DNA of 64,000 bases. It comes from an uncultured Clostridia bacterium (lineage in GTDB: Bacteria > Bacillota > Clostridia > Oscillospirales > Acutalibacteraceae). Position numbers and translations under genes: made by a program. Location of the stretch: positions 1 to 64,000 of the forward strand of contig CANQGT010000009.1 in assembly GCA_947623505.1 (NCBI GenBank), read 5' to 3'. Each line of letters opens with the position of its first letter. Positions within the stretch are counted from its first letter, which is position 1. Positions 1-64,000 of the stretch are shown one piece after another. Below the pieces are notes generated by a model. It did no database searches. It had not been told where the DNA came from and saw nothing but the letters and a program-made list of their open reading frames with translations.

Positions 1-30
1 GCTCTCTTTCTTATCCCCAAAATACGACAA

Positions 31-62
31 AACCCCTGCTTTTACCTAATCTAAACAGGGGT
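31..62 (-). terminator. Probable terminator of the tmRNA transcript
   Basis: An 8-bp inverted repeat (AACCCCTG at 31-38, CAGGGGTT at 55-62) lies downstream of the tmRNA 3' end. Read on the minus strand it is followed by TTTTGTCG. A second perfect hairpin with 13-bp arms and a 3-nt loop lies at 78-106, between the tmRNA CCA end and this stem, but has no T-run. Either could end transcription; the outer one fits a Rho-independent terminator better. Confidence 0.5.
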
Positions 63-115
63 TCTTTGACAGACTGATGAGCCGGTTATCAATGATAACC
101 GGCTCACATTCTATA

Positions 116-466
116 TGGTGGAGATGGCGGCAATCGAAGCCGCGTCCTGAAATCCATCCTCAAGGCTTTCTACATGCTTAGTCTGTTATTTTAGATTCCC
201 CTCGCGAAACGGCGGCAGACAGCCCTTTCGTTACGGTAGGCCCTGATACCTGACGAAAGCCGGACCGAGCTTTCGTTCATGTTCGCCACTGAGTCGACGC
301 CCTGTTCCGCGCCGTGGCGCTCGCGGACAGAACGAAGGCCGCGATTAAGCAGCCAAAGCTACTGATTTATTGTTGTCAGTTAATTTTAAGTGCTGATTTT
401 AAAGCGGTTCAGCCCCGCTGCATGCTTACCGAGATTCCAAATCCCAGTCGAAATCCTTTCATCCCC
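116..466 (-). ncRNA. ssrA: Transfer-messenger RNA (tmRNA)
   Basis: tmRNA rescues stalled ribosomes by entering the A site as an alanyl-tRNA mimic and then encoding a degradation tag. Read on the minus strand it starts GGGGATG at 466 and ends CATCTCC-ACCA at 116; these two pair as the acceptor stem. The T arm with a TTCGATT loop is at about 125-147. A pseudoknot (AGCGG/CCGCT with GCTGA/TCAGC) precedes the tag frame. Eleven bases after the pseudoknot the frame reads TDNNKSVALAA followed by TAA, with the usual ALAA ending. The 351-nt length is normal for the one-piece form. The 5' end lies 9 nt after the smpB stop, so the RNA and its protein partner are adjacent. The resume codon reads ACT rather than a GCN codon. 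Confidence 0.95.
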
Positions 467-475
467 TTATATTAT

Positions 476-934
476 TCAGCGCTCCTTTACGGCGCGCTCA
501 ATGGCTCTTTCGGCGTCTCTTTTCGCGGCGACCTCGCGCTTATCGTGCAGTTTTTTGCCCTTGCAAAGCCCGATCTCAAGCTTTGCCCTGCCGCTTTTTA
601 TATAAAGCTGCAACGGCACTATGCTAAGCCCTTTCTGTCGGCTCTCGCCGAAAAGCTTCATTATCTCGCGCTTATGGAGCAAGAGGCGCTTTTTTCTCAT
701 CGGGTCGCGGTTGAAAATATTGCCCTGTTCATAGGGTGAAATGTGCATACCTATCGCAAACATCTCGCCGTCGTCCACGCTGCAAAAGGAATCTTTCAGA
801 TTCACCCGCGAAGCGCGGACGGATTTGATTTCCGTGCCGTAAAGCTCTATCCCCGCCTCGTAAGTTTCCAAAACAAAATAGTCGTGATAAGCTTTTTTAT
901 TTCTTGCGACGATTTGAACGTCATCGTTTTTCAA
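476..934 (-). CDS. smpB: SsrA-binding protein SmpB
   Basis: SmpB binds the tRNA-like domain of tmRNA and delivers it to stalled ribosomes. The protein shows the family features: an N-terminal VARNKKAYHDY segment, the GTEIKSVR strand with NLKDSF, the HISPYEQGN motif, and a basic tail (KKLHDKREVAAKRD) that threads into the empty mRNA channel. I place the start at a TTG at 934, giving 152 aa beginning MKNDDVQIVARN, because GAGGTG lies 6 nt upstream. A GTG at 943 is also in frame but would overlap that ribosome-binding site. The gene sits between recR and ssrA, so both parts of the trans-translation system are made from one locus. Confidence 0.96.
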   Translation of the reverse strand: MKNDDVQIVARNKKAYHDYFVLETYEAGIELYGTEIKSVRASRVNLKDSFCSVDDGEMFAIGMHISPYEQGNIFNRDPMRKKRLLLHKREIMKLFGESRQKGLSIVPLQLYIKSGRAKLEIGLCKGKKLHDKREVAAKRDAERAIERAVKER

Positions 935-967
935 GCCGATCACCTCACAATCGGATATTCCGATAAA

Positions 968-1567
968 TCATATCAAACTTCTGCCCTCTATCGCCCTTGA
1001 AAGAGTGACCTCATCCGCGTATTCAAGGTCCGCTCCGACGGGAACGCCGTAAGCAAGCCTTGAAACGGTTATACCCATGGGCTTCAGCAGCTTGCTGATA
1101 TACATGGCCGTCGCCTCGCCCTCAACGGTGGGATTTGTGGCCATAATTACCTCCTCAACCGTGCCGTCGCCAAGGCGCGCAAGCAGTTCCTTTATTCTTA
1201 TCTGATCAGGCCCGATATTATCCATCGGCGAAATCGCACCGTGCAAAACGTGGTAAGTTCCCTTATATTCGTGCGTGCGCTCTATCGCCGCCACGTCACG
1301 CGGATCCTCAACAACGCAGATAACGCTCCTATCCCTGCCGTCGCTCTTGCATATGGGGCAAAGCTCATCGTCCGCCAAATCGCAGCATATTCTGCACTGC
1401 TTTATCTTTTCGTGCGCCTCGGTAATGGCGTTCGCAAAAGCCTCGGCCTCCTCCTTGCTCAGCCCAAGCACATAAAACGCCATACGCTGAGCAGTCTTGT
1501 GACCTATACCCTGCATTTTTTCAAACTGATCTATCAAATTCTGAAGCGGAGCCAAATTATATGCCAT
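968..1567 (-). CDS. recR: Recombination mediator RecR
   Basis: RecR works with RecF and RecO to load RecA on gapped DNA during recombinational repair. The 199-aa length is typical. An N-terminal helix-hairpin-helix ([18 protein letters not shown], about 18-35) is followed by a four-cysteine zinc motif (C58, C61, C70, C73) and a TOPRIM domain from about 81 ([15 protein letters not shown], later [13 protein letters not shown]). The C-terminal signature [21 protein letters not shown] is present. GAGG stands ahead of the ATG. The order dnaX-ybaB-recR in transcription is the classical Firmicute arrangement, and the genes are closely spaced, which supports one operon. Confidence 0.97.
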
Positions 1568-1605
1568 TGCTTTTCCTCTGTTATAAACTCTTTTTTAAGC
1601 GGTTT

Positions 1606-1950
1606 TTACAGTCCCGGTATATTGAGTCCGCCGGTTACCGATTGCAGTTCTCTTTCAGATTCCTCTTCAATCTGCCGCATCGCCTCGTTGAGAGCGGCAA
1701 CGAGCATATCCTCAAGCATTTCAACGTCCTCGGGATCCACGACCTCGGGATTTATACCGATGGCTTTTATCTCGTGCTTGCCCGTTACGGTGACCTCGAC
1801 CATACCGCCGCCGGAGGAAACGACATATTCCTTATCGGCAAGCTCTGCCTGCTTTTTTTCGATATTTTCCTGCATTTTCTGCGCCTGGCGGAGCATATTC
1901 TGCATATTCTGCGGCCCGCCGCCCATTCCCTGCGGAAGTCTTGCTTTCAT
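1606..1950 (-). CDS. ybaB: YbaB/EbfC family nucleoid-associated protein
   Basis: YbaB/EbfC proteins are small dimeric DNA-binding proteins encoded between dnaX and recR in many bacteria; their exact job is unsettled. This copy has 114 aa with a Met/Gln/Gly-rich start, a long charged helix (LRQAQKMQENIEKKQAEL, about 23-40), and the core strands VEVTVTGKHEIKAIGINPEVV followed by an acidic helix (DPEDVEMLEDMLVAALNEAM). AAAGGAG precedes the ATG. It is 25 bp after the dnaX stop and 38 bp ahead of recR, so it is almost certainly cotranscribed with both. Confidence 0.95.
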   Translation of the reverse strand: MKARLPQGMGGGPQNMQNMLRQAQKMQENIEKKQAELADKEYVVSSGGGMVEVTVTGKHEIKAIGINPEVVDPEDVEMLEDMLVAALNEAMRQIEEESERELQSVTGGLNIPGL

Positions 1951-1975
1951 AGATTTTTCTCCTTTATTTTAAAAA

Positions 1976-3631
1976 TTATTCAACCTTTATATTCAAATTT
2001 CCGGCGGAGGCCTTCGCGATAAATTCCTCAAGCGGATCCTTTTTCGCGACCGTACCGTCTTTTTTCGCGAACAGCCCGAGCTTGAACTGCCTGCCCGTCA
2101 ACTCAAAAAGCGCCTGCTTCAAAGCCTTTGAATGATCGGAAATCCTTATAAAATCACGCAATGAGGGATTTTGGCTGTCCAGCAAAAAGAAATCGCCTTT
2201 TATAAATCCTCTCGCTCCGTCCAAAAATCCATAAAGCATCAGGTCGGATTTGAAGAGTATATCCATAAGCTCCGACCACTGCTCAAACTCGCGCATCTGC
2301 TGATTTTGCTCCGAATTTTCATTATTTTGCGCTCCGTCCGCCACTTTTCGGGGCGCGAGCTCCGCCTTTTCCTCTTTTTTCTCTTCTATAGCGGGCTTTT
2401 CTTCGCCGCCTGCCGTCTCCCGCTCGTTTATAACCGGTTTTTCGCTTTCATCCGACTGCGGTTTTTCGCTTTTTTCGGGCAACGCTCCGTTTCTTATCGC
2501 GCGTTCGAGAGCCTCTATCCTGTCGAGCAAAGCATCGTTTGAAACGTCCAGCTTAGGATTGCAGAGCTTTATAAAGCTCATTTCCATTTCTATCCTTGAA
2601 TTTGCCCCGCCCTTTATAACCGTAAGCGTATTTTGGAAAAGATCAAGCGCAAAAATTATCTTCGCGAGAGTGAATTTTTTCGCGCTTTCCCGTATCGTTT
2701 CAAATTCATCGTCCGTGCAGATGATAAGCCCGCGCGATTTTTCAACGGTTTTTACAATAAGAAAATTTCTGAAATGATTTATCATTTCAACGCAGAGGCG
2801 CTCCATATCATAACTGTTGGCATGCAGGCGGCTTATCGTTTCAAGCGCCGCGGCGCCGTCCTGATCGCAAACGGCGTTTGAGAGTTCATACAGCGACTCC
2901 CTGCCGGCAATACCGGCTATCTCCGAAACAAGCTTTGAATCGACGCGGCCGTTCCTGCCGGCGCACTGATCGAGTATCGAAAGCGCGTCTCGCAAAGCTC
3001 CGTCCGCTATTCTTGAAATCAGTATCGCGGCGTCGTCGTCAAGCTCTATGCCTTCATAGCCAGCCACCTGCTTTAACCTTACGGCCATCGTCTCCGGCTG
3101 TATCCGCTTAAAATCAAAGCGCTGGCAGCGTGAAAGTATAGTGGCGGGAAGCTTATGCACCTCGGTTGTGGCAAGAATGAATATAACGTGGGCGGGCGGC
3201 TCCTCAAGCGTTTTCAGCAAAGCGTTAAACGCCTCCGTTGAGAGCATATGCACCTCGTCGATTATATAAACGCGGTATTTGCAGCGCGACGGCGTGTAAT
3301 TTGCCTCGTCTCTCAAATCGCGGATATTATCAACGCCGTTGTTTGAGGCGGCGTCTATCTCTATAACGTCATAGATAGCGCCGGAATCAAGACCTTTGCA
3401 TATTTCGCATTCGTTGCACGGCTCGCCGTTTTCGCCATGCTCGCAGTTAACAGCCTTTGCGAGTATCTTCGCGCAGGAGGTTTTGCCCGTGCCCCTTGAG
3501 CCGGTGAAAAGATAGGCGTGGGAAATTCTGTTTTCTTTGATCTCGTTTATAAGGGTTGACGTAACGTGATCCTGCCCGTAAACGTCGGAAAATACCTTTG
3601 GACGATATTTTCTGTATAACACCTGATACAA
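1976..3631 (-). CDS. dnaX: DNA polymerase III subunit gamma/tau
   Basis: DnaX is the ATPase core of the clamp loader that places the sliding clamp on primed DNA and ties the polymerase to the helicase. I start it at a TTG at 3631 (MYQVLYRKYRPKVFSDVYGQ, 551 aa) because GGAAG lies 8 nt upstream and family homology begins here. The open frame continues upstream to 3763, but that part is SRP RNA. Walker A is GSRGTGKT (44-51), zinc ligands are C63, C72, C75 and C78, Walker B is DEVH (125-128), and the arginine-finger SRC motif follows. After about residue 370 comes a low-complexity Glu/Lys-rich linker and a tau-like C-terminal domain. No A-rich slippage site for a gamma form stands out. Confidence 0.96.
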   Translation of the reverse strand: MYQVLYRKYRPKVFSDVYGQDHVTSTLINEIKENRISHAYLFTGSRGTGKTSCAKILAKAVNCEHGENGEPCNECEICKGLDSGAIYDVIEIDAASNNGVDNIRDLRDEANYTPSRCKYRVYIIDEVHMLSTEAFNALLKTLEEPPAHVIFILATTEVHKLPATILSRCQRFDFKRIQPETMAVRLKQVAGYEGIELDDDAAILISRIADGALRDALSILDQCAGRNGRVDSKLVSEIAGIAGRESLYELSNAVCDQDGAAALETISRLHANSYDMERLCVEMINHFRNFLIVKTVEKSRGLIICTDDEFETIRESAKKFTLAKIIFALDLFQNTLTVIKGGANSRIEMEMSFIKLCNPKLDVSNDALLDRIEALERAIRNGALPEKSEKPQSDESEKPVINERETAGGEEKPAIEEKKEEKAELAPRKVADGAQNNENSEQNQQMREFEQWSELMDILFKSDLMLYGFLDGARGFIKGDFFLLDSQNPSLRDFIRISDHSKALKQALFELTGRQFKLGLFAKKDGTVAKKDPLEEFIAKASAGNLNIKVE

Positions 3632-3671
3632 GTTTCCCACTTCCTTTAATTCGCCTTTAACAAAAAAGCCC

Positions 3672-3800
3672 GCATTCTTAACGTAACGTACAGACTTGTC
3701 TGCGGCGCACAGAATAATCCACTTATTGCTGCTCGGTTCCCCGCCTGACAAGGTTCGTAGCATCCCGTCGCACAGGGCCCATACGCTACGTTAAGAATGC
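3672..3800 (-). ncRNA. ffs: Signal recognition particle RNA, short bacterial type
   Basis: SRP RNA forms the targeting particle with Ffh. Read on the minus strand the two ends form a long closing helix (14 nt at 3787-3800 pairing with 3672-3685). The apical domain IV signature, GTCAGG...GGGGAACCGAGCAGC, occupies 3728-3749 and contains the internal loops that bind Ffh. A G/C stretch followed by six T at the 3' end (3663-3671) should terminate the transcript. The location directly upstream of dnaX is common for this RNA. At about 130 nt it seems to lack the Alu domain of the long Bacillus-type SRP RNA. The 5' end could extend to about 3809, where the promoter predicts initiation. Confidence 0.92.
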
Positions 3801-3816
3801 AAGCCTACTGAGTTTT

Positions 3817-3845
3817 ATTATAAACTATTATTCTTCCGAAATCAA
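3817..3845 (-). promoter_or_regulatory. SigA-type promoter of the SRP RNA
   Basis: On the minus strand a -35 TTGATT (3840-3845) and a -10 TATAAT (3817-3822) are separated by 17 bp. Initiation is expected near 3810, just ahead of the SRP RNA. The -35 lies inside the 3' end of the neighbouring flavin-reductase-like gene. Confidence 0.7.
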
Positions 3846-4331
3846 TACTTTTTCTATCTCTCCGAAATAGATATAATGAAAATCTTTGTCGGAGTACCAT
3901 TTTTCGGATATTTTCTTATCGATAAAGCCGCTTTCGTCAAGAAACAGTTTTGCTCTTTTTTTGCAGATGAGCACCAACTTTGCCTGCGCGAAATACGGCG
4001 CTTTACAGTCATATACGGGAGTGAGCCCCGTTTCCTTTATCTTATCGACATCTCTGCCGCTTTTTGAGCCGCAGAACGAAAGCGTTTTTCTGTATTCATC
4101 CCCGAAAAAGCAGAGAGAAAAATAATCTTCACGGTCGATAAGCGTTTTGGTATATCTGCTTTCGCGCACATAAACGGTTGCGGTATCGGCGCCCCAAAGC
4201 TCGCCGACTCCGCCCCACGAAACCGTCATCGGATTGCAGCCGTCTCCGTCCTTGGCGGTGAGCAGCGCCCAATCGTCGGATATGAGCTTAATGAAATTTT
4301 CCTTTACGTCTCTGATATTTACTTCTTTCAT
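3828..4331 (-). CDS. Flavin reductase-like (FMN-binding split barrel) protein
   Basis: The 167-aa product resembles flavin reductase domain proteins, which bind FMN in a split beta-barrel and pass electrons from NAD(P)H or act as small redox proteins. Supporting segments are NPMTVSWGGVGELWG (about 35-48), the VYVRESRYTKTLIDR stretch, SLCFFGDEYRKTLSFCGSKSGRD, and a late FGEIEKVLI strand. I start at the ATG at 4331 (MKEVNIRD) because AGAGGTG lies 6 nt upstream; a GTG three codons earlier falls inside that site. The true substrate cannot be read from sequence. It follows the DUF2207 gene by 46 bp and could be read from the same transcript. Confidence 0.8.
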   Translation of the reverse strand: MKEVNIRDVKENFIKLISDDWALLTAKDGDGCNPMTVSWGGVGELWGADTATVYVRESRYTKTLIDREDYFSLCFFGDEYRKTLSFCGSKSGRDVDKIKETGLTPVYDCKAPYFAQAKLVLICKKRAKLFLDESGFIDKKISEKWYSDKDFHYIYFGEIEKVLISEE

Positions 4332-4377
4332 AAACAGCACCTCTCGTTAAATTTATTTCGGTTTTGCCCGTCGAATA

Positions 4378-6135
4378 TCACCAGCGTCCGCCTCCGCCGC
4401 CGCCGAAGCCGCCGCCGGAAAATCCTCCGCCCGAGAAACCTCCCCCTCCGGAAACTCCGCCTCCGGAAAATGAACCGCCGGAATCCTGATGCGGTTGTGA
4501 AGTCATGGACACTGCCGCCGTTCTGAGCATATTGTTTAAAAATACCGCGCAAGTTATGTTGCCGAAATCGGCGCCCGTTGACGAATACCACCCCGGAGGC
4601 TGCGTGGCGATGCCCTCGAAATTCTCAGTCCAGGCATCCGACACGCCGAGAACATAGGCGTAGGGAAGAATATCGTAATAATATTCGGGATTTTCATAAA
4701 CGAGCTTTTCAAGACGCTCTTTTTCGGCTTTTTCAAGAAATATCTTAAAGCCGTTTATTTTTTGCAATATCTCGTGCCCCTTATCGGTTCTCTGCCTGAT
4801 GAAAAACGCGAATATAAAGGCGCAAAGGCAAATCAGCGAGCCGATAAGCAAAAAGACATATTTTTCCGTGCCGCCGATGATGCGGCTCGAGATGAAAAAC
4901 GAAACCAAAAGAGCGGCGACTGCCGACGCCCAGCCGAAAAAGCGCATATTGAGGGATTTTTCACCGAAGACCTTGACCTTATTATCCAAGGCGTTTATAT
5001 CCGTCAAAATTCTTTCGACGTATATATAAAATCTGTTTTCCAAATCAGTCTTATAGGTTTTATACTTGGCGCCGTCGCTGAAAAGGCCGTCAAAAAATAT
5101 CCGCTTATATTTGTTGTCGCCATCGTAATCCTTAACGCGCTTTATTATAAAATCGCTCATATTTCCGGATTCCGTTTTGTAATTATCCTGAGTTATCTCA
5201 ACAAAGCCCTCGTTAGCAAGCTCAATAAGAAGCGGGATAACGTCCTCCTGCGAGGCGGCTCCCTTATACCAATATGCCACCTCAAGGCTGCTCATACCCT
5301 CCGGCGGATAAAATTCCACCACATCGACAACTTTTTTATCTCTGCCGAATTTTACCCAAAAAATTATAACAAGGGCAAGAGCCAAAGCGGGAATAAGCAC
5401 GAGGAGCGAGAGCTTGGCATAGTACGCGGCATAATTGAAATAGAAATAATTATCCGGCAGCTCAAGCCTTACGGTGAGGCCCTGATAAGGCGAAAGTTCC
5501 TTTGTAAGCCGGCCGCTTATCCGATTGCCGTTTACCGAATATTCTATATCCTCAGTGCCGGCCTCCCCGTATCTTCCGGCGGAAAAGCCGAGCTTCTTTT
5601 CGTCAAATTCCTTAGGCATATTCACGGTAAACGCGACGTTATCGATATAAGTGCTCCACTCCGTCCCTATTATGTTGTAATAAAGCTCGTCAAAGCCCTC
5701 TCCCGTATCCTTTCCGATAACGTAATTATATGAAATCGTGTAATCCCTGCTGCCGGAAACGGTTTTGTTTTCGTCGCCTATACGGATAACACATTTCCCG
5801 TCACGGGTAGAAACGTCGGCAACCTCGCTCACCGCAATGTCGCGCACGTGCGCGTTCATTCTTGCCGACGTGCCGTCTTCCCTTTCAATATATCCTGAAA
5901 ACGGTATACTTCTGAAAATGCCGTGGCTCGGCACGTTGAAATATACGGAAATTTTCTCTTTTACGGCAAGCGTATTGTCTTCACCCACATCTATGCTTAC
6001 GTTGTAATCGGTTATATAATAAGAATAGTCGCCGTGTTTAACGGAAGTTTCTTCACTGCCGAAGGCGATTTCGCAAAACGAGAGAACGATGATAAGAACA
6101 GCCGAAAACAAAGCGGCTTTTTTAAGCGATTTCAT
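4378..6135 (-). CDS. DUF2207 family membrane protein with Gly-rich tail
   Basis: This 585-aa protein has a signal peptide or anchor (about 5-27), a large extracytoplasmic beta-rich domain (about 35-235), a membrane segment (LLVLIPALALALVIIFWV, about 247-264), a cytoplasmic part, two more membrane segments around 405-450, and a C-terminal tail of Ser/Gly repeats (SGGG, FSGG) from about 550. This is the DUF2207/YciQ architecture; its function is unknown. The ATG overlaps the lemA stop as TGATG, so the two are translationally coupled. LemA plus DUF2207 is a recurrent pair in bacteria, suggesting a joint envelope function. The frame starting at a TTG one codon earlier is less likely. Confidence 0.9.
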   Translation of the reverse strand: MKSLKKAALFSAVLIIVLSFCEIAFGSEETSVKHGDYSYYITDYNVSIDVGEDNTLAVKEKISVYFNVPSHGIFRSIPFSGYIEREDGTSARMNAHVRDIAVSEVADVSTRDGKCVIRIGDENKTVSGSRDYTISYNYVIGKDTGEGFDELYYNIIGTEWSTYIDNVAFTVNMPKEFDEKKLGFSAGRYGEAGTEDIEYSVNGNRISGRLTKELSPYQGLTVRLELPDNYFYFNYAAYYAKLSLLVLIPALALALVIIFWVKFGRDKKVVDVVEFYPPEGMSSLEVAYWYKGAASQEDVIPLLIELANEGFVEITQDNYKTESGNMSDFIIKRVKDYDGDNKYKRIFFDGLFSDGAKYKTYKTDLENRFYIYVERILTDINALDNKVKVFGEKSLNMRFFGWASAVAALLVSFFISSRIIGGTEKYVFLLIGSLICLCAFIFAFFIRQRTDKGHEILQKINGFKIFLEKAEKERLEKLVYENPEYYYDILPYAYVLGVSDAWTENFEGIATQPPGWYSSTGADFGNITCAVFLNNMLRTAAVSMTSQPHQDSGGSFSGGGVSGGGGFSGGGFSGGGFGGGGGGRW

Positions 6136-6713
6136 CAAAATTCCACCTTAACGGCCTGCCTCTCGGCGGCATCGTCCACAACAAACATTTGCTTTCTTGC
6201 GAATTTAAACATTGAGGCGATTATACTTGAGGGGAACATTTCCACCTTGTTGTTGTATGTCTTAACAACGGCGTTGTAAAACTTCCTTGCGTTTGCTATA
6301 TCCTCCTCGGTTTTCTGAAGTTGACCGTTTAGATTCAGAAAATTCTCGTTCGCCTTTAAATCGGGATACCTCTCCGCCAAAGCGTTTATCGCGGCAAGAC
6401 CTCTCGAAAGCTCGGCGTTCGCCTCAAGCTTTTCCTCATCGGAAAGAGCCTGATAACCGCCGTTTCTCGCGGCTATGACTTTTTCGAGCGTTTCCGCCTC
6501 GTGCTTCGCATAGCCCTTAACGGACGCAACGATATTCGGAATAAGATCCCAACGCTTTTTCAGGTAAACGTCCATTGTTGAAAAGGCTTCCTCCACCGCG
6601 TTTCTGTTTTTTACAAGCGAATTGTAGGTTGAACCGATATAGACAGCCAAAATAATCACAACCGCGACAATTACAATTACGATAACAGCCGTTACGGCTC
6701 CGTTTGATAACAT
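6135..6713 (-). CDS. lemA: LemA family protein
   Basis: LemA proteins are membrane-anchored helical-bundle proteins found beside DUF2207 or M48-type genes; the role is not settled. The 192-aa product has one N-terminal membrane segment (VTAVIVIVIVAVVIILAVY, about 7-25), then the family core: YNSLVKNRNAVEEAFSTMDV, LKKRWDLIPNIVASVKGYAKHE, a long helix with RGLAAINALAERYPDLKANENF, and ARKFYNAVVKTYNNKVEMFPSSI. GAGG precedes the ATG and a good promoter lies at 6769-6797. It is the first gene of a two- or three-gene unit with the DUF2207 protein. Confidence 0.95.
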   Translation of the reverse strand: MLSNGAVTAVIVIVIVAVVIILAVYIGSTYNSLVKNRNAVEEAFSTMDVYLKKRWDLIPNIVASVKGYAKHEAETLEKVIAARNGGYQALSDEEKLEANAELSRGLAAINALAERYPDLKANENFLNLNGQLQKTEEDIANARKFYNAVVKTYNNKVEMFPSSIIASMFKFARKQMFVVDDAAERQAVKVEF

Positions 6714-6768
6714 AATGCTCTTCCTCTCATTTCTCTTAATTTTATTTTACTTAATGTTTTACTTTATT

Positions 6769-6797
6769 ATTCTACCACTTGAAAATTAAATAAGCAA
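6769..6797 (-). promoter_or_regulatory. SigA-type promoter of lemA
   Basis: On the minus strand TTGCTT (6792-6797) and TAGAAT (6769-6774) are 17 bp apart, about 55 bp upstream of the lemA start. It sits to the left of the repeat element, so lemA does not need the repeat for transcription. Confidence 0.55.
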
Positions 6798-6805
6798 TAA
6801 TTGTA

Positions 6806-6839
6806 AAGCGGCTTCGGAAAATAATTTCCAAAGCCGCCG
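6806..6839. repeat. 34-bp palindromic direct repeat, left copy
   Basis: A 34-bp sequence identical to 7102-7135, in the same orientation. Each copy is itself an imperfect palindrome (GCGGCTT ... AAGCCGC, with inner GGAAA/TTTCC), so it forms a hairpin in RNA from either strand. The two copies are 296 bp apart and bracket repeat element copy A. Confidence 0.85.
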
Positions 6840-6840
6840 C

Positions 6841-7101
6841 AGCGTGTAGAAAAAAGTCAGGGAAATAGATTTCTACACGCCGGCAGACTTCGAGAAACGG
6901 AACCGAATTCGCCTTTCGGCAATTCGTCGGCGTACATAGGTACGGTAGAGTTGCCGAAAGCCGCTTAAATTCGATATTCAAGCGGCTTTCTTATTGCAGT
7001 AGTTATTAAAAATTATACAGACTGAATTTTTGTAGGTGATACCGATAACGCAAGCATATTTATTTTATCGGCGCGGTTCAGACCGCTTTATCGACAGTCT
7101 G
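6841..7101. repeat. Dispersed intergenic repeat, copy A (fullest copy)
   Basis: This fills most of the 429-bp gap between lemA and the SDR gene. It shares long identical stretches with 47023-47213 and, from 6957 onward, with 58531-58679. Parts, left to right: an inverted repeat GTGTAGAAA/TTTCTACAC (6844-6878), a segment absent from copy B, a hairpin AAGCCGCTT/AAGCGGCTT (about 6959-6987), and a conserved 84-bp core. The core can fold as a three-way junction: outer stem CAGACTG/CAGTCTG (7018-7024 with 7095-7101), stem CCGATAA/TTATCGG (7042-7048 with 7065-7071), and stem GCGGT/ACCGC closed by TCAG (7073-7086). Open frames through it look accidental. Whether it works as RNA or as DNA is not known. 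Confidence 0.85.
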
Positions 7102-7135
7102 AAGCGGCTTCGGAAAATAATTTCCAAAGCCGCCG
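7102..7135. terminator. Hairpin after the uxu genes; 34-bp repeat, right copy
   Basis: This is the second copy of the 34-bp palindrome found at 6806-6839. It lies 8 bp after the stop of the SDR gene, where a transcription terminator is expected. On the minus strand it is followed by TTCAGACT rather than a strong T-run, so termination here is plausible but not strong. Confidence 0.55.
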
Positions 7136-7142
7136 AAATATT

Positions 7143-7991
7143 TCATACTCCCGAATAAGCGCTGAAGCCGCCGTCCACGGGAATGCTCACGCCCGTTATA
7201 AATCCGCTGTAATCCTCATCGCACAGGAAGAGCAGCGCTCCGTCGAGTTCCTTGGCGTCGCCAAACCGCTTCATCGGCGTGGCGGCAAGTATCTTGCCCG
7301 TTCTTTCGGTGGGCGAGCCGTCCTTTTTCCAAAGCAAATCGGCATTCTGCTTTGTTGAAAAGAACCCGGGAGCAATGGCGTTTACACGAATACCCATAGG
7401 CGCGAAATGCACCGCCATCCACTCCGTAAAATTCTTTACCGCAGCCTTTGCCGCGGAATAAGCCGGAATTTTGGTTAGCGGACGGTAGGCGTTCATCGAC
7501 GTTATCATAACTATACAGGCGTTTTCCTTTTCGACCATATCTCGGGCAAACACCTGAGTAGGTATAAGCGTGCCGAGAAAATTGAGATTGAAAACAAAGC
7601 TTATCCCCTGAGGATCAAGGTCAAAAAAGGTTTTTATATTTTCGTCCTTTCGCACAAGGTCTATCTTCTCAAGCGTTTCCTTCGTTGTCGTGCCGCGCGG
7701 ATTGTTTCCTCCCGCGCCGTTCAGAAGTATATCGCAGGTGCCGAGCTTATCGGCTATTATATCGCGGGCTTTTTGCATGGATTCCGGTTCCAGCACGTTG
7801 CAGGCTACCGCCAACGCTTCGCCGCCGTCCGCTTTTATTTCATCGGCGCATTTTTTCGCGGCTTCTTCGTTGAGGTCGAGCACCGCTACCTTGCAGCCCT
7901 GCTTCGCCAAGGTCTTCGCGAAAGCGCCGCAGAGCACTCCGCCTCCGCCCGTTACAACGGCAACTCTGCCTTTAAGATTTTCGTGAATCAT
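7143..7991 (-). CDS. uxuB: SDR-family D-mannonate oxidoreductase (fructuronate reductase)
   Basis: This 282-aa protein is a short-chain dehydrogenase/reductase. A nucleotide-binding loop (TGGGGVLCGAFA, about 14-25), an NGAGG motif (about 90-94) and the catalytic Tyr-x-x-x-Lys (IPAYSAAKA) after a Ser strand (MITSMNAY) are visible. SDRs of this type beside uxuA act as the mannonate oxidoreductase of Gram-positive bacteria (B. subtilis YjmF type), interconverting fructuronate and mannonate with NAD(H) in glucuronate breakdown. It starts 2 bp after the uxuA stop behind GGAG. The role is assigned by family and neighbour; a related sugar-acid dehydrogenase is possible. Confidence 0.85.
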   Translation of the reverse strand: MIHENLKGRVAVVTGGGGVLCGAFAKTLAKQGCKVAVLDLNEEAAKKCADEIKADGGEALAVACNVLEPESMQKARDIIADKLGTCDILLNGAGGNNPRGTTTKETLEKIDLVRKDENIKTFFDLDPQGISFVFNLNFLGTLIPTQVFARDMVEKENACIVMITSMNAYRPLTKIPAYSAAKAAVKNFTEWMAVHFAPMGIRVNAIAPGFFSTKQNADLLWKKDGSPTERTGKILAATPMKRFGDAKELDGALLFLCDEDYSGFITGVSIPVDGGFSAYSGV

Positions 7992-7993
7992 CT

Positions 7994-9070
7994 TTATTTC
8001 TCCTTTCTGCTTTTCTCAACGGCTTCCCATAAGCCGTTAAGATAGCACACGCCGAGCGCCCTGTCGTAAAGTCCGTAGCCGGGGCGCGCCACCTCGCCCC
8101 ATATCATTCTGCCGTGGTCGGGGCGGACGTATCCGTCAAAGCCCGTTTCCTGAAGCGCCTTTACTATCTCGTACATATCAAGCGAGCCCGCGTTGCTTTC
8201 GTGGGAGGTCTCGTTAAACCAACGGTCGTTTATGGAGACGTTGCGCAGATGCGCGAAATAAATGCGCTTTGAAATAACGGGATCTTTTATAATATCCACA
8301 ATATCGTTTTCGGGGCTTGCGCCGAGCGAACCCGTGCAGAGAGTTATGCCGTTGCATTCACTGTCCGCCATTGTCAGAAGTTTTTTCAGCGCGCCTTTGC
8401 CCGTGATTATTCTCGGCAGGCCGAATATGCCCCAGGGCGGATCGTCCGGGTGGATCGCCATTTTGATGCCGCATTCCTCGCAGGTGGGCAGTATCGAATC
8501 GAGAAAATATTTGAGATTATCCCACAAATCCCTCTCGGTTATGCCCCTGTATTTTTCAAAAAGCTCTTTGATTTCGCCCATTCTTTCGGGCTCCCAGCCG
8601 GGCATCGCGTAGCCGTTTGAATTGTCGTCTATCTCACGAAACATATCCTCGGGCGATTTGCCTTCAACCTGCTTTCCGTCGTAACAAAGACAGGTGGAGC
8701 CGTCGCCGAGAGGCATATAGAGATCGGTTCTCGTCCAGTCAAAAACGGGCATAAAATTATAGCAAACGCATTTTACGCCGACTTTCGCAAGATTTCTTAA
8801 AGATGTTTTATAGTTTTCTATAAATTTGTCCCTTGACGGCAGGCCGAGCTTTATATCCTCGTGAACGTTTACGCTTTCTATACATTCCATAGTAAGTCCG
8901 GCGCCGGTTATCTCGTCGTACATGGCGCGCACTCTCTCTTCGCTCCACGCCTCGCCCGCGGGCAGATCGTGAAGAGCCGGAACGACTCCGACAACGTTCG
9001 GTATCTGCTTTATCTGCTCAAGGGTAACGGTGTCCAGCTTCGTGCCGAACCACCTGAAAGTCATCTGCAT
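7994..9070 (-). CDS. uxuA: Mannonate dehydratase
   Basis: UxuA removes water from D-mannonate to give 2-keto-3-deoxygluconate, the third step of glucuronate catabolism. The 358-aa product has the expected MTFRWFG start, the VVGVVPALHDLPAGEAW segment, metal-binding AIHPDDPPWGIFGLPRI (about 209-225), TLCTGSLGASPEND, YFAHLRNV and GYVRPDHGRMIWGE near the C terminus. AGGGAGG stands 7 nt before the ATG and a strong promoter is at 9105-9133. Together with the following SDR gene it forms a small uronate operon; uxaC, kdgK and kdgA are not in this window. Confidence 0.96.
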   Translation of the reverse strand: MQMTFRWFGTKLDTVTLEQIKQIPNVVGVVPALHDLPAGEAWSEERVRAMYDEITGAGLTMECIESVNVHEDIKLGLPSRDKFIENYKTSLRNLAKVGVKCVCYNFMPVFDWTRTDLYMPLGDGSTCLCYDGKQVEGKSPEDMFREIDDNSNGYAMPGWEPERMGEIKELFEKYRGITERDLWDNLKYFLDSILPTCEECGIKMAIHPDDPPWGIFGLPRIITGKGALKKLLTMADSECNGITLCTGSLGASPENDIVDIIKDPVISKRIYFAHLRNVSINDRWFNETSHESNAGSLDMYEIVKALQETGFDGYVRPDHGRMIWGEVARPGYGLYDRALGVCYLNGLWEAVEKSRKEK

Positions 9071-9104
9071 AAAGCAGCCTCCCTTCCCTGTGTTTTATTT
9101 TCTT

Positions 9105-9133
9105 ATTTTAGCATAAGAAAGAGAGCATTTCAA
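9105..9133 (-). promoter_or_regulatory. SigA-type promoter of uxuA
   Basis: On the minus strand TTGAAA (9128-9133) and TAAAAT (9105-9110) are exactly 17 bp apart, with a TGC extension in front of the -10. The -35 lies just beyond the yqfD stop. No obvious operator palindrome was seen. Confidence 0.75.
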
Positions 9134-9137
9134 GGAG

Positions 9138-10313
9138 TTATTTGCCGTCAAACAAAATTTCGCTTTCCTCGCCTATATCGGCAACGCAGGAATAACGGGC
9201 AGTCAATACGCAACCGTCGTCGTTTGTTTTGATTTCCACCTTTTCGGAAAGTATTTCGCAGTTCGCGAAGCGCTCCTTTTTTTCCTTTTCGAGAGCGTTT
9301 TTGGCAAGCGCTTCAAGCTCATTATCGCTTATAAGCCTTTCCTCGGTTTTGTAATACTCAGCCTTTTCCGTGATTATTCCCAGCGGCAGACGGTAGGAAT
9401 TTATAACAAGATATTCGGTTTTTACGTCTTTTTCGGCGTCACTTTCGTCTTTTTTCAGATACAGCGGTATTTTAAGGCCGAAAAAATACAGCGTTTTGTA
9501 CTCTTTTTCGTACAGATACGATTTTTTCGACTGCCTTCGGCTCACATTCAGTTTTACTGTTTCGCTCACCTGCGCGAGCACCTCGCCGCTTGCGTGCGCG
9601 TAATGATTCTTTTTGTCCACTTCGCTCTCGCGGACACCCGAAATAAGCAGATCGCCCTTTGTGACGGCGTCTCCCTTTTTTACGGCCGGCCAGCCGCCGT
9701 GAGCCGTTACGCCGACTATAACGCCGTCGCGCGCGGCCCTTACGTTGGTTATCTTTTTTTCGGACATTTCCGGTTTGTCCACCGTCTCGTCTATCTCAAC
9801 AAGCGCGGTAGAGCCGATTTTGTTTATGGAAATCCACGCCACGTCCTCAAAATACGCCATTACTGAAATTTCAAGCCGTTCCTTATCCGTCGCCGACCAG
9901 CGCGTTCCGATTTTAAAACCGTTTTGAGCAAGGTAATCAACTATTTTTACGTCGTTTACCCTGTTGCTGCCCGTAACCGTGATATTCCAGATAAAGCCTC
10001 CCATAAACGATATGAAAAAAACAGCGAACAGCGCGCCTGTCAAAAGCCCCCACCTGTTTTTAAGCGGCGAGAGCAGAAAGGCAAGCCCTTTTTTCTTCAA
10101 TATCCGCACCTTGCCGCCGTGGGCAAAGGCAAGCCTATGGAGCTTTTTATACGTTTTTATCCTTGTTTCGGCGGTTAGGGCGCCGTTTTCCTCACGTAGA
10201 TTTTTAAGCTCCGCACCCGCAGAATAGCAATCGTTTATAAAATCCTCGCGAAATCCGCCTTTGTAGCTGAATTTGACATATCCGAAAAGCCACCTGAAAA
10301 AACTAATCAGCAT
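9138..10313 (-). CDS. yqfD: Sporulation protein YqfD
   Basis: YqfD is a membrane protein made in the mother cell and needed for efficient sporulation; its biochemical role is unknown. The 391-aa product has a cytoplasmic N-terminal domain (LRRLNREN-like region with LHRLAFAHGGKVRILKKKG, about 55-75), one membrane segment (GLLTGALFAVFFISFMGGFIW, about 87-107), and a large extracytoplasmic part including ITVTGSNRVNDVKI and the DGVIVGVTAHGGWPAVKKGD stretch typical of the family. Its ATG overlaps the yqfC stop by 11 nt behind GGAG, so the two are coupled. In Bacillus the neighbours phoH and ybeY follow; here uxuA does instead. Confidence 0.93.
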   Translation of the reverse strand: MLISFFRWLFGYVKFSYKGGFREDFINDCYSAGAELKNLREENGALTAETRIKTYKKLHRLAFAHGGKVRILKKKGLAFLLSPLKNRWGLLTGALFAVFFISFMGGFIWNITVTGSNRVNDVKIVDYLAQNGFKIGTRWSATDKERLEISVMAYFEDVAWISINKIGSTALVEIDETVDKPEMSEKKITNVRAARDGVIVGVTAHGGWPAVKKGDAVTKGDLLISGVRESEVDKKNHYAHASGEVLAQVSETVKLNVSRRQSKKSYLYEKEYKTLYFFGLKIPLYLKKDESDAEKDVKTEYLVINSYRLPLGIITEKAEYYKTEERLISDNELEALAKNALEKEKKERFANCEILSEKVEIKTNDDGCVLTARYSCVADIGEESEILFDGK

Positions 10314-10569
10314 CGGAAAACTCCACGCACATTATATTGCCCTGAACGACCGCTCCCTGAGGCGTAAAGGAATTTATATGCAGCCCTTCGCCTGTAAAGG
10401 TTACGGCGCGCTTTCCTATATTCAGCCTTATTCTGCCCGAGGTGTATTCAACTATGGACTTGAGCCCGTCAACAACGCATTCAAAATTTCCTATTATCTC
10501 AAGATGAGGCTCTCCCGTGTAATATTCGAGAGGGAACTCCGTAAGCTCTCGCAACGAAATTTTTTTCAT
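10303..10569 (-). CDS. yqfC: Sporulation protein YqfC
   Basis: YqfC is a short mother-cell sporulation protein found directly upstream of yqfD. The 88-aa product matches in size and layout: LTEFPLEYYTGEPHLEIIGNF near the N terminus, then VVDGLKSIVEYTSGRIRLNIGKRAVTFTGEGL, and a short acidic end. It has no membrane segment. The coupling to yqfD and a SigE-like promoter at 10584-10611 support expression in the mother cell. Confidence 0.9.
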   Translation of the reverse strand: MKKISLRELTEFPLEYYTGEPHLEIIGNFECVVDGLKSIVEYTSGRIRLNIGKRAVTFTGEGLHINSFTPQGAVVQGNIMCVEFSDAD

Positions 10570-10583
10570 AAAATCACCGTTAA

Positions 10584-10611
10584 TTTATATGATTTAAGTA
10601 GGTGGTATTAT
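10584..10611 (-). promoter_or_regulatory. Possible SigE-type promoter of yqfC-yqfD
   Basis: On the minus strand ATAATA (10606-10611) and CATATAAA (10584-10591) are 14 bp apart, resembling the mother-cell SigE pattern (ATATT, 14 bp, CATACANT). The -35 overlaps the start codon of the divergent ylbJ. The match is imperfect, and the call leans on SigE control of these genes in Bacillus. Confidence 0.4.
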
Positions 10612-11632
10612 GAAAATAAAAAAAGAAAGCCTCAGCTTTGCCGTTCTTTCGCTTTTGGCGCTGCTGCTTATCGCGTTTTCCGTTCAGGCGAAGGACGGAG
10701 CCAAACACGGGCTCGAAATGGCCGCGCAGGCCGTTGCGCCCGCGCTTCTGCCGCTGCTTATGATATTCAATCTTATTATGAAATCAAACGCTTCGCTTTC
10801 GGTGCAAAATCTGCTTGCCCCGTTCACTGAAAAAGTGCTGCGCCTGCCGAGAACCGCGGGGCCGGCTATATTATTCGGACTTGTCGGCGGCTATCCCACG
10901 GGCGCGCTTCTAACGGAAGGTCTGTATCAAAGCGAGGACATAGACGATAAAACGGCCAGAAGGCTTTTACGCTTCAACGTAAACGGCGGCGCCGCGTTTA
11001 TAATAACGACGGTAGGCGCGGTCGTTCTTAAAAGCGAACGAGCGGGGCTGATACTTTTCGCCTCGGATACGCTTGCCGCGCTGGCCGCCGCGGTAATATC
11101 CTCGTTCGGCGCGGAAAAAGTGAAAAATTCGCACAACGGCTATTCGTCTCTGCCGTTTTATTCGGCGCTGAGCGAGGCGGTGAGCTCGTCCGTAAAATCC
11201 GTATTCAACATATCGGCTTACATAATATTGTTTTCCGCTTTGTGCGCCGTGCTTCAAATTCCCGAAGCGGCAAAGCCCTTGCTTGAGATAACGGGCGGCG
11301 TCGTTGAGGACGGAGCGCTTTTTTCACTGCCGGAGCTTGCCGCGCTGCTTGCGTTTGCGGGATTTTGCATTCATTTTCAGCTTTTTGCCATAATCAAAAG
11401 CGTACATATGAGCTACGGAGACTTTTTCATATGGCGGGTGGTTCACGCGCTTTTTTCTTACGGGATATGCCGCCTGCTTTTGACTGTTTTCCCTACGGAA
11501 ATATCTGTTTTTTCAAATTCGGCTCAAGGTCTGCCCGCCGCTTTCAGCTTAAATCTCACCCTCGCAGTGCTTATGGCGCTCGGCTGCGCGGTTATCGTTC
11601 TCGATTTGGAGGGAAAGAAAAGAAAAATATAA
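10610..11632 (+). CDS. ylbJ: Sporulation integral membrane protein YlbJ
   Basis: YlbJ-type proteins are polytopic membrane proteins of the nucleoside-recognition (Gate) family required for forming heat-resistant spores. The 340-aa product has about eight membrane segments and the family motifs: APALLPLLMIFNLI (about 44-57), GLVGGYPTGALLTEGLY (about 88-104) and FNVNGGAAFIITTVG (about 119-133). AGGTGG precedes the ATG. It diverges from yqfC with only 40 bp between starts, so two sporulation units share this control region. A CATAAAAT at 10567-10574 could be a SigE -10, but no matching -35 was seen. Confidence 0.88.
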   Translation: MKIKKESLSFAVLSLLALLLIAFSVQAKDGAKHGLEMAAQAVAPALLPLLMIFNLIMKSNASLSVQNLLAPFTEKVLRLPRTAGPAILFGLVGGYPTGALLTEGLYQSEDIDDKTARRLLRFNVNGGAAFIITTVGAVVLKSERAGLILFASDTLAALAAAVISSFGAEKVKNSHNGYSSLPFYSALSEAVSSSVKSVFNISAYIILFSALCAVLQIPEAAKPLLEITGGVVEDGALFSLPELAALLAFAGFCIHFQLFAIIKSVHMSYGDFFIWRVVHALFSYGICRLLLTVFPTEISVFSNSAQGLPAAFSLNLTLAVLMALGCAVIVLDLEGKKRKI

Positions 11633-11736
11633 AAATTTTCTCAAATACATAAACAAACGCTGTTTAATTAGTAATTTTTTACAAAATTTTCCCAATATTT
11701 TATATAAATATATCTTAAAATTTTTTTAATTTAAGG

Positions 11737-11765
11737 TAGATTTCTATTTTGATTTACTGTATAAT
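11737..11765 (+). promoter_or_regulatory. Probable promoter of the hydCBA operon
   Basis: The 184-bp gap before hydC is very A/T-rich. A consensus -10 TATAAT lies at 11760-11765; the position 17 bp upstream reads TAGATT (11737-11742), a poor -35, so an activator or another start may be involved. AAGGAAAAGAGG precedes the hydC ATG. No clear Rex-type palindrome was seen. Confidence 0.5.
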
Positions 11766-11816
11766 ATCGGCGTGTGAAATAATCGCATAATATTACGCAA
11801 GGAAAAGAGGATATGT

Positions 11817-12314
11817 ATGGAAGCTCTTAAATTTGAGGGTACTCCCGAACAGGAGCAGCAGCTTAACGCCGTTTTCAAGCATTATGAAAACGTTCCCGGC
11901 AGGCTTATGCCCGTGCTTCAGGACGCGCAGGAAATTTACGGCTACCTCCCCATCGAGGTTCAGTCTAAAATAGCCGACGCGCTTAAAATTTCCCTCTCTG
12001 AGGTTTACGGCGTAGCCACGTTCTACAGCCAGTTTAATCTCAATCCAAAAGGAAAGCATAGGATCTCCGTTTGCCTCGGCACCGCCTGCTATGTTAAAGG
12101 CGCTGATAAAGTGCTTGAGGAAATCGAAGGTCAGCTCGGCATAAAGGCCGGAGAATGCACTCCCGACAGGAAATTCAGCATCGACACGTGCAGATGCGTG
12201 GGCGCCTGCGGTCTTGCTCCCGTTATTATGATAGACGAAAAGGTCTACGGCAAAGTTGACCCGAAGCAGATCGCCGGAATTCTTAAAGAATATAAGGAAG
12301 AAGGTGCCGAATAA
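11817..12314 (+). CDS. hydC: [FeFe] hydrogenase, NuoE-like [2Fe-2S] subunit HydC
   Basis: This 165-aa protein is the thioredoxin-fold [2Fe-2S] subunit related to NuoE of complex I. The cluster ligands are C86, C91, C127 and C131 (VCLGTACYVKGAD and CRCVGACGLAP). In trimeric cytoplasmic hydrogenases HydC passes electrons between the NADH-binding HydB and the H-cluster subunit HydA. It starts at the second of two close ATGs; the first (11813) gives only a very short frame. The stop overlaps the hydB start as TAATG, so the operon is translationally coupled. Confidence 0.94.
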   Translation: MEALKFEGTPEQEQQLNAVFKHYENVPGRLMPVLQDAQEIYGYLPIEVQSKIADALKISLSEVYGVATFYSQFNLNPKGKHRISVCLGTACYVKGADKVLEEIEGQLGIKAGECTPDRKFSIDTCRCVGACGLAPVIMIDEKVYGKVDPKQIAGILKEYKEEGAE

Positions 12315-14206
12315 TGACAGTTGAAGAACTTAAGCAGATAAAGCAAAGGAAATACGATCTCGTAACGGTGCGCCGACTTGTTGCCGAGGAGGGCGCGAAG
12401 CTCGCCGAGCACACCGATTACAGAAAGCAGGTGCTTGTATGCGGCGGTACCGGCTGCACATCTTCCAATTCCGCCGAGGTAATCGCGGCGCTTGAAAAAG
12501 AGCTCAAGGCAAACGGCATAGACGATGTTCTCATCGTTAAAACGGGCTGCTTCGGACTTTGCGCGCTCGGCCCGATAATGATAGTTTATCCCGAAGGCTC
12601 TTTCTACAGCCAGGTAACGGCAAAAGAGGTTCCCGAAATAGTGGCCGGCCATCTTGTTAAAGGCGGCGAACCGGTTAAAAAATATCTTTACTCCGAAACG
12701 GTACATACAGACGGTTCAACCATTCCGCTTTCGGAAACGGCCTTTTACAAAAAGCAGATGAGAATAGCGCTTCGCAACTGCGGCGTTATCAATCCCGAAG
12801 ATATAGAGGAGGCTATCGCGTCTGACGCGTATTTCGCGCTCGCGAAAGTGCTTACGACGATGAAACCTCAGGAGGTCATTGACGAGCTCCTTGCCGCCGG
12901 CCTGAGAGGAAGAGGCGGAGCCGGATTCCCCACGGGGCGCAAATGGGCGTTCGCTATGGCTCAGGAGAACGACACGAAATACGTTTGCTGCAACGCCGAC
13001 GAGGGCGACCCCGGCGCGTTTATGGACCGTTCCGTTCTTGAGGGAGATCCGCACTCCGTTATAGAGGCTATGGCTATCGCCGGATATACGATAGGCTCAA
13101 AGCAGGGCTATGTGTATGTCCGCGCCGAATACCCCATCGCGGTTCAGAGGCTCAGAATAGCCATAAATCAGGCGAGGGAATACGGACTTCTCGGCAAAAA
13201 CATTCTCGGTTCGGGATTTGATTTCGATATAGACATCCGTCTCGGCGCGGGCGCGTTCGTATGCGGAGAGGAAACGGCTCTTATGACTTCCATAGAAGGC
13301 CACAGAGGCGAGCCACGCCCCCGTCCGCCGTTCCCAGCGATCAAGGGTCTTTTCGGCAAACCCACCATTCTTAACAATGTTGAAACATACGCAAACATAA
13401 ACCCGATAATCCTCAGAGGCTCAAAGTGGTATTCCTCAATCGGCACCGAGGGCTCAAAGGGCACCAAGGTGTTCGCTCTCGGCGGCAAGATAAACAACGT
13501 CGGCCTTGTTGAGGTTCCCATGGGCACCACTATCCGCGAGATAGTAGAAGAGATAGGCGGAGGTATTCCGAACGGCAAGAAATTCAAAGCCGCGCAGACA
13601 GGCGGCCCCTCCGGCGGCTGCATAAGCGCCAAGTATCTCGATGTGCCGATAGATTACGACAATCTTACGAAAATAGGCTCTATGATGGGCTCGGGCGGTA
13701 TGATTATCCTCGACGAGGACACCTGCATGGTGGATATTTCCAAATTCTATCTTGAATTTACCGTTGACGAGAGCTGCGGAAAATGCACACCCTGCCGCAT
13801 AGGCACGAAAAAGCTGCTTGATTATCTTACAAAGATAACCGAGGGCAAGGGTGAAATGGAAGACCTTGACAGGATTAGAGAGCTTGCCAACCATATGAAA
13901 GTATCTTCGCTCTGCGCGCTCGGCCAGACCGCGGCAAACCCGATACTTTCAACGATGAACGCGTTTGAGGACGAATACATCGCCCATATCAAAGATAAAA
14001 AATGCCCCGCCGGAGTCTGCAAGGCGCTTTTGTCCTATTCCATTGACGCCGACAAGTGCCGCGGCTGCACGCTTTGCGCGCGCAACTGCCCCGTAAAGGC
14101 TATCACCGGCAAGGTAAAAGAACCCCACGTAATTGACACCGATAAATGTATCAAGTGCGGTCTTTGTATGAGCAACTGCCACTTCGGCGCAGTTGTTAAA
14201 AAGTAA
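12314..14206 (+). CDS. hydB: [FeFe] hydrogenase, NuoF-like NADH/FMN subunit HydB
   Basis: HydB is the NAD(H)- and FMN-binding subunit. The 630-aa protein has an N-terminal thioredoxin-like [2Fe-2S] domain (CGGTGCTSSNS and TGCFGLCALGP, about 44-85), the NADH loop GLRGRGGAGFPTGRKWAF (about 194-211), the FMN segment CNADEGDPGAFMDRS, CGEETALMTSIEG, a NuoF [4Fe-4S] site (ESCGKCTPCRIG, about 490-501), and a C-terminal double ferredoxin domain (CRGCTLCARNCP, CIKCGLCMSNCH). This layout is that of NAD-dependent electron-bifurcating hydrogenases, which use NADH and reduced ferredoxin together to make H2 or the reverse. Whether this enzyme bifurcates is inferred. Confidence 0.95.
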   Translation: MTVEELKQIKQRKYDLVTVRRLVAEEGAKLAEHTDYRKQVLVCGGTGCTSSNSAEVIAALEKELKANGIDDVLIVKTGCFGLCALGPIMIVYPEGSFYSQVTAKEVPEIVAGHLVKGGEPVKKYLYSETVHTDGSTIPLSETAFYKKQMRIALRNCGVINPEDIEEAIASDAYFALAKVLTTMKPQEVIDELLAAGLRGRGGAGFPTGRKWAFAMAQENDTKYVCCNADEGDPGAFMDRSVLEGDPHSVIEAMAIAGYTIGSKQGYVYVRAEYPIAVQRLRIAINQAREYGLLGKNILGSGFDFDIDIRLGAGAFVCGEETALMTSIEGHRGEPRPRPPFPAIKGLFGKPTILNNVETYANINPIILRGSKWYSSIGTEGSKGTKVFALGGKINNVGLVEVPMGTTIREIVEEIGGGIPNGKKFKAAQTGGPSGGCISAKYLDVPIDYDNLTKIGSMMGSGGMIILDEDTCMVDISKFYLEFTVDESCGKCTPCRIGTKKLLDYLTKITEGKGEMEDLDRIRELANHMKVSSLCALGQTAANPILSTMNAFEDEYIAHIKDKKCPAGVCKALLSYSIDADKCRGCTLCARNCPVKAITGKVKEPHVIDTDKCIKCGLCMSNCHFGAVVKK

Positions 14207-14219
14207 GGAGGGGAAGAAA

Positions 14220-15935
14220 ATGGTAAATCTTAAAATCAACGGTATTCCCGTTCAGGCAGAAGAGGGTTCTACAATAATCGAGGCCGCGAGAAAGGCCAAT
14301 ATAGATATTCCGTCGCTCTGCTATCTTAAAGACATAAACTGCATAGGCGCCTGCCGCGTATGCGTTGTTGAGGTAAAAGGCGCAAGAGGTCTTGTTGCCG
14401 CGTGCGTTTACCCCGTTTCGGAAGGGCTTGAGGTTTGGACAAATACTCCTCAGGTTCGTCAGTCAAGAAAAACGACTATCGAACTTCTTCTTTCGGAGCA
14501 CCGCAAAAAGTGCCTTTCCTGCGTTCGTTCCAACAGATGCGAGCTTCAAAAGCTCAGTAAGGAATACGGCGTGGATGAGGATCGTTTCCCGTCAACGGAC
14601 GTTGTAAAGCCTGTGGACACTTCCTCGGCTTACCTTGTGAGAGACAACAACAAGTGCATTCACTGCATGAGATGCGTTGCCGCCTGCAGCAAGCAGAATA
14701 TCGGCGTTATCGGCCCCCGTCAGCGCGGCCATAACAAAACGATAGGCTGCGCTTTTGACAGACCTCTCGGCGAAGCCGCTTGCGTTGGCTGCGGTCAATG
14801 CGTTGTTTCCTGCCCCGTAGGCGCTCTTTATGAGAAAAACAATATTTCCGAGATTTGGGAAAATATCAGCAACCCCGACAAAAAGGTGGTATTCTTTACG
14901 GCTCCCGCGATAAGAGTTACTCTCGGCGAGGAATTTGATATGCCGATAGGCACTAACGTTGAGAAAAAGCTTGCCGGAGCGATCAGAAGGCTCGGCGCGG
15001 ACGCCGCTTTCGATATGGACGTTACGGCGGATCTCACCATTCTTGAAGAGGCTTCCGAGCTTGTGGACAGAATAAAGAACAACAAGCCGCTACCAATGTT
15101 CACTTCGTGCTGCCCCGGCTGGGTAAAATTCGCGGAGCATTATTATCCCGAATTACTGCCCAACCTTTCAACCTGCAAATCGCCGCAGCAGATGTTCGGC
15201 GGACTTCTCAAATCTTATTACTGCGAGAAAAACGGGATAGACCCCAAGGATCTTTACGTTGTTTCGGTAATCCCCTGCACCGCGAAAAAATTTGAGGTAA
15301 CAAGAGAGGAAATGAAAGGCACCGTAGACGTTGCTCTCACTACCCGCGAGCTTGCGATAATGATACAGAGCGCTGGAATCGACTTCGCGCAGCTTCCCGA
15401 CGAGGAATTTGATTCCCCGTTTGAGACCGCTTCCGGTGCGGGCGTTATCTTCGGCACGACCGGCGGCGTTATGGAGGCGGCGCTTCGTACCGCGGCTTAT
15501 ATGCTCGACGGCAGTTTCTCCGCTACCGATTTCGTTGAGGTAAGAGGAATCGAAGGGATACGCGAGGCTACATACAATGTTGCCGGCAACGAAATAAAGG
15601 TTGCCGTAACAAGCGGCCTCGGCAACGCGAGCAAGCTGTGCGATATGGTAAAGAACGGCGAAGCTCCCTACCAGTTCATAGAGATAATGGCATGCCCCGG
15701 CGGCTGCATCAACGGCGGCGGCCAGCCGATTCAGAGAGATTCCGTTAAAAACAGCGTTGACGTAAAGTCGCTTAGAGCAAAGGCGATTTACGATCAGGAC
15801 GCTTCAATGGAACTTCGCAAATCTCACGAATCACCCGTTATCAAAATGATTTACGATGAATATTTCGGCGCTCCAAACAGCGAAAAAGCGCATCATATTC
15901 TTCACACAACATATACCGCGAGAAACAGATTCTGA
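14220..15935 (+). CDS. hydA: [FeFe] hydrogenase catalytic subunit HydA
   Basis: HydA carries the H-cluster where protons and electrons form H2. I start at the ATG at 14220 (AAGGAGG upstream), giving 571 aa. Domains in order: a [2Fe-2S] ferredoxin (INCIGACRVCVVEV), a His/Cys-ligated [4Fe-4S] site (EHRKKCLSCVRSNRCELQ), two [4Fe-4S] sites (CIHCMRCVAACSKQN, CVGCGQCVVSCPVGAL), and the H-domain. The three H-cluster motifs are TSCCPGWVKF, IPCTAKKFE and EIMACPGGCINGGGQP. The middle motif has Ile where MPCTAKKFE is usual. A C-terminal small-subunit-like tail follows. No maturases (HydE, F, G) are in the window. A strong terminator follows the stop. Confidence 0.96.
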   Translation: MVNLKINGIPVQAEEGSTIIEAARKANIDIPSLCYLKDINCIGACRVCVVEVKGARGLVAACVYPVSEGLEVWTNTPQVRQSRKTTIELLLSEHRKKCLSCVRSNRCELQKLSKEYGVDEDRFPSTDVVKPVDTSSAYLVRDNNKCIHCMRCVAACSKQNIGVIGPRQRGHNKTIGCAFDRPLGEAACVGCGQCVVSCPVGALYEKNNISEIWENISNPDKKVVFFTAPAIRVTLGEEFDMPIGTNVEKKLAGAIRRLGADAAFDMDVTADLTILEEASELVDRIKNNKPLPMFTSCCPGWVKFAEHYYPELLPNLSTCKSPQQMFGGLLKSYYCEKNGIDPKDLYVVSVIPCTAKKFEVTREEMKGTVDVALTTRELAIMIQSAGIDFAQLPDEEFDSPFETASGAGVIFGTTGGVMEAALRTAAYMLDGSFSATDFVEVRGIEGIREATYNVAGNEIKVAVTSGLGNASKLCDMVKNGEAPYQFIEIMACPGGCINGGGQPIQRDSVKNSVDVKSLRAKAIYDQDASMELRKSHESPVIKMIYDEYFGAPNSEKAHHILHTTYTARNRF

Positions 15936-15949
15936 ACGGTAAAATAACG

Positions 15950-15983
15950 AAACCGCAAGCGGAAAAATCCGTTTGCGGTTTTT
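15950..15983. terminator. Terminator between hydA and the convergent HAD gene
   Basis: Arms AAACCGCAAGCGGA and TCCGTTTGCGGTTT around a 4-nt A loop are followed by a T-run on the plus strand. The stem lies between convergent genes, and A-rich sequence on its left lets it serve both directions. Confidence 0.9.
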
Positions 15984-16013
15984 TATGTAAATAAATTGTC
16001 TGTATTATCTGTT

Positions 16014-16712
16014 TCAGCAGCCCATCAGCTTGCAAAGCTCAAGAAGGCCGTTTACCGTGTAATCCGCCGTTTCAAAAACGCCGCCCACTTTATTGTATTT
16101 TGCGAAACCGCGCTTTATCCAAACCGTTTTCATAAGCAATTTTTTTGCCGGAGCTATATCGTTATCAAGCCTGTCGCCTACCATAACGGCATTTTGAGGC
16201 AAACAGCCCGCACTTTTGAGAGCGCTTAAAAATATTCTTTCATCGGGCTTAGCGAAGCCTTCCTCCGCGGAGGCCGCGACAACGTCAAAGTATTCGAGGA
16301 TTCCCCAATCCTCAAGGCGCTTTTTACTTCCCGGCGATTGATTGGCTATTATTCCGAGTCTGTATTTTTCGCAAAGTCTTTTCAGCGCCTCTCTTGTATC
16401 CGGATACAGTTTTTCAAGTTCCTTATTCCATTTCGGTAGTGTAAAGCCGTAATGCTTTACAGCCTCGTGGTCGCCCTTTTTGTTTTGCCGCGAAAATTCA
16501 ATCACCTTTTGCTCAAATTCAAGGGGCGATACCGAGCTTCCCCGCACGGCTTTTTCATATCGGTCTTTATAGCATTCGCTTTCGTCTACAAGAGTGGAAC
16601 CTATATCAAAAAAAATCCATTCCGCGTCATAAAGCGTGTTTCGCGGCAATTCAATTGAAATACCGTTCCGACCGTGGGCAATTTTACCGTTCATTTCACC
16701 TATTGACTTCAT
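16014..16712 (-). CDS. HAD-superfamily hydrolase
   Basis: The 232-aa product is a haloacid-dehalogenase-type phosphatase. Motif I is FFDIGSTLVDES (about 35-46; the second nucleophile-loop Asp is Ser here), motif II ends a strand at IIANQSPG, the Lys of motif III is in FAKPDERIF, and motif IV is VMVGDRLDNDIAPAKKL. A cap domain lies between motifs I and II. The change of DxD to DxG in motif I (DIGST) is seen in several HAD branches and gives no substrate. It follows the YczE-like gene by 9 bp with AGGAGA before its ATG, so they form a pair. Confidence 0.85.
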   Translation of the reverse strand: MKSIGEMNGKIAHGRNGISIELPRNTLYDAEWIFFDIGSTLVDESECYKDRYEKAVRGSSVSPLEFEQKVIEFSRQNKKGDHEAVKHYGFTLPKWNKELEKLYPDTREALKRLCEKYRLGIIANQSPGSKKRLEDWGILEYFDVVAASAEEGFAKPDERIFLSALKSAGCLPQNAVMVGDRLDNDIAPAKKLLMKTVWIKRGFAKYNKVGGVFETADYTVNGLLELCKLMGC

Positions 16713-16721
16713 CGTGTTCTC

Positions 16722-17390
16722 CTAATTTTCAAAATATTTCGCAAGCGGGAACCTGTCAAAAAACTCGAAATGCTTTTGCATTGTTTTCGAGAAAAACGAA
16801 ATAAGGTTACCGTTGCAAAGCGCCATTACAAGCGTGCCTACGTTTATTGCGATAAATTTGTGAAACAGCGCAAGTGAAAGCGCCGCAGAAAAAATGAGCA
16901 TCAGAAAATCATATGTGAGCTTCCATTTTCGCATATCAAGATTTTTTTCACGCCCCACCACTCTTACAAAAAAATCATAGGCGCACGGCGCAAGATACGT
17001 GTTAAAGAAAAACGCCACGGAAAGAGACGTCATCACCATACCCGCAATAAAAAGCAAGATCCTTACGGGCATTGAGTTCGCGGGAATGCCGCGCGTTATA
17101 TATACGGCAAAATCGAGTATCGCGCCGTATATCAGCGCGGTTAAAAACGAGGTAAGATACGCCGCCCGCACTTTTTTTATTATCACGCACATAAGTATCA
17201 AAAACAGAGCCTGAACGATATATTCCGCCGTTCCGTAGCTTAAAAACGAGACTTTTTGGCTTATTATGTAGGTGGGCGCGGCTATCATAGACATTCCGAG
17301 ATCGGCCTTAACGGTAAACGCGACCGCGAACGGCATTGTCATAAGCCCCGCCAAATAGGCGAATTCTCTTGACATTCTTATTTTTTTCAT
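16722..17390 (-). CDS. YczE/YitT-like integral membrane protein
   Basis: The 222-aa product has about five or six membrane segments (LAGLMTMPFAVAFTV, AEYIVQALFLILMCVII, LTSFLTALIYGAILDFAVYI, ILLFIAGMVMTSLSVAFFF, YDFLMLIFSAALSLALF). Phrases such as KADLGMSMIAAPTYIIS and NTYLAPCAYDFFVR resemble the YczE/DUF6198 group of uncharacterised membrane proteins. I chose the ATG at 17390 because GAGG lies upstream; a TTG five codons earlier overlaps it. Nothing in the sequence gives a transported substrate. Confidence 0.75.
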   Translation of the reverse strand: MKKIRMSREFAYLAGLMTMPFAVAFTVKADLGMSMIAAPTYIISQKVSFLSYGTAEYIVQALFLILMCVIIKKVRAAYLTSFLTALIYGAILDFAVYITRGIPANSMPVRILLFIAGMVMTSLSVAFFFNTYLAPCAYDFFVRVVGREKNLDMRKWKLTYDFLMLIFSAALSLALFHKFIAINVGTLVMALCNGNLISFFSKTMQKHFEFFDRFPLAKYFEN

Positions 17391-17467
17391 GGATTTTTTC
17401 CTCAAACATTTTCTCCGTTATTACAGTATTGCGGCGTAAACGGTGCGCGGAAAGCGGAAAAATCGGC

Positions 17468-17881
17468 TCAACCGTAACCGTGGGTAGCATGCCGCCAAGC
17501 TCCGCCGGAATCTCTTACGAGTATCCAATTCCAATCGGTATAAGTGGAATCAGGCATAAGCGAGCCGTCACCGCCGGAAGAATCAACATCGAAATCCGAA
17601 TAAATCACTATGGCTTCATCAGAATTATACTGTTCCGCCCATTTTTTAAACTCATTGGCATGATCATCGCCGGAATAACGGAGCTTTGTGAGCGTGCAGC
17701 CATCAAATTCCCTTGAAAAATAATTTTTCACTGTTTTTAAAGCCGATTCAATTTCATCATCGGTATATATTTCAGACGCCTGCCACTCCACCGTTTCAAC
17801 GGCATCGACATTTCCGCCTTGGCAAGCCGCCAAAGCCAGCGCGATAAAAAGCGCCGTAAAAACCGAAATCATTTTTTTCAT
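17468..17881 (-). CDS. Small lipoprotein of unknown function
   Basis: A 137-aa secreted protein with a lipoprotein signal: KK, a hydrophobic stretch, and the lipobox LAAC (Cys about residue 20). The mature part is acidic, with a helix (DDEIESALKTVKNYFSREFDGCTLTKLRY), a strand region (DEAIVIYSDFDVDSSGGDGS) and a conserved-looking end (WNWILVRDSGGAWRHATHGYG). I recall similar small proteins in gut Firmicutes but know no function. AGGAG lies upstream of the ATG, and a second Met three codons later is possible. The Trp/Gly/His-rich end may be a binding surface, which is only a guess. Confidence 0.8.
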   Translation of the reverse strand: MKKMISVFTALFIALALAACQGGNVDAVETVEWQASEIYTDDEIESALKTVKNYFSREFDGCTLTKLRYSGDDHANEFKKWAEQYNSDEAIVIYSDFDVDSSGGDGSLMPDSTYTDWNWILVRDSGGAWRHATHGYG

Positions 17882-17925
17882 AATAATTTTACAAACTCCT
17901 TAATAATGCGCCGTCAATCAAAACT

Positions 17926-18681
17926 TTACGCTGTTAAAAGCTCAAGAACTATGCCCATAAGCTCCCTCGTGTAATAGGTGAGAAAAGTATAAAACGGCGT
18001 TTTGCAGGAAACGGAGCGAAATTCCAAGCCCTGCTTTTCGCAGATGAGCTTTGCCCTGTATTCGTGAAATTCGTTTGTGACTATAACGACCTTCCCCGAA
18101 AGATTGCGCTCGTCAATTATATTCTTTGAAAATTCAATATTTTCAGAGGTTCTTGTGGATTTATCCTCCTTTATAAGCCTGCTGCCGTCTATTCCCATAT
18201 CTATAAGCACGTTTTCCATACACTGCGCTTCGCTGATACCCTCGTCGGGCCCCTGCCCGCCCGAAAGGACAGCCACGGCTTCGGGATTTTCTTTAAGATA
18301 TTTCGCGGCGGCTTTGCACCTGTCGTTCAAAAATCTGCTCGGCCTTTCGCCGTTTACTTGGCAGCCGAGAACTATAACGGTTTTCGCGCCGTCGTCTGTT
18401 TTGTAATTCGCGTAGCTCGCCATATTAAACGAGATAGGCGCAACGATAATCAGAACCGCCGCCGCGAAAATCAGAGCGCCCTTAATAAATCCCGCCGGCA
18501 GCTTATCGTAAAACGCGGCGAAAAGTATTATCAATACGCAGGCGATTATTCCAACGATATTGCCTATATTCAAGATGTTTGAAACGAGGGGAGCGATATA
18601 CCATAAAAGGAGAAACACTCCGAGAGACAACAATATGAATTTCAAGCGGAATTTTCCTTTAAACGATTTTATCATAAGCAT
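17926..18681 (-). CDS. YdcF/SanA family (DUF218) membrane protein
   Basis: The 251-aa protein has three N-terminal membrane segments (about 12-95) and a DUF218 domain: VIVLGCQVNGERPSRFLNDR, AVLSGGQGPDEGISEAQCM, the acidic EDKSTRTSENIEFSKNI and VIVTNEFHEYRAKLI. These motifs are typical of YdcF/SanA proteins, linked to envelope integrity and possibly to binding nucleotide-like compounds. The start overlaps the end of the XRE regulator gene by 23 nt (or 17 nt for a second ATG at 18675), so translation is probably coupled to it. Confidence 0.87.
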   Translation of the reverse strand: MLMIKSFKGKFRLKFILLSLGVFLLLWYIAPLVSNILNIGNIVGIIACVLIILFAAFYDKLPAGFIKGALIFAAAVLIIVAPISFNMASYANYKTDDGAKTVIVLGCQVNGERPSRFLNDRCKAAAKYLKENPEAVAVLSGGQGPDEGISEAQCMENVLIDMGIDGSRLIKEDKSTRTSENIEFSKNIIDERNLSGKVVIVTNEFHEYRAKLICEKQGLEFRSVSCKTPFYTFLTYYTRELMGIVLELLTA

Positions 18682-19348
18682 ACTTTAGCGCCGCCAAAGA
18701 GGCTATAACCAAAAACGCCATCACAAACGGAAACAGGTGAGGCGCGAGCGCACTCTTAAAAACGGAAAAATTGAGCAGTCTCGCGATAAACGAAAGCGGG
18801 AAAACCGCCGATATACCGATAAGAACGAGCCCTTTCCTGCCCGCCAAGCGCTTTATTTCATCTTTATTATATGAAACTCCGAGCCTTGTTACTCCCACCG
18901 AAAAAACGAGGCCGGAAAGTATCATCGCAAAAAGCGAAACGGCCACGAAAATTATCTCCCAATGGGTGTAAAACAAAATCGGAAAAGCCCATATGCAGTA
19001 AATCTCCGTTACAGTGCCGAGCACAAGCGCGAATACGGCAAGAAACAGCGCGATGACAAAGCAAATTTTAAAAATATTTACCAAATTATCCTTATTTTCT
19101 ATCTCGGTAACCTTAATCTGCGCCGTTTCTTCTTTTACCGCCCTTTCTCCTGCCAAAAGCTCATCAACCGTTATTCCGAACACCGATGCTATATCGGGCA
19201 AGATGGTTATATCGGGAAATCCGTCGCCGTTTTCCCACTTTGAGACAGTGCGGTTGCTGATATTCAAAAGCTCCGCGAGATTCGCCTGGGTATAGCCTTT
19301 CTCCTTTCTGAGCGCGGCTATAAAGGCGCCCGTTTTTTTTGAATCCAT
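18659..19348 (-). CDS. XRE-family transcriptional regulator with membrane domain
   Basis: An N-terminal Cro/C1 helix-turn-helix (about 7-62; GYTQANLAELLNISNRTVSKWENGDGFPD split over two helices) ends in the VFGITVDELLAGE motif. It is followed by a linker and four hydrophobic segments (about 90-112, 120-150, 172-192, 204-222), so the DNA-binding domain is tethered to the membrane. Such proteins are common in Clostridia and may sense an envelope signal. GAGGTGAT precedes the ATG. A palindrome overlaps its probable -35, which fits self-control. It shares a transcript with the YdcF-like gene. Confidence 0.88.
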   Translation of the reverse strand: MDSKKTGAFIAALRKEKGYTQANLAELLNISNRTVSKWENGDGFPDITILPDIASVFGITVDELLAGERAVKEETAQIKVTEIENKDNLVNIFKICFVIALFLAVFALVLGTVTEIYCIWAFPILFYTHWEIIFVAVSLFAMILSGLVFSVGVTRLGVSYNKDEIKRLAGRKGLVLIGISAVFPLSFIARLLNFSVFKSALAPHLFPFVMAFLVIASLAALKYAYDKIV

Positions 19349-19365
19349 ATCATCACCTCAAGTCA

Positions 19366-19400
19366 AGCATAGCGCCAAAAACCGTTCATATTCAATGAAC
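19366..19400 (-). promoter_or_regulatory. Promoter of the XRE gene with an overlapping palindrome
   Basis: On the minus strand TTGAAT (19390-19395) and TATGCT (19366-19371) are 18 bp apart. A perfect 6-bp palindrome, GTTCAT-5 nt-ATGAAC (19384-19400), covers the -35 and is a good operator candidate for the dimeric XRE regulator encoded next to it. It could instead be part of a terminator for nfo, since GGTTTTT follows it on the minus strand. Confidence 0.5.
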
Positions 19401-19442
19401 CGCCGTTAGAAAATCTCCACCAACAGTGGAATAACGGCGGTT
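19398..19442. terminator. Long hairpin after nfo
   Basis: An 11-bp stem (AACCGCCGTTA at 19398-19408 with TAACGGCGGTT at 19432-19442) encloses a smaller CCAC/GTGG hairpin. It starts 3 bp after the nfo stop. The T-run (seven T) is on the plus-strand side, so as a Rho-independent terminator it would best stop plus-strand transcription, although no plus-strand gene is upstream. Confidence 0.55.
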
Positions 19443-19445
19443 TTT

Positions 19446-20276
19446 TTAATCTTTTACAAGACTTTTAAGCAAAGCGATTTCTTTCGCGTAGCCGTCAAGC
19501 TCATTCGGCGTTTCAAGAAACATCGGAATATTTTTCAGATATTTGTTATTTACTATTTTTTCAAAAGTCTCAATACCGATATAGCCCTCACCTATTTTTT
19601 CGTGCCTGTCCTTACGCGCGCCGGCGGGATTTTTACTGTCGTTAAGGTGAAGCGCTTTCAAGCGCTCCAAGCCTATAACTCTGTCAAATTCACCGAGCAC
19701 GCCGTCAAGGTCGTTTATTATATCATATCCGCCGTCGCTTACGTGGCAGGTATCAAGGCAAACGCCAAGTTTGTCTTTGAGCTCCACCGAATCTATTATT
19801 CTGCGAAGTTCCTCAAATCTGCCGCCTATTTCGGAGCCCTTTCCGGCCATGGTTTCGAGCGTTACGGTTGTGGTCATATCCTCGAAAAGCACGGAGTTCA
19901 GCGTTTCGCAGATAAGCTCAATGCCCCTCTCCGTTCCCTGCCCGACGTGCGAGCCGGGATGAAAATTATAAAGCATATGAGGGGTATATTCCATTCTTTT
20001 CAAATCATCGGCAAAGGTCTCAAGCGCAAATCGGCGTGTTTCCGGCTTATCGGAACAGCAGTTGAGCGTATAGGGAGCGTGAGCGATAATCACGCCGAAT
20101 CCGGCATCTTTCGATTTTTCAAGAAAGGTTTTCACATCGCTTTCATCTATATCCTTCGCTTTGCCGCCCCTTGGATTTCTTGTGAAAAACTGAAACGTAT
20201 TCGCCCCTATCGAGAGAGCCTCCTCCAGCATATGGGTGTAGCCCTTTGAAGCGCTGAGATGCGCGCCTATTATCAT
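19446..20276 (-). CDS. nfo: Endonuclease IV (deoxyribonuclease IV)
   Basis: Nfo cuts DNA 5' to abasic sites in base-excision repair using three zinc ions in a TIM barrel. The 276-aa product starts [13 protein letters not shown] and shows [34 protein letters not shown], the metal-ligand strand [49 protein letters not shown] and FLETPNE; the His, Glu and Asp ligands of the family are all present. It is the last gene of a run that begins with lspA. Confidence 0.97.
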
Positions 20277-20294
20277 TTTGAGTTCTCCTTTTCG

Positions 20295-21158
20295 TTATTG
20301 GGCCTGCTGCCCCGAAATCATATCTTCCTCAGCCTTGCCGCTCATAATATATTCCAGCAAATCGGCAACGCAGCCCCTGTTGCAATGGCACGCCTCAAAT
20401 TTGCAAAGCTTATGTATGGCCTTCGGCGCCTGCCCCGCGCACGCGGGAAGCCCAACCGTTTTAAGCATATCATAGTCGTTATAATAATCGCCTATGGCGG
20501 CTATATGGCTTTTATCTATCTTTATCATATCCGCAAGCTTTGTTATTCCCAAGCCCTTGTGCGTTCTTTTCGCGAGCATTTCTATGCTGTAAGGCGATGA
20601 CGCCATAAAATTAACGTCGTGCTTAATATCGGAACGGTCGATAAGCCTGCGCAGGGAATCTATCATAAAGGGAAATCCCCAGAAAATAACTTTCATCCAC
20701 CCCTCTCTCGGCACCTCGTCGATACTCGCCACTTTATAATGCGCCTTGTCTATCTTCATAGTGCCTTTTCCGAAAGCGCCGCTTCTTACGATATACACGA
20801 AATCGTCAAAATAAATGCCTACGTCGAGGCTTTTGAAAACCTCGTGATATTTTTTTATAACTATCCTTACAAAATCCTGCCCCTTATCGCCTATTGTTGA
20901 GCGCCATATCATTTCGTTTTTTGAAAAATCGTAAAGCCCCGCGCCGTTGAGCACAATCGCGGGCCGATTGCAGGGCACTCTGTCATAATTTCTTTTGAGA
21001 CTTGACGTAAGTCTGCCTGAGGCAAGGGTGAAATTTCCCCCGAGATCTGTGAATTTTTTTATTGCCGCATAATTTCTTTTGGGAAGCTGCCTGAATTTAT
21101 TGTTGAGAGTTCCGTCTATATCGGAAATCACAAGCCAGTTTTCAAAGGTCTTTTCCAT
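20295..21158 (-). CDS. Cof-type HAD phosphatase
   Basis: The 287-aa product belongs to the Cof/YidA branch of HAD phosphatases, which act on sugar phosphates and other small phosphorylated metabolites. Motif I is ISDIDGTLNNK (about 9-19), motif II is FTLASGRLTSSL, a C2-type cap follows, and motif IV is IAAIGDYYNDYDMLKTVG near the C terminus; KGLGITKLAD supplies the motif III Lys. I start at the ATG at 21158 since AAGGAG lies upstream, rather than at a Met 18 codons earlier that overlaps the rluD end region. The substrate is not readable. Confidence 0.88.
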   Translation of the reverse strand: MEKTFENWLVISDIDGTLNNKFRQLPKRNYAAIKKFTDLGGNFTLASGRLTSSLKRNYDRVPCNRPAIVLNGAGLYDFSKNEMIWRSTIGDKGQDFVRIVIKKYHEVFKSLDVGIYFDDFVYIVRSGAFGKGTMKIDKAHYKVASIDEVPREGWMKVIFWGFPFMIDSLRRLIDRSDIKHDVNFMASSPYSIEMLAKRTHKGLGITKLADMIKIDKSHIAAIGDYYNDYDMLKTVGLPACAGQAPKAIHKLCKFEACHCNRGCVADLLEYIMSGKAEEDMISGQQAQ

Positions 21159-21198
21159 ATCAGCCACTCCTTTCGTTTGTAATAAACTAAACTTATTT

Positions 21199-22119
21199 TT
21201 ATGATTTGTCAATAGAATTTAGAAAATCGGTAAAATATTTCGGCAAAGGGCTTTCAAATTCAAGCCACCTGCCCGTCCTTGGGTGAACGAACCCTATATG
21301 CTTGGCGTGCAGACATTGCCCGTTCAGCCCCTTGTGCACCTTTTTCGGCCCGTAGACGGCATCGCCGACGATCGGGTGCCCTATATAGGCCATATGCACC
21401 CTTATCTGATGAGTTCTTCCCGTTTCCAAAACGCATCTCAAATGCGTGTAATCGCCGTAACGCTTTATCACGCTGTAATGCGTGATCGCGTTTTTTGAAT
21501 TTTTATATGTGACAGCCATTTTCTTTCGCTCTTTCGGGTGCCTGCCTATCGGCAGATTCACCGTCGCACCGTCCTCCTTAACATTTCCGTAAACAACGCA
21601 TTCGTATGCACGCTCAAAGGAATGCTCTTTAATCTGTTTCGCGAGCCCCGCGTGCGCCGCGTCGTTTTTTGCGACTATCAGAAGCCCCGACGTGTCCTTA
21701 TCTATTCTGTGGACTATTCCCGGCCGTATAACGCCGTTTATCCCGCTCAGCGAATCGCCGCAATGATAGAGCAGAGCGTTCACGAGAGTGCCCTCGTAAT
21801 TTCCCGCGGCGGGATGCACGACCATTCCTTTCGGCTTATTCACAACAAGCAAATCCGAATCCTCATATATGATTTCAAGCGGTATCTCCTGCGCTTTTGC
21901 CTCAAGAGGCCGAGGCTCGGGAACGGTCACCGATACACTGTCGCCCGCTTTGCATTTATAATTTTTGGATACGGTAAGTCCGTTTACCGAAACGCCGCCT
22001 TTTTCTATTATTTTGGCAACGGCGGAGCGCGTCATACCGCGGCACGTTTCGCTGACGAGCCTGTCTATCCTCTCGCCCGCCATATCCGCAAAAACGTCAA
22101 ATATAAGCGCTTCACTCAT
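21199..22119 (-). CDS. rluD: RluA-family pseudouridine synthase (RluD-like)
   Basis: The enzyme isomerises uridine to pseudouridine in large-subunit rRNA. The 306-aa product has an N-terminal S4 domain (ERIDRLVSETCRGMTRSAVAKIIEKGGVSV split over 15-45) and the catalytic domain: LLVVNKPKGMVVHPAAGN, the HRIDKDTSGLLIVAKN motif with the catalytic Asp, RTHQIRVHMAYIGHPIVGD, and LHAKHIGFVHPRTG. I start at the ATG at 22119 (GGAG upstream). It overlaps the lspA stop by 8 nt; the lspA-rluD pair is common in Firmicutes. RluD versus RluC-type target choice is not certain. Confidence 0.93.
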   Translation of the reverse strand: MSEALIFDVFADMAGERIDRLVSETCRGMTRSAVAKIIEKGGVSVNGLTVSKNYKCKAGDSVSVTVPEPRPLEAKAQEIPLEIIYEDSDLLVVNKPKGMVVHPAAGNYEGTLVNALLYHCGDSLSGINGVIRPGIVHRIDKDTSGLLIVAKNDAAHAGLAKQIKEHSFERAYECVVYGNVKEDGATVNLPIGRHPKERKKMAVTYKNSKNAITHYSVIKRYGDYTHLRCVLETGRTHQIRVHMAYIGHPIVGDAVYGPKKVHKGLNGQCLHAKHIGFVHPRTGRWLEFESPLPKYFTDFLNSIDKS

Positions 22120-22612
22120 CTTTTTTCTCCTTTTTGAAAATATCAAAAACAAGGCAGGCCGCCAGTGATATTCCGCCGAGCGTAACGGCGCAGTCTGCTA
22201 TATTGAACACGGCGAAATCAATAAAAACGGGCTCTATGAAATCAACGACAAAGCCGTTCGCGGCGCGGTCTATAAGATTGCCTATCCCGCCGGAAACGAC
22301 TACGCCGACACTCCAGTAAAGCCATAATGAGGAGCATCTGTTTGAAAACAGATACCAAAGCGCAAAAACGCATACGCAAACGGTAAGAGCCACAAAGAGC
22401 CACCTTGCCCCGCTGAAAAGCGAAAACGCCATACCGGTGTTTTCGGCGTATCTGAACTGAACAACGCCTTTGATAAAGGGCACGGGATCGCCGCCGAGAA
22501 GATACCTTTTGGCGAAAAATTTAGTTATTTGGTCAAAAGCGACAATGAGAATTATCATTACACCGCACCATATATGCTTCTTTTTATGCAAAACACCGCC
22601 GCCTTTCGGCAA
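22112..22612 (-). CDS. lspA: Lipoprotein signal peptidase (signal peptidase II)
   Basis: LspA is the aspartyl protease that removes signal peptides from diacylglyceryl-modified prolipoproteins. The 166-aa product has four membrane segments and both active-site regions: GGIGNLIDRAANGFVVDFIEP (about 114-134) and FNIADCAVTLGG (about 141-152), plus FDQITKFFAKR near the start. Two TTG codons could start it, at 22612 and at 22591 (159 aa); each sits behind its own copy of a duplicated AAAGGCGGCGG segment, and no ATG is better placed. The ileS terminator lies just upstream, so transcription must come from readthrough or an unseen promoter. Confidence 0.95.
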   Translation of the reverse strand: MPKGGGVLHKKKHIWCGVMIILIVAFDQITKFFAKRYLLGGDPVPFIKGVVQFRYAENTGMAFSLFSGARWLFVALTVCVCVFALWYLFSNRCSSLWLYWSVGVVVSGGIGNLIDRAANGFVVDFIEPVFIDFAVFNIADCAVTLGGISLAACLVFDIFKKEKKDE

Positions 22613-22633
22613 AATTTCCGCCGCCTTTCGGCA
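22596..22633. repeat. 16-bp direct repeat covering the lspA initiation region
   Basis: CCGCCGCCTTTCGGCA occurs at 22596-22611 and again at 22618-22633. On the minus strand each copy provides AAAGGCGGCGG ahead of a TTG, so the ribosome-binding site and start codon of lspA appear duplicated. Confidence 0.8.
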
Positions 22634-22650
22634 GCCCTTTTAAAAACTAA

Positions 22651-22670
22651 GGGGCAGGAAGCCTGCCCCC
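22651..22670 (-). terminator. Terminator after ileS
   Basis: An 8-bp perfect GC-rich stem (GGGGCAGG/CCTGCCCC) with a 3-nt loop lies 14 bp after the ileS stop. On the minus strand it is followed by TTAGTTTTT. It probably ends the long miaB-to-ileS transcript. Confidence 0.88.
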
Positions 22671-22683
22671 TAAAACAAATCTT

Positions 22684-25479
22684 TTATTTTCCCATTTGAG
22701 CCATTACCGTGGCGCAGTGCGCGCAAAGCTCGGGATGCTCGCTGTTTTCTCCCACGGTTGTAGAGAATTTCCAGCAGCGTTCGCATTTGCCGCCGTCCGC
22801 TCTCGAAACCTTAACGGTGAGTCCGTCCACATCGCCGTCAAATTCCTGCATTTCTTCGGTAACCTCAACGGCGGAGGTGATGAAGATCTCGGGCAATTCG
22901 GCCTCAACGGATTTAAGAAAACCGTAAAGATCGCCCTGAGCACCCAAAACGACCTTGGCCTCAAGGGATTTTCCTATCGTCTTTTCGTTTCTCGCGAGTT
23001 CAAGCGCTTTCTGCACGTCAACACGCACGGCGTGTATCTTTTCCCACTTTTCCATAAACGCCTTATCCGTTTCGATAAATTCCGCCTTCGGTATTTCATT
23101 GAAGAGTGGAGACTCGGCGTTTCTTGATTTATCGTGCGGCATATACTGCCATATTTCATCACAAGTAAAGGCAAGAATTGGAGTCAGAAGGAGGGTAAGG
23201 GAATCAAGTATTTTATAGAGCACCGTCTGCGCCGCGCGGCGAGTCCGCGATTCGGGCAGAGAGGTGTAAAGCCTGTCTTTCAGAACGTCGAAGTAAAAAT
23301 TACTCATATCAACAACGCAGAAATTGTGTATCGCGTGGGCGGCCGTGTGATATTCGTAAATCTCATAGCCGTTTCTCGCGGTAACGATAACTTCGTCCAG
23401 CTTCATAAGGGCATACTTGTCAAGCTCTTCCAGCTTATCGTTTTCAAGCATATCCTTATCGGGATCGAAATCATAGAGATTTCCGAGGCAGAAACGGGCG
23501 GTATTCCTTATCTTTCTGTAATTATCCGAAAGCTGTTTCAAAATTTCGGGGCTTATGCGAATATCGGCGTGATAATCGGAAGAAGCAACCCAAAGTCTCA
23601 AAATATCGGCTCCGTACTGCTCAATGATGTCCTGCGGATCAATGCCGTTTCCAAGGGATTTGGACATTTTTCTGCCCTCTCCGTCAACAGTCCAGCCGTG
23701 CGTTATGATTTGCTCAAACGGCGCTCCGCCGCCTCCCGCCACCGAAGTCAACAGCGAGGATTGGAACCAGCCTCTGTACTGATCGGCGCCCTCAAGATAA
23801 ACGTCCGCGGGGCGTTTCAGATAATCCCTTTTAGCACATACGGCGGCGTGCGTGGAACCGGAGTCGAACCAAACGTCCATAATATCCGTTTCCTTATCAA
23901 AGCCTTTTTGAGAGCCGCAGTGCGGGCATTTGAAGCCCTCCGGCAGGAAATACTCCGCGTCGTGGGCATACCACGCGTCCGAACCCTCCCGGCCGAATAT
24001 CTTTGACACCTTCATCATAAGGTCGTTGTCAATAATTTCCCTGCCGCATTCCTTACAGTAAACGACGGGAATCGGAACGCCCCATTTTCTCTGGCGCGAG
24101 ATGCACCAGTCGGCGCGTTCTCTTATCATAGACTGAAGTCTGTCCTTCCCCCATTCGGGGAACCATTTAACGCTCTCGGACGCTTTTATAGCCGCATCCT
24201 TGAAATCGTCAACTGAGCAGAACCACTGAGAAGTGGCTCTGAATATAACAGGCTTATGGCATCTCCAGCAATGGGGATATTGGTGAACTATTTTTTCAAG
24301 AGCGAAAAGATGGCCCGTTTTTTCAAGGTGCAGGGCTATGGGCTTGTTTGCCTCCTCGGTTGAAAGACCGGCGAACTGCCCCGCCTCTTCGGTAAGATGC
24401 CCCGTTGCGTCCACGGGAACTATTACCGGTATCTCGGGATAGTTTTTGCATACGACGAAGTCCTCAACGCCGTGACCGGGCGCGGTGTGAACGCAACCCG
24501 TGCCGCTTTCAAGAGTAACGTGATCGCCGACTATTACGAGCGAAGTGCGATCCAAAAACGGGTGAGCGCATTTCATATATTCGAGCTCCGAGCCCTTGAT
24601 AACCCCGCAGGTCTCATAATCGTCGGCGCCTCTTGCTTTCATCGCGGCGGCAACAAGATCGGTTGCCATAACGTAATATTCATCTCCGCTTTTTACGAGA
24701 GAATATTCAAAACCGGGGCCCACGCATATCGCGACGTTTGCCGGCAGAGTCCAGGTGGTAGTAGTCCATATAACGAAATACGTTTTGGAAAGGTCGGCCC
24801 CCATTGCGGTGAGCTTGCCAAGATCGTCCGTTACGTTGAATTTAACATAAATGGAATGGCAGGGATCCTCGCCGTACTCTATTTCGGCTTCCGCAAGAGC
24901 CGTGTTGCAGTCGGCGCACCAGTAAACGGGCTTCAAGCCCTTGTAGATATACCCCTTTGAAGCCATTGAGGCGAATACCTTTATCTGCTCCTCCTCAAAA
25001 TCCTTTGTGAGGGTGATATAGGGATTATCCCATTCGCCGATAGCGCCAAGGCGTTTGAAGCCCTCGCGCTGAACGTCAACAAAGCCGAGAGCCGTCTCAC
25101 GGCATATCTTTCTGAGCTCCAAATCGGAAATATTGCTGTCGGCCGTGATATTGGCGGTTTTCCTCGCCTTGAGTTCGGTGGGAAGCCCGTGCGTATCCCA
25201 GCCGGGAACATAGGGCGATTTAAAGCCCGTCATATTCTTGTATCTCACAATAAAATCCTTTAGCGTCTTATTGAGAGCGTGACCGATATGGATAGGGCCG
25301 TTAGCGTAAGGCGGGCCGTCGTGAAGCACAAAGAGCGGCTTCCCCTCGTTGAGCTTCATAAGCTGCCTGTATTGATCGTGCTCGTACCATTTTTTAAGTA
25401 TTTCAGGCTCGCGCTGAGGCAGAGAGGCCCTCATCGGGAAGTCTGTTTTCATCATATTTAACGTTTCTTTATAGTCCAT
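22684..25479 (-). CDS. ileS: Isoleucyl-tRNA synthetase
   Basis: IleRS charges tRNA-Ile and edits misactivated valine. The 931-aa product has the class I motifs HIGH (64-67, in NGPIHIGHALNKT) and KMSKS (in EGRKMSKSLGNGIDP), a CP1 editing domain (TTWTLPANVAICVGPG, with GTGCVHTAPGHGVEDF) and a C-terminal zinc domain (GKCERCWKFSTTVG, LCAHC). I start at the ATG at 25479 (GGAG upstream). The zinc-containing, bacterial-type form is typical of Firmicutes. The gap to divIVA is only 45 bp and holds no T-box leader, so expression seems set by the operon. The divIVA-ileS link is widespread in Gram-positives. Confidence 0.97.
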   Translation of the reverse strand: MDYKETLNMMKTDFPMRASLPQREPEILKKWYEHDQYRQLMKLNEGKPLFVLHDGPPYANGPIHIGHALNKTLKDFIVRYKNMTGFKSPYVPGWDTHGLPTELKARKTANITADSNISDLELRKICRETALGFVDVQREGFKRLGAIGEWDNPYITLTKDFEEEQIKVFASMASKGYIYKGLKPVYWCADCNTALAEAEIEYGEDPCHSIYVKFNVTDDLGKLTAMGADLSKTYFVIWTTTTWTLPANVAICVGPGFEYSLVKSGDEYYVMATDLVAAAMKARGADDYETCGVIKGSELEYMKCAHPFLDRTSLVIVGDHVTLESGTGCVHTAPGHGVEDFVVCKNYPEIPVIVPVDATGHLTEEAGQFAGLSTEEANKPIALHLEKTGHLFALEKIVHQYPHCWRCHKPVIFRATSQWFCSVDDFKDAAIKASESVKWFPEWGKDRLQSMIRERADWCISRQRKWGVPIPVVYCKECGREIIDNDLMMKVSKIFGREGSDAWYAHDAEYFLPEGFKCPHCGSQKGFDKETDIMDVWFDSGSTHAAVCAKRDYLKRPADVYLEGADQYRGWFQSSLLTSVAGGGGAPFEQIITHGWTVDGEGRKMSKSLGNGIDPQDIIEQYGADILRLWVASSDYHADIRISPEILKQLSDNYRKIRNTARFCLGNLYDFDPDKDMLENDKLEELDKYALMKLDEVIVTARNGYEIYEYHTAAHAIHNFCVVDMSNFYFDVLKDRLYTSLPESRTRRAAQTVLYKILDSLTLLLTPILAFTCDEIWQYMPHDKSRNAESPLFNEIPKAEFIETDKAFMEKWEKIHAVRVDVQKALELARNEKTIGKSLEAKVVLGAQGDLYGFLKSVEAELPEIFITSAVEVTEEMQEFDGDVDGLTVKVSRADGGKCERCWKFSTTVGENSEHPELCAHCATVMAQMGK

Positions 25480-25524
25480 TACAGAGTCTCCTTTATGCGG
25501 AAAATTCCGCACAATATATGTATA

Positions 25525-26661
25525 TTATTTTTTTCTTTTCTTGAAAAATCCGCGGAATTTCAGATCGTCGTCATCGTCGTCATCCGCCTCATAATCATCG
25601 GGCGGAATAAGGCTCAGCTTTTCGTCCGTTCTCTCGTCGCCGTGCTTTACATTGAAAAAGCTTTCAAACGGAAGATCTCCGCTCTGCGAGCTTTCAATAT
25701 CCTCCATTTCGGGCTCCTCCGTTATTTCGGTAACGGGATATCCCTCTATCGGCGTTATTTCATCGGCGGTAAAAGCGTCTATGGCGGATTTTACGTCAAC
25801 GCCGCCTATTTGGGCGTCACCTGAGGAAATTTCGGATATTTCTTCCGTTTCCTCTGTTTCACCCGCGTTTTCGGCTTCCACGCTCTCTTCAACTTCCTCG
25901 ATTTCCTCTATCTCCTCAACCTCGTCCGCATCATCGGGTTCTTCGACGGGCTCAGCCGTTTCTTCGGTTTCCTGCGGATCCGCTTCGGCTTCGTCGGCGG
26001 TCTCCTCGTCGAACGGCTCCATTTTTTCCATATCGGCAACGATGCTGTCAAGCTTTTCGCTCGCCTCGGCCGAAGTGGGAATAATGGCGTCTTTCATTTC
26101 CTTAAGCCTTTTCAGTTCGTCCTCATACAGAGAAATAAGGCTTGCCTTGAACGCTCTCGATTCCTCTTTGAGCTTTGAGGCAAGGTTTTCGTGCTCCTCT
26201 TTTTCGGCTTTGGCTTTTGAGATAAGCTCGCCCGAGGTTTCCTTTACCTGAGCTATTATTCCGTTTGCGGTGGCTTTGGCAGTATTGAGTATGCCGCTTG
26301 CCTTTTTCTCGGCCTCGGTTGCTATCGCGTTCGCGACGTCCGTTTTCTCCTTTGTGAGCTTCGCCACGTAATCGCGCGCGTCGGAAATGAGCTTTTCCGC
26401 CTTTTCCTTTGCTTCCTTTGAAATCTCTCCGGCGGTTTTTTGGGCGGTGATAAGCGTTTCCTTTATCGTGTCTTCCTCCGCCCTGTATTCAACAATCTTA
26501 TTCGCAAGGATCTCCATCTTTCTGTAAAGTTCCTTGTTTTCAGCGTAAACGGCGGCGTATGATTCCGCTATTTCATCAATAAAAGCGTTTGTTTCGTCTA
26601 TATCATAACCATGCTCTGATGTAGACAGCTTTTTTTCCTTTATCTGATTTGGTGTTATCAT
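25525..26661 (-). CDS. divIVA: DivIVA domain protein with long acidic tail
   Basis: DivIVA proteins bind curved membrane at poles and septa and recruit division or growth factors. The 378-aa product has the N-terminal DivIVA domain (MITPNQIKEKKLSTSEHGYD, about 1-50; the usual DV..K.F is partly altered), then a long coiled coil with Ala/Lys/Glu repeats (about 40-200), and an unusually acidic tail (about 205-378) rich in Glu, Asp and Glu-Glu-Ile runs ending in a short basic KKRKK. GGAGGGG lies before the ATG at 26661. It follows sepF by 20 bp, as in many Firmicutes. The tail makes it about twice the size of Bacillus DivIVA. Confidence 0.92.
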   Translation of the reverse strand: MITPNQIKEKKLSTSEHGYDIDETNAFIDEIAESYAAVYAENKELYRKMEILANKIVEYRAEEDTIKETLITAQKTAGEISKEAKEKAEKLISDARDYVAKLTKEKTDVANAIATEAEKKASGILNTAKATANGIIAQVKETSGELISKAKAEKEEHENLASKLKEESRAFKASLISLYEDELKRLKEMKDAIIPTSAEASEKLDSIVADMEKMEPFDEETADEAEADPQETEETAEPVEEPDDADEVEEIEEIEEVEESVEAENAGETEETEEISEISSGDAQIGGVDVKSAIDAFTADEITPIEGYPVTEITEEPEMEDIESSQSGDLPFESFFNVKHGDERTDEKLSLIPPDDYEADDDDDDDLKFRGFFKKRKK

Positions 26662-26681
26662 ATTCTTCCCCTCCAAAAATA

Positions 26682-27176
26682 TTACATAAACATTCCGTTT
26701 TGCTCAAGCTCGTCTAAAATATCGTCGCCGAGCACATCAACGTTATAAGGCGTTATTATATAGGTGCTGTTTGCCACTCTCTTTATTGAACCCTCAACGG
26801 CATAGGCCACTCCGCTCAGAAAATCAAGCATACGCCTTGCTATATCGCGGTTCGTTGATTCAAGATTCAGCACGACCGTTCTTTTCATCTTCAGATTATC
26901 GGCAATACCCTGCGCTTCGCTGAACTGCTCGGGCTTAACAAGCACAACCTGCACCTGCGCGGTGGTATGAATGCTTACAACCTTATCCGAATCGGTACGA
27001 TAGCGATGAAATCTTTCGGTTTTTTCCTCCTTCGGAACACTGACGTTTCTTGCACGACGATTTTGCTTTGCCGCGTGAGGAACTTCGTAACCGGAAGAAT
27101 TATCCTCATAAAAATCATCGAAATCTTCATCAGGTCTTTCCCTGAAAATATCGGTGAATTTTTCTAATAAACCCAT
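26682..27176 (-). CDS. sepF: Cell division protein SepF
   Basis: SepF anchors FtsZ to the membrane and aligns filaments at the septum. The 164-aa product begins MGLLEKFTDIF, an amphipathic membrane-targeting helix, followed by an acidic linker and the conserved C-terminal domain: VVLVKPEQFSEAQGIADNLK, the RTVVLNLESTNRDIARRMLDFLSG motif and GSIKRVANSTYIITPYNVDV. I start at the ATG at 27176 since GGAGGCGG stands upstream; an open frame continues further but runs into yggS. The yggS-sepF-divIVA order is the usual Firmicute division cluster; ylmG is missing. Confidence 0.95.
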   Translation of the reverse strand: MGLLEKFTDIFRERPDEDFDDFYEDNSSGYEVPHAAKQNRRARNVSVPKEEKTERFHRYRTDSDKVVSIHTTAQVQVVLVKPEQFSEAQGIADNLKMKRTVVLNLESTNRDIARRMLDFLSGVAYAVEGSIKRVANSTYIITPYNVDVLGDDILDELEQNGMFM

Positions 27177-27186
27177 ATTCCGCCTC

Positions 27187-27924
27187 CTAAACATATTTTC
27201 TTGCGCCAAAGACGGCGGAGCCGACTCTGACGATATCCGCGCCCTCGGCAATGGCGGCTTTGTAATCCCCGCTCATTCCCATGGACAGAATATCCATATC
27301 TACATTATCTATTTTTTTGCCTTTAATGTCAATGAAATATTGCCTCATTTCGGCAAAATAACGCCTTGCCTGCGCCTCGGTTTCACAAATCGGCGGAATC
27401 GTCATAAGTCCTTTGATTTTTATGCCCGGCAGCGTCGATATCTCATAGAGAATATCCTCAAGCTCTTCGGCAAAAATGCCGCTTTTGCTTTCCTCTTTTC
27501 CTATATTTACCTCCGCAAGGCAATTTGTGACAACGCCTTTCAAGACCGAAATCTTTGATATTTCCTTTGCGAGCTTCAGCGACGAAACGGATTCTATCAT
27601 ATCCGCCTCGCCGACTATGCTTTTTACTTTATTCGTCTGCAAATGGCCTATCAGGTGCTTTTCAACTCCGTTTAAACGGAGACTGTCTCTTTTTGAAAGA
27701 TACTCCTGAACGCGGTTTTCGCCTATAAGATCCGCGCCGAGAGCCAAAACCCTGTTTATATAGACAGGCTCCACGGTTTTAGTAACGCACATAAGGCGAA
27801 CGTCGTTTTCGCCGCGCCCCGCTTTAACGGCGCTTTCTCGCACCTCGTCAAGCACTCTTTTGTAATTTTCCTCTACCGCTTTAAGCTTTTCTTCATCAGG
27901 CAAAAACTTTTCCGTTGTGAACAT
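27187..27924 (-). CDS. yggS: YggS/YlmE family PLP-homeostasis protein
   Basis: This is the single-domain TIM-barrel PLP-binding protein (PLPBP) that buffers pyridoxal phosphate. The 245-aa product has the PLP lysine region (VRLMCVTKTVEPVYINRVLALG), GENRVQEYLSKRD, the HLIGHLQTNKVKSI strand, EVNIGKEESKSGI, and GLMTIPPICE followed by SMGMSGDYKAAIAEGADIVRVGSAVFG with the phosphate-binding Gly and Arg. It begins inside the end of the HlyD-like gene (29-nt overlap) behind GAGGAAAGG. In B. subtilis the equivalent ylmE also precedes sepF (ylmF). Confidence 0.95.
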   Translation of the reverse strand: MFTTEKFLPDEEKLKAVEENYKRVLDEVRESAVKAGRGENDVRLMCVTKTVEPVYINRVLALGADLIGENRVQEYLSKRDSLRLNGVEKHLIGHLQTNKVKSIVGEADMIESVSSLKLAKEISKISVLKGVVTNCLAEVNIGKEESKSGIFAEELEDILYEISTLPGIKIKGLMTIPPICETEAQARRYFAEMRQYFIDIKGKKIDNVDMDILSMGMSGDYKAAIAEGADIVRVGSAVFGARKYV

Positions 27925-29140
27925 CCTTTCCTCTTATAATTATTTCGTCATACGGCTTTATGCCGCCGGATATTTCGCTGTCGCCGTAGCTGAGGATAAC
28001 ATAATCCTCGCCCGTATAAAGTATATCGGCGCGCCTCCACTTGGCGATATTTGACACAAGCGCGTAAACGCCCTTTTTGCCGTCAAGCTCGTGAACGGCC
28101 GACGGGCTGACCTTTACGCCGGTGTAGGATTTGACTCTTATCTCTATATCCTCAAGCCTTAAAGCGGATAATTCGCTGCTCATCTCGTTGCAGGATAAAA
28201 CAAGAAGCGTGTTTTCGGAAGCCGCGGAGGTGCCCGCCCCTTTTTCTATTTTGCATTTTATCGTTTTATCCAGAGATTTTATATATACCTGAACGGAATC
28301 GCCGTTTTCAAGCCCCTCCAAATCCTGAGAATTTACAACGCAGCACAAGTACCACACGAAGCTGCCGATTATTTTTCCGCCGCCCTTTACGGAGCCTTTG
28401 ACCGAAAGCGCCTTTTCAAGATAACCGTTGAACGTGTTTACATCCAAATCCTTTACTTCGGAATAGCCGAACTGCCCCTCGCAGCCGTCGGTGTATTTTG
28501 AATAGTAGCCCGAATTCTCTGCCTTTATGTAATCCGAAGGCTTGCAGGAATTAACGTCTATCCCGCTTATTTTACCGTTTATTTCTTTCAAAACTTCGGT
28601 AAAATCGATATTTTCGTTTATAAGCATTTCTCTTTTGGTGAGATAATCGCTCAGCTTGCTGCCGCAATCCTCGGCGGCGCTTATCTCTCCGCGGGCGGCG
28701 CTGCGGATAAATCCGTTTACGCTTGAAAGAATATTGCCCTCTAAAGTTTCGACGTCCGTAACGCTGCCTACGGAAACGTTTATCATATCTATGTAATGCT
28801 GACGTTCCTTTTCAAGCTCAAGATAATTTGAATAATTCTGAGCGTTTTCGGCCGATGAAAACATCATTGCGATATTTCCGCCTTTTTTGACCTTTTCGCC
28901 GTCCGATACCGTGGCGACGGCAACCCCGCTTTTGCTTTGCACGGGCTTTTCGTCCCTGATTATCAGCGCGCGCGTTTCAACGGCGTCGTAAACGGTGGCA
29001 ACCTCGGCGGTCTGAGTCTTCAGACTTACGCTCATCACGCTTATACATTCCACGGCGACAAAAATTAGGATAAGGATTATTATCCCCAACATTATAAGGT
29101 TTTGGCCCGAGCCTTTTTTCGGTTTAACTTTATCAGCCAT
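27896..29140 (-). CDS. HlyD-like membrane fusion (adaptor) protein
   Basis: The 414-aa protein has a short basic start, one membrane anchor (LIMLGIIILILIFVAVECI, about 15-33) and an extracytoplasmic part like HlyD/RND-type adaptors: a lipoyl-like half (VQSKSGVAVATVSDGEKVKKGGNIAMMF, about 67-94), a helical hairpin (about 100-210), a second half with WYLCCVVNSQDLEGLENGDSVQVYI, and C-terminal beta strands with the usual IKPYDEIIIRG. No transporter partner is adjacent. Genes of this type between miaA or mutL and yggS-sepF recur in Clostridia as I recall, so it may serve the division machinery, but that is inference. It overlaps the miaA stop by 8 nt. Confidence 0.82.
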   Translation of the reverse strand: MADKVKPKKGSGQNLIMLGIIILILIFVAVECISVMSVSLKTQTAEVATVYDAVETRALIIRDEKPVQSKSGVAVATVSDGEKVKKGGNIAMMFSSAENAQNYSNYLELEKERQHYIDMINVSVGSVTDVETLEGNILSSVNGFIRSAARGEISAAEDCGSKLSDYLTKREMLINENIDFTEVLKEINGKISGIDVNSCKPSDYIKAENSGYYSKYTDGCEGQFGYSEVKDLDVNTFNGYLEKALSVKGSVKGGGKIIGSFVWYLCCVVNSQDLEGLENGDSVQVYIKSLDKTIKCKIEKGAGTSAASENTLLVLSCNEMSSELSALRLEDIEIRVKSYTGVKVSPSAVHELDGKKGVYALVSNIAKWRRADILYTGEDYVILSYGDSEISGGIKPYDEIIIRGKDVHNGKVFA

Positions 29141-30053
29141 AGTTTAAAAATTCCCTGCTTTTATTTATCGCCGTTTGAACAATATCCACGCCGTCAGCGT
29201 CGGCATAGAGCCAAACCGCGTTTTTTCTTCTTTTGAACCAAGTGATCTGCCTTTTGGCATAGCGCCTTGTTTCTCTTTTTAGGTTTTCCGCCGCTTCTTC
29301 AAGGCTTGCCTCACCGTCAAAATAAGGCTTCAGTTCCTTGTGGCCGATGGCCTGAGCGGAATTTGCGCCTTTCTCGGCAAGGCAGCGGCGCGCCTCATCA
29401 ACAAGCCCGTTTTCAAGCATAATATCGACACGGCGGTTTATTCTCCGATAGAGCTTTTCTCTATCCTTAAAGCCTATTACGAAATACAGCGTTTCGTAAG
29501 GAGTTTCCTCAAGACGCGAATTTTCATTCTGAAAACTTTTGGTGCAGCCCGAAGAATAGTATATTTCAAGCGCCCTCGCCACTCTTTTTTTATTGTTTTT
29601 ATGAATGCCGCGCGCGGATTCGGGATCAACGGCGCAAAGCTCGCCGTAAAGCTCGTCGGCGCTTTTTTTCATAAGATTTTCGCGCAGGGCGGGATCGGTC
29701 TGCGCCGGCGTGAATTTAATATTGTCAACAAAGCTGTCAATAAACAACCCCGTCCCTCCGACGATTATCGGCACCGCGCCCTTTTCGGTTATATCCTTTA
29801 CCGCTTCGCCCGCGAGGCGGCAGAAATCCGATACGGAGAAGCTTTCGTTTCTTTCAAGAAATTCCGTAAGGCGGTGCGGAGCCTGAGCCCGTTCCTCCCT
29901 TGTGGGAGCGGCGGTGGCAACGCTCATACCTTTATATATCTGCATGGAATCGGCGGATATTATCTCGCCGCCGACCGCTTTGGCTATTTCAATGCCGAGA
30001 GCCGTTTTCCCGCTCGCGGTAGGTCCGGCTACAACTATGATTTTTGTTTTCAT
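29133..30053 (-). CDS. miaA: tRNA dimethylallyltransferase
   Basis: MiaA adds a dimethylallyl group to A37 of tRNAs that read codons starting with U. The 306-aa product has the P-loop GPTASGKTALGIEIA (about 9-23), ISADSMQIYKGM with the catalytic Asp, TAAPTREERAQAPHRL, VGGTGLFIDSFVDN, and ANSAQAIGHKELKPYFDG followed by RETRRYAKRQITWFKRR. The ATG overlaps the mutL stop (TGATG). MiaB, the enzyme that acts next on the same base, is encoded at the other end of this run, so both steps of the ms2i6A37 modification come from one transcript. Confidence 0.96.
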   Translation of the reverse strand: MKTKIIVVAGPTASGKTALGIEIAKAVGGEIISADSMQIYKGMSVATAAPTREERAQAPHRLTEFLERNESFSVSDFCRLAGEAVKDITEKGAVPIIVGGTGLFIDSFVDNIKFTPAQTDPALRENLMKKSADELYGELCAVDPESARGIHKNNKKRVARALEIYYSSGCTKSFQNENSRLEETPYETLYFVIGFKDREKLYRRINRRVDIMLENGLVDEARRCLAEKGANSAQAIGHKELKPYFDGEASLEEAAENLKRETRRYAKRQITWFKRRKNAVWLYADADGVDIVQTAINKSREFLNYG

Positions 30054-31957
30054 CACTGTATTCTTCCGAACTGCTTTTCGAGCTCGTGCCTTGAAATTTT
30101 TATCATAACAGGTCTGCCGTGAGGGCAGTATCTTATATTCGGCATGGAAAGCAGTTTTTTAACGAAAAGCTCCCGTTCGTAATCGGAGGTGTTATCCCCG
30201 CCCTTGACTGCGCCGCGGCAAGCGGTGGAATGAAATATCCAATCCATTTTTTCGGGCTCTATATCCGTTTTATGCTCAAGCAGTTTCTGCGCTATCTCGA
30301 TTATCAAATCGCTTATATCCGCCCCGTCCAGCATGGCCGGAGTTTCCCTTACAAGCACCGAGGTGTTGCCGAAATCCTCAGCGGCGAATCCGCACTTTGC
30401 CAAAAGCGGCAGATTTTCGATTATAACGGCATACTCGTCGGCAGAGAGCTTTACCGCCGCCGGACTGAGCAAGACCTGCGAATTTATCTGCGACTGAGCC
30501 CTGAGGCGCTCGTAATTCATCCGTTCGTGAGCCGCGTGCTTGTCTATATAATAAAGGTCGTTTTCGATTTCAACTATTATGTAAGTTTTAAAAGCCTCGC
30601 CCACGATTTTGAAAACCGGAGGCGCGTCCTTTTCGTCAATAACCGCTGCCGGTTCCGTTTTTTCTTCCTTTTCCTCTTCAAAAAGAATATCCGGCGCGCC
30701 GCGCTTCGGCTGACCTTTCCTTGTTTCGGCGTTCTTTCCGAAAATATCGAGTTTTATACCGGCCGTTTTGCGAACGCTTTCCCCGCCGTCCGACTGATAT
30801 ATCGGCTTTCGCGGCGATTCGAGCTTCCACGGATTTGCCGTATCGTTTACGGCAAAACGAAGCTGATTAGGCTTTTCCCCTTTTTTAAAGAAATCGGATT
30901 TTACTACGGCGGCAGGGCTTTGAGCAAAACGCTTTTCATCCGCCGAAAAGCTGCCCTGTTTAACCGTATCCTTTGTTTCCAAAGCCGTTTTTACGCCATA
31001 GAAAATAAGATTGAAAACCGGCCTTTCATTAACAAAACGGACTTCTATTTTTGCGGGATGAACGTTGACGTCAACGAGTTTTGAATCAAGCTCCACATTC
31101 AAAACGCAGGCGGGATATTTCCCCGTCATAATCGAATTTTTATAAGCCTGCTCCAACGCGGCAACGGCGGTGGCGCTTTTAACAAATCTGCCGTTTATGA
31201 AAAAGAACTGCATTGCCCTGCTCTTGCGTGACCGGTGCGGGCTGCTTACCAAGCCGTAAACTCTCATTCCCTCATAAGAATAATCAACGTCAATAAGAGT
31301 GTCTGAAAATTCTGCGCCGTAAACGGAATAAACGGCGCTTTTCATATCGCCGTTTCCCGAAGTGAACAGCGCCTGCCGACCGTCGCGGATAAATCTGAAC
31401 GAAACGGCGGGATTGGATATCGCCGCCCTTTCCGTAACTCCCTGAACGGCGTTTGCTTCGGTAACGTCTTTTTTAAGAAATTTCATTCTGGCGGGCACGT
31501 TGCCGAAAATATTTCTTACGATAACCGTGGTGCCGTTTGGGCAGCCCGCGTCCGAAAGCGAAATCTCCTCGCCGCCCGAAATCTCATATCTCGTTCCCGT
31601 ATCCTCATCATTCGTTTTTGTGAGCAGTTCAACGGAGGACACCGCCGCTATTGAAGCCATAGCCTCGCCCCTGAAACCGAGAGTGGATATGGAATCAAGA
31701 TCCTCGCTTTTTGATATTTTTGAGGTGGCATGCGGCAGGAATACCTTTTTTACGTCCTCCCTCGCGATACCGCAGCCGTCGTCCGTTATCCGTATATATG
31801 TTGAACCGCCGTTTTTTATTTCAACGGTTATATGCTTCGCGCCCGCGTCCAACGAGTTTTCTATCATTTCCTTAACAACGCTCATCGGGCGCTCCACAAC
31901 CTCGCCCGCGGCGATAAGGCTGTAAATCTCCTTTGGAAGTACGTTTATTTTAGGCAT
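30053..31957 (-). CDS. mutL: DNA mismatch repair protein MutL
   Basis: MutL links mismatch recognition by MutS to strand removal. The 634-aa product has an N-terminal GHKL ATPase (AAGEVVERPMSVVKEMIENS, DDGCGI, TLGFRGEAMASIAAV), a transducer domain (NGRFVKS, DVNVHPAKIEVRF), a variable linker (about 340-440) and a C-terminal dimerisation domain. This domain has the endonuclease signature as DKHAAHERMNYE (Lys for the usual Gln), ACRGAVKGG and CPHGRPVMI, so it should be a nicking MutL as in Bacillus, used by bacteria without MutH. It lies 32 bp after mutS. Confidence 0.96.
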   Translation of the reverse strand: MPKINVLPKEIYSLIAAGEVVERPMSVVKEMIENSLDAGAKHITVEIKNGGSTYIRITDDGCGIAREDVKKVFLPHATSKISKSEDLDSISTLGFRGEAMASIAAVSSVELLTKTNDEDTGTRYEISGGEEISLSDAGCPNGTTVIVRNIFGNVPARMKFLKKDVTEANAVQGVTERAAISNPAVSFRFIRDGRQALFTSGNGDMKSAVYSVYGAEFSDTLIDVDYSYEGMRVYGLVSSPHRSRKSRAMQFFFINGRFVKSATAVAALEQAYKNSIMTGKYPACVLNVELDSKLVDVNVHPAKIEVRFVNERPVFNLIFYGVKTALETKDTVKQGSFSADEKRFAQSPAAVVKSDFFKKGEKPNQLRFAVNDTANPWKLESPRKPIYQSDGGESVRKTAGIKLDIFGKNAETRKGQPKRGAPDILFEEEKEEKTEPAAVIDEKDAPPVFKIVGEAFKTYIIVEIENDLYYIDKHAAHERMNYERLRAQSQINSQVLLSPAAVKLSADEYAVIIENLPLLAKCGFAAEDFGNTSVLVRETPAMLDGADISDLIIEIAQKLLEHKTDIEPEKMDWIFHSTACRGAVKGGDNTSDYERELFVKKLLSMPNIRYCPHGRPVMIKISRHELEKQFGRIQ

Positions 31958-31989
31958 TCAAATCACCTCTCTTTCCGCTATGCCGACCT

Positions 31990-34617
31990 TTACAGTTCCT
32001 CCGACTTTTTCTTTAGGTCGTAAAGAATCTGCAAGGCCTCCATAGGCGTAACGGTGTTTATATCGGTTGTTTTAAGTATCTCTATAATCTCGTTTTTGCC
32101 GTTTACGGAGAAATTATACTGAATATCCTCTTCTTCCTCCTCAACGGCGTTATCGGCCTTAAATTTTATATCTATCTTTTTGCTTTCGGTCTCTTTAAGC
32201 AGAGCTTTTGCCCGTTTTATTACGGGTTCGGGCACTCCTGCCAGCTTAGCGACCTCTATGCCGAAGCTTTTGTCCGCTCCGCCCCTGACTATCCGGCGCA
32301 GAAAGGTTATATCGTCGCCCCGCTTTTTAACGGCAACGGAATAATTTTTAACGCCGTCCAGCATTTCTTCCATATCGGTGAGCTCGTGGTAATGCGTGGC
32401 AAACAGGGTTTTCGCACCGAGCGTTTTCTTTTTGCACACAAACTCAAGCACGGCCCCCGCAATGCTCATTCCGTCAAAAGTTGAAGTGCCTCTTCCTATT
32501 TCGTCAAGAATTATCAGGCTGTTTTCCGTGGCGTTTTTCAGTATTGAGGCAACCTCGTTCATCTCCACCATAAAGGTGGACTGACCGGTGGCAAGATCGT
32601 CCGAGGCGCCGACCCTTGTGAATATAGCGTCAACAATCCCTATATTCGCGGATTTCGCGGGCACAAACGAACCTATTTGGGCAAGCAGAACTATGAGCGC
32701 TATCTGGCGCATATACGTTGATTTACCGGCCATATTCGGGCCGGTTATTATTGCGCATCGGTTTTCGGCCTTGTCCAGCAGAGCGTCGTTCGGCACGAAA
32801 AGCGCGCCGTCAAGAAGAGATTCGACTACGGGGTGCCTGCCCTCCTTTATATCAATAACGCCCTTTGTGTTGAGCTGCGGGCAGACGTAATTGCCTGCCA
32901 CCGCTGTCTGCGCAAGACCGGCAAGCACGTCAAGAGTCGCAAGCGCCTTTGCCGTTCTCTGCAATCTTTCGACCTCCGCGGCAACCGCGGAGCGAACGGA
33001 GCAGAAGACCTCATATTCAAGGGCCGCCACTCTGTCCTTAGCGCCCAAAATCTTGCCCTCAAGCTCTTTCAGTTCCTCGGTTATATATCTTTCGCAGTTT
33101 GTCAGAGTCTGTTTTCTTATATAATTCTCGGGCACAAGTTCTTTATATGAATTTGTGACCTCTATGTAATAACCGAAAACGCGGTTGTAACCCACCTTGA
33201 GCTTCGGAATGCCGGTAAGCTCCCTCTGCTTCGCTTCTATCGAAGCTATTACCCCCGCGCCGTCCGCCATAATGGCTTTAAGCTCGTCTATTTCTGAATT
33301 GTAACCCTCGCGTATCATTCCGCCCTCGCGCATTGTGAACGGCGGATCGTCAGCTATCGCCTTTTCTATAAGCTCCTCTATATCCGAAAGCAGATCGATA
33401 TTTGAATCTATCTCTTTGAGCAGCGCGCTTGAAGATGCGGAAAGTTCTTTTTTTATCTCGGGCAGCCTGCCTATCGTGCCGCAAAGGGTTTTAAGCTCTC
33501 TCGCGTTTGCCGTTGAGTAGGCTATCCTCGTCATAAGCCGCTCAATATCTTTTACGCCCGAAAGGGAATCCCTCAGCCTGTCCCTCCTGACGGTATCGTC
33601 GGCAAGCTCGCCGACGGCGTTTTGGCGCTTCGTTATTTTTGAAACCGACAAAAGCGGCCTTTCGAGCCAGCGTCTCATCATACGCTTGCCCATAGAGGTT
33701 TTTGTTTTGTCTATCACCCATAAAAGCGAATGCTTTTTTTCGCCGCCCATCATTGATTTCGTAAGCTCAAGATTACGCCTCGCGCTCATATCCAGCTTCA
33801 TAAACTCGTCTTCATCAAAGAAATCGATTTCGGACGGAGCCTCGATCTCGTTTTTCTTTTGAACCTCTTTAAGATAATCTATAACCGCGCCGAGCGCGGA
33901 AACGGCCGATTTGCTGTGGCCGAGCCCGAGCGCTTCTATCTCGTCTTTTTTAAGCGTTTCCAAAACAAGATTCGCGGCAATGTCAAAATCAAATTTAATA
34001 TCGTCCAAAAGCTGAGGTTCGGCACTAAGATTTGATTTTATAAATTTCGCCGCCTTCGTGAAATCGAGCGCGCGGGAATTTATAAGAATTTCTTTCGGCT
34101 GATAAGCGGAAAGCTGATTTATAACCTGCTCTTCGGCGTTTTCGCCGTCTATTACCGTGATATGAAATTCGCAGGTCGATATATCCGCGAAGCAGAGACC
34201 CGTTTCGCTATCGCCCCTGAATATTGAGCAAAGATAGTTGTTTACCCCTTCCTCAAGCATATTGCTTTCTATCACGGTGCCGGGCGTTATGATCCTTATA
34301 ACATCTCTTTTGACGAGCCCCTTCGCCTGCTTCGGATCCTCCGTCTGCTCGCAGATGGCCACCTTATAGCCTCTTGAAACAAGCTTCGCGATATAAGTAT
34401 CCGCGGAGTGAAACGGCACGCCGCACATAGGCGCGCGTTCGTCCTGCCCGCAGTCCTTGCCCGTGAGAACAAGGTCGAGTTCCTCCGAGGCGATTTTCGC
34501 GTCGTCAAAAAACATCTCATAAAAATCACCGAGTCGGAAAAACAACAGCGTTCCGGGATATTGACTTTTTATATCGAAATACTGCGCCATCATAGGCGAC
34601 AGACCGCTTGCTGCCAT
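31990..34617 (-). CDS. mutS: DNA mismatch repair protein MutS
   Basis: MutS recognises base mismatches. The 875-aa length is typical of MutS1. The mismatch-contacting Phe-x-Glu is in RLGDFYEMFFDDA (about 28-40), followed by the connector, lever and clamp domains and the ATPase domain with Walker A (ITGPNMAGKSTYMRQ), a DDLATGQSTFMVEMNEVA segment, Walker B (LIILDEIGRGTST) and the FATHYHELT motif. GGAGG precedes the ATG. The C-terminal beta-clamp/MutL region is present but not analysed. It is followed by mutL and preceded by ricF. Confidence 0.97.
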   Translation of the reverse strand: MAASGLSPMMAQYFDIKSQYPGTLLFFRLGDFYEMFFDDAKIASEELDLVLTGKDCGQDERAPMCGVPFHSADTYIAKLVSRGYKVAICEQTEDPKQAKGLVKRDVIRIITPGTVIESNMLEEGVNNYLCSIFRGDSETGLCFADISTCEFHITVIDGENAEEQVINQLSAYQPKEILINSRALDFTKAAKFIKSNLSAEPQLLDDIKFDFDIAANLVLETLKKDEIEALGLGHSKSAVSALGAVIDYLKEVQKKNEIEAPSEIDFFDEDEFMKLDMSARRNLELTKSMMGGEKKHSLLWVIDKTKTSMGKRMMRRWLERPLLSVSKITKRQNAVGELADDTVRRDRLRDSLSGVKDIERLMTRIAYSTANARELKTLCGTIGRLPEIKKELSASSSALLKEIDSNIDLLSDIEELIEKAIADDPPFTMREGGMIREGYNSEIDELKAIMADGAGVIASIEAKQRELTGIPKLKVGYNRVFGYYIEVTNSYKELVPENYIRKQTLTNCERYITEELKELEGKILGAKDRVAALEYEVFCSVRSAVAAEVERLQRTAKALATLDVLAGLAQTAVAGNYVCPQLNTKGVIDIKEGRHPVVESLLDGALFVPNDALLDKAENRCAIITGPNMAGKSTYMRQIALIVLLAQIGSFVPAKSANIGIVDAIFTRVGASDDLATGQSTFMVEMNEVASILKNATENSLIILDEIGRGTSTFDGMSIAGAVLEFVCKKKTLGAKTLFATHYHELTDMEEMLDGVKNYSVAVKKRGDDITFLRRIVRGGADKSFGIEVAKLAGVPEPVIKRAKALLKETESKKIDIKFKADNAVEEEEEDIQYNFSVNGKNEIIEILKTTDINTVTPMEALQILYDLKKKSEEL

Positions 34618-34651
34618 TGCTTTTCCTCCTCGATCATCATTTTTTGCTCAA

Positions 34652-35062
34652 TCAGTGGCAACCGCCGCAGGTGCTGCAATCGTGCGTGCAGGTTTCAGGC
34701 GGTATTTCGCAGGTTTCGGGATCCTGACCGTCGAAAAACAGCCCTATCATCTTGCTTATATACTGCGCCATTCCCTCCATTTCGGAGGCGGCCTCGGAAT
34801 ATTTTTGCATATTTGAGTTTTGCATTATTTCCTCATAAAGCTTCTGATACTGCTCCTGAAGCTCGGCTATCCTGCTTTTGTCTGCGTCGTCGCCCTTGCC
34901 GGCCTCCTGCTGATATTTGAGCGACAGCAGCTGAAGTTCCTGCATCTGCGACTGAAGCGACTCGTCCGCGTCATTTACGGCGGCCGCCGCCTGAAGCGCG
35001 GCGAAACGCGGATCCTTTTGAATTTCCTTTCCGAGTTCTCTGAGCGTTGATTCCAGACTCAT
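34652..35062 (-). CDS. ricF: YlbF/RicF family protein with Cys-rich C terminus
   Basis: The 136-aa product is a helical YlbF/YmcA-domain protein: TLRELGKEIQKDPRFAALQ, a long Gln-rich middle helix pair (about 35-100), and YISKMIGLFFDG. The tail carries C118, C125, C129, C132 and C135 (CTHDCSTCGGCH). In B. subtilis RicA-RicF-RicT form a complex that carries [4Fe-4S] clusters and controls mRNA maturation and development; the RicF cysteines lie in a comparable C-terminal place. The tail therefore argues for RicF rather than another YlbF-like protein. It starts 3 bp after the miaB stop, and B. subtilis ymcA also follows miaB. Confidence 0.85.
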   Translation of the reverse strand: MSLESTLRELGKEIQKDPRFAALQAAAAVNDADESLQSQMQELQLLSLKYQQEAGKGDDADKSRIAELQEQYQKLYEEIMQNSNMQKYSEAASEMEGMAQYISKMIGLFFDGQDPETCEIPPETCTHDCSTCGGCH

Positions 35063-35065
35063 AAT

Positions 35066-36499
35066 TCAATTCCTCTCTTTCTCGCCCTTCAGCACATAGG
35101 TGAGGGGCTCTGTTACTTTTACGTTTTGGAAGGTGTCGATAAGCTCTTCTCCACCCTCAAATTCTATAATCAAATTGCCGTCCGTTCTTGAGGCAACATA
35201 ATTATCTCCGAGCTTGCCTTTTCCGTAAACAAAGCATTTAAAGGTTTTGCCGGCGTATTTTTTCATATTTTCCGCCGATATTTTTTCCTGAAGCTCCGTA
35301 AGCTCCCTGAACCATACGCCCTTTTCCTCGGCGGAGACGGGATCGGGCATCTCGGCGGCAGGCGTGCCTTTTCTCGGTGAATAGATAAAAGTGAAAAGCG
35401 AAGTGAATTTCACCTCTTCAACAAGGGAAAGCGTGTCTTTAAACTCATCGTAAGTCTCGCCCGGAAAACCCACGATAACGTCGGAGGTTATGGAAAGCGC
35501 GTCGCCCATAAGCTCCTTGGCATAGTTTACAAGGCTCAGATATTTCTCTCTGTCGTAGCTTCTGTTCATAGCCCTAAGCACCCTGTCATTCCCGCTTTGA
35601 AACGGCAGGTGCAGGTGCTTTGCCACCTTTGAGCACTCGGCCATTGTCTCTATAAGCTCCCTCGTGCAGTCCTTAGGGTGGCTCGTCATAAATCTGATGC
35701 GAAAATCGCCGTCTATTTCGTTTAAACGGCGAAGAAGCTGCGAAAAGCTCACTCTCGGCGCGAGATCCTTGCCATAGGAATTTACGTTTTGCCCGAGAAG
35801 CGTTATTTCGCGGCAGCCGTTTTTTACAAGCTCTCTCGCCTCACCGATTATAACGTCCGCCTCGCGGCTGCGCTCGCGCCCCCTTACATACGGCACTATG
35901 CAATATGAGCAAAAATTGTTGCAGCCGTACATTATCGGCAGCCACGCTCTTTTGCTGCCGTCCCTCAGCACGGGAACGCCCTCGGCTATCGCGCCGTCGG
36001 TATCGGGTATCTCAAATATCCTTTTTCTTTTTGTAAGAGCTCCGTATATAAGCTGCGGCAGTCTGTAAATAACGTGGGTGCCGAAAACGAGGTCGATATA
36101 CGGAAAGCTTTTTTCAATCCGCTCTGCGACGTGCTTTTGCTGCATCATACATCCGCAGCAGGCGATTACAACGTCCCGATTTTCGCTTTTGTAATTTTTG
36201 AGCATACCGATATTACCGAATACCCTGTCCTCCGCGTGGGCGCGGACGGCGCAGGTGTTGAAAATTATCAGTTTAGCCCCAAACCTGTCGTCCGTAAAGC
36301 CGTAGCCCATCTCTTTGAGCATACCTTTTATCTGCTCGCTGTCCGCAAGATTTTGCTGACAGCCGAACGTCACAACGCACGCGAGCGGCTTTTCACCGTA
36401 CCTTTTCCGAAGAATGCCGCGCACCTTTTCGGAAAAAACCCGCTGCTCCCGTATTTCCTTTTCATCTATCACGGCGGTTTTTCTTTTTTCTCCGTCCAT
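35066..36499 (-). CDS. miaB: tRNA-2-methylthio-N6-dimethylallyladenosine synthase
   Basis: MiaB is a radical-SAM methylthiotransferase that converts i6A37 to ms2i6A37 in tRNA. The 477-aa product has the N-terminal UPF0004 domain with cluster ligands (VTFGCQQNLADSEQIKG, IFNTCAVRAHAEDR, IACCGCMMQQ), the radical-SAM motif CNNFCSYCIVPYVRGRERSR, and a C-terminal TRAM domain. I take the ATG at 36499 because GGGAG lies 7 nt upstream; the Met eight codons earlier has a poorly placed site. It is first in the ten-gene run reaching ileS and has a strong promoter. Confidence 0.96.
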   Translation of the reverse strand: MDGEKRKTAVIDEKEIREQRVFSEKVRGILRKRYGEKPLACVVTFGCQQNLADSEQIKGMLKEMGYGFTDDRFGAKLIIFNTCAVRAHAEDRVFGNIGMLKNYKSENRDVVIACCGCMMQQKHVAERIEKSFPYIDLVFGTHVIYRLPQLIYGALTKRKRIFEIPDTDGAIAEGVPVLRDGSKRAWLPIMYGCNNFCSYCIVPYVRGRERSREADVIIGEARELVKNGCREITLLGQNVNSYGKDLAPRVSFSQLLRRLNEIDGDFRIRFMTSHPKDCTRELIETMAECSKVAKHLHLPFQSGNDRVLRAMNRSYDREKYLSLVNYAKELMGDALSITSDVIVGFPGETYDEFKDTLSLVEEVKFTSLFTFIYSPRKGTPAAEMPDPVSAEEKGVWFRELTELQEKISAENMKKYAGKTFKCFVYGKGKLGDNYVASRTDGNLIIEFEGGEELIDTFQNVKVTEPLTYVLKGEKERN

Positions 36500-36542
36500 T
36501 GCGCTCTCCCTGCCGTCCGGCATACCTACCCATATTATTTAG

Positions 36543-36571
36543 ATTATATCAAAATAATCCGCGTTATTCAA
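36543..36571 (-). promoter_or_regulatory. SigA-type promoter of the miaB operon
   Basis: On the minus strand TTGAAT (36566-36571) and a perfect TATAAT (36543-36548) are 17 bp apart, with a TG extension before the -10. It lies about 45 bp from the miaB start and is the only clear promoter ahead of the whole miaB-to-ileS run. Confidence 0.8.
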
Positions 36572-36639
36572 CAGATAATTATAAAATATATTAAATAAAT
36601 ATAATAAAAAAGGCAAATTTCAGCGGCAAGAAAATACTG

Positions 36640-36668
36640 TTGCATTCGGCGCCGCCAAGTGATAAAAT
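36640..36668 (+). promoter_or_regulatory. SigA-type promoter of malQ
   Basis: TTGCAT (36640-36645) and TAAAAT (36663-36668) are 17 bp apart, 21 bp before the malQ ATG. An imperfect palindrome (GGCGCCGCC region, 36648-36656) lies in the spacer. The leader is very short, with GAGGTGAT as ribosome-binding site. Confidence 0.7.
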
Positions 36669-36689
36669 TTTCATTACCGAGGTGATGAT

Positions 36690-38207
36690 ATGCTGAAAAA
36701 AAGAGGCGCGGGCGTGCTTTTTCATATCAGTTCAATGCCCTCCCCCTACGGAGTGGGAGTTTTCAGCGGCGAGGTAAAGGATTTTATAGACCGGCTTGAA
36801 TATATGGGCTTCACTTACTGGCAGGTGCTGCCGTTCAACCCCACCGATCCGTCCGGCAGTCCCTACTGCTCCCCGAGCGCTTTCGCGGGGAATTTTATGT
36901 TTATCGATCCTAAACGCCTTTTCGACGACGGACTTATAACAAAAGGAGACCTTGACGAAAACATTTACGGTGGTTCGCCATATACCGCCGATTACGCTTT
37001 TGCCGCTGAAAAGAGGCTGAAGACGCTAAAAACCGCGTTTTCAAATATCGGCGAAAAAACCGCCGCCGATATAAGTAAATTTGCCGACGAAAACCCATGG
37101 CTCGAAGATTACGCCCTTTATATGGCGGTAAAGGAGCTTGAAAACGGCAGAGACTGGCGCGATTGGAGCCCGGAGCACTCGCATTACGGCGTCTGCGTTA
37201 AAGCGGCCGAAAAATACAAAAAATCCGTTGATTTCTGGAAATTCGTTCAGTACGTTTTTTTCAGCCAGTGGTTTGAGATAAAAAAATACGCAAATTCAAA
37301 GGGCATTGCCGTTATCGGCGATATGCCTATATATGTGGCTATGGACAGCGTTGACGTTTGGTCTAATCTCGATTTGTTTCTCATAGACGAAAAAACTCTG
37401 AAAACGGAAAAGGTGGCGGGAGTGCCGCCCGATTATTTCAGCGAAGACGGCCAGCTTTGGGGTAATCCGATATACGATTGGAAAGAAATGAAAAAAGACG
37501 GTTACGGGTGGTGGCTCTCGCGTATCAAAACGGCGCTGAAAACATACGATATTGTAAGGATAGACCACTTCCGCGCGTTCGCGAGCTATTGGGAAATACC
37601 CGCCGATTCAAAGACGGCCAAAACGGGCGAATGGAGAAAGGGGCCGGCAGACGACTTTTTCGGAAAGGTTTTTGAGGCGTTTCTCGACGCTCCCATAATC
37701 GCGGAGGATCTTGGCTGCTGCGGTGACGACGTTGTGGAATTGCTTGAAAAAACCGGCATTCCGGGAATGAAAGTAATTCAGTTCGGCTTTGATCCCGACG
37801 CCGATTCGGCTCATCTGCCTCACAACGCGCAAAAAAACAGCATAAATTACGTTGGCACACACGACAACAACACGCTGCTCGGCTGGCTTTGGGAAGCCTC
37901 CGAGCGAGAAAGGCGTTTCGCGCTTGATTACTGCGGATTTGACGGCGAAAACTGGGGCGACGGCGGATACCGCAGCGAAAGCTGCCGAAAAATAATTGAG
38001 GCCGTTTGGAAAAGCGCGTCAAACGTGGCGATAATCTCTTTTCAGGATATGTGCGGTTTCGGCGCGGACGCGAGAATGAATATTCCCGGAGTGCCGGAAA
38101 AAAACTGGCGCTTTCGCACCACGCGGGAAACAATAAACGGCTTGGACGCGGAATATTTTCGGCGCATAAATTCACTTTACCGAAGAACATATTCCGTATT
38201 TGATTAA
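36690..38207 (+). CDS. malQ: 4-alpha-glucanotransferase (amylomaltase)
   Basis: MalQ (GH77) moves alpha-1,4-glucan segments between maltodextrins or onto glucose during glycogen or starch use. The 505-aa length is standard. Signatures: GVLFHISSMPSPYGVGVFS at the start, YWQVLPFNPTDPSGSPY, the FFSQWFEIKKYANSKGI helix, GDMPIYVAMDSVDVW, the nucleophile in VRIDHFRAFASYWEIP, the acid/base in IIAEDLGCCGDDV, and YVGTHDNNTLLGW. There are no other glycogen or maltodextrin genes nearby, and it has its own promoter. Confidence 0.96.
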   Translation: MLKKRGAGVLFHISSMPSPYGVGVFSGEVKDFIDRLEYMGFTYWQVLPFNPTDPSGSPYCSPSAFAGNFMFIDPKRLFDDGLITKGDLDENIYGGSPYTADYAFAAEKRLKTLKTAFSNIGEKTAADISKFADENPWLEDYALYMAVKELENGRDWRDWSPEHSHYGVCVKAAEKYKKSVDFWKFVQYVFFSQWFEIKKYANSKGIAVIGDMPIYVAMDSVDVWSNLDLFLIDEKTLKTEKVAGVPPDYFSEDGQLWGNPIYDWKEMKKDGYGWWLSRIKTALKTYDIVRIDHFRAFASYWEIPADSKTAKTGEWRKGPADDFFGKVFEAFLDAPIIAEDLGCCGDDVVELLEKTGIPGMKVIQFGFDPDADSAHLPHNAQKNSINYVGTHDNNTLLGWLWEASERERRFALDYCGFDGENWGDGGYRSESCRKIIEAVWKSASNVAIISFQDMCGFGADARMNIPGVPEKNWRFRTTRETINGLDAEYFRRINSLYRRTYSVFD

Positions 38208-38232
38208 CAATATCAAAACTCCCTCATAGAAT
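38207..38232 (+). promoter_or_regulatory. SigK-like promoter of the coat-like gene
   Basis: AC (38207-38208), exactly 16 bp, then CATAGAAT (38225-38232) matches the late mother-cell SigK pattern (AC, 16-17 bp, CATANNNT). It lies 43 bp before the coat-like start. The pattern is short, so chance matches are possible; the nature of the gene supports it. Confidence 0.5.
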
Positions 38233-38275
38233 GATATGAAGTTTACTTCAAATATTCTGTAAAGGAGTTTTTTTA

Positions 38276-39148
38276 ATGGCTGACAGTTCGTTGTTCAATA
38301 ACGGCGAAAGACAGATAAATGAAGCGGTCTGCATAGACACGAGCCGAATTTACGACAGCTGTGTTTCAAAGGATTGCCTGGAAGATTTAAGAGTTACATT
38401 TTTCAGCCGCAGCCAGCGTCTCATAGACGAAGCGGTAACGGTAAAAACGCGTGAATGCGAAATCGCGGCGGTATCAATCGACGTGGAGGAGGTTCCGTTC
38501 AACAGAGGATATTTCAGCGTTGACATAACCTTCTATTTCAGACTCGGATTTGATACCTATGTATCGCCCTGCACGGCGCCGGAAGTGGCGCTCGGCTTTG
38601 CGCAGTTCACAAAAAAGTGCATTCTTTACGGCTCCGAGGGCAGCGTAAAGGTATTTAATTCAAACCTCATCAACGAGGAAACGGACTGCCCCGAAGCGCC
38701 GCGTTACTCTAATCCCACCGCGAAGGTGCAGGCGGTAGATCCCGTTATCCTCTCAACCTGCGTTATAGACGCGTGCGACTGCTCGATTGCCGTAAACTCG
38801 TCTCTGCCGCAGTCCATACTCAACAACGTTTCCGACAATATTCCAAGCGCCGGAGCGTCTAAAGCCGTGCTCGTTACCCTCGGGCTTTTCAGCATCGTTC
38901 AGATGGAGCGTGACGTTCAGATGCTTATTCCCGCCTACGATTACTGCATACCGGAAAGAGAATGCCAGTGCAACACTCAGAGCCCCTGCGACACTTTCCG
39001 CTCGATCGATTTCCCCGTTGACGAATTTTTCCCGCCCGAGAGAGACAATTCGGGCCCTTGCTCCTGCTGCGGCGACAACAACGGAGACGGCAACGATAAT
39101 TGCGGCGACGATAATTGCGGCAACGGCAATAACAACCGCGGCAATTAG
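38276..39148 (+). CDS. Probable spore coat-like protein of unknown function
   Basis: The 290-aa protein has no signal or membrane segment. Its body (about 1-235) is beta-rich: CIDTSRIYDSCVSKDCLEDLRV, a VDVEEVPFNRGYFSVDITFYF segment, a CILYGSEGSVKVF strand and several DPVILSTCVI-like strands. The last 65 residues hold a CQCNTQSPC motif, a CSCCGDNNGDG run and an Asn/Gly/Asp repeat tail. I recall similar conserved proteins in Clostridia but no function. Cysteine-rich, soluble, with a repetitive tail and a SigK-like promoter, it fits a spore coat or exosporium component; that is inference. AAAGGAG precedes the ATG. Confidence 0.75.
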   Translation: MADSSLFNNGERQINEAVCIDTSRIYDSCVSKDCLEDLRVTFFSRSQRLIDEAVTVKTRECEIAAVSIDVEEVPFNRGYFSVDITFYFRLGFDTYVSPCTAPEVALGFAQFTKKCILYGSEGSVKVFNSNLINEETDCPEAPRYSNPTAKVQAVDPVILSTCVIDACDCSIAVNSSLPQSILNNVSDNIPSAGASKAVLVTLGLFSIVQMERDVQMLIPAYDYCIPERECQCNTQSPCDTFRSIDFPVDEFFPPERDNSGPCSCCGDNNGDGNDNCGDDNCGNGNNNRGN

Positions 39149-39198
39149 ATATTCGGCCCGCGCGCGCATAAAATATAACGTTTTGAACGGATTAAAAA

Positions 39199-39222
39199 AT
39201 CCGCAGCCTGCCGGCTGCGGAT
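39199..39222. terminator. Bidirectional terminator between the coat-like gene and pcrA
   Basis: A perfect 10-bp stem (ATCCGCAGCC/GGCTGCGGAT) with a 4-nt loop is flanked by A-run on the left and T-run on the right, so it can end both convergent transcripts. Confidence 0.92.
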
Positions 39223-39235
39223 AAATTTTTTGTGT

Positions 39236-41446
39236 TTATATTTTTTCAAGCTTAGCGAAATTCGCCATAAGCTTTTTCGTTCCCGCCCTGTCAAACGCGA
39301 CCTCAAGCAGAGTGTCGTTGCCCATAGCGGACGCGGAAATGATTATTCCCGTTCCGAAAGTCTTGTGGCGCACCGTATCTCCCACGGAATAAACCGTTCC
39401 CGTATTTGACGGAGAAGAATTTACCTGCCCGAATTTCCCAGCGGCGGAAGAACTTGAACGGTTTATGATCGTTTCCGCTCCCGAACGCCCGAAGCGCCCG
39501 ACGGACACGGGGCTTTGGCGCGAATAAACGTCTGCCGTTATGTCCTCAGTAACACTTTCGGGAAGCTCCCTTATAAATCGGGAGATCATATTTCTGCCCG
39601 TTGTGCCGTAAAGCATTCGGGTGCGCGCGTTTATAAGATACAGCTTTTCCTTCGCGCGGGTTATTCCCACATAGGCAAGGCGGCGTTCTTCCTCCAGATC
39701 CTCCGTGCTGTATACGGAAAGGCTCGACGGAAATATTCCCTCTTCCATTCCCGATATGAAAACAACGGGAAATTCAAGCCCCTTTGCGGAATGCAGAGTC
39801 ATCAGCACGACGCAGTCCTCATTTTCGTTATACGAATCTATATCGGAGACAAGAGCCACATCCTCAAGAAAGTCGGAAAGCTCAAAATCCCCGTCCTCCT
39901 GAATATAATTTTCAAACATCGATGAAAGTTCGTTTATATTGTTTTTCCTGTCCTCCGCCGACTCCGGCTCGTCCTCCGCGAGATACTCAAAATATCCGGT
40001 TTCTTTGATTATCTCCTCAAGAAGTTCCGTAAGAGTGGCGCCGTCATTCAAGAAGTTCTGAAAATGCCTTATCAACGCGGCGAAATCCTTAAGCTTTTGC
40101 GCGGAGCGCAGGGTTTTTTGAAATTCATCGCTTCTCTCGCACACCTCAAAGGCGGATATGCCGAGCCCCGTTGAGATTTCCATAACGTTCGCCGCCATCG
40201 TGCTGCCGATACCGCGCTTCGGAACGTTGAGGATACGCTGAAGACGCACATTGTCCGCGGGATTGTTGACAACGGCAAAATACGATACGATGTCTTTTAT
40301 TTCCCTGCGGTCAAAGAAACGGTTGCCGCCTATTATTTTATGCGGTATTCCGCTTTTTGTGAGAGTTATTTCAAGATTTCTTGACTGCGCGTTCATTCTG
40401 TAAAGTATCGCGTGGTCGCTCATTTTCCTGCCGTTTTCAACGTTTTTGAGTATTTCCTGCGCTATAAACGACGATTCCTCGTTTTCGTTATTTACCGTGT
40501 TCAGGATTATTTTTTCGCCCGCTCCCGCGGCCGTCCAAAGATTTTTGCCCTTGCGGTTTTTATTGTTTGCAATCACGGCGTTCGCGCCGTCAAGAATATT
40601 CTGAGTTGATCTGTAATTCTGCTCAAGGCGTATCACCTTTGCGTTTTTGAAGCGCTGCTCAAAGGAAAGAATGTTTTCAACGGTCGCGCCCCTGAAACGG
40701 TAAATGCTTTGATCGTCGTCGCCCACAACGCAGATGTTTTCATATCCGCCCGCCAACAGCGAAACAAGCACATACTGAGCGTGAGAAGTGTCCTGATACT
40801 CGTCTACCATAACGTATTTGAATTGCTTTTGATAATGCTCCCTCACGTCACCGTTTTCTTCAAGCAGGCGCACGGCGTTAAAAATAATATCGTCAAAATC
40901 CATCGCGTCCGCTTTAAGCAGCTCTTTCTGATAGAGCTCATAGCAATCGGCGATTTTTGATTTTCTGAAATCGTTCGCGGAGCTTTCTCTGTATTCCTTC
41001 ACGCCGATAAGGCTGTCTTTCGCGGCGCTTATCTCGTTGATTATCGATTTGTGATTTAAAATTTTATCGCTTATGCCGAGAGATTTTTGGCAATGCTTCA
41101 TCACGCGGCGCTGATCGTCCGTATCGTAAATGGTAAAATGCCCCGTATAACCGAGCCTTTCGCCGAAACGCCGCAGCATTCTCGCGCAGCAGGAATGAAA
41201 CGTGAACGCCCAAATTTCGTTTGCTTCCTCTCCCAAAGCCTTAACAAGGCGCTCTTTCAGCTCGCCCGCCGCCTTATTGGTAAAGGTTATGGCAAGCACC
41301 TGCCAAGGGAGCGCAAGCCCCTTTTCAATTATGTATCTCACGCGGTTTACAAGCACCGTGGTTTTTCCCGAGCCGGCGCCCGCGAGTACGAGCAAGGGCC
41401 CCTCGGTGCATTCCACAGCCTGCCGTTGCATTTCATTTAAAGCCAT
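39236..41446 (-). CDS. pcrA: UvrD/PcrA-type DNA helicase
   Basis: PcrA is the essential Gram-positive SF1A 3'-5' helicase that works in repair and clears RNA polymerase or RecA from DNA. The 736-aa product begins at the Q motif (LNEMQRQAVE) with Walker A GAGSGKTTVL (about 22-31), motif Ia ITFTNKAAGELKERL, Walker B VDEYQDTSHAQY, motif III VGDDDQSIYRFRGA, motif V LMTLHSAKGLEFPVVFI and motif VI EEERRLAYVGITRAKEKL. A C-terminal Tudor-like segment (VGDTVRHKTFGTGIIIS), which contacts RNA polymerase in PcrA, is present. LigA, its usual neighbour, is not in the window. Confidence 0.96.
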   Translation of the reverse strand: MALNEMQRQAVECTEGPLLVLAGAGSGKTTVLVNRVRYIIEKGLALPWQVLAITFTNKAAGELKERLVKALGEEANEIWAFTFHSCCARMLRRFGERLGYTGHFTIYDTDDQRRVMKHCQKSLGISDKILNHKSIINEISAAKDSLIGVKEYRESSANDFRKSKIADCYELYQKELLKADAMDFDDIIFNAVRLLEENGDVREHYQKQFKYVMVDEYQDTSHAQYVLVSLLAGGYENICVVGDDDQSIYRFRGATVENILSFEQRFKNAKVIRLEQNYRSTQNILDGANAVIANNKNRKGKNLWTAAGAGEKIILNTVNNENEESSFIAQEILKNVENGRKMSDHAILYRMNAQSRNLEITLTKSGIPHKIIGGNRFFDRREIKDIVSYFAVVNNPADNVRLQRILNVPKRGIGSTMAANVMEISTGLGISAFEVCERSDEFQKTLRSAQKLKDFAALIRHFQNFLNDGATLTELLEEIIKETGYFEYLAEDEPESAEDRKNNINELSSMFENYIQEDGDFELSDFLEDVALVSDIDSYNENEDCVVLMTLHSAKGLEFPVVFISGMEEGIFPSSLSVYSTEDLEEERRLAYVGITRAKEKLYLINARTRMLYGTTGRNMISRFIRELPESVTEDITADVYSRQSPVSVGRFGRSGAETIINRSSSSAAGKFGQVNSSPSNTGTVYSVGDTVRHKTFGTGIIISASAMGNDTLLEVAFDRAGTKKLMANFAKLEKI

Positions 41447-41470
41447 AAGTTCACCTGCTTTTTAGAGTGA

Positions 41471-41495
41471 AAAAGGGTGTCCGAGACACCCTTTT
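41471..41495 (-). terminator. Terminator after the Na+-pump beta subunit gene
   Basis: A perfect 11-bp stem (AAAAGGGTGTC/GACACCCTTTT) with a 3-nt loop lies 22 bp after the stop of the beta-subunit gene; its T-run is part of the stem on the minus strand. The pcrA start is only 25 bp further, so pcrA must have a promoter in or near it, or rely on readthrough. Confidence 0.88.
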
Positions 41496-41517
41496 GAATT
41501 TGCCGTTTTTTGCCCGA

Positions 41518-42735
41518 TCAGCGCAAAAGCGTTAAAAGAACGCCCGCCGCCACCGCAGAACCGATAACGCCCGAAACGTTCGGACCCATAGCGTGCATAA
41601 GCAGGAAATTCGCGGGATTTTCCTTTTGCCCCTCTTTTTGACTGACGCGCGCCGCCATAGGTACGGCGGATACGCCCGCGGAGCCTATAAGCGGATTTAC
41701 CTTGCCCTTTGTGGCTATATACATAAGTTTGCCGAAAAGAACGCCGCTTGCCGTTCCGACCGCAAAGGCAACAAGCCCGAGAGCAACGATAAGTATTGTT
41801 TTTCCGGTAAGGAAGGTCTGCGCGCTTGTTGTTGCGCCTACCGAAACGCCGAGCAATATTGTAACTATATTCATAAGCTCATTCTGCGCCGCCTTCGCGA
41901 TTCGCTCCGTTCTGCCGCTTTCCTTTAGCAGATTGCCGAACATCAGCATACCGACGAGCGTTGCCGCGTCCGGAAGCAAAAGCGCGACTATTACCGTGAC
42001 CATTATCGGGAACAGTATTTTTTCAAGCTTTGAAACGGGGCGGAGCGTACCCATTACGACCGAGCGCTCTTTTTTAGTTGTCAGCGCTCTCATTATCGGC
42101 GGCTGAATAACGGGCACAAGCGCCATATATGAGTAAGCCGCCACGGCTATGGTGCCGAGCAACGCGGGGGCGAGAATGGCCGTTACGAATATCGCGGTGG
42201 GGCCATCAGCACCGCCGATTATTGCGATAGCGCCCGATTCCTTATCCGTAAAGCCCAAAAGCGTTGCGCCTACATAAGTAAAGAATATGCCGAACTGCGC
42301 GGCCGCTCCGAGAATAAAGCTGGAGGGATTCGCGATAAGCGGCGAGAAATCGGTCATCGCGCCTATTCCGAGGAATATCAGCGGAGGATAAATACCCGCT
42401 TTAACGCCGAAATACAGAAAATCCATCAAGCCCGGCGTTAAAACCGCGCCCGTGGCTTCGTCGGTCAGTCTGCCGGCAACAAGGTCTATAAAGCCCTGCA
42501 AATCGTGATACTGCACCGCGAGATTCGCGCCCGGAATATTCGCAAGCAGCATACCGAACGCGATGGGCACCATAAGAAGCGGCTCAAAACCCTTTTTGAT
42601 GCCCAAAAACAGAAAGAGAAAGGCAAACAGGATCATAACTAAATTTTTCCAGCCGCCCTCCGTAAAGAAGTATGCGTATCCGCTGTTTTGGAATATATCC
42701 GAAATGGCGCCCCAGACGCCCTCCAATATAGCCAT
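41518..42735 (-). CDS. oadB: Na+-translocating decarboxylase beta subunit
   Basis: The beta subunit is the integral membrane part of biotin-dependent decarboxylases (oxaloacetate, methylmalonyl-CoA or glutaconyl-CoA) and couples decarboxylation to Na+ export. The 405-aa product has about nine to eleven membrane segments and the family motifs LGIGAMTDFSPLIANP with its catalytic Asp, IGGADGPTAIFV, and PLIGSAGVSAVPMAARVSQ, ending NFLLMHAMGPNVSGVIGSAVAAG. The acyl substrate cannot be told from this subunit. The partner upstream is an OadG-like subunit; carboxyltransferase and biotin carrier genes are absent here. Confidence 0.92.
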   Translation of the reverse strand: MAILEGVWGAISDIFQNSGYAYFFTEGGWKNLVMILFAFLFLFLGIKKGFEPLLMVPIAFGMLLANIPGANLAVQYHDLQGFIDLVAGRLTDEATGAVLTPGLMDFLYFGVKAGIYPPLIFLGIGAMTDFSPLIANPSSFILGAAAQFGIFFTYVGATLLGFTDKESGAIAIIGGADGPTAIFVTAILAPALLGTIAVAAYSYMALVPVIQPPIMRALTTKKERSVVMGTLRPVSKLEKILFPIMVTVIVALLLPDAATLVGMLMFGNLLKESGRTERIAKAAQNELMNIVTILLGVSVGATTSAQTFLTGKTILIVALGLVAFAVGTASGVLFGKLMYIATKGKVNPLIGSAGVSAVPMAARVSQKEGQKENPANFLLMHAMGPNVSGVIGSAVAAGVLLTLLR

Positions 42736-42753
42736 AATGCAAGCCTCCTCCTA

Positions 42754-43218
42754 TCAAAATGACTTTGTGTTTTCGTTTATTGCCGCTCTTGCCCAAGGGT
42801 TCCTGCCGCCGACGTCTTTCCTTTTTACCGAACAAATAACAAATCGGTCGGAGCCTTCAAACGCGGTTATCGCGGCGGTAACGGCCGCAACGGTTTCGGG
42901 GGTGACGCCGGTTTCAACCGTCGGAGCGGGCGCAGCGCCGATACGACCGGCGGGCCTTTTTGCGGGCGCGGCGGGAACGGCGCTTACAGGCTTCGGTTCC
43001 TGATTTCGCGCGTTTTTCGCCGAGCGGGCTTTGGCGCGCTTTTCCATACCGGAAACGAGCTTGCCGAAAATATTGAAAACCAATATCAGAACTATGAGTA
43101 CGGCGAGAACTATACCGACGCCGGCAACAACTACCGTTACGACCTCGGTCCAGTCCACATTTTTAATATAATCCGCAAAACCGCCGGAGGCGGAAGCCGA
43201 AAGAGTATTCATAAGCAT
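42754..43218 (-). CDS. OadG-family small subunit of Na+-pumping decarboxylase
   Basis: OadG-type subunits (gamma of oxaloacetate, delta of methylmalonyl-CoA decarboxylase) hold the complex together at the membrane. The 154-aa product starts MLMNTLSASASGG, has one membrane segment (VVTVVVAGVGIVLAVLIVLI, about 28-47) followed by VFNIFGKLVSGMEKRA, an Ala/Pro-rich linker (about 75-105), and a C-terminal region with VAAVTAAITAFEGSDRFVI. The latter (an ITAAI-type helix and NPWARAA) recurs in methylmalonyl-CoA decarboxylase delta subunits. I start at the ATG at 43218 (GGGGGAA upstream). It is 18 bp ahead of the beta subunit. Confidence 0.85.
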   Translation of the reverse strand: MLMNTLSASASGGFADYIKNVDWTEVVTVVVAGVGIVLAVLIVLILVFNIFGKLVSGMEKRAKARSAKNARNQEPKPVSAVPAAPAKRPAGRIGAAPAPTVETGVTPETVAAVTAAITAFEGSDRFVICSVKRKDVGGRNPWARAAINENTKSF

Positions 43219-43252
43219 GAAAATATTCCCCCGTTTGTTCAAATTAGTTAGT

Positions 43253-43281
43253 ATTATAAAACAGTTAAGGAATTTTTTCAA
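43253..43281 (-). promoter_or_regulatory. SigA-type promoter of the Na+-pump genes
   Basis: On the minus strand TTGAAA (43276-43281) and a perfect TATAAT (43253-43258) are 17 bp apart, 35 bp before the OadG-like start. Confidence 0.8.
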
Positions 43282-43329
43282 TACAAAATTTCATATAATG
43301 ATAATTTTTTGACAAATGATAATAACAAC

Positions 43330-43357
43330 TTGATTTATTTTCAAAAAGGTTTATAAT
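43330..43357 (+). promoter_or_regulatory. SigA-type promoter of the 44-aa peptide gene
   Basis: TTGATT (43330-43335) and a perfect TATAAT (43352-43357) are 16 bp apart, 25 bp before the small-gene ATG. A TTGACA at about 43307 lies further upstream without a matching -10. Confidence 0.65.
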
Positions 43358-43382
43358 TATTAGTGGCGAAGGAGGCTTGGCA

Positions 43383-43517
43383 ATGAAAAAAGAAGTTCTT
43401 ATAATCCTTATCCTCGTTGCGCTCATTCTTTTTTGGTTCGCGGAAACGGCGGGAATGCACAAAACCTCAAGAATTTTAAACGGCGCCGTGGATCTGGGCT
43501 TTGCTCTTTTGAAATAG
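43383..43517 (+). CDS. Small single-pass membrane peptide, 44 aa
   Basis: A 44-codon gene: Met-Lys-Lys-Glu, one hydrophobic span (VLIILILVALILFWF, 5-19), then a short amphipathic part ending in NGAVDLGFALLK. The support is strong for its size: GAAGGAGG lies 7 nt before the ATG, a promoter stands upstream, and a textbook terminator follows 12 bp after the stop, so it is a self-contained single-gene unit. No family was recognised. It could be a regulator of a membrane complex or a type I toxin-like peptide; no antisense RNA promoter was identified. It diverges from the Na+-pump subunit genes. Confidence 0.75.
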   Translation: MKKEVLIILILVALILFWFAETAGMHKTSRILNGAVDLGFALLK

Positions 43518-43529
43518 TTATATTACAGA

Positions 43530-43560
43530 AAAATCCCCGTGCAAAAGTACGGGGATTTTT
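43530..43560. terminator. Terminator between the small peptide and the ABC permease
   Basis: A stem AAAATCCCCGT/ACGGGGATTTT around an 8-nt loop is followed by T on the plus strand and flanked by A on the left, so it can serve both convergent units. Confidence 0.9.
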
Positions 43561-43575
43561 GCGTATAGCTTAGGA

Positions 43576-45627
43576 TTACATTACCGATTTAAGATAAGCC
43601 ACCGTGTTTTTATCCGTCTTGCTGTTAAGATAAACCGTGTTTTCGTTTAATACCCATATGCCGCCGTACACCGTTTCGGAACCGCTCTGCTTAATGTCGT
43701 ATTCAACCAATTCCTTCGGCGTCATCCCGTCAAGCTTCTTTTTCATCTCGTCCGTAACGTCGCCCGAATAATAATATACGATTATTTCCCAATCGGAGCT
43801 AAGTCCGAGATTTTCTATATCCCTGTTAAAGAAATCATCAAGCTCGGATTCGCTGAAATCATCATACGATTTCAGTTCCCCGAAATAATTGTAAACGTCT
43901 ATCGCCTGAGAAAAATCGGTTTCGATATATGCCAGCGAATCAAGAAAATACTTTTTCGGTTGGTTAAGCATATCCTTGATTATATTTTCACGCAGCGTGT
44001 CATATTCGCCGAGCTTAACAAAACTGCTTGAGGGATTAACAAATTCGTATTCATCGTATACCGTTTCGGAATTTAACTGCCAATTATCGGAATAATCGTC
44101 TATACCGATAAACAGTATATCCTCATCGTTTATATTTCCCAAAATCGGGAGCTGTTCAAGCGCTTCCCTCGTCTGCATCAAATCGGCAAATTCCAAAAGA
44201 ATATCGTTCGCGGCAACGGAATATGTTCTCTTCAGCGTTGAGCCGTCTTTTAAATTATAGGTAAGAGCGAATGAATACCCGCCGTACCAATTATAATCCT
44301 CGCTGCCGTAATTATCTATTGTGGCCTGATCCACTATTTTTTTATGGAGAGCCTCTACCTTTTCCTTGGCGTCGTCACTCTTAAACGTGAAGGTATTCAG
44401 CGGAATTTCAAAATCCGTGTAATCGCTAAACCCTAACGGCATAAATATGAGATCGGATAAAAAGTCATCCGATGAATTTATATTTTCGTCTATCGTAACG
44501 CTCTCCACATCGCTTGCCTGCGGAACGTTGCTTATATATCCGATCCTTGGAATAAGCTCAACGCACAGGCAGACGGCAAGACTCGCGGCGGCAACGCACG
44601 CGAAGCATTTTGCAGTGGTCTTGGTAAATGCCTTTTTGTAGAAAATTGCGCTCAAAATCATCGTGACGATCAACGCGGCCGCTATCGCGGCGGGTATTCC
44701 TATATAACCTCCGCCGAAAACGCCTATCGCCCTGACGGCATAGGAAAACTGGCAGATAACAATCAGAATAATCGGAACCGCATTACCCGAAACGGAGATT
44801 TCGGCGATCTCCGATTTTCTCTTTTTGAAAACGGCAAGACCTACGGCATATGCTATGGCAAACTGAACAAGCGAAGCGATTATATATTTTATAAATCCGC
44901 CCTCATTGGCAATATTGACGAAAAATCCGAAAGGAGAAACTATCCACGAATAATCGGCGCCCAAATCAAAGCCCCATATGGAATTTATATACGCCGTCAA
45001 CGCCGTAAATCCGCTCGGAAGAGAGAAAACGGCTATAAGCGCAAACAAAACATAATGCCACATTCTGCCCGAAATCACGGCGCACAAAACGAGGATTGCG
45101 AATAAAGCGGCAAGTCCGCAGGCGCAAACCGCGAGCACGCCTATGAATTTTCCGGTTTCAAGCGTTACGGAGCCGGCGCGAAACAGAGCGCTTGACTTTA
45201 TGAAAGCCAGCGAAATACCTGACGTTAAGACGAACGAGAGCACTATATTGATTATACCGAAAAGTATGTTGGCGTTGAAATAAGTTTCTCTTTTTACGGG
45301 CACCGAAAAATAGAATACCGACGAGCGCTTGCTGAATATTTCGCGGTACATATTCGCCGTCAAGGGGAAAAGCCATGATAACGCGCCGAACAACAAATAT
45401 ACAAGCGAAAAATAAAAACTAAGTTGGGATGTAATATCTATCGTATAGCCTTCAACGGCATTGTCAAGAATTTCTTTGCACATTTGAAAGCAAAGAAAAG
45501 TAAGCCCGAAAGAAATTATGGCGAAAAACGCCTGAAAAATTGCGCACATAACGATGTTTCGCCTGAAAACTTCCTTTAACTGCGGCAAAAATCTGCTTTT
45601 ACTGTTCAAAGAATTTGTTGATGTCAT
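43576..45627 (-). CDS. ABC transporter permease with large C-terminal outer domain
   Basis: The 683-aa protein has about ten membrane segments in its first 390 residues (FFAIISFGLTFLCF, FSLVYLLFGALSWLFPL, then pairs between 110 and 385). They are followed by a soluble region of about 280 residues (LIPRIGYISNVPQASDVESV to the end), rich in Asp, Ser and Tyr, presumably outside the cell. This is the plan of ABC-2-type permeases from YtrA-controlled operons. I place the start at the ATG at 45627 (GGAGGTGG upstream), overlapping the ATPase gene by 29 nt. The outer domain has no motif I recognise and could bind an envelope ligand or peptide. Confidence 0.82.
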   Translation of the reverse strand: MTSTNSLNSKSRFLPQLKEVFRRNIVMCAIFQAFFAIISFGLTFLCFQMCKEILDNAVEGYTIDITSQLSFYFSLVYLLFGALSWLFPLTANMYREIFSKRSSVFYFSVPVKRETYFNANILFGIINIVLSFVLTSGISLAFIKSSALFRAGSVTLETGKFIGVLAVCACGLAALFAILVLCAVISGRMWHYVLFALIAVFSLPSGFTALTAYINSIWGFDLGADYSWIVSPFGFFVNIANEGGFIKYIIASLVQFAIAYAVGLAVFKKRKSEIAEISVSGNAVPIILIVICQFSYAVRAIGVFGGGYIGIPAAIAAALIVTMILSAIFYKKAFTKTTAKCFACVAAASLAVCLCVELIPRIGYISNVPQASDVESVTIDENINSSDDFLSDLIFMPLGFSDYTDFEIPLNTFTFKSDDAKEKVEALHKKIVDQATIDNYGSEDYNWYGGYSFALTYNLKDGSTLKRTYSVAANDILLEFADLMQTREALEQLPILGNINDEDILFIGIDDYSDNWQLNSETVYDEYEFVNPSSSFVKLGEYDTLRENIIKDMLNQPKKYFLDSLAYIETDFSQAIDVYNYFGELKSYDDFSESELDDFFNRDIENLGLSSDWEIIVYYYSGDVTDEMKKKLDGMTPKELVEYDIKQSGSETVYGGIWVLNENTVYLNSKTDKNTVAYLKSVM

Positions 45628-46504
45628 ATCCGGCCACCTCCATTTCACTGATAAACAATTCCTCAAGCGTAAGCGGAAGCGTTTCGGAAAACGCGGGGTT
45701 AAACGAATCGATAACGCTCTGTATCTCACCGCTCTCTCCCCTGACCGTGAGCTGAGTCATTTTTCCCTGATGAACTTCTTTAACTATATTGAGCTTTTCC
45801 CTTATTTTTTCCATATCCTCCTGATTTTCAAGAATAAACTGAACGTGGAAAAGCCCCATCGACTCGCCGTCTATATCCTTTTCCATCAGAATACCGCCGA
45901 GATGAAGAAGCCCTATATGGTCGCAAAAGCCCTCAAGCTCTCTGAGATTGTGGCTGGCGATAATTACGGTAGCCCGCGTTTCCTGAACGTAATCTATCAG
46001 AATTTTCTTCACAAGCTCGCGGATAACGGGATCGAGCCCGTCGAAAATCTCGTCAAAAAGAATATATCTCGGCATATATGAAAGCGAAAGCATTATTGCG
46101 CTCTGCCTTTGCATACCCTTGCTCATAGCGGAAATTTTCTGCTTCGCGTTTATAGGAAACACCGATTTAAAATACGCGAATTTTTCCTCATTCCACGAAG
46201 GATAGATCGAGCGGTAATACTTTGCCATACTTTCCACCGTTGAGCCCGGAAAAAAGTAAGGAAAATCGGAAATATAGGCCGTTTCGCTTTTTACCGCGAG
46301 GTTTTCAAACGGCGTTCTTCCGTCAAGATAAGCGTTGCCGCCATCGGGATAATAGACGCCCGAAAGAACGTTGAGCAATGTGGTTTTTCCGGCTCCGTTT
46401 GAACCTATCAAGCCGAAAATGGAACCGTCGCCGACGGAGAACGAAACATCGTTTAGCGCTTTCGTTTCACCGAAATATTTTGATAAGCCTTTTATCTCAA
46501 TCAA
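45599..46504 (-). CDS. ABC transporter ATP-binding protein
   Basis: The 301-aa protein is a standard nucleotide-binding subunit. Walker A is LIGSNGAGKTTLLNVLSG (about 32-49), the signature loop is an unusual ISAMSKGMQRQSAIMLS, Walker B is YILFDEIFDGLDP, and the switch His is in VIIASHNLRELEGF. The altered signature (SKGMQRQ instead of LSGGQ) is common in this exporter branch. Its start is 3 bp after the gntR stop, and its end overlaps the permease gene, so all three are coupled. Probable role: export or relief from a membrane-active compound. Confidence 0.92.
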   Translation of the reverse strand: MIEIKGLSKYFGETKALNDVSFSVGDGSIFGLIGSNGAGKTTLLNVLSGVYYPDGGNAYLDGRTPFENLAVKSETAYISDFPYFFPGSTVESMAKYYRSIYPSWNEEKFAYFKSVFPINAKQKISAMSKGMQRQSAIMLSLSYMPRYILFDEIFDGLDPVIRELVKKILIDYVQETRATVIIASHNLRELEGFCDHIGLLHLGGILMEKDIDGESMGLFHVQFILENQEDMEKIREKLNIVKEVHQGKMTQLTVRGESGEIQSVIDSFNPAFSETLPLTLEELFISEMEVAGYDINKFFEQ

Positions 46505-46507
46505 AAT

Positions 46508-46870
46508 TTATTCCTCCCATAAATCATTTAGGATAGCCAGAACGCTTTCCTTAGGCACACCTGAATTTTTAGCGTCCGAAAGCGCCGCCTTCGCTTTCGC
46601 AACGGCGGATTTCTGCACCTGCTCCAAGCCGGTCGCTCCGCCTTTTACAAAAACGCCTTTGCCGGCCTTTGTGTAAATAACCCCTCCCGCTTCAAGACTT
46701 TTGTAGGCTTTCGCAACGGTGTTGGGATTTATTCCGAGCCGGCAGGCAAGCGATCTGACCGACGGAAGCATACTGTCCTTTTCATAAACGCCGAGATTTA
46801 TATATCTGATTATATTTTTCTCAAGCTGAATATAAATAGGATCTCGGCCATTTACGTCAATTGTAAACAT
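46508..46870 (-). CDS. GntR-family (YtrA-type) regulator
   Basis: The 120-aa protein has an N-terminal winged helix (YIQLEKNIIRYINLGVYEKDS, SVRSLACRLGINPNTVAKAY, and a wing at GKGVFV) and only a short C-terminal helical part. This size is the YtrA subfamily of GntR regulators, which repress their own ABC transporter operons until an envelope stress or antibiotic is met. The ABC ATPase and permease genes follow directly. A palindrome just after the promoter is a likely operator. Confidence 0.92.
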   Translation of the reverse strand: MFTIDVNGRDPIYIQLEKNIIRYINLGVYEKDSMLPSVRSLACRLGINPNTVAKAYKSLEAGGVIYTKAGKGVFVKGGATGLEQVQKSAVAKAKAALSDAKNSGVPKESVLAILNDLWEE

Positions 46871-46897
46871 ATGATCTCCCCCACAATTCGCGCCACC

Positions 46898-46957
46898 GTA
46901 CTATAAAAAGCAGTACAGCAACAAATTCAGCATAACACCGCATATATATTTTGTCAA
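46898..46957 (-). promoter_or_regulatory. Promoter and likely operator of the gntR-ABC operon
   Basis: On the minus strand a perfect -35 TTGACA (46952-46957) and -10 TATGCT (46929-46934) are 17 bp apart. Downstream, over the expected start of transcription, lies an inverted repeat GTACT-9 nt-AGTAC (46898-46916), a plausible binding site for the GntR dimer. The ribosome-binding site GGGGGAGAT precedes the gntR ATG. Confidence 0.7.
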
Positions 46958-47022
46958 TAGCTTTTACCCGATTTTTTCGGTATTTGCGCGATTTTTTGCC
47001 GTAATACGGAAAAAGCGCACGC

Positions 47023-47213
47023 TGAAAAAGTCAGGGGAACAGATTTCTACACGCAGGCAGACTTCGAGAAACGGAACTGAATTCGATATTCAAGCGGCTT
47101 TCTCATTGCAGTAGCTATTAAAAATTATACAGACTGAATTTTTGTAGATGATACCGATAACGCAAGCATATTTATTCTCTCGGCGCGGTTCGGACCGCTT
47201 TATCGACAGTCTG
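47023..47213. repeat. Dispersed intergenic repeat, copy B (internally deleted)
   Basis: It lies in the 390-bp gap between gntR and the glycoside hydrolase gene, which otherwise holds only the gntR promoter and a terminator. It matches copy A (6841-7101) almost base for base from GAAAAAGTCAGG to CAGTCTG, but lacks 62 bp. The missing part lies between two AATTCG words of copy A (6906-6911 and 6968-6973), so the left arm of the AAGCCGCTT hairpin is gone. The three-way-junction core (47126-47213) is intact; the closing tetraloop is TCGG instead of TCAG, keeping the GCGGT/ACCGC stem. Confidence 0.88.
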
Positions 47214-47243
47214 AAAAAGGCTCGGCAAAAGCCGAACCCTTTT
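47214..47243 (-). terminator. Terminator after the glycoside hydrolase gene
   Basis: A stem (AAAAGG.TCGGC with GCCGA.CCTTTT, one mismatch) and AAAA loop lies 18 bp after the gene stop; CCTTTTT ends it on the minus strand. It directly abuts the end of repeat copy B. Confidence 0.75.
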
Positions 47244-47260
47244 GAGATACTTTTACGGTT

Positions 47261-49852
47261 TTAAGCCTGCGCTTCGCTTATTACCACCTCGGCAATATTG
47301 GGCGCGTGCGTTTCCATACCGTTGAATTTGTTTGAGCCGTCGTTTGAAAACGTCAAAACGTTTTCGCCTTTTTTAAGCTCAATATTGAAAGTGACGGTCG
47401 TGAAATTGTCCCAACTGTATGTGTTTCTGCAATACTCGTTGCGTGTTTTTCCGTTTACTCCGAGGGTTATGAAATCCTCAACGAGATCGATATTATAGCT
47501 GTGAATGCCGTTTTCGTGATTATTCGCGTAAAGCACAGTCATTTTATATATTCCGCTTTCCGGAACCGAAACGTCAAACCGCGCGGAGCCGCCCTCGGAC
47601 GAGATCCCGCCTATATAATCCGTTTTTGAAGCGTGGCTTGCGTCTATATACGCCTTGCCGCTCAGCTTTGCGTCGTTCGCGTCGAGAATTATCTGAAACG
47701 CCTGCTTTACGGACGGCTTTATCGTCATTTCCGACACCTCCGGAGCCGAAACGTCAATGTAATTCAGCCCTCTGCGAAGAAATACCGTGGCCTTTCCGTC
47801 GGCCTCGGTTACTGCCGGAGCGCCGTCAAGCGAAAGGCTTACGTTTTTATCGGTTTTTAAATCGTAATATCCGTCCGCGGGAGATACGGCAAGGAAAGAG
47901 CTCAGAGAATCATCGGATCTTTCACTGTCCGGCATAACATATATATTGGCATTGGGCTGAGTTTTTCTCACAAGCAGAGAATCGAGCACATAGGTGCCGT
48001 CGTTATGCGTAAGGCGAAGCTTTTTTCTGCCGTCGTTCAGTTCGAGAGTCACGGTTTTTGACGAGGTGAGCTCGCTTCTTACCGTGTTTTCAAAGGCTAT
48101 TACGCTCTCCTGCCCGTCGATGCTCATATTAACATAAGTATGCGTTCTGTCATTCGGATCCTGACGGCCGTTTTCATCTACGGGCCCGTCGTTTGAATTG
48201 CCGTAAACAAAAGTAAAATCATAGCTTCCGTCGTCGGGTATGTCCACAACTATCTCCACGCCGTCGCCCTCATTCTCCATTCCGCCTACCATTCCCGCAA
48301 TTTCGCCGGTGGTGGCATAAGCGCTGTCGTACGTATAGGCGTTTCCGAGAAGCGTGCCCTGCTCAAATTCGTAACGGGTGTAAAGATTTTCGCCTTCACT
48401 GTAAACGTCGCCGTCGTTCGCTTCTCTTATCTCAACAAAATAAGCGGTGTCGGAATTCATATCGTTCAGATTTACGCTTATGCTTGAGCCGCATTTCGCA
48501 GTATAAGTTTCGAGCACCTCGGGCGCGAAGACCTTGCCCTCAATCCCCTGGAATGAAACGGCGCTTACCGTTACGCACACTTTTTTGCCGTAAAGAGCGG
48601 TGTTTTTCAGATTCTTCACCTTGACGGCGCCGCTGTAATCGGCTCCGGAGGCAAGTATTTTTATACCGTCCTTATCATCGCTTAAAGAACCTATCGCGAG
48701 AAACTGCTTATAGCGCAGCTCCCTTTTTTCTTTAATCGCCTTGCCCAAATCGGAATGGAAAAGATCGTGCATCGTGATATTCATCGTCTGCCCGTCCATT
48801 TCCGAATACCAGCGATATACCCACCAAGCCGAGTTGGGCGTGTTGTAATCCGCCGCGGTGCTGCAAAGATTATTTGCGAGCAGCCAGTACGCCTGGTCGG
48901 CATATACCTTTGAGGTCTCTATCTGGGTAATGTACTTCGCCATAGTATTGGGATTTCCGTTATCCTCCATTTTTCCGTACTCGGTTATAATTATCGGGGT
49001 ATCGGCGGAAATTCCGTATTTTTCCTCGGTCGCTCTGAATTCGTTTACGTGAGCCTGCCAATGATATATGGAATATTCGCCCAGCTCGTGATAAATCATA
49101 ACGTCCGGCACGCAATTGTTTTCGGAAGTATATTTAAGAAATCCATCGCTCTTTTCAAGATTGTAATCCATATATCCCGGCCCGCCGATAAGCGCGTTGG
49201 GATCGAGCGAACGCACATAGTCGTAAGTCATTTTCCAGGCTTCATAGAAGTTCTGCCTGCCCTCGTCGCCGAAATCGTTCCAGCCGTTGCCGTCGTCGCC
49301 CGTCACCCATGGGCCGAACCAAACGCCGTTGTCGCATTCGTTATAAAGGCAGTAAACTATCCTGTCGTGATAATAGGAATCCTTTATCTCCTCAACAGTT
49401 TTCTCAATCATCGGGAAAAAGACGGAGGTTATATATTCTTTCCAGTCATATTTACCCGACTTTTTCATTTCCGTTATATTCTGCTCATCATAATACCAAG
49501 TGGAATACATATCCTGAAGATAAACGATAAGATACTTGCAGTCTTTTCCCGCCATGGCCTCTTTTGCCACGTCGCCCATCTCGCCTATCGGGTGCTGAAG
49601 ACCGCCCTGTGTTTTCGTCGCGAGGGAGGTGAGATCAATACTTTCAACCATATTGTAAGACGGCACACCGTCCTCCGCTATGCCGTAAAGAAAGCCCGTG
49701 GCTCCGCCGGTAACGTTGCCGGTAAGATTTTCGGCGTCAAAAATCACCGTCGGTTTATAGAAGATGAAAAAAACGCCAAACGCAAAAACCGCTGCCAAAA
49801 TCAGGGCAATTACGCAGATTATTATTCTTTTTGCGATATTTTTAGCCTTCAT
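47261..49852 (-). CDS. Membrane-anchored clan GH-A glycoside hydrolase with carbohydrate-binding-like modules
   Basis: The 863-aa protein has an N-terminal membrane anchor (IIICVIALILAAVFAFGVFFI, about 10-30) and a TIM-barrel catalytic domain (about 50-400). The probable acid/base is Glu172 in LYNECDNGVWFGPW and the nucleophile Glu291 in IIITEYGK, the Asn-Glu and second Glu pair of clan GH-A; the layout recalls GH39. Residues about 400-480 form a beta domain, and two CBM6/35-like modules follow (about 490-630 and 735-863), both with YEFEQG- or SHASKTDYIGG-type starts and NDG-type loops. The outer-surface location suggests glycan cleavage outside the cell. Substrate unknown. Its start overlaps the lipid kinase stop by 11 nt. 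Confidence 0.8.
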   Translation of the reverse strand: MKAKNIAKRIIICVIALILAAVFAFGVFFIFYKPTVIFDAENLTGNVTGGATGFLYGIAEDGVPSYNMVESIDLTSLATKTQGGLQHPIGEMGDVAKEAMAGKDCKYLIVYLQDMYSTWYYDEQNITEMKKSGKYDWKEYITSVFFPMIEKTVEEIKDSYYHDRIVYCLYNECDNGVWFGPWVTGDDGNGWNDFGDEGRQNFYEAWKMTYDYVRSLDPNALIGGPGYMDYNLEKSDGFLKYTSENNCVPDVMIYHELGEYSIYHWQAHVNEFRATEEKYGISADTPIIITEYGKMEDNGNPNTMAKYITQIETSKVYADQAYWLLANNLCSTAADYNTPNSAWWVYRWYSEMDGQTMNITMHDLFHSDLGKAIKEKRELRYKQFLAIGSLSDDKDGIKILASGADYSGAVKVKNLKNTALYGKKVCVTVSAVSFQGIEGKVFAPEVLETYTAKCGSSISVNLNDMNSDTAYFVEIREANDGDVYSEGENLYTRYEFEQGTLLGNAYTYDSAYATTGEIAGMVGGMENEGDGVEIVVDIPDDGSYDFTFVYGNSNDGPVDENGRQDPNDRTHTYVNMSIDGQESVIAFENTVRSELTSSKTVTLELNDGRKKLRLTHNDGTYVLDSLLVRKTQPNANIYVMPDSERSDDSLSSFLAVSPADGYYDLKTDKNVSLSLDGAPAVTEADGKATVFLRRGLNYIDVSAPEVSEMTIKPSVKQAFQIILDANDAKLSGKAYIDASHASKTDYIGGISSEGGSARFDVSVPESGIYKMTVLYANNHENGIHSYNIDLVEDFITLGVNGKTRNEYCRNTYSWDNFTTVTFNIELKKGENVLTFSNDGSNKFNGMETHAPNIAEVVISEAQA

Positions 49853-50816
49853 CGTTTTTTTCCTCCTCTAAAAAGCACAAATTGAGCGCATGCTTTTCCA
49901 CTTTAAAATTCACTTCGCTGTAATCAAAATTTTCACCGTCGCAGTTACCGAGAAGCGGTTTGCCGTCCGTTGACCAAATGCGGCCGCCGAGTATCTGACC
50001 GCATCTTATCTTATCAGACGCGCCCTCGGCGGTGCCCGCGTTATATTTAGGAATAAGCGGCAGCGCCTCGGCAAGAGATACGGGACTTACGAGGGCGTAA
50101 TCGAGTATTCCGTCGTCCAACTTTGAATTGGGGGCGGGGCAGAAGCCGCCGCCGTAGTAGCTGGCGTTGCATATTGCGAACAGCGTGTAATCGAGAGGTT
50201 CGCCTTTAATGCTGTAATGATTGCCCTCGGAATCTATACAGTCAAGATCGGCGTTTATTTGGTATTTCAGCGATCCGAGAATGCATGGAACAATGGCGAT
50301 ATTATATGCCTGATGACCGAGAAATTTGACTCTGTCCGCCAGCTTTTTGCCGATGGTTTCAACCTTCGTATCAAGTCCGTAGCTCATTACGTTTATGCAT
50401 TTTTCGCCGTTATAATCAATAAGATCTATGGGCTTTATCTTATATTTCAGATCGCCCGTATGTAAGCCGAAGGCTTTGACTATTCTCAAAGGATCGAGCT
50501 TTTTACTGCCGTAAAGCTTTTTGCAAAAATCGTTGCCCGTTCCGAAAGGCAGAATCATAAGCGGAGTGGGCGTATTCGCGAGACCGTTCGCCGCTTCGTG
50601 AACGGTGCCGTCGCCGCCGCAGGTAACTATAACGCAGTTGTCTCCGTACTGCTCGGCATACCGTCTCGCTATATCCTTGGCGTGGCCGCTGTGCTCCGTT
50701 TCCTCGATTATCATTTCGGCGCCGTCCTTCCAACGAAACGCCGACTGCACTTCCTTAAAAAGCAGTTGCTTTTGCTTTGTTCCCGCTATTGGATTTTCAA
50801 TAAATACGTACTTCAT
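49842..50816 (-). CDS. Diacylglycerol kinase-family lipid kinase
   Basis: The 324-aa protein belongs to the DagK/YegS lipid kinases, which phosphorylate diacylglycerol or related lipids and return them to phospholipid synthesis. Motifs are IENPIAGTKQKQ (about 6-17), the nucleotide loop CGGDGTVHEAANGL and LPFGTGNDFCKKLYG, with a C-terminal beta-sandwich (DGILDYALVSPVSLAEALPLI). I start at the ATG at 50816 (GGAGG upstream) 11 bp after the galK stop. It is sandwiched between galK and the surface hydrolase; a role in recycling lipid from glycolipid or lipoteichoic acid turnover is possible. Confidence 0.9.
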   Translation of the reverse strand: MKYVFIENPIAGTKQKQLLFKEVQSAFRWKDGAEMIIEETEHSGHAKDIARRYAEQYGDNCVIVTCGGDGTVHEAANGLANTPTPLMILPFGTGNDFCKKLYGSKKLDPLRIVKAFGLHTGDLKYKIKPIDLIDYNGEKCINVMSYGLDTKVETIGKKLADRVKFLGHQAYNIAIVPCILGSLKYQINADLDCIDSEGNHYSIKGEPLDYTLFAICNASYYGGGFCPAPNSKLDDGILDYALVSPVSLAEALPLIPKYNAGTAEGASDKIRCGQILGGRIWSTDGKPLLGNCDGENFDYSEVNFKVEKHALNLCFLEEEKNDEG

Positions 50817-50827
50817 TTTTTCCTCCG

Positions 50828-52108
50828 TCACATTACTTTTGTCCCGCCGATGGGGCGAATTATAAGTACATGGCAATTTCCCGCTCCGAAAACGCTTTCA
50901 ATCGCCGCTTTATATTCGTCAAGCATTTCGTTCGGAACGAAAGCCTGTATCGTGCCCGCGAAGCCGCCGCCGTGAACGCGGTAAGCCCCTTTGCCTTTCA
51001 AAATATCCTCCGTTACGCAGAGCGCCAGCGAAAGTCTCTGCGAAGTCGGATTGGACGGAGAATAAACATTCTGATTATACATATACGAGGATCTGCCGCT
51101 GTCGATGATTATTTCCTTAAACGCGTCGAAATTTCCGCTTTCAAGGGCCTCGACCGCCTTTTCAACCCGTATATTCTCATTGTAAAAATGGAACGCGCGC
51201 AGCAGCGCCCTTTCGCTTACCTTTCCGAAAAGCTCGGGAAGCGCCTTTTTGAACTCGCCGTAATCGGTCTCCCTGAGAACGCTTTTGCCCATGGCCTCGG
51301 CAACGCTTTCCATTTCGCCTCTTACCGCGGCGTAATCGTCCGTAAGATCGCTGTGGCTGCCGCCCGTGTCAACAATGCAAAGCGAATAGCCGCTTGCCGA
51401 AAAATCGAAATCGACCTTTTTGATAACGGGATTTTCGGTTGATTTGAAATCTATCGTAACGAAAGTTCCCACGGACGAAGCCGTTTGGTCAAGCAGACCG
51501 CTCGGCTTTCCGAAAAACACGTTTTCGCTGTACTGCGCTATTTTCGCTATTTCAACGGGGCTTATCTTTCCGTCGTTAAAAAGATAAGATATGCTGGTAC
51601 CCAAAAGCACCTCAAACGCCGCAGACGAGGAAAGACCGCTGCCGCCCATAACATCCGACGCGGTCACCGCGTCAAAACCGCCTACGCTGTAGCCCATATC
51701 CTTAATTTTGGCGGCAACTCCCCTTACCATAGCGGTCGAATGGCCGAATTCTGCCTCGTCCGGCAGGAGCTTATCGAGGTCAACTACATTCATCGCGTGC
51801 CCGATCGACTGCACTCTCACCGTGTTGCTTTCGTTCAGGGCGCAAACGGCGATGGCGTCCAGATTTACCGACGCGGCAAGCACCTTTCCGTTATTGTGAT
51901 CGGTATGGTTGCCGCACACTTCGGTTCTGCCCGGAGCAGAGGTTATTATCACATCCCTGTCTCCGCCGAAAATGCCGATAAACTCCCTTATCGTGTTTAT
52001 GTAGCGCGTTCTCTGAAGCTCAACGGCGCTGTCAAGCACGTAAACGGCTTTCAGTTCTTCGTCTTTCTCTCCCGCGGCGATGGCGTCAATGTATTCCTGT
52101 GGTTTCAT
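50828..52108 (-). CDS. galK: Galactokinase
   Basis: GalK phosphorylates galactose to galactose 1-phosphate, the first Leloir step. The 426-aa protein is a GHMP kinase: the galactokinase signature GRTEVCGNHTDHNNG (about 61-75), the ATP loop MGGSGLSSSAAFEVLLG, and YRVHGGGFAGTIQAFVP near the C terminus. It is longer than the typical 390 residues, mostly in the N-terminal part (about 1-50). Variants of this length occur in Clostridia. GGAG precedes the ATG. galT and galE are not in the window; the two genes after it suggest galactose released from glycans or glycolipids. Confidence 0.93.
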   Translation of the reverse strand: MKPQEYIDAIAAGEKDEELKAVYVLDSAVELQRTRYINTIREFIGIFGGDRDVIITSAPGRTEVCGNHTDHNNGKVLAASVNLDAIAVCALNESNTVRVQSIGHAMNVVDLDKLLPDEAEFGHSTAMVRGVAAKIKDMGYSVGGFDAVTASDVMGGSGLSSSAAFEVLLGTSISYLFNDGKISPVEIAKIAQYSENVFFGKPSGLLDQTASSVGTFVTIDFKSTENPVIKKVDFDFSASGYSLCIVDTGGSHSDLTDDYAAVRGEMESVAEAMGKSVLRETDYGEFKKALPELFGKVSERALLRAFHFYNENIRVEKAVEALESGNFDAFKEIIIDSGRSSYMYNQNVYSPSNPTSQRLSLALCVTEDILKGKGAYRVHGGGFAGTIQAFVPNEMLDEYKAAIESVFGAGNCHVLIIRPIGGTKVM

Positions 52109-52268
52109 TTTATTCTCCTTTCAGCACCGCGCATTCAGCGCCGGCCGTTTAATCGGTTCAAAGCCCGAACATCAATATTTTTACAAAGCCATTTCCGGCG
52201 GATTTTACACGCGCCGAAATCAAAATGCGTAACCCGCCGATTTCCGGACGGATAACGGATTTTATTTT

Positions 52269-53042
52269 TTACAATACTATTCTGTATTTTTGCTTTTGCT
52301 GAGTATAGAGCAAAAGCGTCTGCGTCATTTGGCGAGATTTTATTCCGAAGAAAATATTGAAAATAAGACTCGTTATTCCCGTTACCGAAACGATTATTAT
52401 AAGCAGAATTATGAACTGCTTTGAAAACGGATTGAATATCTCCGCCCCTATCCTTGTGTATATATACATCATAGGGGAAAAACCGAGAACGCTGAGAGCC
52501 CAAAACTTGATTATATCATAGTGCATTGAGCCGTAAAGTATTGAAATCATAGCGGGCGGGATCGACGGCACAAATCGGGAAACAAGCAGAATATAAGGAT
52601 TTCCGGAGCCCTTAAAGAGTATCCATTCCTTTAAAAATCTGGCTCTTCTGGCGTTTAGGATGACGGTGATGAGCCCCGCGCCCATCCAGCTTCCCTCAAA
52701 ATATTTAACAAGATAATATATCGAAATTCCGGCGGCGTTTATGATAAGCGCGGTTGGTGTGGAAAAAACGGCGCCCGGAATAACGCACAAAAAGGTTAGC
52801 GGCAGAGGAAGGCGGCATTTCGCGATATACAAAGCGAAAATGCACATAAGCACCTCAAACTTTGTATCAAGCCCGATAACGGCGCTTTCAAGATTCGCGA
52901 GCCATTTTATTATGGCGTCAAATCTTACGGTAAGGCTCGGCTGCTTATACAGGCAAACGGAGAGAAACACGAGCAGCGCGGCCGTTACAAGAATTATAAC
53001 AACCGAAATAAGCTCGGTTTGGTAACGCTTTGATTTTTTCAC
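52269..53042 (-). CDS. TVP38/TMEM64 (VTT-domain) family membrane protein
   Basis: The 257-aa protein has five or six membrane segments and the VTT/DedA-like signature: PLPLTFLCVIPGAVFSTPTALIINAAG (about 78-104), the re-entrant loop and LLVSRFVPSIPPAMISILYGSMHYDIIKFW (about 153-182) with a conserved Arg-Phe-x-Pro. DedA/VTT proteins move lipids such as undecaprenyl phosphate or phospholipids across the membrane; the substrate of this one is open. It starts 42 bp after pheA and may be the last gene of that operon. The 160-bp gap up to galK on its other side shows no clear promoter. Confidence 0.85.
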   Translation of the reverse strand: MKKSKRYQTELISVVIILVTAALLVFLSVCLYKQPSLTVRFDAIIKWLANLESAVIGLDTKFEVLMCIFALYIAKCRLPLPLTFLCVIPGAVFSTPTALIINAAGISIYYLVKYFEGSWMGAGLITVILNARRARFLKEWILFKGSGNPYILLVSRFVPSIPPAMISILYGSMHYDIIKFWALSVLGFSPMMYIYTRIGAEIFNPFSKQFIILLIIIVSVTGITSLIFNIFFGIKSRQMTQTLLLYTQQKQKYRIVL

Positions 53043-53084
53043 CCGTTAAGCCTCCTTTTTACCGTTGATTTAATATGAAGAAAA

Positions 53085-54221
53085 TCAATATTCGTGATAG
53101 TTGCCCAAAAATTTAAATTCGGGCAGTTCCGACGAAAGCGCGCACAGCAGATCTATGGTTGTTTCATCCTTTGTATTGCCCATTAAATCGGCGTAGAAAT
53201 AATAATTGAAATCTCCGTTCCCGATAGGCCGCGACTCCAATTTCGTAAGGTTCAGCCCCGCCATCGAAAATCTGCCGAGCACCCTGTAAAGCGAACCTGT
53301 TTTATGGGATTCGGGAATAGTAAAAATAAGGGAAATTTTATCGGCGTTTTTCTCTATCAAAAGCTTTTTTGATATCACAATAAAACGCGTTCTGTTATTA
53401 CTTATATTTTGAATTTCCTTTTTTAGAATTTTCAGGCCGTATTTTTTTGCCGCTTCCGCGGGGCATATCGCGGCAATATCGTTTCTGCCGCTTTCGGAAA
53501 TAAATTTGGCGGCGGCGGCCGTATTTGAATAATTGACGCCGGTAAAGCCGAAATCGTTTAAGAATTTGGAGCACTGCGCCAGCGCCTGCGGATGGCTGTA
53601 AACCTTTTCTATATTCTCGTACTCCGCGCCCTCGCGCGCGCAGAGATGGTGATGAATCTCAAGAGAATAGGAGCCGATAACAAAGAATTTATACTTCATA
53701 ACAAGGTCGTAAGTTTCGTGGACGGAACCGACAGTTGAATTTTCTATCGGTATTACTCCAAACTGCGTTTCGCCCTTGTTCACCGCCTCGAAAACATCCT
53801 CAAAGCGTTTGCAGTATTTTATCTGCCCATTAGGGAAAAGTCTTCTCGCCGCCATATCGGTGTTTCCGCCGTAAACTCCCGCGCAGGCGACCGTGCCTTT
53901 GCTTTCCGTGAGTTCCTCGTTCGTTATGGCGGAGCTTACCGTATCCCGAAGTTCCTGCCCTCCGCCCATAATCTTATGCTGGAGGGCGCGGGACGCGTCC
54001 ATCATCGCGGCAAAAACCGTTGCCACCGTGCTGCCGTGCTCGCCGCATTTTTTATGAACGTCGTCAAGAATTTCCCTTTCGCGCTTTTCGTTTAAAACGG
54101 GCAGCCCTCTTTCGACCTTATACTGCGCCACCCGCTTAGATATCTCCATTCTTTTTATAAGCAGGGGTATCATTTCTTCGTCTATATCGTCTATCTGTTT
54201 TCTTAAATCAAGTAAATCCAT
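53085..54221 (-). CDS. pheA: Bifunctional chorismate mutase/prephenate dehydratase
   Basis: PheA turns chorismate to prephenate and then phenylpyruvate for phenylalanine. The 378-aa product has an AroQ-type mutase (LLDLRKQIDDIDEEMIPLLIKRMEIS, about 2-27; to about 90), a dehydratase domain (CAGVYGGNTDMAA, IPIENSTVGSVHETYDL, the TRF motif in NRTRFIVISKK) and a C-terminal ACT domain (TIPESHKTGSLYRVLGRF, LESRPIGNGDFNYYFYADL) that would bind Phe for feedback control. I start at the ATG at 54221, 22 bp after the aroC stop. It is the last biosynthetic gene of the operon. Confidence 0.95.
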   Translation of the reverse strand: MDLLDLRKQIDDIDEEMIPLLIKRMEISKRVAQYKVERGLPVLNEKREREILDDVHKKCGEHGSTVATVFAAMMDASRALQHKIMGGGQELRDTVSSAITNEELTESKGTVACAGVYGGNTDMAARRLFPNGQIKYCKRFEDVFEAVNKGETQFGVIPIENSTVGSVHETYDLVMKYKFFVIGSYSLEIHHHLCAREGAEYENIEKVYSHPQALAQCSKFLNDFGFTGVNYSNTAAAAKFISESGRNDIAAICPAEAAKKYGLKILKKEIQNISNNRTRFIVISKKLLIEKNADKISLIFTIPESHKTGSLYRVLGRFSMAGLNLTKLESRPIGNGDFNYYFYADLMGNTKDETTIDLLCALSSELPEFKFLGNYHEY

Positions 54222-54243
54222 ATTTTTTAATTTCCCTATATCA

Positions 54244-55317
54244 TCACGAAATAATATCAAGCATCACCAGAGCGGCAACCGCCTCGACAACAGGCACGGC
54301 TCTCGGCACTATGCAAGGATCATGGCGCCCCCTTATCTCAAGCGTTTCGTTTGTCATCGTTTTCAAATCAACGCTTTTCTGAGGAGCCGAGATCGACGGA
54401 GTGGGCTTTACCGCCACGGAAAACACGATCGGCGCGCCGTCGGTTATTCCGCCGAGAATGCCTCCGTTATGATTGGACAGCAGGCGAACGTTTCCGTCTT
54501 TTATCTCATAGCAGTCGTTTGCCTCGCTCCCTGTCATCTTAGCGAAGCCGAAGCCCTCTCCGAATTCAACGCCCTTTACAGCGGGAACGGCAAACAGCGC
54601 CGCGCCGAGGCGGCTTTCGACCGTATCGAATATATTTCCGCCCACACCCGCGGGCAGACCGATTACGGCGCATTCAATGATTCCGCCCACCGAATCGCCG
54701 CTAAGCCTCGCGTTTTCAACTGCCACACGCATATCGGTTTCCCTTTTCGTGTCGATCAGTGAAAACGAACTTTCGGAAAGTCTTTCAAGCAGGTTTGCGG
54801 AAATATCGTTTTTATCAAATCTTTCGTCGCTCACTCCGCCCATTTCCGCGATATGCGCGCCTATTTTAACGCCCTTTTCGTCAAGTATCTGCTTCGCTAC
54901 CGAGCCCGCGAAAACTATCGGCGCCGTGAGCCTGCCGCTGAAATGGCCTCCGCCCCTTATATCGTTGAATCCGCCGAACTTTACATACGCGGGATAATCG
55001 CTGTGGCCCGGCCGCGGGATCGCGGAAATATTGCCGTAATCGCCGCTTTTCGCGTTAGTATTTTCTATTATCGCCGCAAGCGGCGCTCCGGTAGTTATGC
55101 CGTTAAGGATACCGCTTATTATATGCGGCGCGTCGTCCTCCCTGCGCTGCGTGGCCGTTTTATCTCTGCCGGGAGCGCGGCGGAGCATTTCCCTTGAGAT
55201 TTTTGCGGCGTTCAGTTTTATTCCGGCAGGAAGACCGTCGATAACGCAGCCTATCGCCTCGCCGTGACTTTCGCCGAAAACGGAAAGTTTTATTTTATTC
55301 CCCGTCACTGATGACAT
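54244..55317 (-). CDS. aroC: Chorismate synthase
   Basis: AroC removes phosphate from EPSP to make chorismate, needing reduced FMN. The 357-aa product has VFGESHGEAIGCVIDGLP (about 12-29), RRAPGRDKTATQRREDD, the IPRPGHSDYPAYVKFGG signature, DIRGGGHFSGRLTAP, and late GGILGGITDGAPIVF and RHDPCIVPRAVPVVEA. GGAGG lies ahead of the ATG at 55317, which overlaps the aroA end by 23 nt. The flavin must be reduced by another protein; none is in the operon. Confidence 0.96.
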   Translation of the reverse strand: MSSVTGNKIKLSVFGESHGEAIGCVIDGLPAGIKLNAAKISREMLRRAPGRDKTATQRREDDAPHIISGILNGITTGAPLAAIIENTNAKSGDYGNISAIPRPGHSDYPAYVKFGGFNDIRGGGHFSGRLTAPIVFAGSVAKQILDEKGVKIGAHIAEMGGVSDERFDKNDISANLLERLSESSFSLIDTKRETDMRVAVENARLSGDSVGGIIECAVIGLPAGVGGNIFDTVESRLGAALFAVPAVKGVEFGEGFGFAKMTGSEANDCYEIKDGNVRLLSNHNGGILGGITDGAPIVFSVAVKPTPSISAPQKSVDLKTMTNETLEIRGRHDPCIVPRAVPVVEAVAALVMLDIIS

Positions 55318-56509
55318 TGGCTTTTCCTCCGAGTCTGTTGTAATCCTCAAAGAATGAGGGATACGTTTTGTTTATGCTTTGCGCGTCGGTTATAACGGTG
55401 TCTCCCCGCGCGAAAAGCGCCGCGACGCTGAACGCCATTACGATTCTGTGATCGTTAAATCCGCAAAGCTCCGCGCCCTTGATCTCGCCGCCCGTAATTA
55501 TCATACCGTCACGCGTTTCGCGGGCGTTTACGCCCATCTTTTTAAGATTTGAGACAACGCTCTCTATTCTGTCCGATTCCTTGAGGCGAAGTCTCCCCGC
55601 GCCCGTTATCACCGTTTCACCCCGCGCAAACGCCGCTGTAACGGCAATGGCGGGAACGGTGTCGGGGATCTGCGTTACATCAACATTTATGCCGCGCAAT
55701 TCTCTTTTTCTGCATATTACGCTTTCGCCGCAAAACTCAATATCCGCGCCGAAACGCTTTAAAATATCGACTATCTGCTTATCGCCCTGAGCCGAACCGG
55801 GATTGAGCCCGCATATCGCGATATCGCCGCCGACAGCTCCCGCGGCGAGGAAAAACGCCGCGTGCGACCAGTCCGACTCAATATGATAATCTCTTTTTTT
55901 ATATCGCTGATTTCCCTTTACGGAATATCCGTTTTCGTTTTCGGTTATCTCTATTCCGTAATCGCGCAAAACATTTACGGTAAGGTCAACATAGGGCTTG
56001 CTCTCAAGCGGGGTAGTCAAAACTATCTCGCTGTCCTCCCGCAAAAGCGGAAGCGCGAAGAGCAGCCCGGATATATACTGCGAGCTTATATTGCCCGCTA
56101 TTTCGTAAACGCCGCCCGAAAGCCTGCCGTCTATCGAAACGGGTATCTTTCCGCCCGCCGACAGGCATTTTACCCCATGCTCCTCAAAAAGACGCAGATA
56201 ATCGCCGATGGGACGTTCGGGAAGCCTGCCCGAGCCCGTAAATGTGACGCTTTTGCCGAGCGCCGCGGCAACGGGCAGAGTAAATCTGAGAGTGTTGCCC
56301 GATTCGATGCAGTCTATCGTTTTATCGCCCTTTTCAAGCCCCGAAACGGCGTTTTTCATCGCTTCCATATCCTTTGAGGCGATTATCGGCTCAACTTTTC
56401 CCCCGCCCGCGAGAAATGAACACAAAAGCGCTCTGTGCGCCACCGATTTGCTCGGCGGCAGCAAAACCGTTCCCTCAAGGCGTGAATTTTTGAGTAACAC
56501 CCTGCTCAT
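55295..56509 (-). CDS. aroA: 3-phosphoshikimate 1-carboxyvinyltransferase (EPSP synthase)
   Basis: AroA joins shikimate 3-phosphate and phosphoenolpyruvate. The 404-aa product shows LPPSKSVAHRALLCSFLAGG (about 16-35), a GNTLRFTLPVAAALG active-site loop, a long run of beta-alpha-beta repeats, RLRLKESDRIESVVSNLKKMG and GFNDHRIVMAFSVAAL. The motif at the glyphosate-contact loop (ESGNTLRFTLP) lacks the Gly-Thr-Ala of class I, so it looks like a more divergent form. The ATG at 56509 is one base after the aroB stop and has no close ribosome-binding site, so translation is probably coupled to aroB. Confidence 0.95.
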   Translation of the reverse strand: MSRVLLKNSRLEGTVLLPPSKSVAHRALLCSFLAGGGKVEPIIASKDMEAMKNAVSGLEKGDKTIDCIESGNTLRFTLPVAAALGKSVTFTGSGRLPERPIGDYLRLFEEHGVKCLSAGGKIPVSIDGRLSGGVYEIAGNISSQYISGLLFALPLLREDSEIVLTTPLESKPYVDLTVNVLRDYGIEITENENGYSVKGNQRYKKRDYHIESDWSHAAFFLAAGAVGGDIAICGLNPGSAQGDKQIVDILKRFGADIEFCGESVICRKRELRGINVDVTQIPDTVPAIAVTAAFARGETVITGAGRLRLKESDRIESVVSNLKKMGVNARETRDGMIITGGEIKGAELCGFNDHRIVMAFSVAALFARGDTVITDAQSINKTYPSFFEDYNRLGGKANVISDGE

Positions 56510-56510
56510 A

Positions 56511-57560
56511 TTATATACCGAAAAACTCCTTTGTTTTATCAATTTCCACCGTATGGATAAAGCTCGTTCCGATTTCTTTAAGCAAAACAAGCTTTATGGA
56601 CGAGCCCGTGCGCTTTTTATCGCTGCCCATAGCCGTGACAACGTCTTTAAGCGGATACGGGCATTTTGTTTTCATACCGTATTTTTCAAGCAATTTTTTT
56701 ATTCTTTCGGCTGTTCCGCGTTGTGTAAGCCCCGCATTTTCGCCTGCCTCGCTTATGAGAAGCATACCTATACCGACCGCCTCGCCGTGAGATATTTCGG
56801 TAAAGCCTCCCAATTTTTCTATGCCGTGGCCTGCCGTGTGCCCGAAATTCAAAAGAGCTCTCTCGCCGCTTTCCTTTTCGTCGCGCTCAACAATACCGCG
56901 CTTTATATCAACGCATTCAAAAATAAGATCTTCAATAAAATTCCTTGGATCTTCCTCGCTGAGCCTGTTGAAAAGCTCCGGCGATTTTATACAGCCGTAT
57001 TTTATAACCTCGCCCATTCCGTCTCTGAAATAATGTTCATTGAGAGTATCGAGGGCGCAGGGATCGATAAGCACGAGAGCGGGCTGATGAAACGCGCCGC
57101 AAAGATTTTTGCCCTGCGGCAGATTAACGCCCGTTTTTCCGCCCACCGAAGAATCCACCTGCGAAAGCAGGGTGGTGGGTATCTGCACAAATTTTATGCC
57201 CCGCAAATATATCGCCGCCGCGAAGCCCGCCATATCGCCGCACACCCCTCCTCCGAGGGCTATTACCAAATCTCCTCTTGTAAGGGCGCGGTCGGCAAGA
57301 TACTCAACTATTTTTATAACCGTGCCTGTCGTTTTTGAAATCTCACCGGCCGGAAAAACATATGTAAAAACGTTAAAGCCCTCGCCCTCGACGCTTTTTT
57401 TTACCGTTTCAAGATAGAGGGGGGCAACGTTCGTATCGCTTATAATTGCCGCCTTTTTGGCGTTCGTAACTTTTCTTATATATTTTCCGCAGTCGCCCAT
57501 TATGCCCTTTTCAATAAGAATATCATAGGGACTGCCCACATTCACGGTCAGTTTTTTCAT
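56511..57560 (-). CDS. aroB: 3-dehydroquinate synthase
   Basis: AroB closes DAHP to 3-dehydroquinate with NAD+ and a metal ion. The 349-aa product has KAAIISDTNVAPLYL, VIALGGGVCGDMAGFAAAIYLRGIKFVQIPTTLLSQVDSSVGGKTGVN (in parts about 92-140), GEVIKYG, and the metal-ligand motif LLNFGHTAGHGIE followed by SHGEAVGIGM. Its ATG overlaps the tyrA stop (TGATG). DAHP synthase, aroD, aroE and aroK are not in this window, so the rest of the shikimate pathway is elsewhere. Confidence 0.96.
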   Translation of the reverse strand: MKKLTVNVGSPYDILIEKGIMGDCGKYIRKVTNAKKAAIISDTNVAPLYLETVKKSVEGEGFNVFTYVFPAGEISKTTGTVIKIVEYLADRALTRGDLVIALGGGVCGDMAGFAAAIYLRGIKFVQIPTTLLSQVDSSVGGKTGVNLPQGKNLCGAFHQPALVLIDPCALDTLNEHYFRDGMGEVIKYGCIKSPELFNRLSEEDPRNFIEDLIFECVDIKRGIVERDEKESGERALLNFGHTAGHGIEKLGGFTEISHGEAVGIGMLLISEAGENAGLTQRGTAERIKKLLEKYGMKTKCPYPLKDVVTAMGSDKKRTGSSIKLVLLKEIGTSFIHTVEIDKTKEFFGI

Positions 57561-58384
57561 CAGCCTATTTCCTCTTTTATCCTGTTTGCCTCGCGCATCA
57601 TTTTAAGCAGCGTTTCAGTATCCTGCCCGTCGATAGCCTCTCTGAATTTTTCAAGATTGCCGACAAGATCGTCTATTTCTCTTATCAGCGGCTCCCTGTT
57701 CGCGATAAACAGTTCACTCCACATTTCGCCGTTTATCCTCGCCACGCGGGAAACGTCCCTGTAAGAGCCCGCCGAAAAGCCCGTGTGCTGAGGCGCGAGG
57801 GGGCTTAAAACATATGAGCAGGCAAGCACGTGGGCTATCTGCGACGTGAACGCTATCATCTCGTCGTGATGCTCCGGCGTTGTCACAACCGTGCGGGCAA
57901 AGCCCATCTCCTTAGCGAGTTCGATAAGCGTGTCTGTTTTTGATTTCGGCGCGTTGGTGGGTGTGCAGATAAAAGAGGCGTTGTCAAAGAGCGTGGCAAG
58001 GCTCGCGTCATAGCCCGAAACCTCGCGGCCCGCCATCGGGTGCGCGCCTATATATGTAAAATTAAAATTCTCTTTTTCAAGAGCTCTGCATATTTTGGTT
58101 TTTATTCCGCAGCTGTCCGTAACGATGCTGCCTTTTTTGAACTGTTCCCTGTGCTCCAGCACGAACGGCACTATCGCGTCGGTATAGAAATTGATTATCG
58201 TTATATCCGCTTGGGGTATCAGTTCCTCAAGGCTTCCCGTTTCATCGATCGCGCCGTCCGCAAGCGCCTTGCGCGTCACGCTCTCCGTTCTGTTCCAGCC
58301 GAGAACAAAGTGATCCGTATTTTTCTTCAAAGTCTTGGCTATACTCGCGCCGATAAGGCCGAGTCCCGCCACAAGAATTTTCAT
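57560..58384 (-). CDS. tyrA: Prephenate dehydrogenase
   Basis: TyrA oxidises prephenate to 4-hydroxyphenylpyruvate for tyrosine. The 274-aa product begins with a Rossmann loop (ILVAGLGLIGASIAKTLKK, about 3-21) and continues with DSCGIKTKICRALE, the active-site IGAHPMAGREVSGYDAS and PEHHDEMIAFTSQIAHVLACSYV, then GFSAGSYRDVSRVARING. No ACT domain is fused, so it may be uncontrolled by Tyr or regulated in another way. I start at the ATG at 58384; a longer open frame upstream includes the promoter. It opens the operon tyrA-aroB-aroA-aroC-pheA. Confidence 0.95.
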   Translation of the reverse strand: MKILVAGLGLIGASIAKTLKKNTDHFVLGWNRTESVTRKALADGAIDETGSLEELIPQADITIINFYTDAIVPFVLEHREQFKKGSIVTDSCGIKTKICRALEKENFNFTYIGAHPMAGREVSGYDASLATLFDNASFICTPTNAPKSKTDTLIELAKEMGFARTVVTTPEHHDEMIAFTSQIAHVLACSYVLSPLAPQHTGFSAGSYRDVSRVARINGEMWSELFIANREPLIREIDDLVGNLEKFREAIDGQDTETLLKMMREANRIKEEIG

Positions 58385-58417
58385 ACATACTTCCACCAAT
58401 ACCATAGTTTCCACTAT

Positions 58418-58446
58418 ATGATAATACATATTCGGCGGGAAATCAA
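58418..58446 (-). promoter_or_regulatory. SigA-type promoter of the aromatic amino-acid operon
   Basis: On the minus strand TTGATT (58441-58446) and TATCAT (58418-58423) are 17 bp apart, giving a leader of about 27 nt. That is too short for a T-box or attenuator, and none was found further upstream. Confidence 0.65.
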
Positions 58447-58530
58447 GAAAATATAAAATTAAATAATTATAAACTAAAGGCTCGAATTTTAATATGACTT
58501 TGCGGCGGAAAACGCCGAGCGTCAAAGCGC

Positions 58531-58679
58531 CGAAAGCCGCTTGGATTCGACGTTCAAGCGGCTTTCTCAATGCGGTTGTTATAAAAAATTATACCGGCTG
58601 CATTTTTATCTGCGATACAGATAACACAAATATATTTATTTTATCGGCGCGGTTCAGACCGCTTTATCGACAGTCTGAG
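58531..58679. repeat. Dispersed intergenic repeat, copy C (most divergent)
   Basis: It lies in the 517-bp gap between the divergent tyrA and the Cro/C1 regulator; the rest of the gap holds the tyrA promoter and A/T-rich DNA. It matches copies A and B from the AAGCCGCTT/AAGCGGCTT hairpin to CAGTCTG, with scattered changes, and lacks the left part. The outer stem now pairs GGCTG with CAGTC, including a G-U pair where the other copies have A-U. The GCGGT-TCAG-ACCGC stem is unchanged. The second stem is weakened by a mismatch. It is followed at once by a GC-rich hairpin at 58677-58705. Confidence 0.82.
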
Positions 58680-58705
58680 GCCGCCCGCAAAAAGCGGACG
58701 GCCTC
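58677..58705. terminator. GC-rich hairpin at the end of repeat copy C
   Basis: Arms GAGGCCG.CCGC and GCGG.CGGCCTC (one mismatch) around AAAAA. No protein gene ends here, so if it terminates transcription the RNA ended would be the repeat itself, read on the plus strand. It lacks a T-run. Confidence 0.4.
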
Positions 58706-58901
58706 GTTAAGCAAGGCTTTGTGGGGGAGCCTGAGCTTTAAACACAATTATTTTTATTGCGCAGCATAATTATAACTTAATTGAGTATTATTGTCAACAC
58801 TTAATAAAAGTAATTTTTTCTACGGTAGTTTTTTCAATACGGATATTAACTATATTACCGTTCAATATAATAGTAAAATAAATTCAAAAGGGGTGTATTT
58901 T

Positions 58902-59222
58902 ATGGACGCAAAAACGAGAATAAAGGAGCTTATGAAAGCTAAAAACATCACCGAATACAGGCTTGCCAAGCTCAGCGGTCTTTCGCAGAGCACGCTCTCA
59001 AATCTTTTCAACAGAAACACCGCGCCGACAATACCCACCGTTGAGGCGATATGCGCGGGGCTGGGCATAACGCTGGCTCAGTTTTTCTGCGACGATTCAG
59101 ACGAATCCCCGATATATCTCACAAAAGAGCAAAAGGAATTTTTCAACGATTGGCTGGCGCTTACCGCGGAGCAGAAGGATATTGTTGAAAGAATAATAAA
59201 ATCGTATAAAAGCGCAAATTGA
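58902..59222 (+). CDS. Cro/C1-type helix-turn-helix regulator
   Basis: The 106-aa protein has an XRE helix-turn-helix over about 5-64 (RIKELMKAKNITEYRLAKLS, GLSQSTLSNLFNRNTAPTIP, ICAGLGITLAQFF) and a short C-terminal helix pair (LTKEQKEFFNDWLALTAEQKDIVERIIKSYK). It has no membrane or ligand domain. I place the start at the ATG at 58902; GGGGTG lies upstream. A TATAAT at about 58867 could be the -10, without a good -35. A terminator follows the stop, so it is a single-gene unit. Target genes unknown. Confidence 0.88.
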   Translation: MDAKTRIKELMKAKNITEYRLAKLSGLSQSTLSNLFNRNTAPTIPTVEAICAGLGITLAQFFCDDSDESPIYLTKEQKEFFNDWLALTAEQKDIVERIIKSYKSAN

Positions 59223-59248
59223 CCCGCACCGCCGTCGGTGCGGGTTTT
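59223..59248. terminator. Terminator after the Cro/C1 regulator
   Basis: A perfect 9-bp stem (CCCGCACCG/CGGTGCGGG) with a 4-nt loop is followed by TTTTCTTT on the plus strand. It begins right at the stop codon and may also limit readthrough from the convergent GH28-like gene. Confidence 0.93.
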
Positions 59249-59270
59249 CTTTCGGAACAATCGGCCGAGA

Positions 59271-60647
59271 TCATTTCACAAGGCGGACGTTATTGAGCTT
59301 AAAATCCTCAACATCGGGTGAAACGCTTTGACCGCTGAAACGCAGAAGCTCAAGATTTTCAACGTTTTCCGCGTCTATAGCGTGCTTATACGACGGGCAG
59401 AGGTTCCCCCAGTGGGTTTTTGTTTTCATAATCGTTATATCCTTAGCGTATCTGATGAAAAACGCCGAATTGTCGTACCTTTCCACTCCCCAGTCAAGGC
59501 AGGGGCGCAGATCATAGAGCCCACATTCCCATTTGCTCGTTTTGGAAAGTTCAATATCGCAGTTTTCAAATGTAATATTTTCAATGATATTATCGGCGTT
59601 TCCGTGAATAAGCACGCCGTTTTCGCCCTTTGCCGTTATATTGAAAAATCTTATATTCTTTATACTGCCGCTTTTTGTGTTTTCATCGCGGTTAAAGGTG
59701 GTAATCGTCACGGGCTCGGCCGTTCCCCACCAATCGGGGCAGAAGCGGCGCGTCTCGATAATTATATTTGAGTAGGAGACATTTTCAACGTTTCCCCCGT
59801 CGCGTATCTGAATGGAAAGCCCCCTGTTTGAGCGGCTGATTATGCAGTTTGAAACCATTATGTTTCTGAAGTCGCCCACTCCCTCCGTGCCGATTTTAAT
59901 CGCGGCGGAGGTGGAAACGAGAGTGCAGCCGTCTATGATTATGTTTTCCGTAGGGCCGTACTCGGAATTGCCCTTGGAGGCTTTGAGGCATATGCAGTCG
60001 TCGGCGCAGGTGATATGGCAGCCGAGAATGCGCACGTTTGAGCAGTGGTCGGGATCAATACCGTCGCTGTTCGCCACGTCAAGATCGTTCAGTATTCTTA
60101 TACCGTTTATAAGCACATCGTCGCACCCGGCGGGGTGCAGAGTCCAGAACGGCGCGTCAACAACGGTGAAATCCTTAAATGTAACGTGATCGCTCTTTTC
60201 AACGTAAATCGCCGTGGGGCGCGGGTAAAAATCGCCGGTAACGTAATACCTGTCCTTTCTCTGAACAAAGGCATGGCCGTTAGCGTCTATTGTTCCCTCG
60301 CCGCTTATTGAGCAGTGATCCGCCTCATAGGCATAAATGAAAACGAAACTCGGCTTGCCGGTGACGGGGTTGCCGATAAGCGCCGTTTTCGGATCGTTTA
60401 TCAACTTGTTCGGACGGATATATCCGTCTATATTCGAGGTGGCTTTAATCGAGGCGCCCTTTTGGATATGCAGATCGACGTTTGCCCTGAGCATTATCGA
60501 ATCGCTGTAAAAAACGTGGCCGCTCTGCAAAACCACACGTCCGCCGCCGTTTTGAAAGCAGTCGTCTATCGCGTGCTGAATCGCGAACGCGTCGTTCGCT
60601 CTGCCGTCGCCCACCGCGCCGTACTGTAAAGCGTTATATTCTTTCAT
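59271..60647 (-). CDS. GH28-like right-handed beta-helix glycoside hydrolase
   Basis: The 458-aa protein starts with a pectate-lyase-like strand (YNALQYGAVGDGRANDAFAIQ) and has the beta-helix of polygalacturonases. GH28 catalytic regions visible are NSD in ANSDGIDPDHC (193-195) and DD in CADDCICLKASKG (216-217). The usual Gly-His-Gly is replaced by SAAIKIGTEG (about 248-257) and the RIK motif reads SIQIRDGG (278-285). It has no signal peptide, so it should act inside the cell on imported oligosaccharides, perhaps uronate-containing ones. The exact substrate, and whether it is an exo-polygalacturonase or rhamnogalacturonide enzyme, is open. Transcribed divergently from the FAD enzyme. Confidence 0.85.
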   Translation of the reverse strand: MKEYNALQYGAVGDGRANDAFAIQHAIDDCFQNGGGRVVLQSGHVFYSDSIMLRANVDLHIQKGASIKATSNIDGYIRPNKLINDPKTALIGNPVTGKPSFVFIYAYEADHCSISGEGTIDANGHAFVQRKDRYYVTGDFYPRPTAIYVEKSDHVTFKDFTVVDAPFWTLHPAGCDDVLINGIRILNDLDVANSDGIDPDHCSNVRILGCHITCADDCICLKASKGNSEYGPTENIIIDGCTLVSTSAAIKIGTEGVGDFRNIMVSNCIISRSNRGLSIQIRDGGNVENVSYSNIIIETRRFCPDWWGTAEPVTITTFNRDENTKSGSIKNIRFFNITAKGENGVLIHGNADNIIENITFENCDIELSKTSKWECGLYDLRPCLDWGVERYDNSAFFIRYAKDITIMKTKTHWGNLCPSYKHAIDAENVENLELLRFSGQSVSPDVEDFKLNNVRLVK

Positions 60648-60678
60648 AATCTTTCACCGCCCGAAAAAATTCAATAAA

Positions 60679-60729
60679 ATAATATCACATAAAATGCCGT
60701 TTGACAAGTGTATGAAGTTATGGTAATAT
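60679..60729. promoter_or_regulatory. Divergent promoters with overlapping -35 boxes
   Basis: Plus strand: TTGACA (60701-60706), 17 bp, TAATAT (60724-60729), for the FAD oxidoreductase. Minus strand: TTGTCA (60702-60707), 17 bp, TATTAT (60679-60684) with a TG extension, for the GH28-like gene. The two -35 hexamers share five base pairs, so RNA polymerase can hold only one promoter at a time. Confidence 0.8.
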
Positions 60730-60759
60730 CAAAACGGGACGAATATATTATTTAAGGCT

Positions 60760-60805
60760 GCCGGGCGTTCCTCAGTCCAACGGAACGCAATGACGGCTCT
60801 TTTTT
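60760..60805 (+). promoter_or_regulatory. Leader hairpin with T-run ahead of the FAD oxidoreductase
   Basis: In the roughly 90-nt leader a stem GCGTTCC/GGAACGC (60765-60771 with 60782-60788) with 10-nt loop and an outer GCCG/CGGC (60760-60763 with 60794-60797) is followed by TCTTTTTT. It looks like an intrinsic terminator within the leader, so the gene may be controlled by attenuation. No known riboswitch class was recognised. Confidence 0.5.
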
Positions 60806-60826
60806 GTGAAAAACGGGTGAAGATTT

Positions 60827-62218
60827 ATGAAAAAATACGACGTGGCAATAGTCGGCGCGGGGCCTGCGGGAATATTCACGGCCTTGGAAATGATAAAAAA
60901 AGGCTCAAAAAAGAGCGTAATAATCGTTGAAAAAGGCAAATCGGTGGAAAACAGGAAATGCCCTAAAACCGTCACGGGAAAATGTATGAACTGCAAGCCG
61001 TACTGCCATATAACAACGGGCTTTTCAGGCGCCGGCGCTTTTTCGGACGGTAAGCTTTCCCTCTCATACGAAGTGGGCGGCGATCTTCCGCTTCTTATCG
61101 GCGAAGAGCTCGCGCAGGATACGATAGATTACACCGATAAAATATACCTTGAATTCGGGGCGGACACGCACGTTGAAGGCGTGGGCAATTCCGAAGAGGT
61201 GAAAGAGATAAGGAAACGCGCCATACAGGCGGGGCTGAAGCTGGTTGACTGCCCCATACGCCACCTCGGCACCGAAAAGGCGCAGGAGCTTTATTTTTCG
61301 ATAGAAAAATATCTGCTTCAAAACGGCATAGAGATAATGTTTGACAGCCAGTGCAGCGACCTTATACTTAACGGCGAAAAATGCCTCGGCATAAGAGTGA
61401 CGGATAAAAGCGGCCCGCGTGAAATATTTGCCGAACACACGGTTGTGGCAACGGGACGGCGCGGAGCGGACTGGCTTGAGCAGCTTTGCACCGACCACGG
61501 TATAGCCCACCAGCCCGGAACGGTGGATATAGGCGTTCGCGTAGAGGTGCGAAACGAGGTTATCGAAAAAATAAACAAGGTGCTTTACGAATCAAAGCTC
61601 GTCGGCTATCCGAAGCCGTTCAAAAACAAGGTGCGCACGTTTTGCCAGAATCCCGGCGGCTTTGTGGCTCAGGAGAATTACGACAACGACCTTGCCGTTG
61701 TAAACGGCCATTCCTACAAGGAGCTTAAAAGCGACAATACAAACTTAGCGATTCTGTGCTCGCATAATTTCACCGAACCGTTCAATCAGCCGATAGCGTA
61801 TGCCCAAAAGGTGGGCGAGCTTACGAATATGCTTGGGGCGGGGCATATCCTCGTTCAGCGCTTCGGCGATATTCTTGACGGCAAGCGCACTTGGCAAAAG
61901 GAGCTTTCGCGCTCAAACGTAAGGCCGACTCTGCCTGACGCCGTGGCGGGCGACATAACGGCCGCGATGCCGTACAGAGCGATGATAAACATAATCAATT
62001 TCATTCAGGCGGTGGATCACGTTGTACCCGGTTTCGCGGGCGCGGAGACGCTGCTTTACAGTCCGGAGTTGAAATTCTATTCAAACCGTGTAAAAATGGA
62101 CACCGATTTCAACACGAATATTGAGGGTCTGCACTGCCTCGGCGATTCGAGCGGCTGGACGAGAGGGCTTATGATGGCCAGCGTTCACGGCGTTTTGATG
62201 GGCAGGATACTCGCGTAA
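60827..62218 (+). CDS. FAD-dependent oxidoreductase (COG2509-like)
   Basis: The 463-aa protein begins with an FAD-binding Rossmann loop (DVAIVGAGPAGIFTALEM, about 4-21) and an IIVEKGKSVENRKCP segment. A Cys-rich insertion follows (CPKTVTGKCMNCKPYC, about 45-60), then GFSGAGAFSDGKLSL, VVATGRRGADWLEQL, a PGTVDIGVRVEVRNEV strand and a C-terminal CLGDSSGWTRGLMMASVHG FAD motif. This is the layout of the uncharacterised FAD-dependent dehydrogenases found throughout Firmicutes. The four cysteines could bind a metal or cluster. Its substrate is unknown. It has its own promoter, a structured leader and a strong terminator. Confidence 0.88.
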   Translation: MKKYDVAIVGAGPAGIFTALEMIKKGSKKSVIIVEKGKSVENRKCPKTVTGKCMNCKPYCHITTGFSGAGAFSDGKLSLSYEVGGDLPLLIGEELAQDTIDYTDKIYLEFGADTHVEGVGNSEEVKEIRKRAIQAGLKLVDCPIRHLGTEKAQELYFSIEKYLLQNGIEIMFDSQCSDLILNGEKCLGIRVTDKSGPREIFAEHTVVATGRRGADWLEQLCTDHGIAHQPGTVDIGVRVEVRNEVIEKINKVLYESKLVGYPKPFKNKVRTFCQNPGGFVAQENYDNDLAVVNGHSYKELKSDNTNLAILCSHNFTEPFNQPIAYAQKVGELTNMLGAGHILVQRFGDILDGKRTWQKELSRSNVRPTLPDAVAGDITAAMPYRAMINIINFIQAVDHVVPGFAGAETLLYSPELKFYSNRVKMDTDFNTNIEGLHCLGDSSGWTRGLMMASVHGVLMGRILA

Positions 62219-62223
62219 AAATC

Positions 62224-62262
62224 AAAACCGCTCTTTCCTTTATGCAAAGGGAGAGCGGTTTT
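62224..62262. terminator. Terminator after the FAD oxidoreductase
   Basis: Arms AAAACCGCTCT and AGAGCGGTTTT with an inner TTCCTTT/AAAGGGA extension; the T-run is within the right arm. The right arm touches a half ARG box, so the terminator and the argG control region abut. Confidence 0.9.
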
Positions 62263-62272
62263 ATACATAAAT

Positions 62273-62331
62273 TATGTAATAATATACACATTTCTTGTAT
62301 ATTTTTTGATTATTTTGTATTTTTATACAAA
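62273..62331 (+). promoter_or_regulatory. Tandem ARG boxes (ArgR/AhrC operator) of argG
   Basis: Three 18-bp sites fit the ARG-box consensus TNTGNATWWWWATNCANA. Box 3 (62314-62331, TTTGTATTTTTATACAAA) is a perfect match. Box 1 (62273-62290) has one mismatch, and box 2 (62294-62311) is weaker (four mismatches). Gaps are 3 and 2 bp, the spacing by which ArgR hexamers bind neighbouring boxes on one DNA face. A further right half-site (ATACATA, 62263-62269) sits 3 bp before box 1. The array ends 15 bp before the -35. Arginine-dependent repression of argG-argH is therefore very likely. Confidence 0.82.
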
Positions 62332-62345
62332 CATTGTCTTTTTGC

Positions 62346-62374
62346 TTGACTATGCGACGAGGCGTATATATAAT
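62346..62374 (+). promoter_or_regulatory. SigA-type promoter of argG
   Basis: TTGACT (62346-62351) and a perfect TATAAT (62369-62374) are 17 bp apart, 36 bp before the argG ATG, with AAGGAGA as ribosome-binding site. Confidence 0.88.
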
Positions 62375-62409
62375 GATTATCAGTAAAATTTCTAAGGAGA
62401 TAAACAGAT

Positions 62410-63636
62410 ATGGCAAAAGAAATCAAAAAGGTTGTTCTCGCCTACAGCGGCGGACTTGACACTTCAATAATAATTCCGTGGCTGAAAGAAAACTACAACA
62501 ACTGCGAGGTGATCGCGGTGAGCGGCGACGTCGGCCAGGGAACTGAGCTTGACGGTCTTGAGGAAAAGGCGATAGCCACGGGCGCTTCAAAGCTCTATAT
62601 CGAGGATTTAAAGCAGGAATTTGTTGATGATTACATTATTCCCACCGTTCAGGCGGGAGCCGTTTATGAAAATCAGTATCTGCTCGGAACGGCTTTCGCA
62701 CGCCCGATAATCGCCAAAAGAATCGTTGAAATAGCCAAAGCCGAGGGCGCCGACGCGATCTGCCACGGCTGCACGGGAAAGGGCAACGATCAGGTAAGAT
62801 TTGAGCTTGCGATAAAGGCTTTTGCTCCCGAAATGCAGATAATCGCCCCGTGGAGAACTTGGGAATTTAAAAGCCGCGAGGAGGAGATAGAGTATGCCGA
62901 AAAGCACAATATCCCTCTTAAAATAAACAGACAGACGAATTATTCAAAGGATAAAAACCTTTGGCATCTCAGCCACGAGGGGCTTGATCTTGAAGATCCC
63001 GCAAACGAGCCGAAATATGACGAAATTCTTGAAATGGGTGTTTCTCCCGAAAAAGCGCCCGACAAGGCGACTTATCTCACCCTGCATTTTGAAAAGGGCG
63101 TTCCCACCGCTGTCGACGGCGTTGAAATGAACAGCGTTGAGCTTGTAAACAAGCTGAATAAGCTTGGCGGCGAAAACGGCTGCGGGCTTGTTGATATGGT
63201 TGAAAACAGGCTTGTGGGTATGAAGAGCCGCGGCGTTTATGAAACTCCCGGCGGAGCCATTCTCTATAAAGCGCACGAGACGCTTGAGCAGATCTGCCTT
63301 GACAGAGAGACTCAGCATTACAAATTCCTCATCGCCCAAAAATTCGCCGAGGTCGTCTACTTCGGCCAATGGTTCACCCCGCTCAGAGAGGCGCTCTCCG
63401 CCTTTGTCGCCTCCACTCAGCAGAGAGTTACGGGAGATGTTAAAATAAAACTCTACAAGGGCAACATTATAAATGTCGGCGTCACCTCGCCGTTCAGTCT
63501 TTACAGCGAGGAATTTGCCACCTTCGACGCGGACGACGTTTACAATCAGAACGATTCCGCAGGATTTATAAATCTCTTCGGTCTGCCGCTCAAGGTCAAA
63601 GCGATACTTGACGCGGAAAGAGAAAACAAAAATTAA
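62410..63636 (+). CDS. argG: Argininosuccinate synthase
   Basis: ArgG joins citrulline and aspartate with ATP in the penultimate step of arginine synthesis. The 408-aa product starts with the PP-loop [20 protein letters not shown] (SGGLDTS at 13-19) and has [18 protein letters not shown], the [15 protein letters not shown] citrulline/aspartate site, [31 protein letters not shown] and [16 protein letters not shown]. It is preceded by ARG boxes and followed 58 bp later by argH, with a small GC-rich hairpin (63642-63667) between them that lacks a T-run and may separate or stabilise the two messages. Confidence 0.97.
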
Positions 63637-63694
63637 AATTTTCGGGCGGACTTCGCTGTTCGCCCGAGGCTTATATTAAAGAGGTGGAACCGCT

Positions 63695-64000
63695 ATGGCG
63701 CAGTTATGGAAAGGCAGATTTAAAAAAGAGCTTGCCAAGGAGACAAACGATTTCAATTCTTCGATAGGCTTTGACAGCCGAATGTATGAAGAGGATATAA
63801 CGGGCAGCATCGCTCACGCGCGGATGCTGGGCGACGCTGGGATAATCGAAAAGAGCGAAAGCGAAAAGATAACCGCCGAGCTTAAAAATATACTTGAGGA
63901 TATTAAAAGCGGCGCTTTGGAAATTGATTTGAACGCCGAGGATATTCACACATTCGTTGAGGGCGAGCTCACGGCGCGTTTGGGGCAGACGGGCAAACGC
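63695..64000 (+). CDS. argH: Argininosuccinate lyase, N-terminal part
   Basis: The gene runs off the window after 102 codons. The visible part begins MAQLWKGRFKKELAKETNDF and includes FDSRMYEEDITGSIAHARML and ADDIHTFVE-like EDIHTFVEGEL, the standard start of ArgH, which splits argininosuccinate to arginine and fumarate. GAGGTGG lies 6 nt before the ATG. It should share the argG promoter and operator. Confidence 0.95.
   Translation, partial: MAQLWKGRFKKELAKETNDFNSSIGFDSRMYEEDITGSIAHARMLGDAGIIEKSESEKITAELKNILEDIKSGALEIDLNAEDIHTFVEGELTARLGQTGKR

Follow-up and report, generated by a model that had tools for sequence, protein, structure and literature searches.

A short intergenic element with IS1182-like ends, flanking hairpin repeats and a covarying fold in an uncultured Clostridia bacterium and its relatives

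Repeated blocks and the extent of the element

Three related blocks lie in the window, by which we mean the whole stretch of 64,000 nucleotides analysed here. With 6968-7117 taken as a 150-nt reference, the blocks at 47080-47229 and 58544-58693 are 92% and 83% identical to it, and the first two copies (A and B) additionally have 6851-6911 and 47025-47085 in common (93% identity). Copy A is located between open reading frames 6135-6713 and 7143-7991, and the absence of any frame of at least 80 aa in 6714-7142 indicates a short element without a transposase gene. Copy B falls between frames 46508-46870 and 47261-49852. Copy C is overlapped by two listed frames, one with a TTG start (57560-58570) and one of 91 aa (58494-58769), both of which we judge probably not to be genes. 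The sequence-only reading had described a three-copy repeat found always between genes. The three related blocks are present, but the block delimited there is only the right part of a longer element, and intergenic placement follows from the reading frames for copies A and B, and for copy C only if the two overlapping frames are discounted.

Further copies were looked for in the whole genome (1.82 Mb in 24 contigs, 96.67% completeness). With 6840-7140 as the query we found 13 near-full places including copy A, as well as partial ones. In alignments that include the flanks, full copies have CAGCGTGTAG at their left end and CGACAGTCTG at their right, and most are 275-278 bp long. The full element therefore measures about 262-280 bp (262 bp in copy A, 275-280 bp being usual), and the window's three blocks are damaged copies of it (Table 1). 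Copy A is missing 16 nt between two GCCGAAAG repeats and has one extra A, and copy B is missing the stretch between two ATTCG repeats. Matches to a covariance model of the structured module described below were obtained for copy A (6882-6990, 65.1 bits), copy C (58468-58566, 40.3 bits) and, weakly, copy B (23.4 bits). Copy numbers given here are tabulated counts, and the loci inspected are samples of all matches.

At gathering scores, an Rfam scan of the window returned only a tmRNA (116-466, - strand, 170.7 bits) and a bacterial small SRP RNA (3685-3784, - strand, 59.7 bits), both away from the repeats. Relaxed scans of copy A and of another locus (L037) gave matches that were all below gathering scores and that we take to be chance, in agreement with the earlier failure to assign the repeat to a known RNA family.

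Table 1. Coordinates of the element copies and their features in the window
Feature	Position	Strand	Remarks
Duplicated terminator-like hairpin of copy A, left copy	6806..6839	.	34/34 identical to 7102-7135
Copy A (MITE)	6840..7101	+	262 bp; 16-nt internal deletion relative to full copies
P1, left-end hairpin GCGTGTAG/CTACACGC	6842..6880	+	outer arm is the left transposon end
P0 left arm, CAGACT	6884..6889	+	pairs with right end; RNAalifold consensus columns 58-62 with 326-330
P2/P3 hairpin	6909..6960	+	apex GTAC (6932-6935) / GTAC (6940-6943); covariation in full copies
P4, terminator-like palindrome AAAGCCGCTT...AAGCGGCTTT	6957..6989	.	foldable on either strand; covariation
P5 right arm, TCGGCGC	7068..7074	+	long-range helix; partner GCGCCGA lost in copy A
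Right transposon end TTTATCGACAGTCTG	7087..7101	+	near-invariant over 40 elements; resembles IS ends
Duplicated hairpin, right copy	7102..7135	.	adjoins 3' end of gene 7143-7991 (-)
Copy B	47025..47213	+	internal deletion, left end rearranged; hairpin next at 47214-47243
Copy C	58529..58677	+	without left end; hairpin starts at 58678

Flanking hairpins, an empty site and IS1182-family relatives

Twelve of the 13 near-full copies in the window's own genome are flanked by direct repeats of a terminator-like hairpin, 20-34 bp in length. In the exception (L010), the left and right hairpins differ from each other; the loop of its left-end hairpin P1 is inverted (L010:1472-1510). Among a first set of 45 elements, the direct repeat reached a score of at least 15 in 38, of which 35 also fold (at least six pairs), compared to 2 of 1980 mispaired flanks. 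A larger set comprised 90 elements from 37 genomes, collected by a finder that required the left hairpin, the apex and the right end and so excluded damaged copies such as B and C. Here, 67 elements reached a repeat score of at least 14 and 64 of these fold too, compared to 1 of 7714 mispaired flanks, leaving 26 of the 90 without a hairpin repeat. The 64 hairpin repeats are 18-36 bp long (median 26), exactly abut the left end of the element in 55 cases and the right end in 57, and adjoin a T or A tract in 51 (T on the right only in 11, A on the left only in 17, both in 23 and neither in 13). The suggestion in the sequence-only reading that the repeat was perhaps mobile like a MITE is well supported by the many copies, their exact ends and these hairpin direct repeats. 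At two loci the flanking hairpins are not identical, the differences being paired changes that preserve the stem (C-G versus G-C in L053, A-T versus G-C in L058), as if both had been maintained as hairpins.

The region around copy A was also compared among relatives. Seventy of the 80 genomes of the genus matched a 6150-8000 query (E ≤ 1e-20), nearly always over gene 7143-7991. One of them (G034, L316) has both neighbours in position; the two matches are separated by 183 bp, compared to 511 bp in the window, and the window's succession of hairpin, element and hairpin is replaced there by one hairpin of related sequence. Given the synteny on both sides, we read this as an empty site with one related hairpin. 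Eleven relatives were inspected by eye, and a terminator-like hairpin follows the gene in nine, with none obvious in two (L318, L323); only G034 was used as an empty site, as most of the eleven had no clear synteny on the other side. In another genome (G308, L321), the relative of gene 7143-7991 has a right end of similar kind next to its terminator hairpin, probably the trace of a separate insertion event at this gene.

The ends of the element point to its likely mobiliser. An autonomous insertion sequence in the same genus (G028, L119:1021-2619) is 1599 bp long, has the ends CAGACTGTCGAAAAA and TTTTTCTACAGTCTG, contains one open frame and is bordered on both sides by a 26-bp hairpin. The frame encodes a transposase of the IS1182 family (NF033551, 411.1 bits, with a cut-off of 270; Pfam DDE_Tnp_1_6 and DUF772). 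The transposase frame (L119:1107-2708) has no stop inside the element and continues past its end, through the duplicated hairpin and beyond. In the protein (P0001), a lysine-rich stretch at about residues 198-228 precedes the DDE_Tnp_1 match. The MITE ends, CAGACTGTCGATAAAG on the right and CAGCGTGTAGAAAAAG on the left, are similar but not identical to the IS ends CAGACTGTCGAAAAA and CAGACTGTAGAAAAA.

Of 196 relatives of the transposase in named genomes we kept 80, mostly from genomes titled as Oscillospiraceae or other Clostridia, together with Chakrabartyella piscis, Oscillibacter, Desulfosporosinus and several more. Eleven of the 80 were at loci too near a contig end to score. Under the common rule, 43 of the 69 scorable loci carry hairpin direct repeats (19-64 bp) and 26 do not, while 3 of 600 mispaired IS flanks reached the repeat score. 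In Chakrabartyella the repeats occur at eight of nine IS1182 loci.

Within the window's genus, the transposase is present in G007, G023 and G028. Five of 41 genomes of the genus matched the IS1182 family at E ≤ 1e-15, and in three the match passes the cut-off. Searches of the window's own genome (G000) for an IS1182 transposase found none at E ≤ 1e-20 for the protein or 1e-15 for the family model. G007 has eight places with a match of about 96-98 bp to an IS end, and at least six of these (C1, C6, C11, C16, C25, C26) extend to the contig end, which suggested a longer repeated element. A hairpin is also located just outside the left end of an IS1182 relic in G005 (L127, C21), and just outside the left end of an IS in G023 (L121, C22), where the contig stops at the right end. 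The P2/P3 module, in turn, was absent from autonomous IS loci (0 of 84 sources at E ≤ 1e-3; three weak matches, the best with E 0.0056). Therefore, the MITE is not simply a shortened IS, and IS1182 transposition does not need the module.

The fold of the interior and the strand on which it is read

The sequence-only reading had proposed a conserved three-way junction with substitutions that respect its stems. The pairings exist in copy A, and they were assessed over 17 copies with 15 distinct rows (15 copies from the window's own genome and two from G019). Over the distinct copies, none of the 19 pairs had changed on both sides and the covariation score (0.037) equalled that of shuffled alignments (0.036). 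Depending on the copy, the outer stem keeps one to seven of its seven pairs and the second stem four to seven of seven; the third is nearly invariant. CAGTCTG is constant across copies because it is the transposon end, and its proposed partner drifts. As drawn, the junction is unsupported, with no compensatory change over the 15 distinct copies, and it is absent from the RNAalifold consensus. The expectation of structure nevertheless holds in another form: a covarying fold exists (P2/P3 and P4), although it lies mostly to the left of the block first described, where all three window copies are damaged.

RNAalifold predicted 41 pairs over 40 elements, 21 of them with compensatory change (of 45 elements, the five exceeding 320 nt were left out: L039, L052, L081, L085, L088). 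A global fold closing on the right end is possible, as the CAGTCTG arm is predicted to pair with CAGAC after the left hairpin in this consensus. For P2/P3 and P4 within the genus, 35 of the 40 sequences were kept (L001, which has a deletion, was excluded, as were L010 and three rows identical in sequence to others). Double changes were found at 26 of 37 pairs, with 218 double-change cells compared to 78 shuffled and at most 43 slid, and a covariation score of 0.478 compared to 0.204 shuffled and at most 0.130 slid. The number of further standard pair types in this set (48) was not raised over shuffled alignments (49.5; reached by 415 of 500 shuffles). Between families, P2/P3 was assessed with 21 of 24 other-family sequences (without L245, L279 and L288) and five genus rows. 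Here, 18 of 24 pairs show double changes, in 147 cells compared to 46 shuffled and at most 66 slid, with a score of 0.619 compared to 0.195 shuffled and at most 0.177 slid. All of these counts were made on the alignments that had served to derive the folds, and the sequences are related to one another. The stem turns over beneath an apex, GUAC-NNNG-GUAC, whose paired letters are kept in the genus (35/35 at three pairs, 34/35 at the fourth) and between families (GUAC...GUAC, 26/26). In copy A, part of the 3' arm of P2/P3 is deleted.

A further helix, P5, connects the stretch that follows P2 with a site some 25-28 nt from the right end; in typical copies its two arms are separated by more than 100 nt. 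In narrow windows, which were chosen post hoc after a wide-window test, at least five Watson-Crick pairs occur in 72 of 90 elements compared to 19.7% of 3578 cross-family pairings, at least six in 48 (7.2%) and at least seven in 37 (2.5%). In the wide windows, the longest Watson-Crick run was at least seven in 39 of 90 elements (12.2% cross-family, 6.7% shuffled), and mean duplex energy was -17.2 kcal/mol for self pairings versus -13.4 kcal/mol for cross-family ones, with a mean per-element z against shuffles of only about -1.2 in the largest group.

The module is widespread in the genus, where the covariance model matched 67 of 80 genomes with up to 40 matches in one. Under stricter filters it matched 15 of 245 genomes of the order in 10 of 126 genera, the window's own genome included. 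Of 19 loci from other genera inspected by eye, 13 show the succession of hairpin, left hairpin, P2/P3, usually P4, right end and hairpin, and six do not. Two loci of one family (f20; L228, L229) have the P2/P3 hairpin by model match, with no IS1182 ends seen. A locus in another family (L045; G046, family f11) has a 27-nt identical stretch with the GUAC...GGUAC apex and different ends.

If the + strand is the one that folds, G.T mismatches would be tolerated in its stems and A.C mismatches would not. In P2/P3, G.T exceeded A.C by 54 to 4 cells in the genus and 66 to 11 in the cross-family set, and by 11 to 3 and 14 to 6 when each column was counted only once. Counts per cell are not independent of one another. 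The counts were even in P4 (15 to 13 cells), as expected of a two-way terminator or DNA, and P5 leaned in the opposite direction (3 G.T to 10 A.C). These alignments lend moderate support to P2/P3 being kept as a single strand read from left to right, for which RNA would be the simplest explanation.

Proposed mobilisation, alternative readings and known systems

The many copies with exact ends, the hairpin direct repeats, the similar IS ends with matching repeats, the empty site and the covariation together make it very probable, as far as sequence can tell, that the element is a non-autonomous MITE of about 260-290 bp that is moved in trans by an IS1182-family DDE transposase, inserts at terminator hairpins while duplicating them whole, and keeps P2/P3 as a fold. 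In this mechanism, the transposase would join both transposon 3' ends (CAGnCTGT-type) to a palindrome at its two 5' feet, after which repair would leave a full hairpin copy on each side. The usual target would be a hairpin resembling an intrinsic terminator, so insertions would fall after genes. One of the two hairpin copies would be separated from its T-tract by the insertion, and termination would probably pass to P4, the palindrome within the element. The P2/P3 hairpin would be kept as a fold, most likely of RNA (or another single strand), read from left to right.

We consider it somewhat unlikely that the interior is instead a transposition signal and not a host RNA, with P0 and P5 bringing the ends together and the machinery reading P2/P3 as folded single-stranded DNA or RNA. 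Two helices do tie the ends, P0 including the right transposon end itself. Moreover, P5 is far more frequent within elements than across families (at least six pairs in 48 of 90 versus 7.2% of 3578), and the fold accompanies the same ends in other families, at 13 of 19 loci with ends and both hairpins by eye. The module is absent, however, from autonomous IS loci (0/84 at E ≤ 1e-3), so that IS1182 transposition can proceed without it, and the P5 contrast loses force given the narrowing of its windows post hoc and the weak result of the wide-window energy test (mean z about -1.2, largest group). More improbable is that the compensatory changes stem from correction of imperfect palindromes by template switching at DNA replication, with no selection on the fold. 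This process would not predict the excess of G.T over A.C in P2/P3 (54 to 4 and 66 to 11 cells), the persistence of the apex GUAC...GUAC letters while the stem turns over, or P5 arms lying more than 100 nt apart; it would fit P4, which has no strand preference (15 to 13 cells), and the flanking hairpin copies that differ by paired changes (L053, L058).

The identity of the mobiliser could also be questioned. We regard it as very unlikely that a different, unseen transposase moves the element and that its likeness to IS1182 ends is convergent, even though the search of the window's own genome for an IS1182 transposase was negative at the thresholds given above and the MITE interior was not found in IS loci. 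IS1182 elements in the genus (G028) and elsewhere share both the similar ends and the unusual hairpin duplication, and the eight places in G007 match an IS end, at least six reaching the contig end. Multicopy IS are often lost from MAGs. Strong covariation and intergenic placement would also suit a non-transposing structured non-coding RNA gene or cis-regulator whose copies arose by ordinary duplication. That account is scarcely credible, being contradicted by hairpin direct repeats tight against both ends at unrelated sites and by the empty site.

Hairpin targeting by the IS1182 family is already in print. According to two accounts (PMC4923244, PMC5678879), IS1272/TnSha1 elements of staphylococci, which belong to this family, target hairpins, often transcription terminators, without a common target sequence, and hairpin sequence is lost upon insertion with no target duplication. 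Siguier et al. are cited there for IS1182-family insertion sequences that target palindromes, with the remark that detailed data were not provided (PMC4923244, PMC5678879). The element described here resembles both in the transposase family of its likely mobiliser and in its hairpin or palindromic targets. Unlike IS1272/TnSha1, it is short and non-coding with a conserved fold, and the whole hairpin is duplicated and not removed (64 of 90 elements), an outcome that PMC5678879 proposes as pathway b of its model. The element is also similar to the pneumococcal SPRITE, BOX and RUP MITEs in being short, non-coding, intergenic and structured with IS-like ends, and SPRITE is terminator-like; compared by description and not by sequence, the accessible part of that account makes no mention of IS1182 or of terminator duplication by insertion (PMC10969869).

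Within the portions of the open-licence literature covered, we found no account of MITEs of the IS1182 type located at terminators, none of whole-hairpin duplication as an observed outcome and none of a conserved structured interior of such a MITE. Group IIC introns insert next to terminator hairpins and are not known to make such a hairpin duplication. No group II intron was matched in the window by Rfam at gathering score, and the ends of the element are DDE-transposon ends.

Beyond the mobile element itself, we tentatively suggest that MITEs in several families of one order carry a functional structured RNA, in which a P2 stem turns over under a near-fixed GUAC-NNNG-GUAC apex and is followed by a built-in terminator, and that the element, through terminator duplication, appends this module to the 3' ends of many genes. 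If true, the element would be a mobile 3'-UTR system or would serve its own spread as a cis signal. The 64 MITE and 43 IS insertions present whole-hairpin duplication, which PMC5678879 draws as an alternative to hairpin loss in IS1272, and supply numerous natural sites at which to ask how the shape of DNA, and not its sequence, is read by a DDE transposase. The retention of a compensated fold across bacterial families by a non-autonomous element needs to be explained by some function of RNA or single-stranded DNA.
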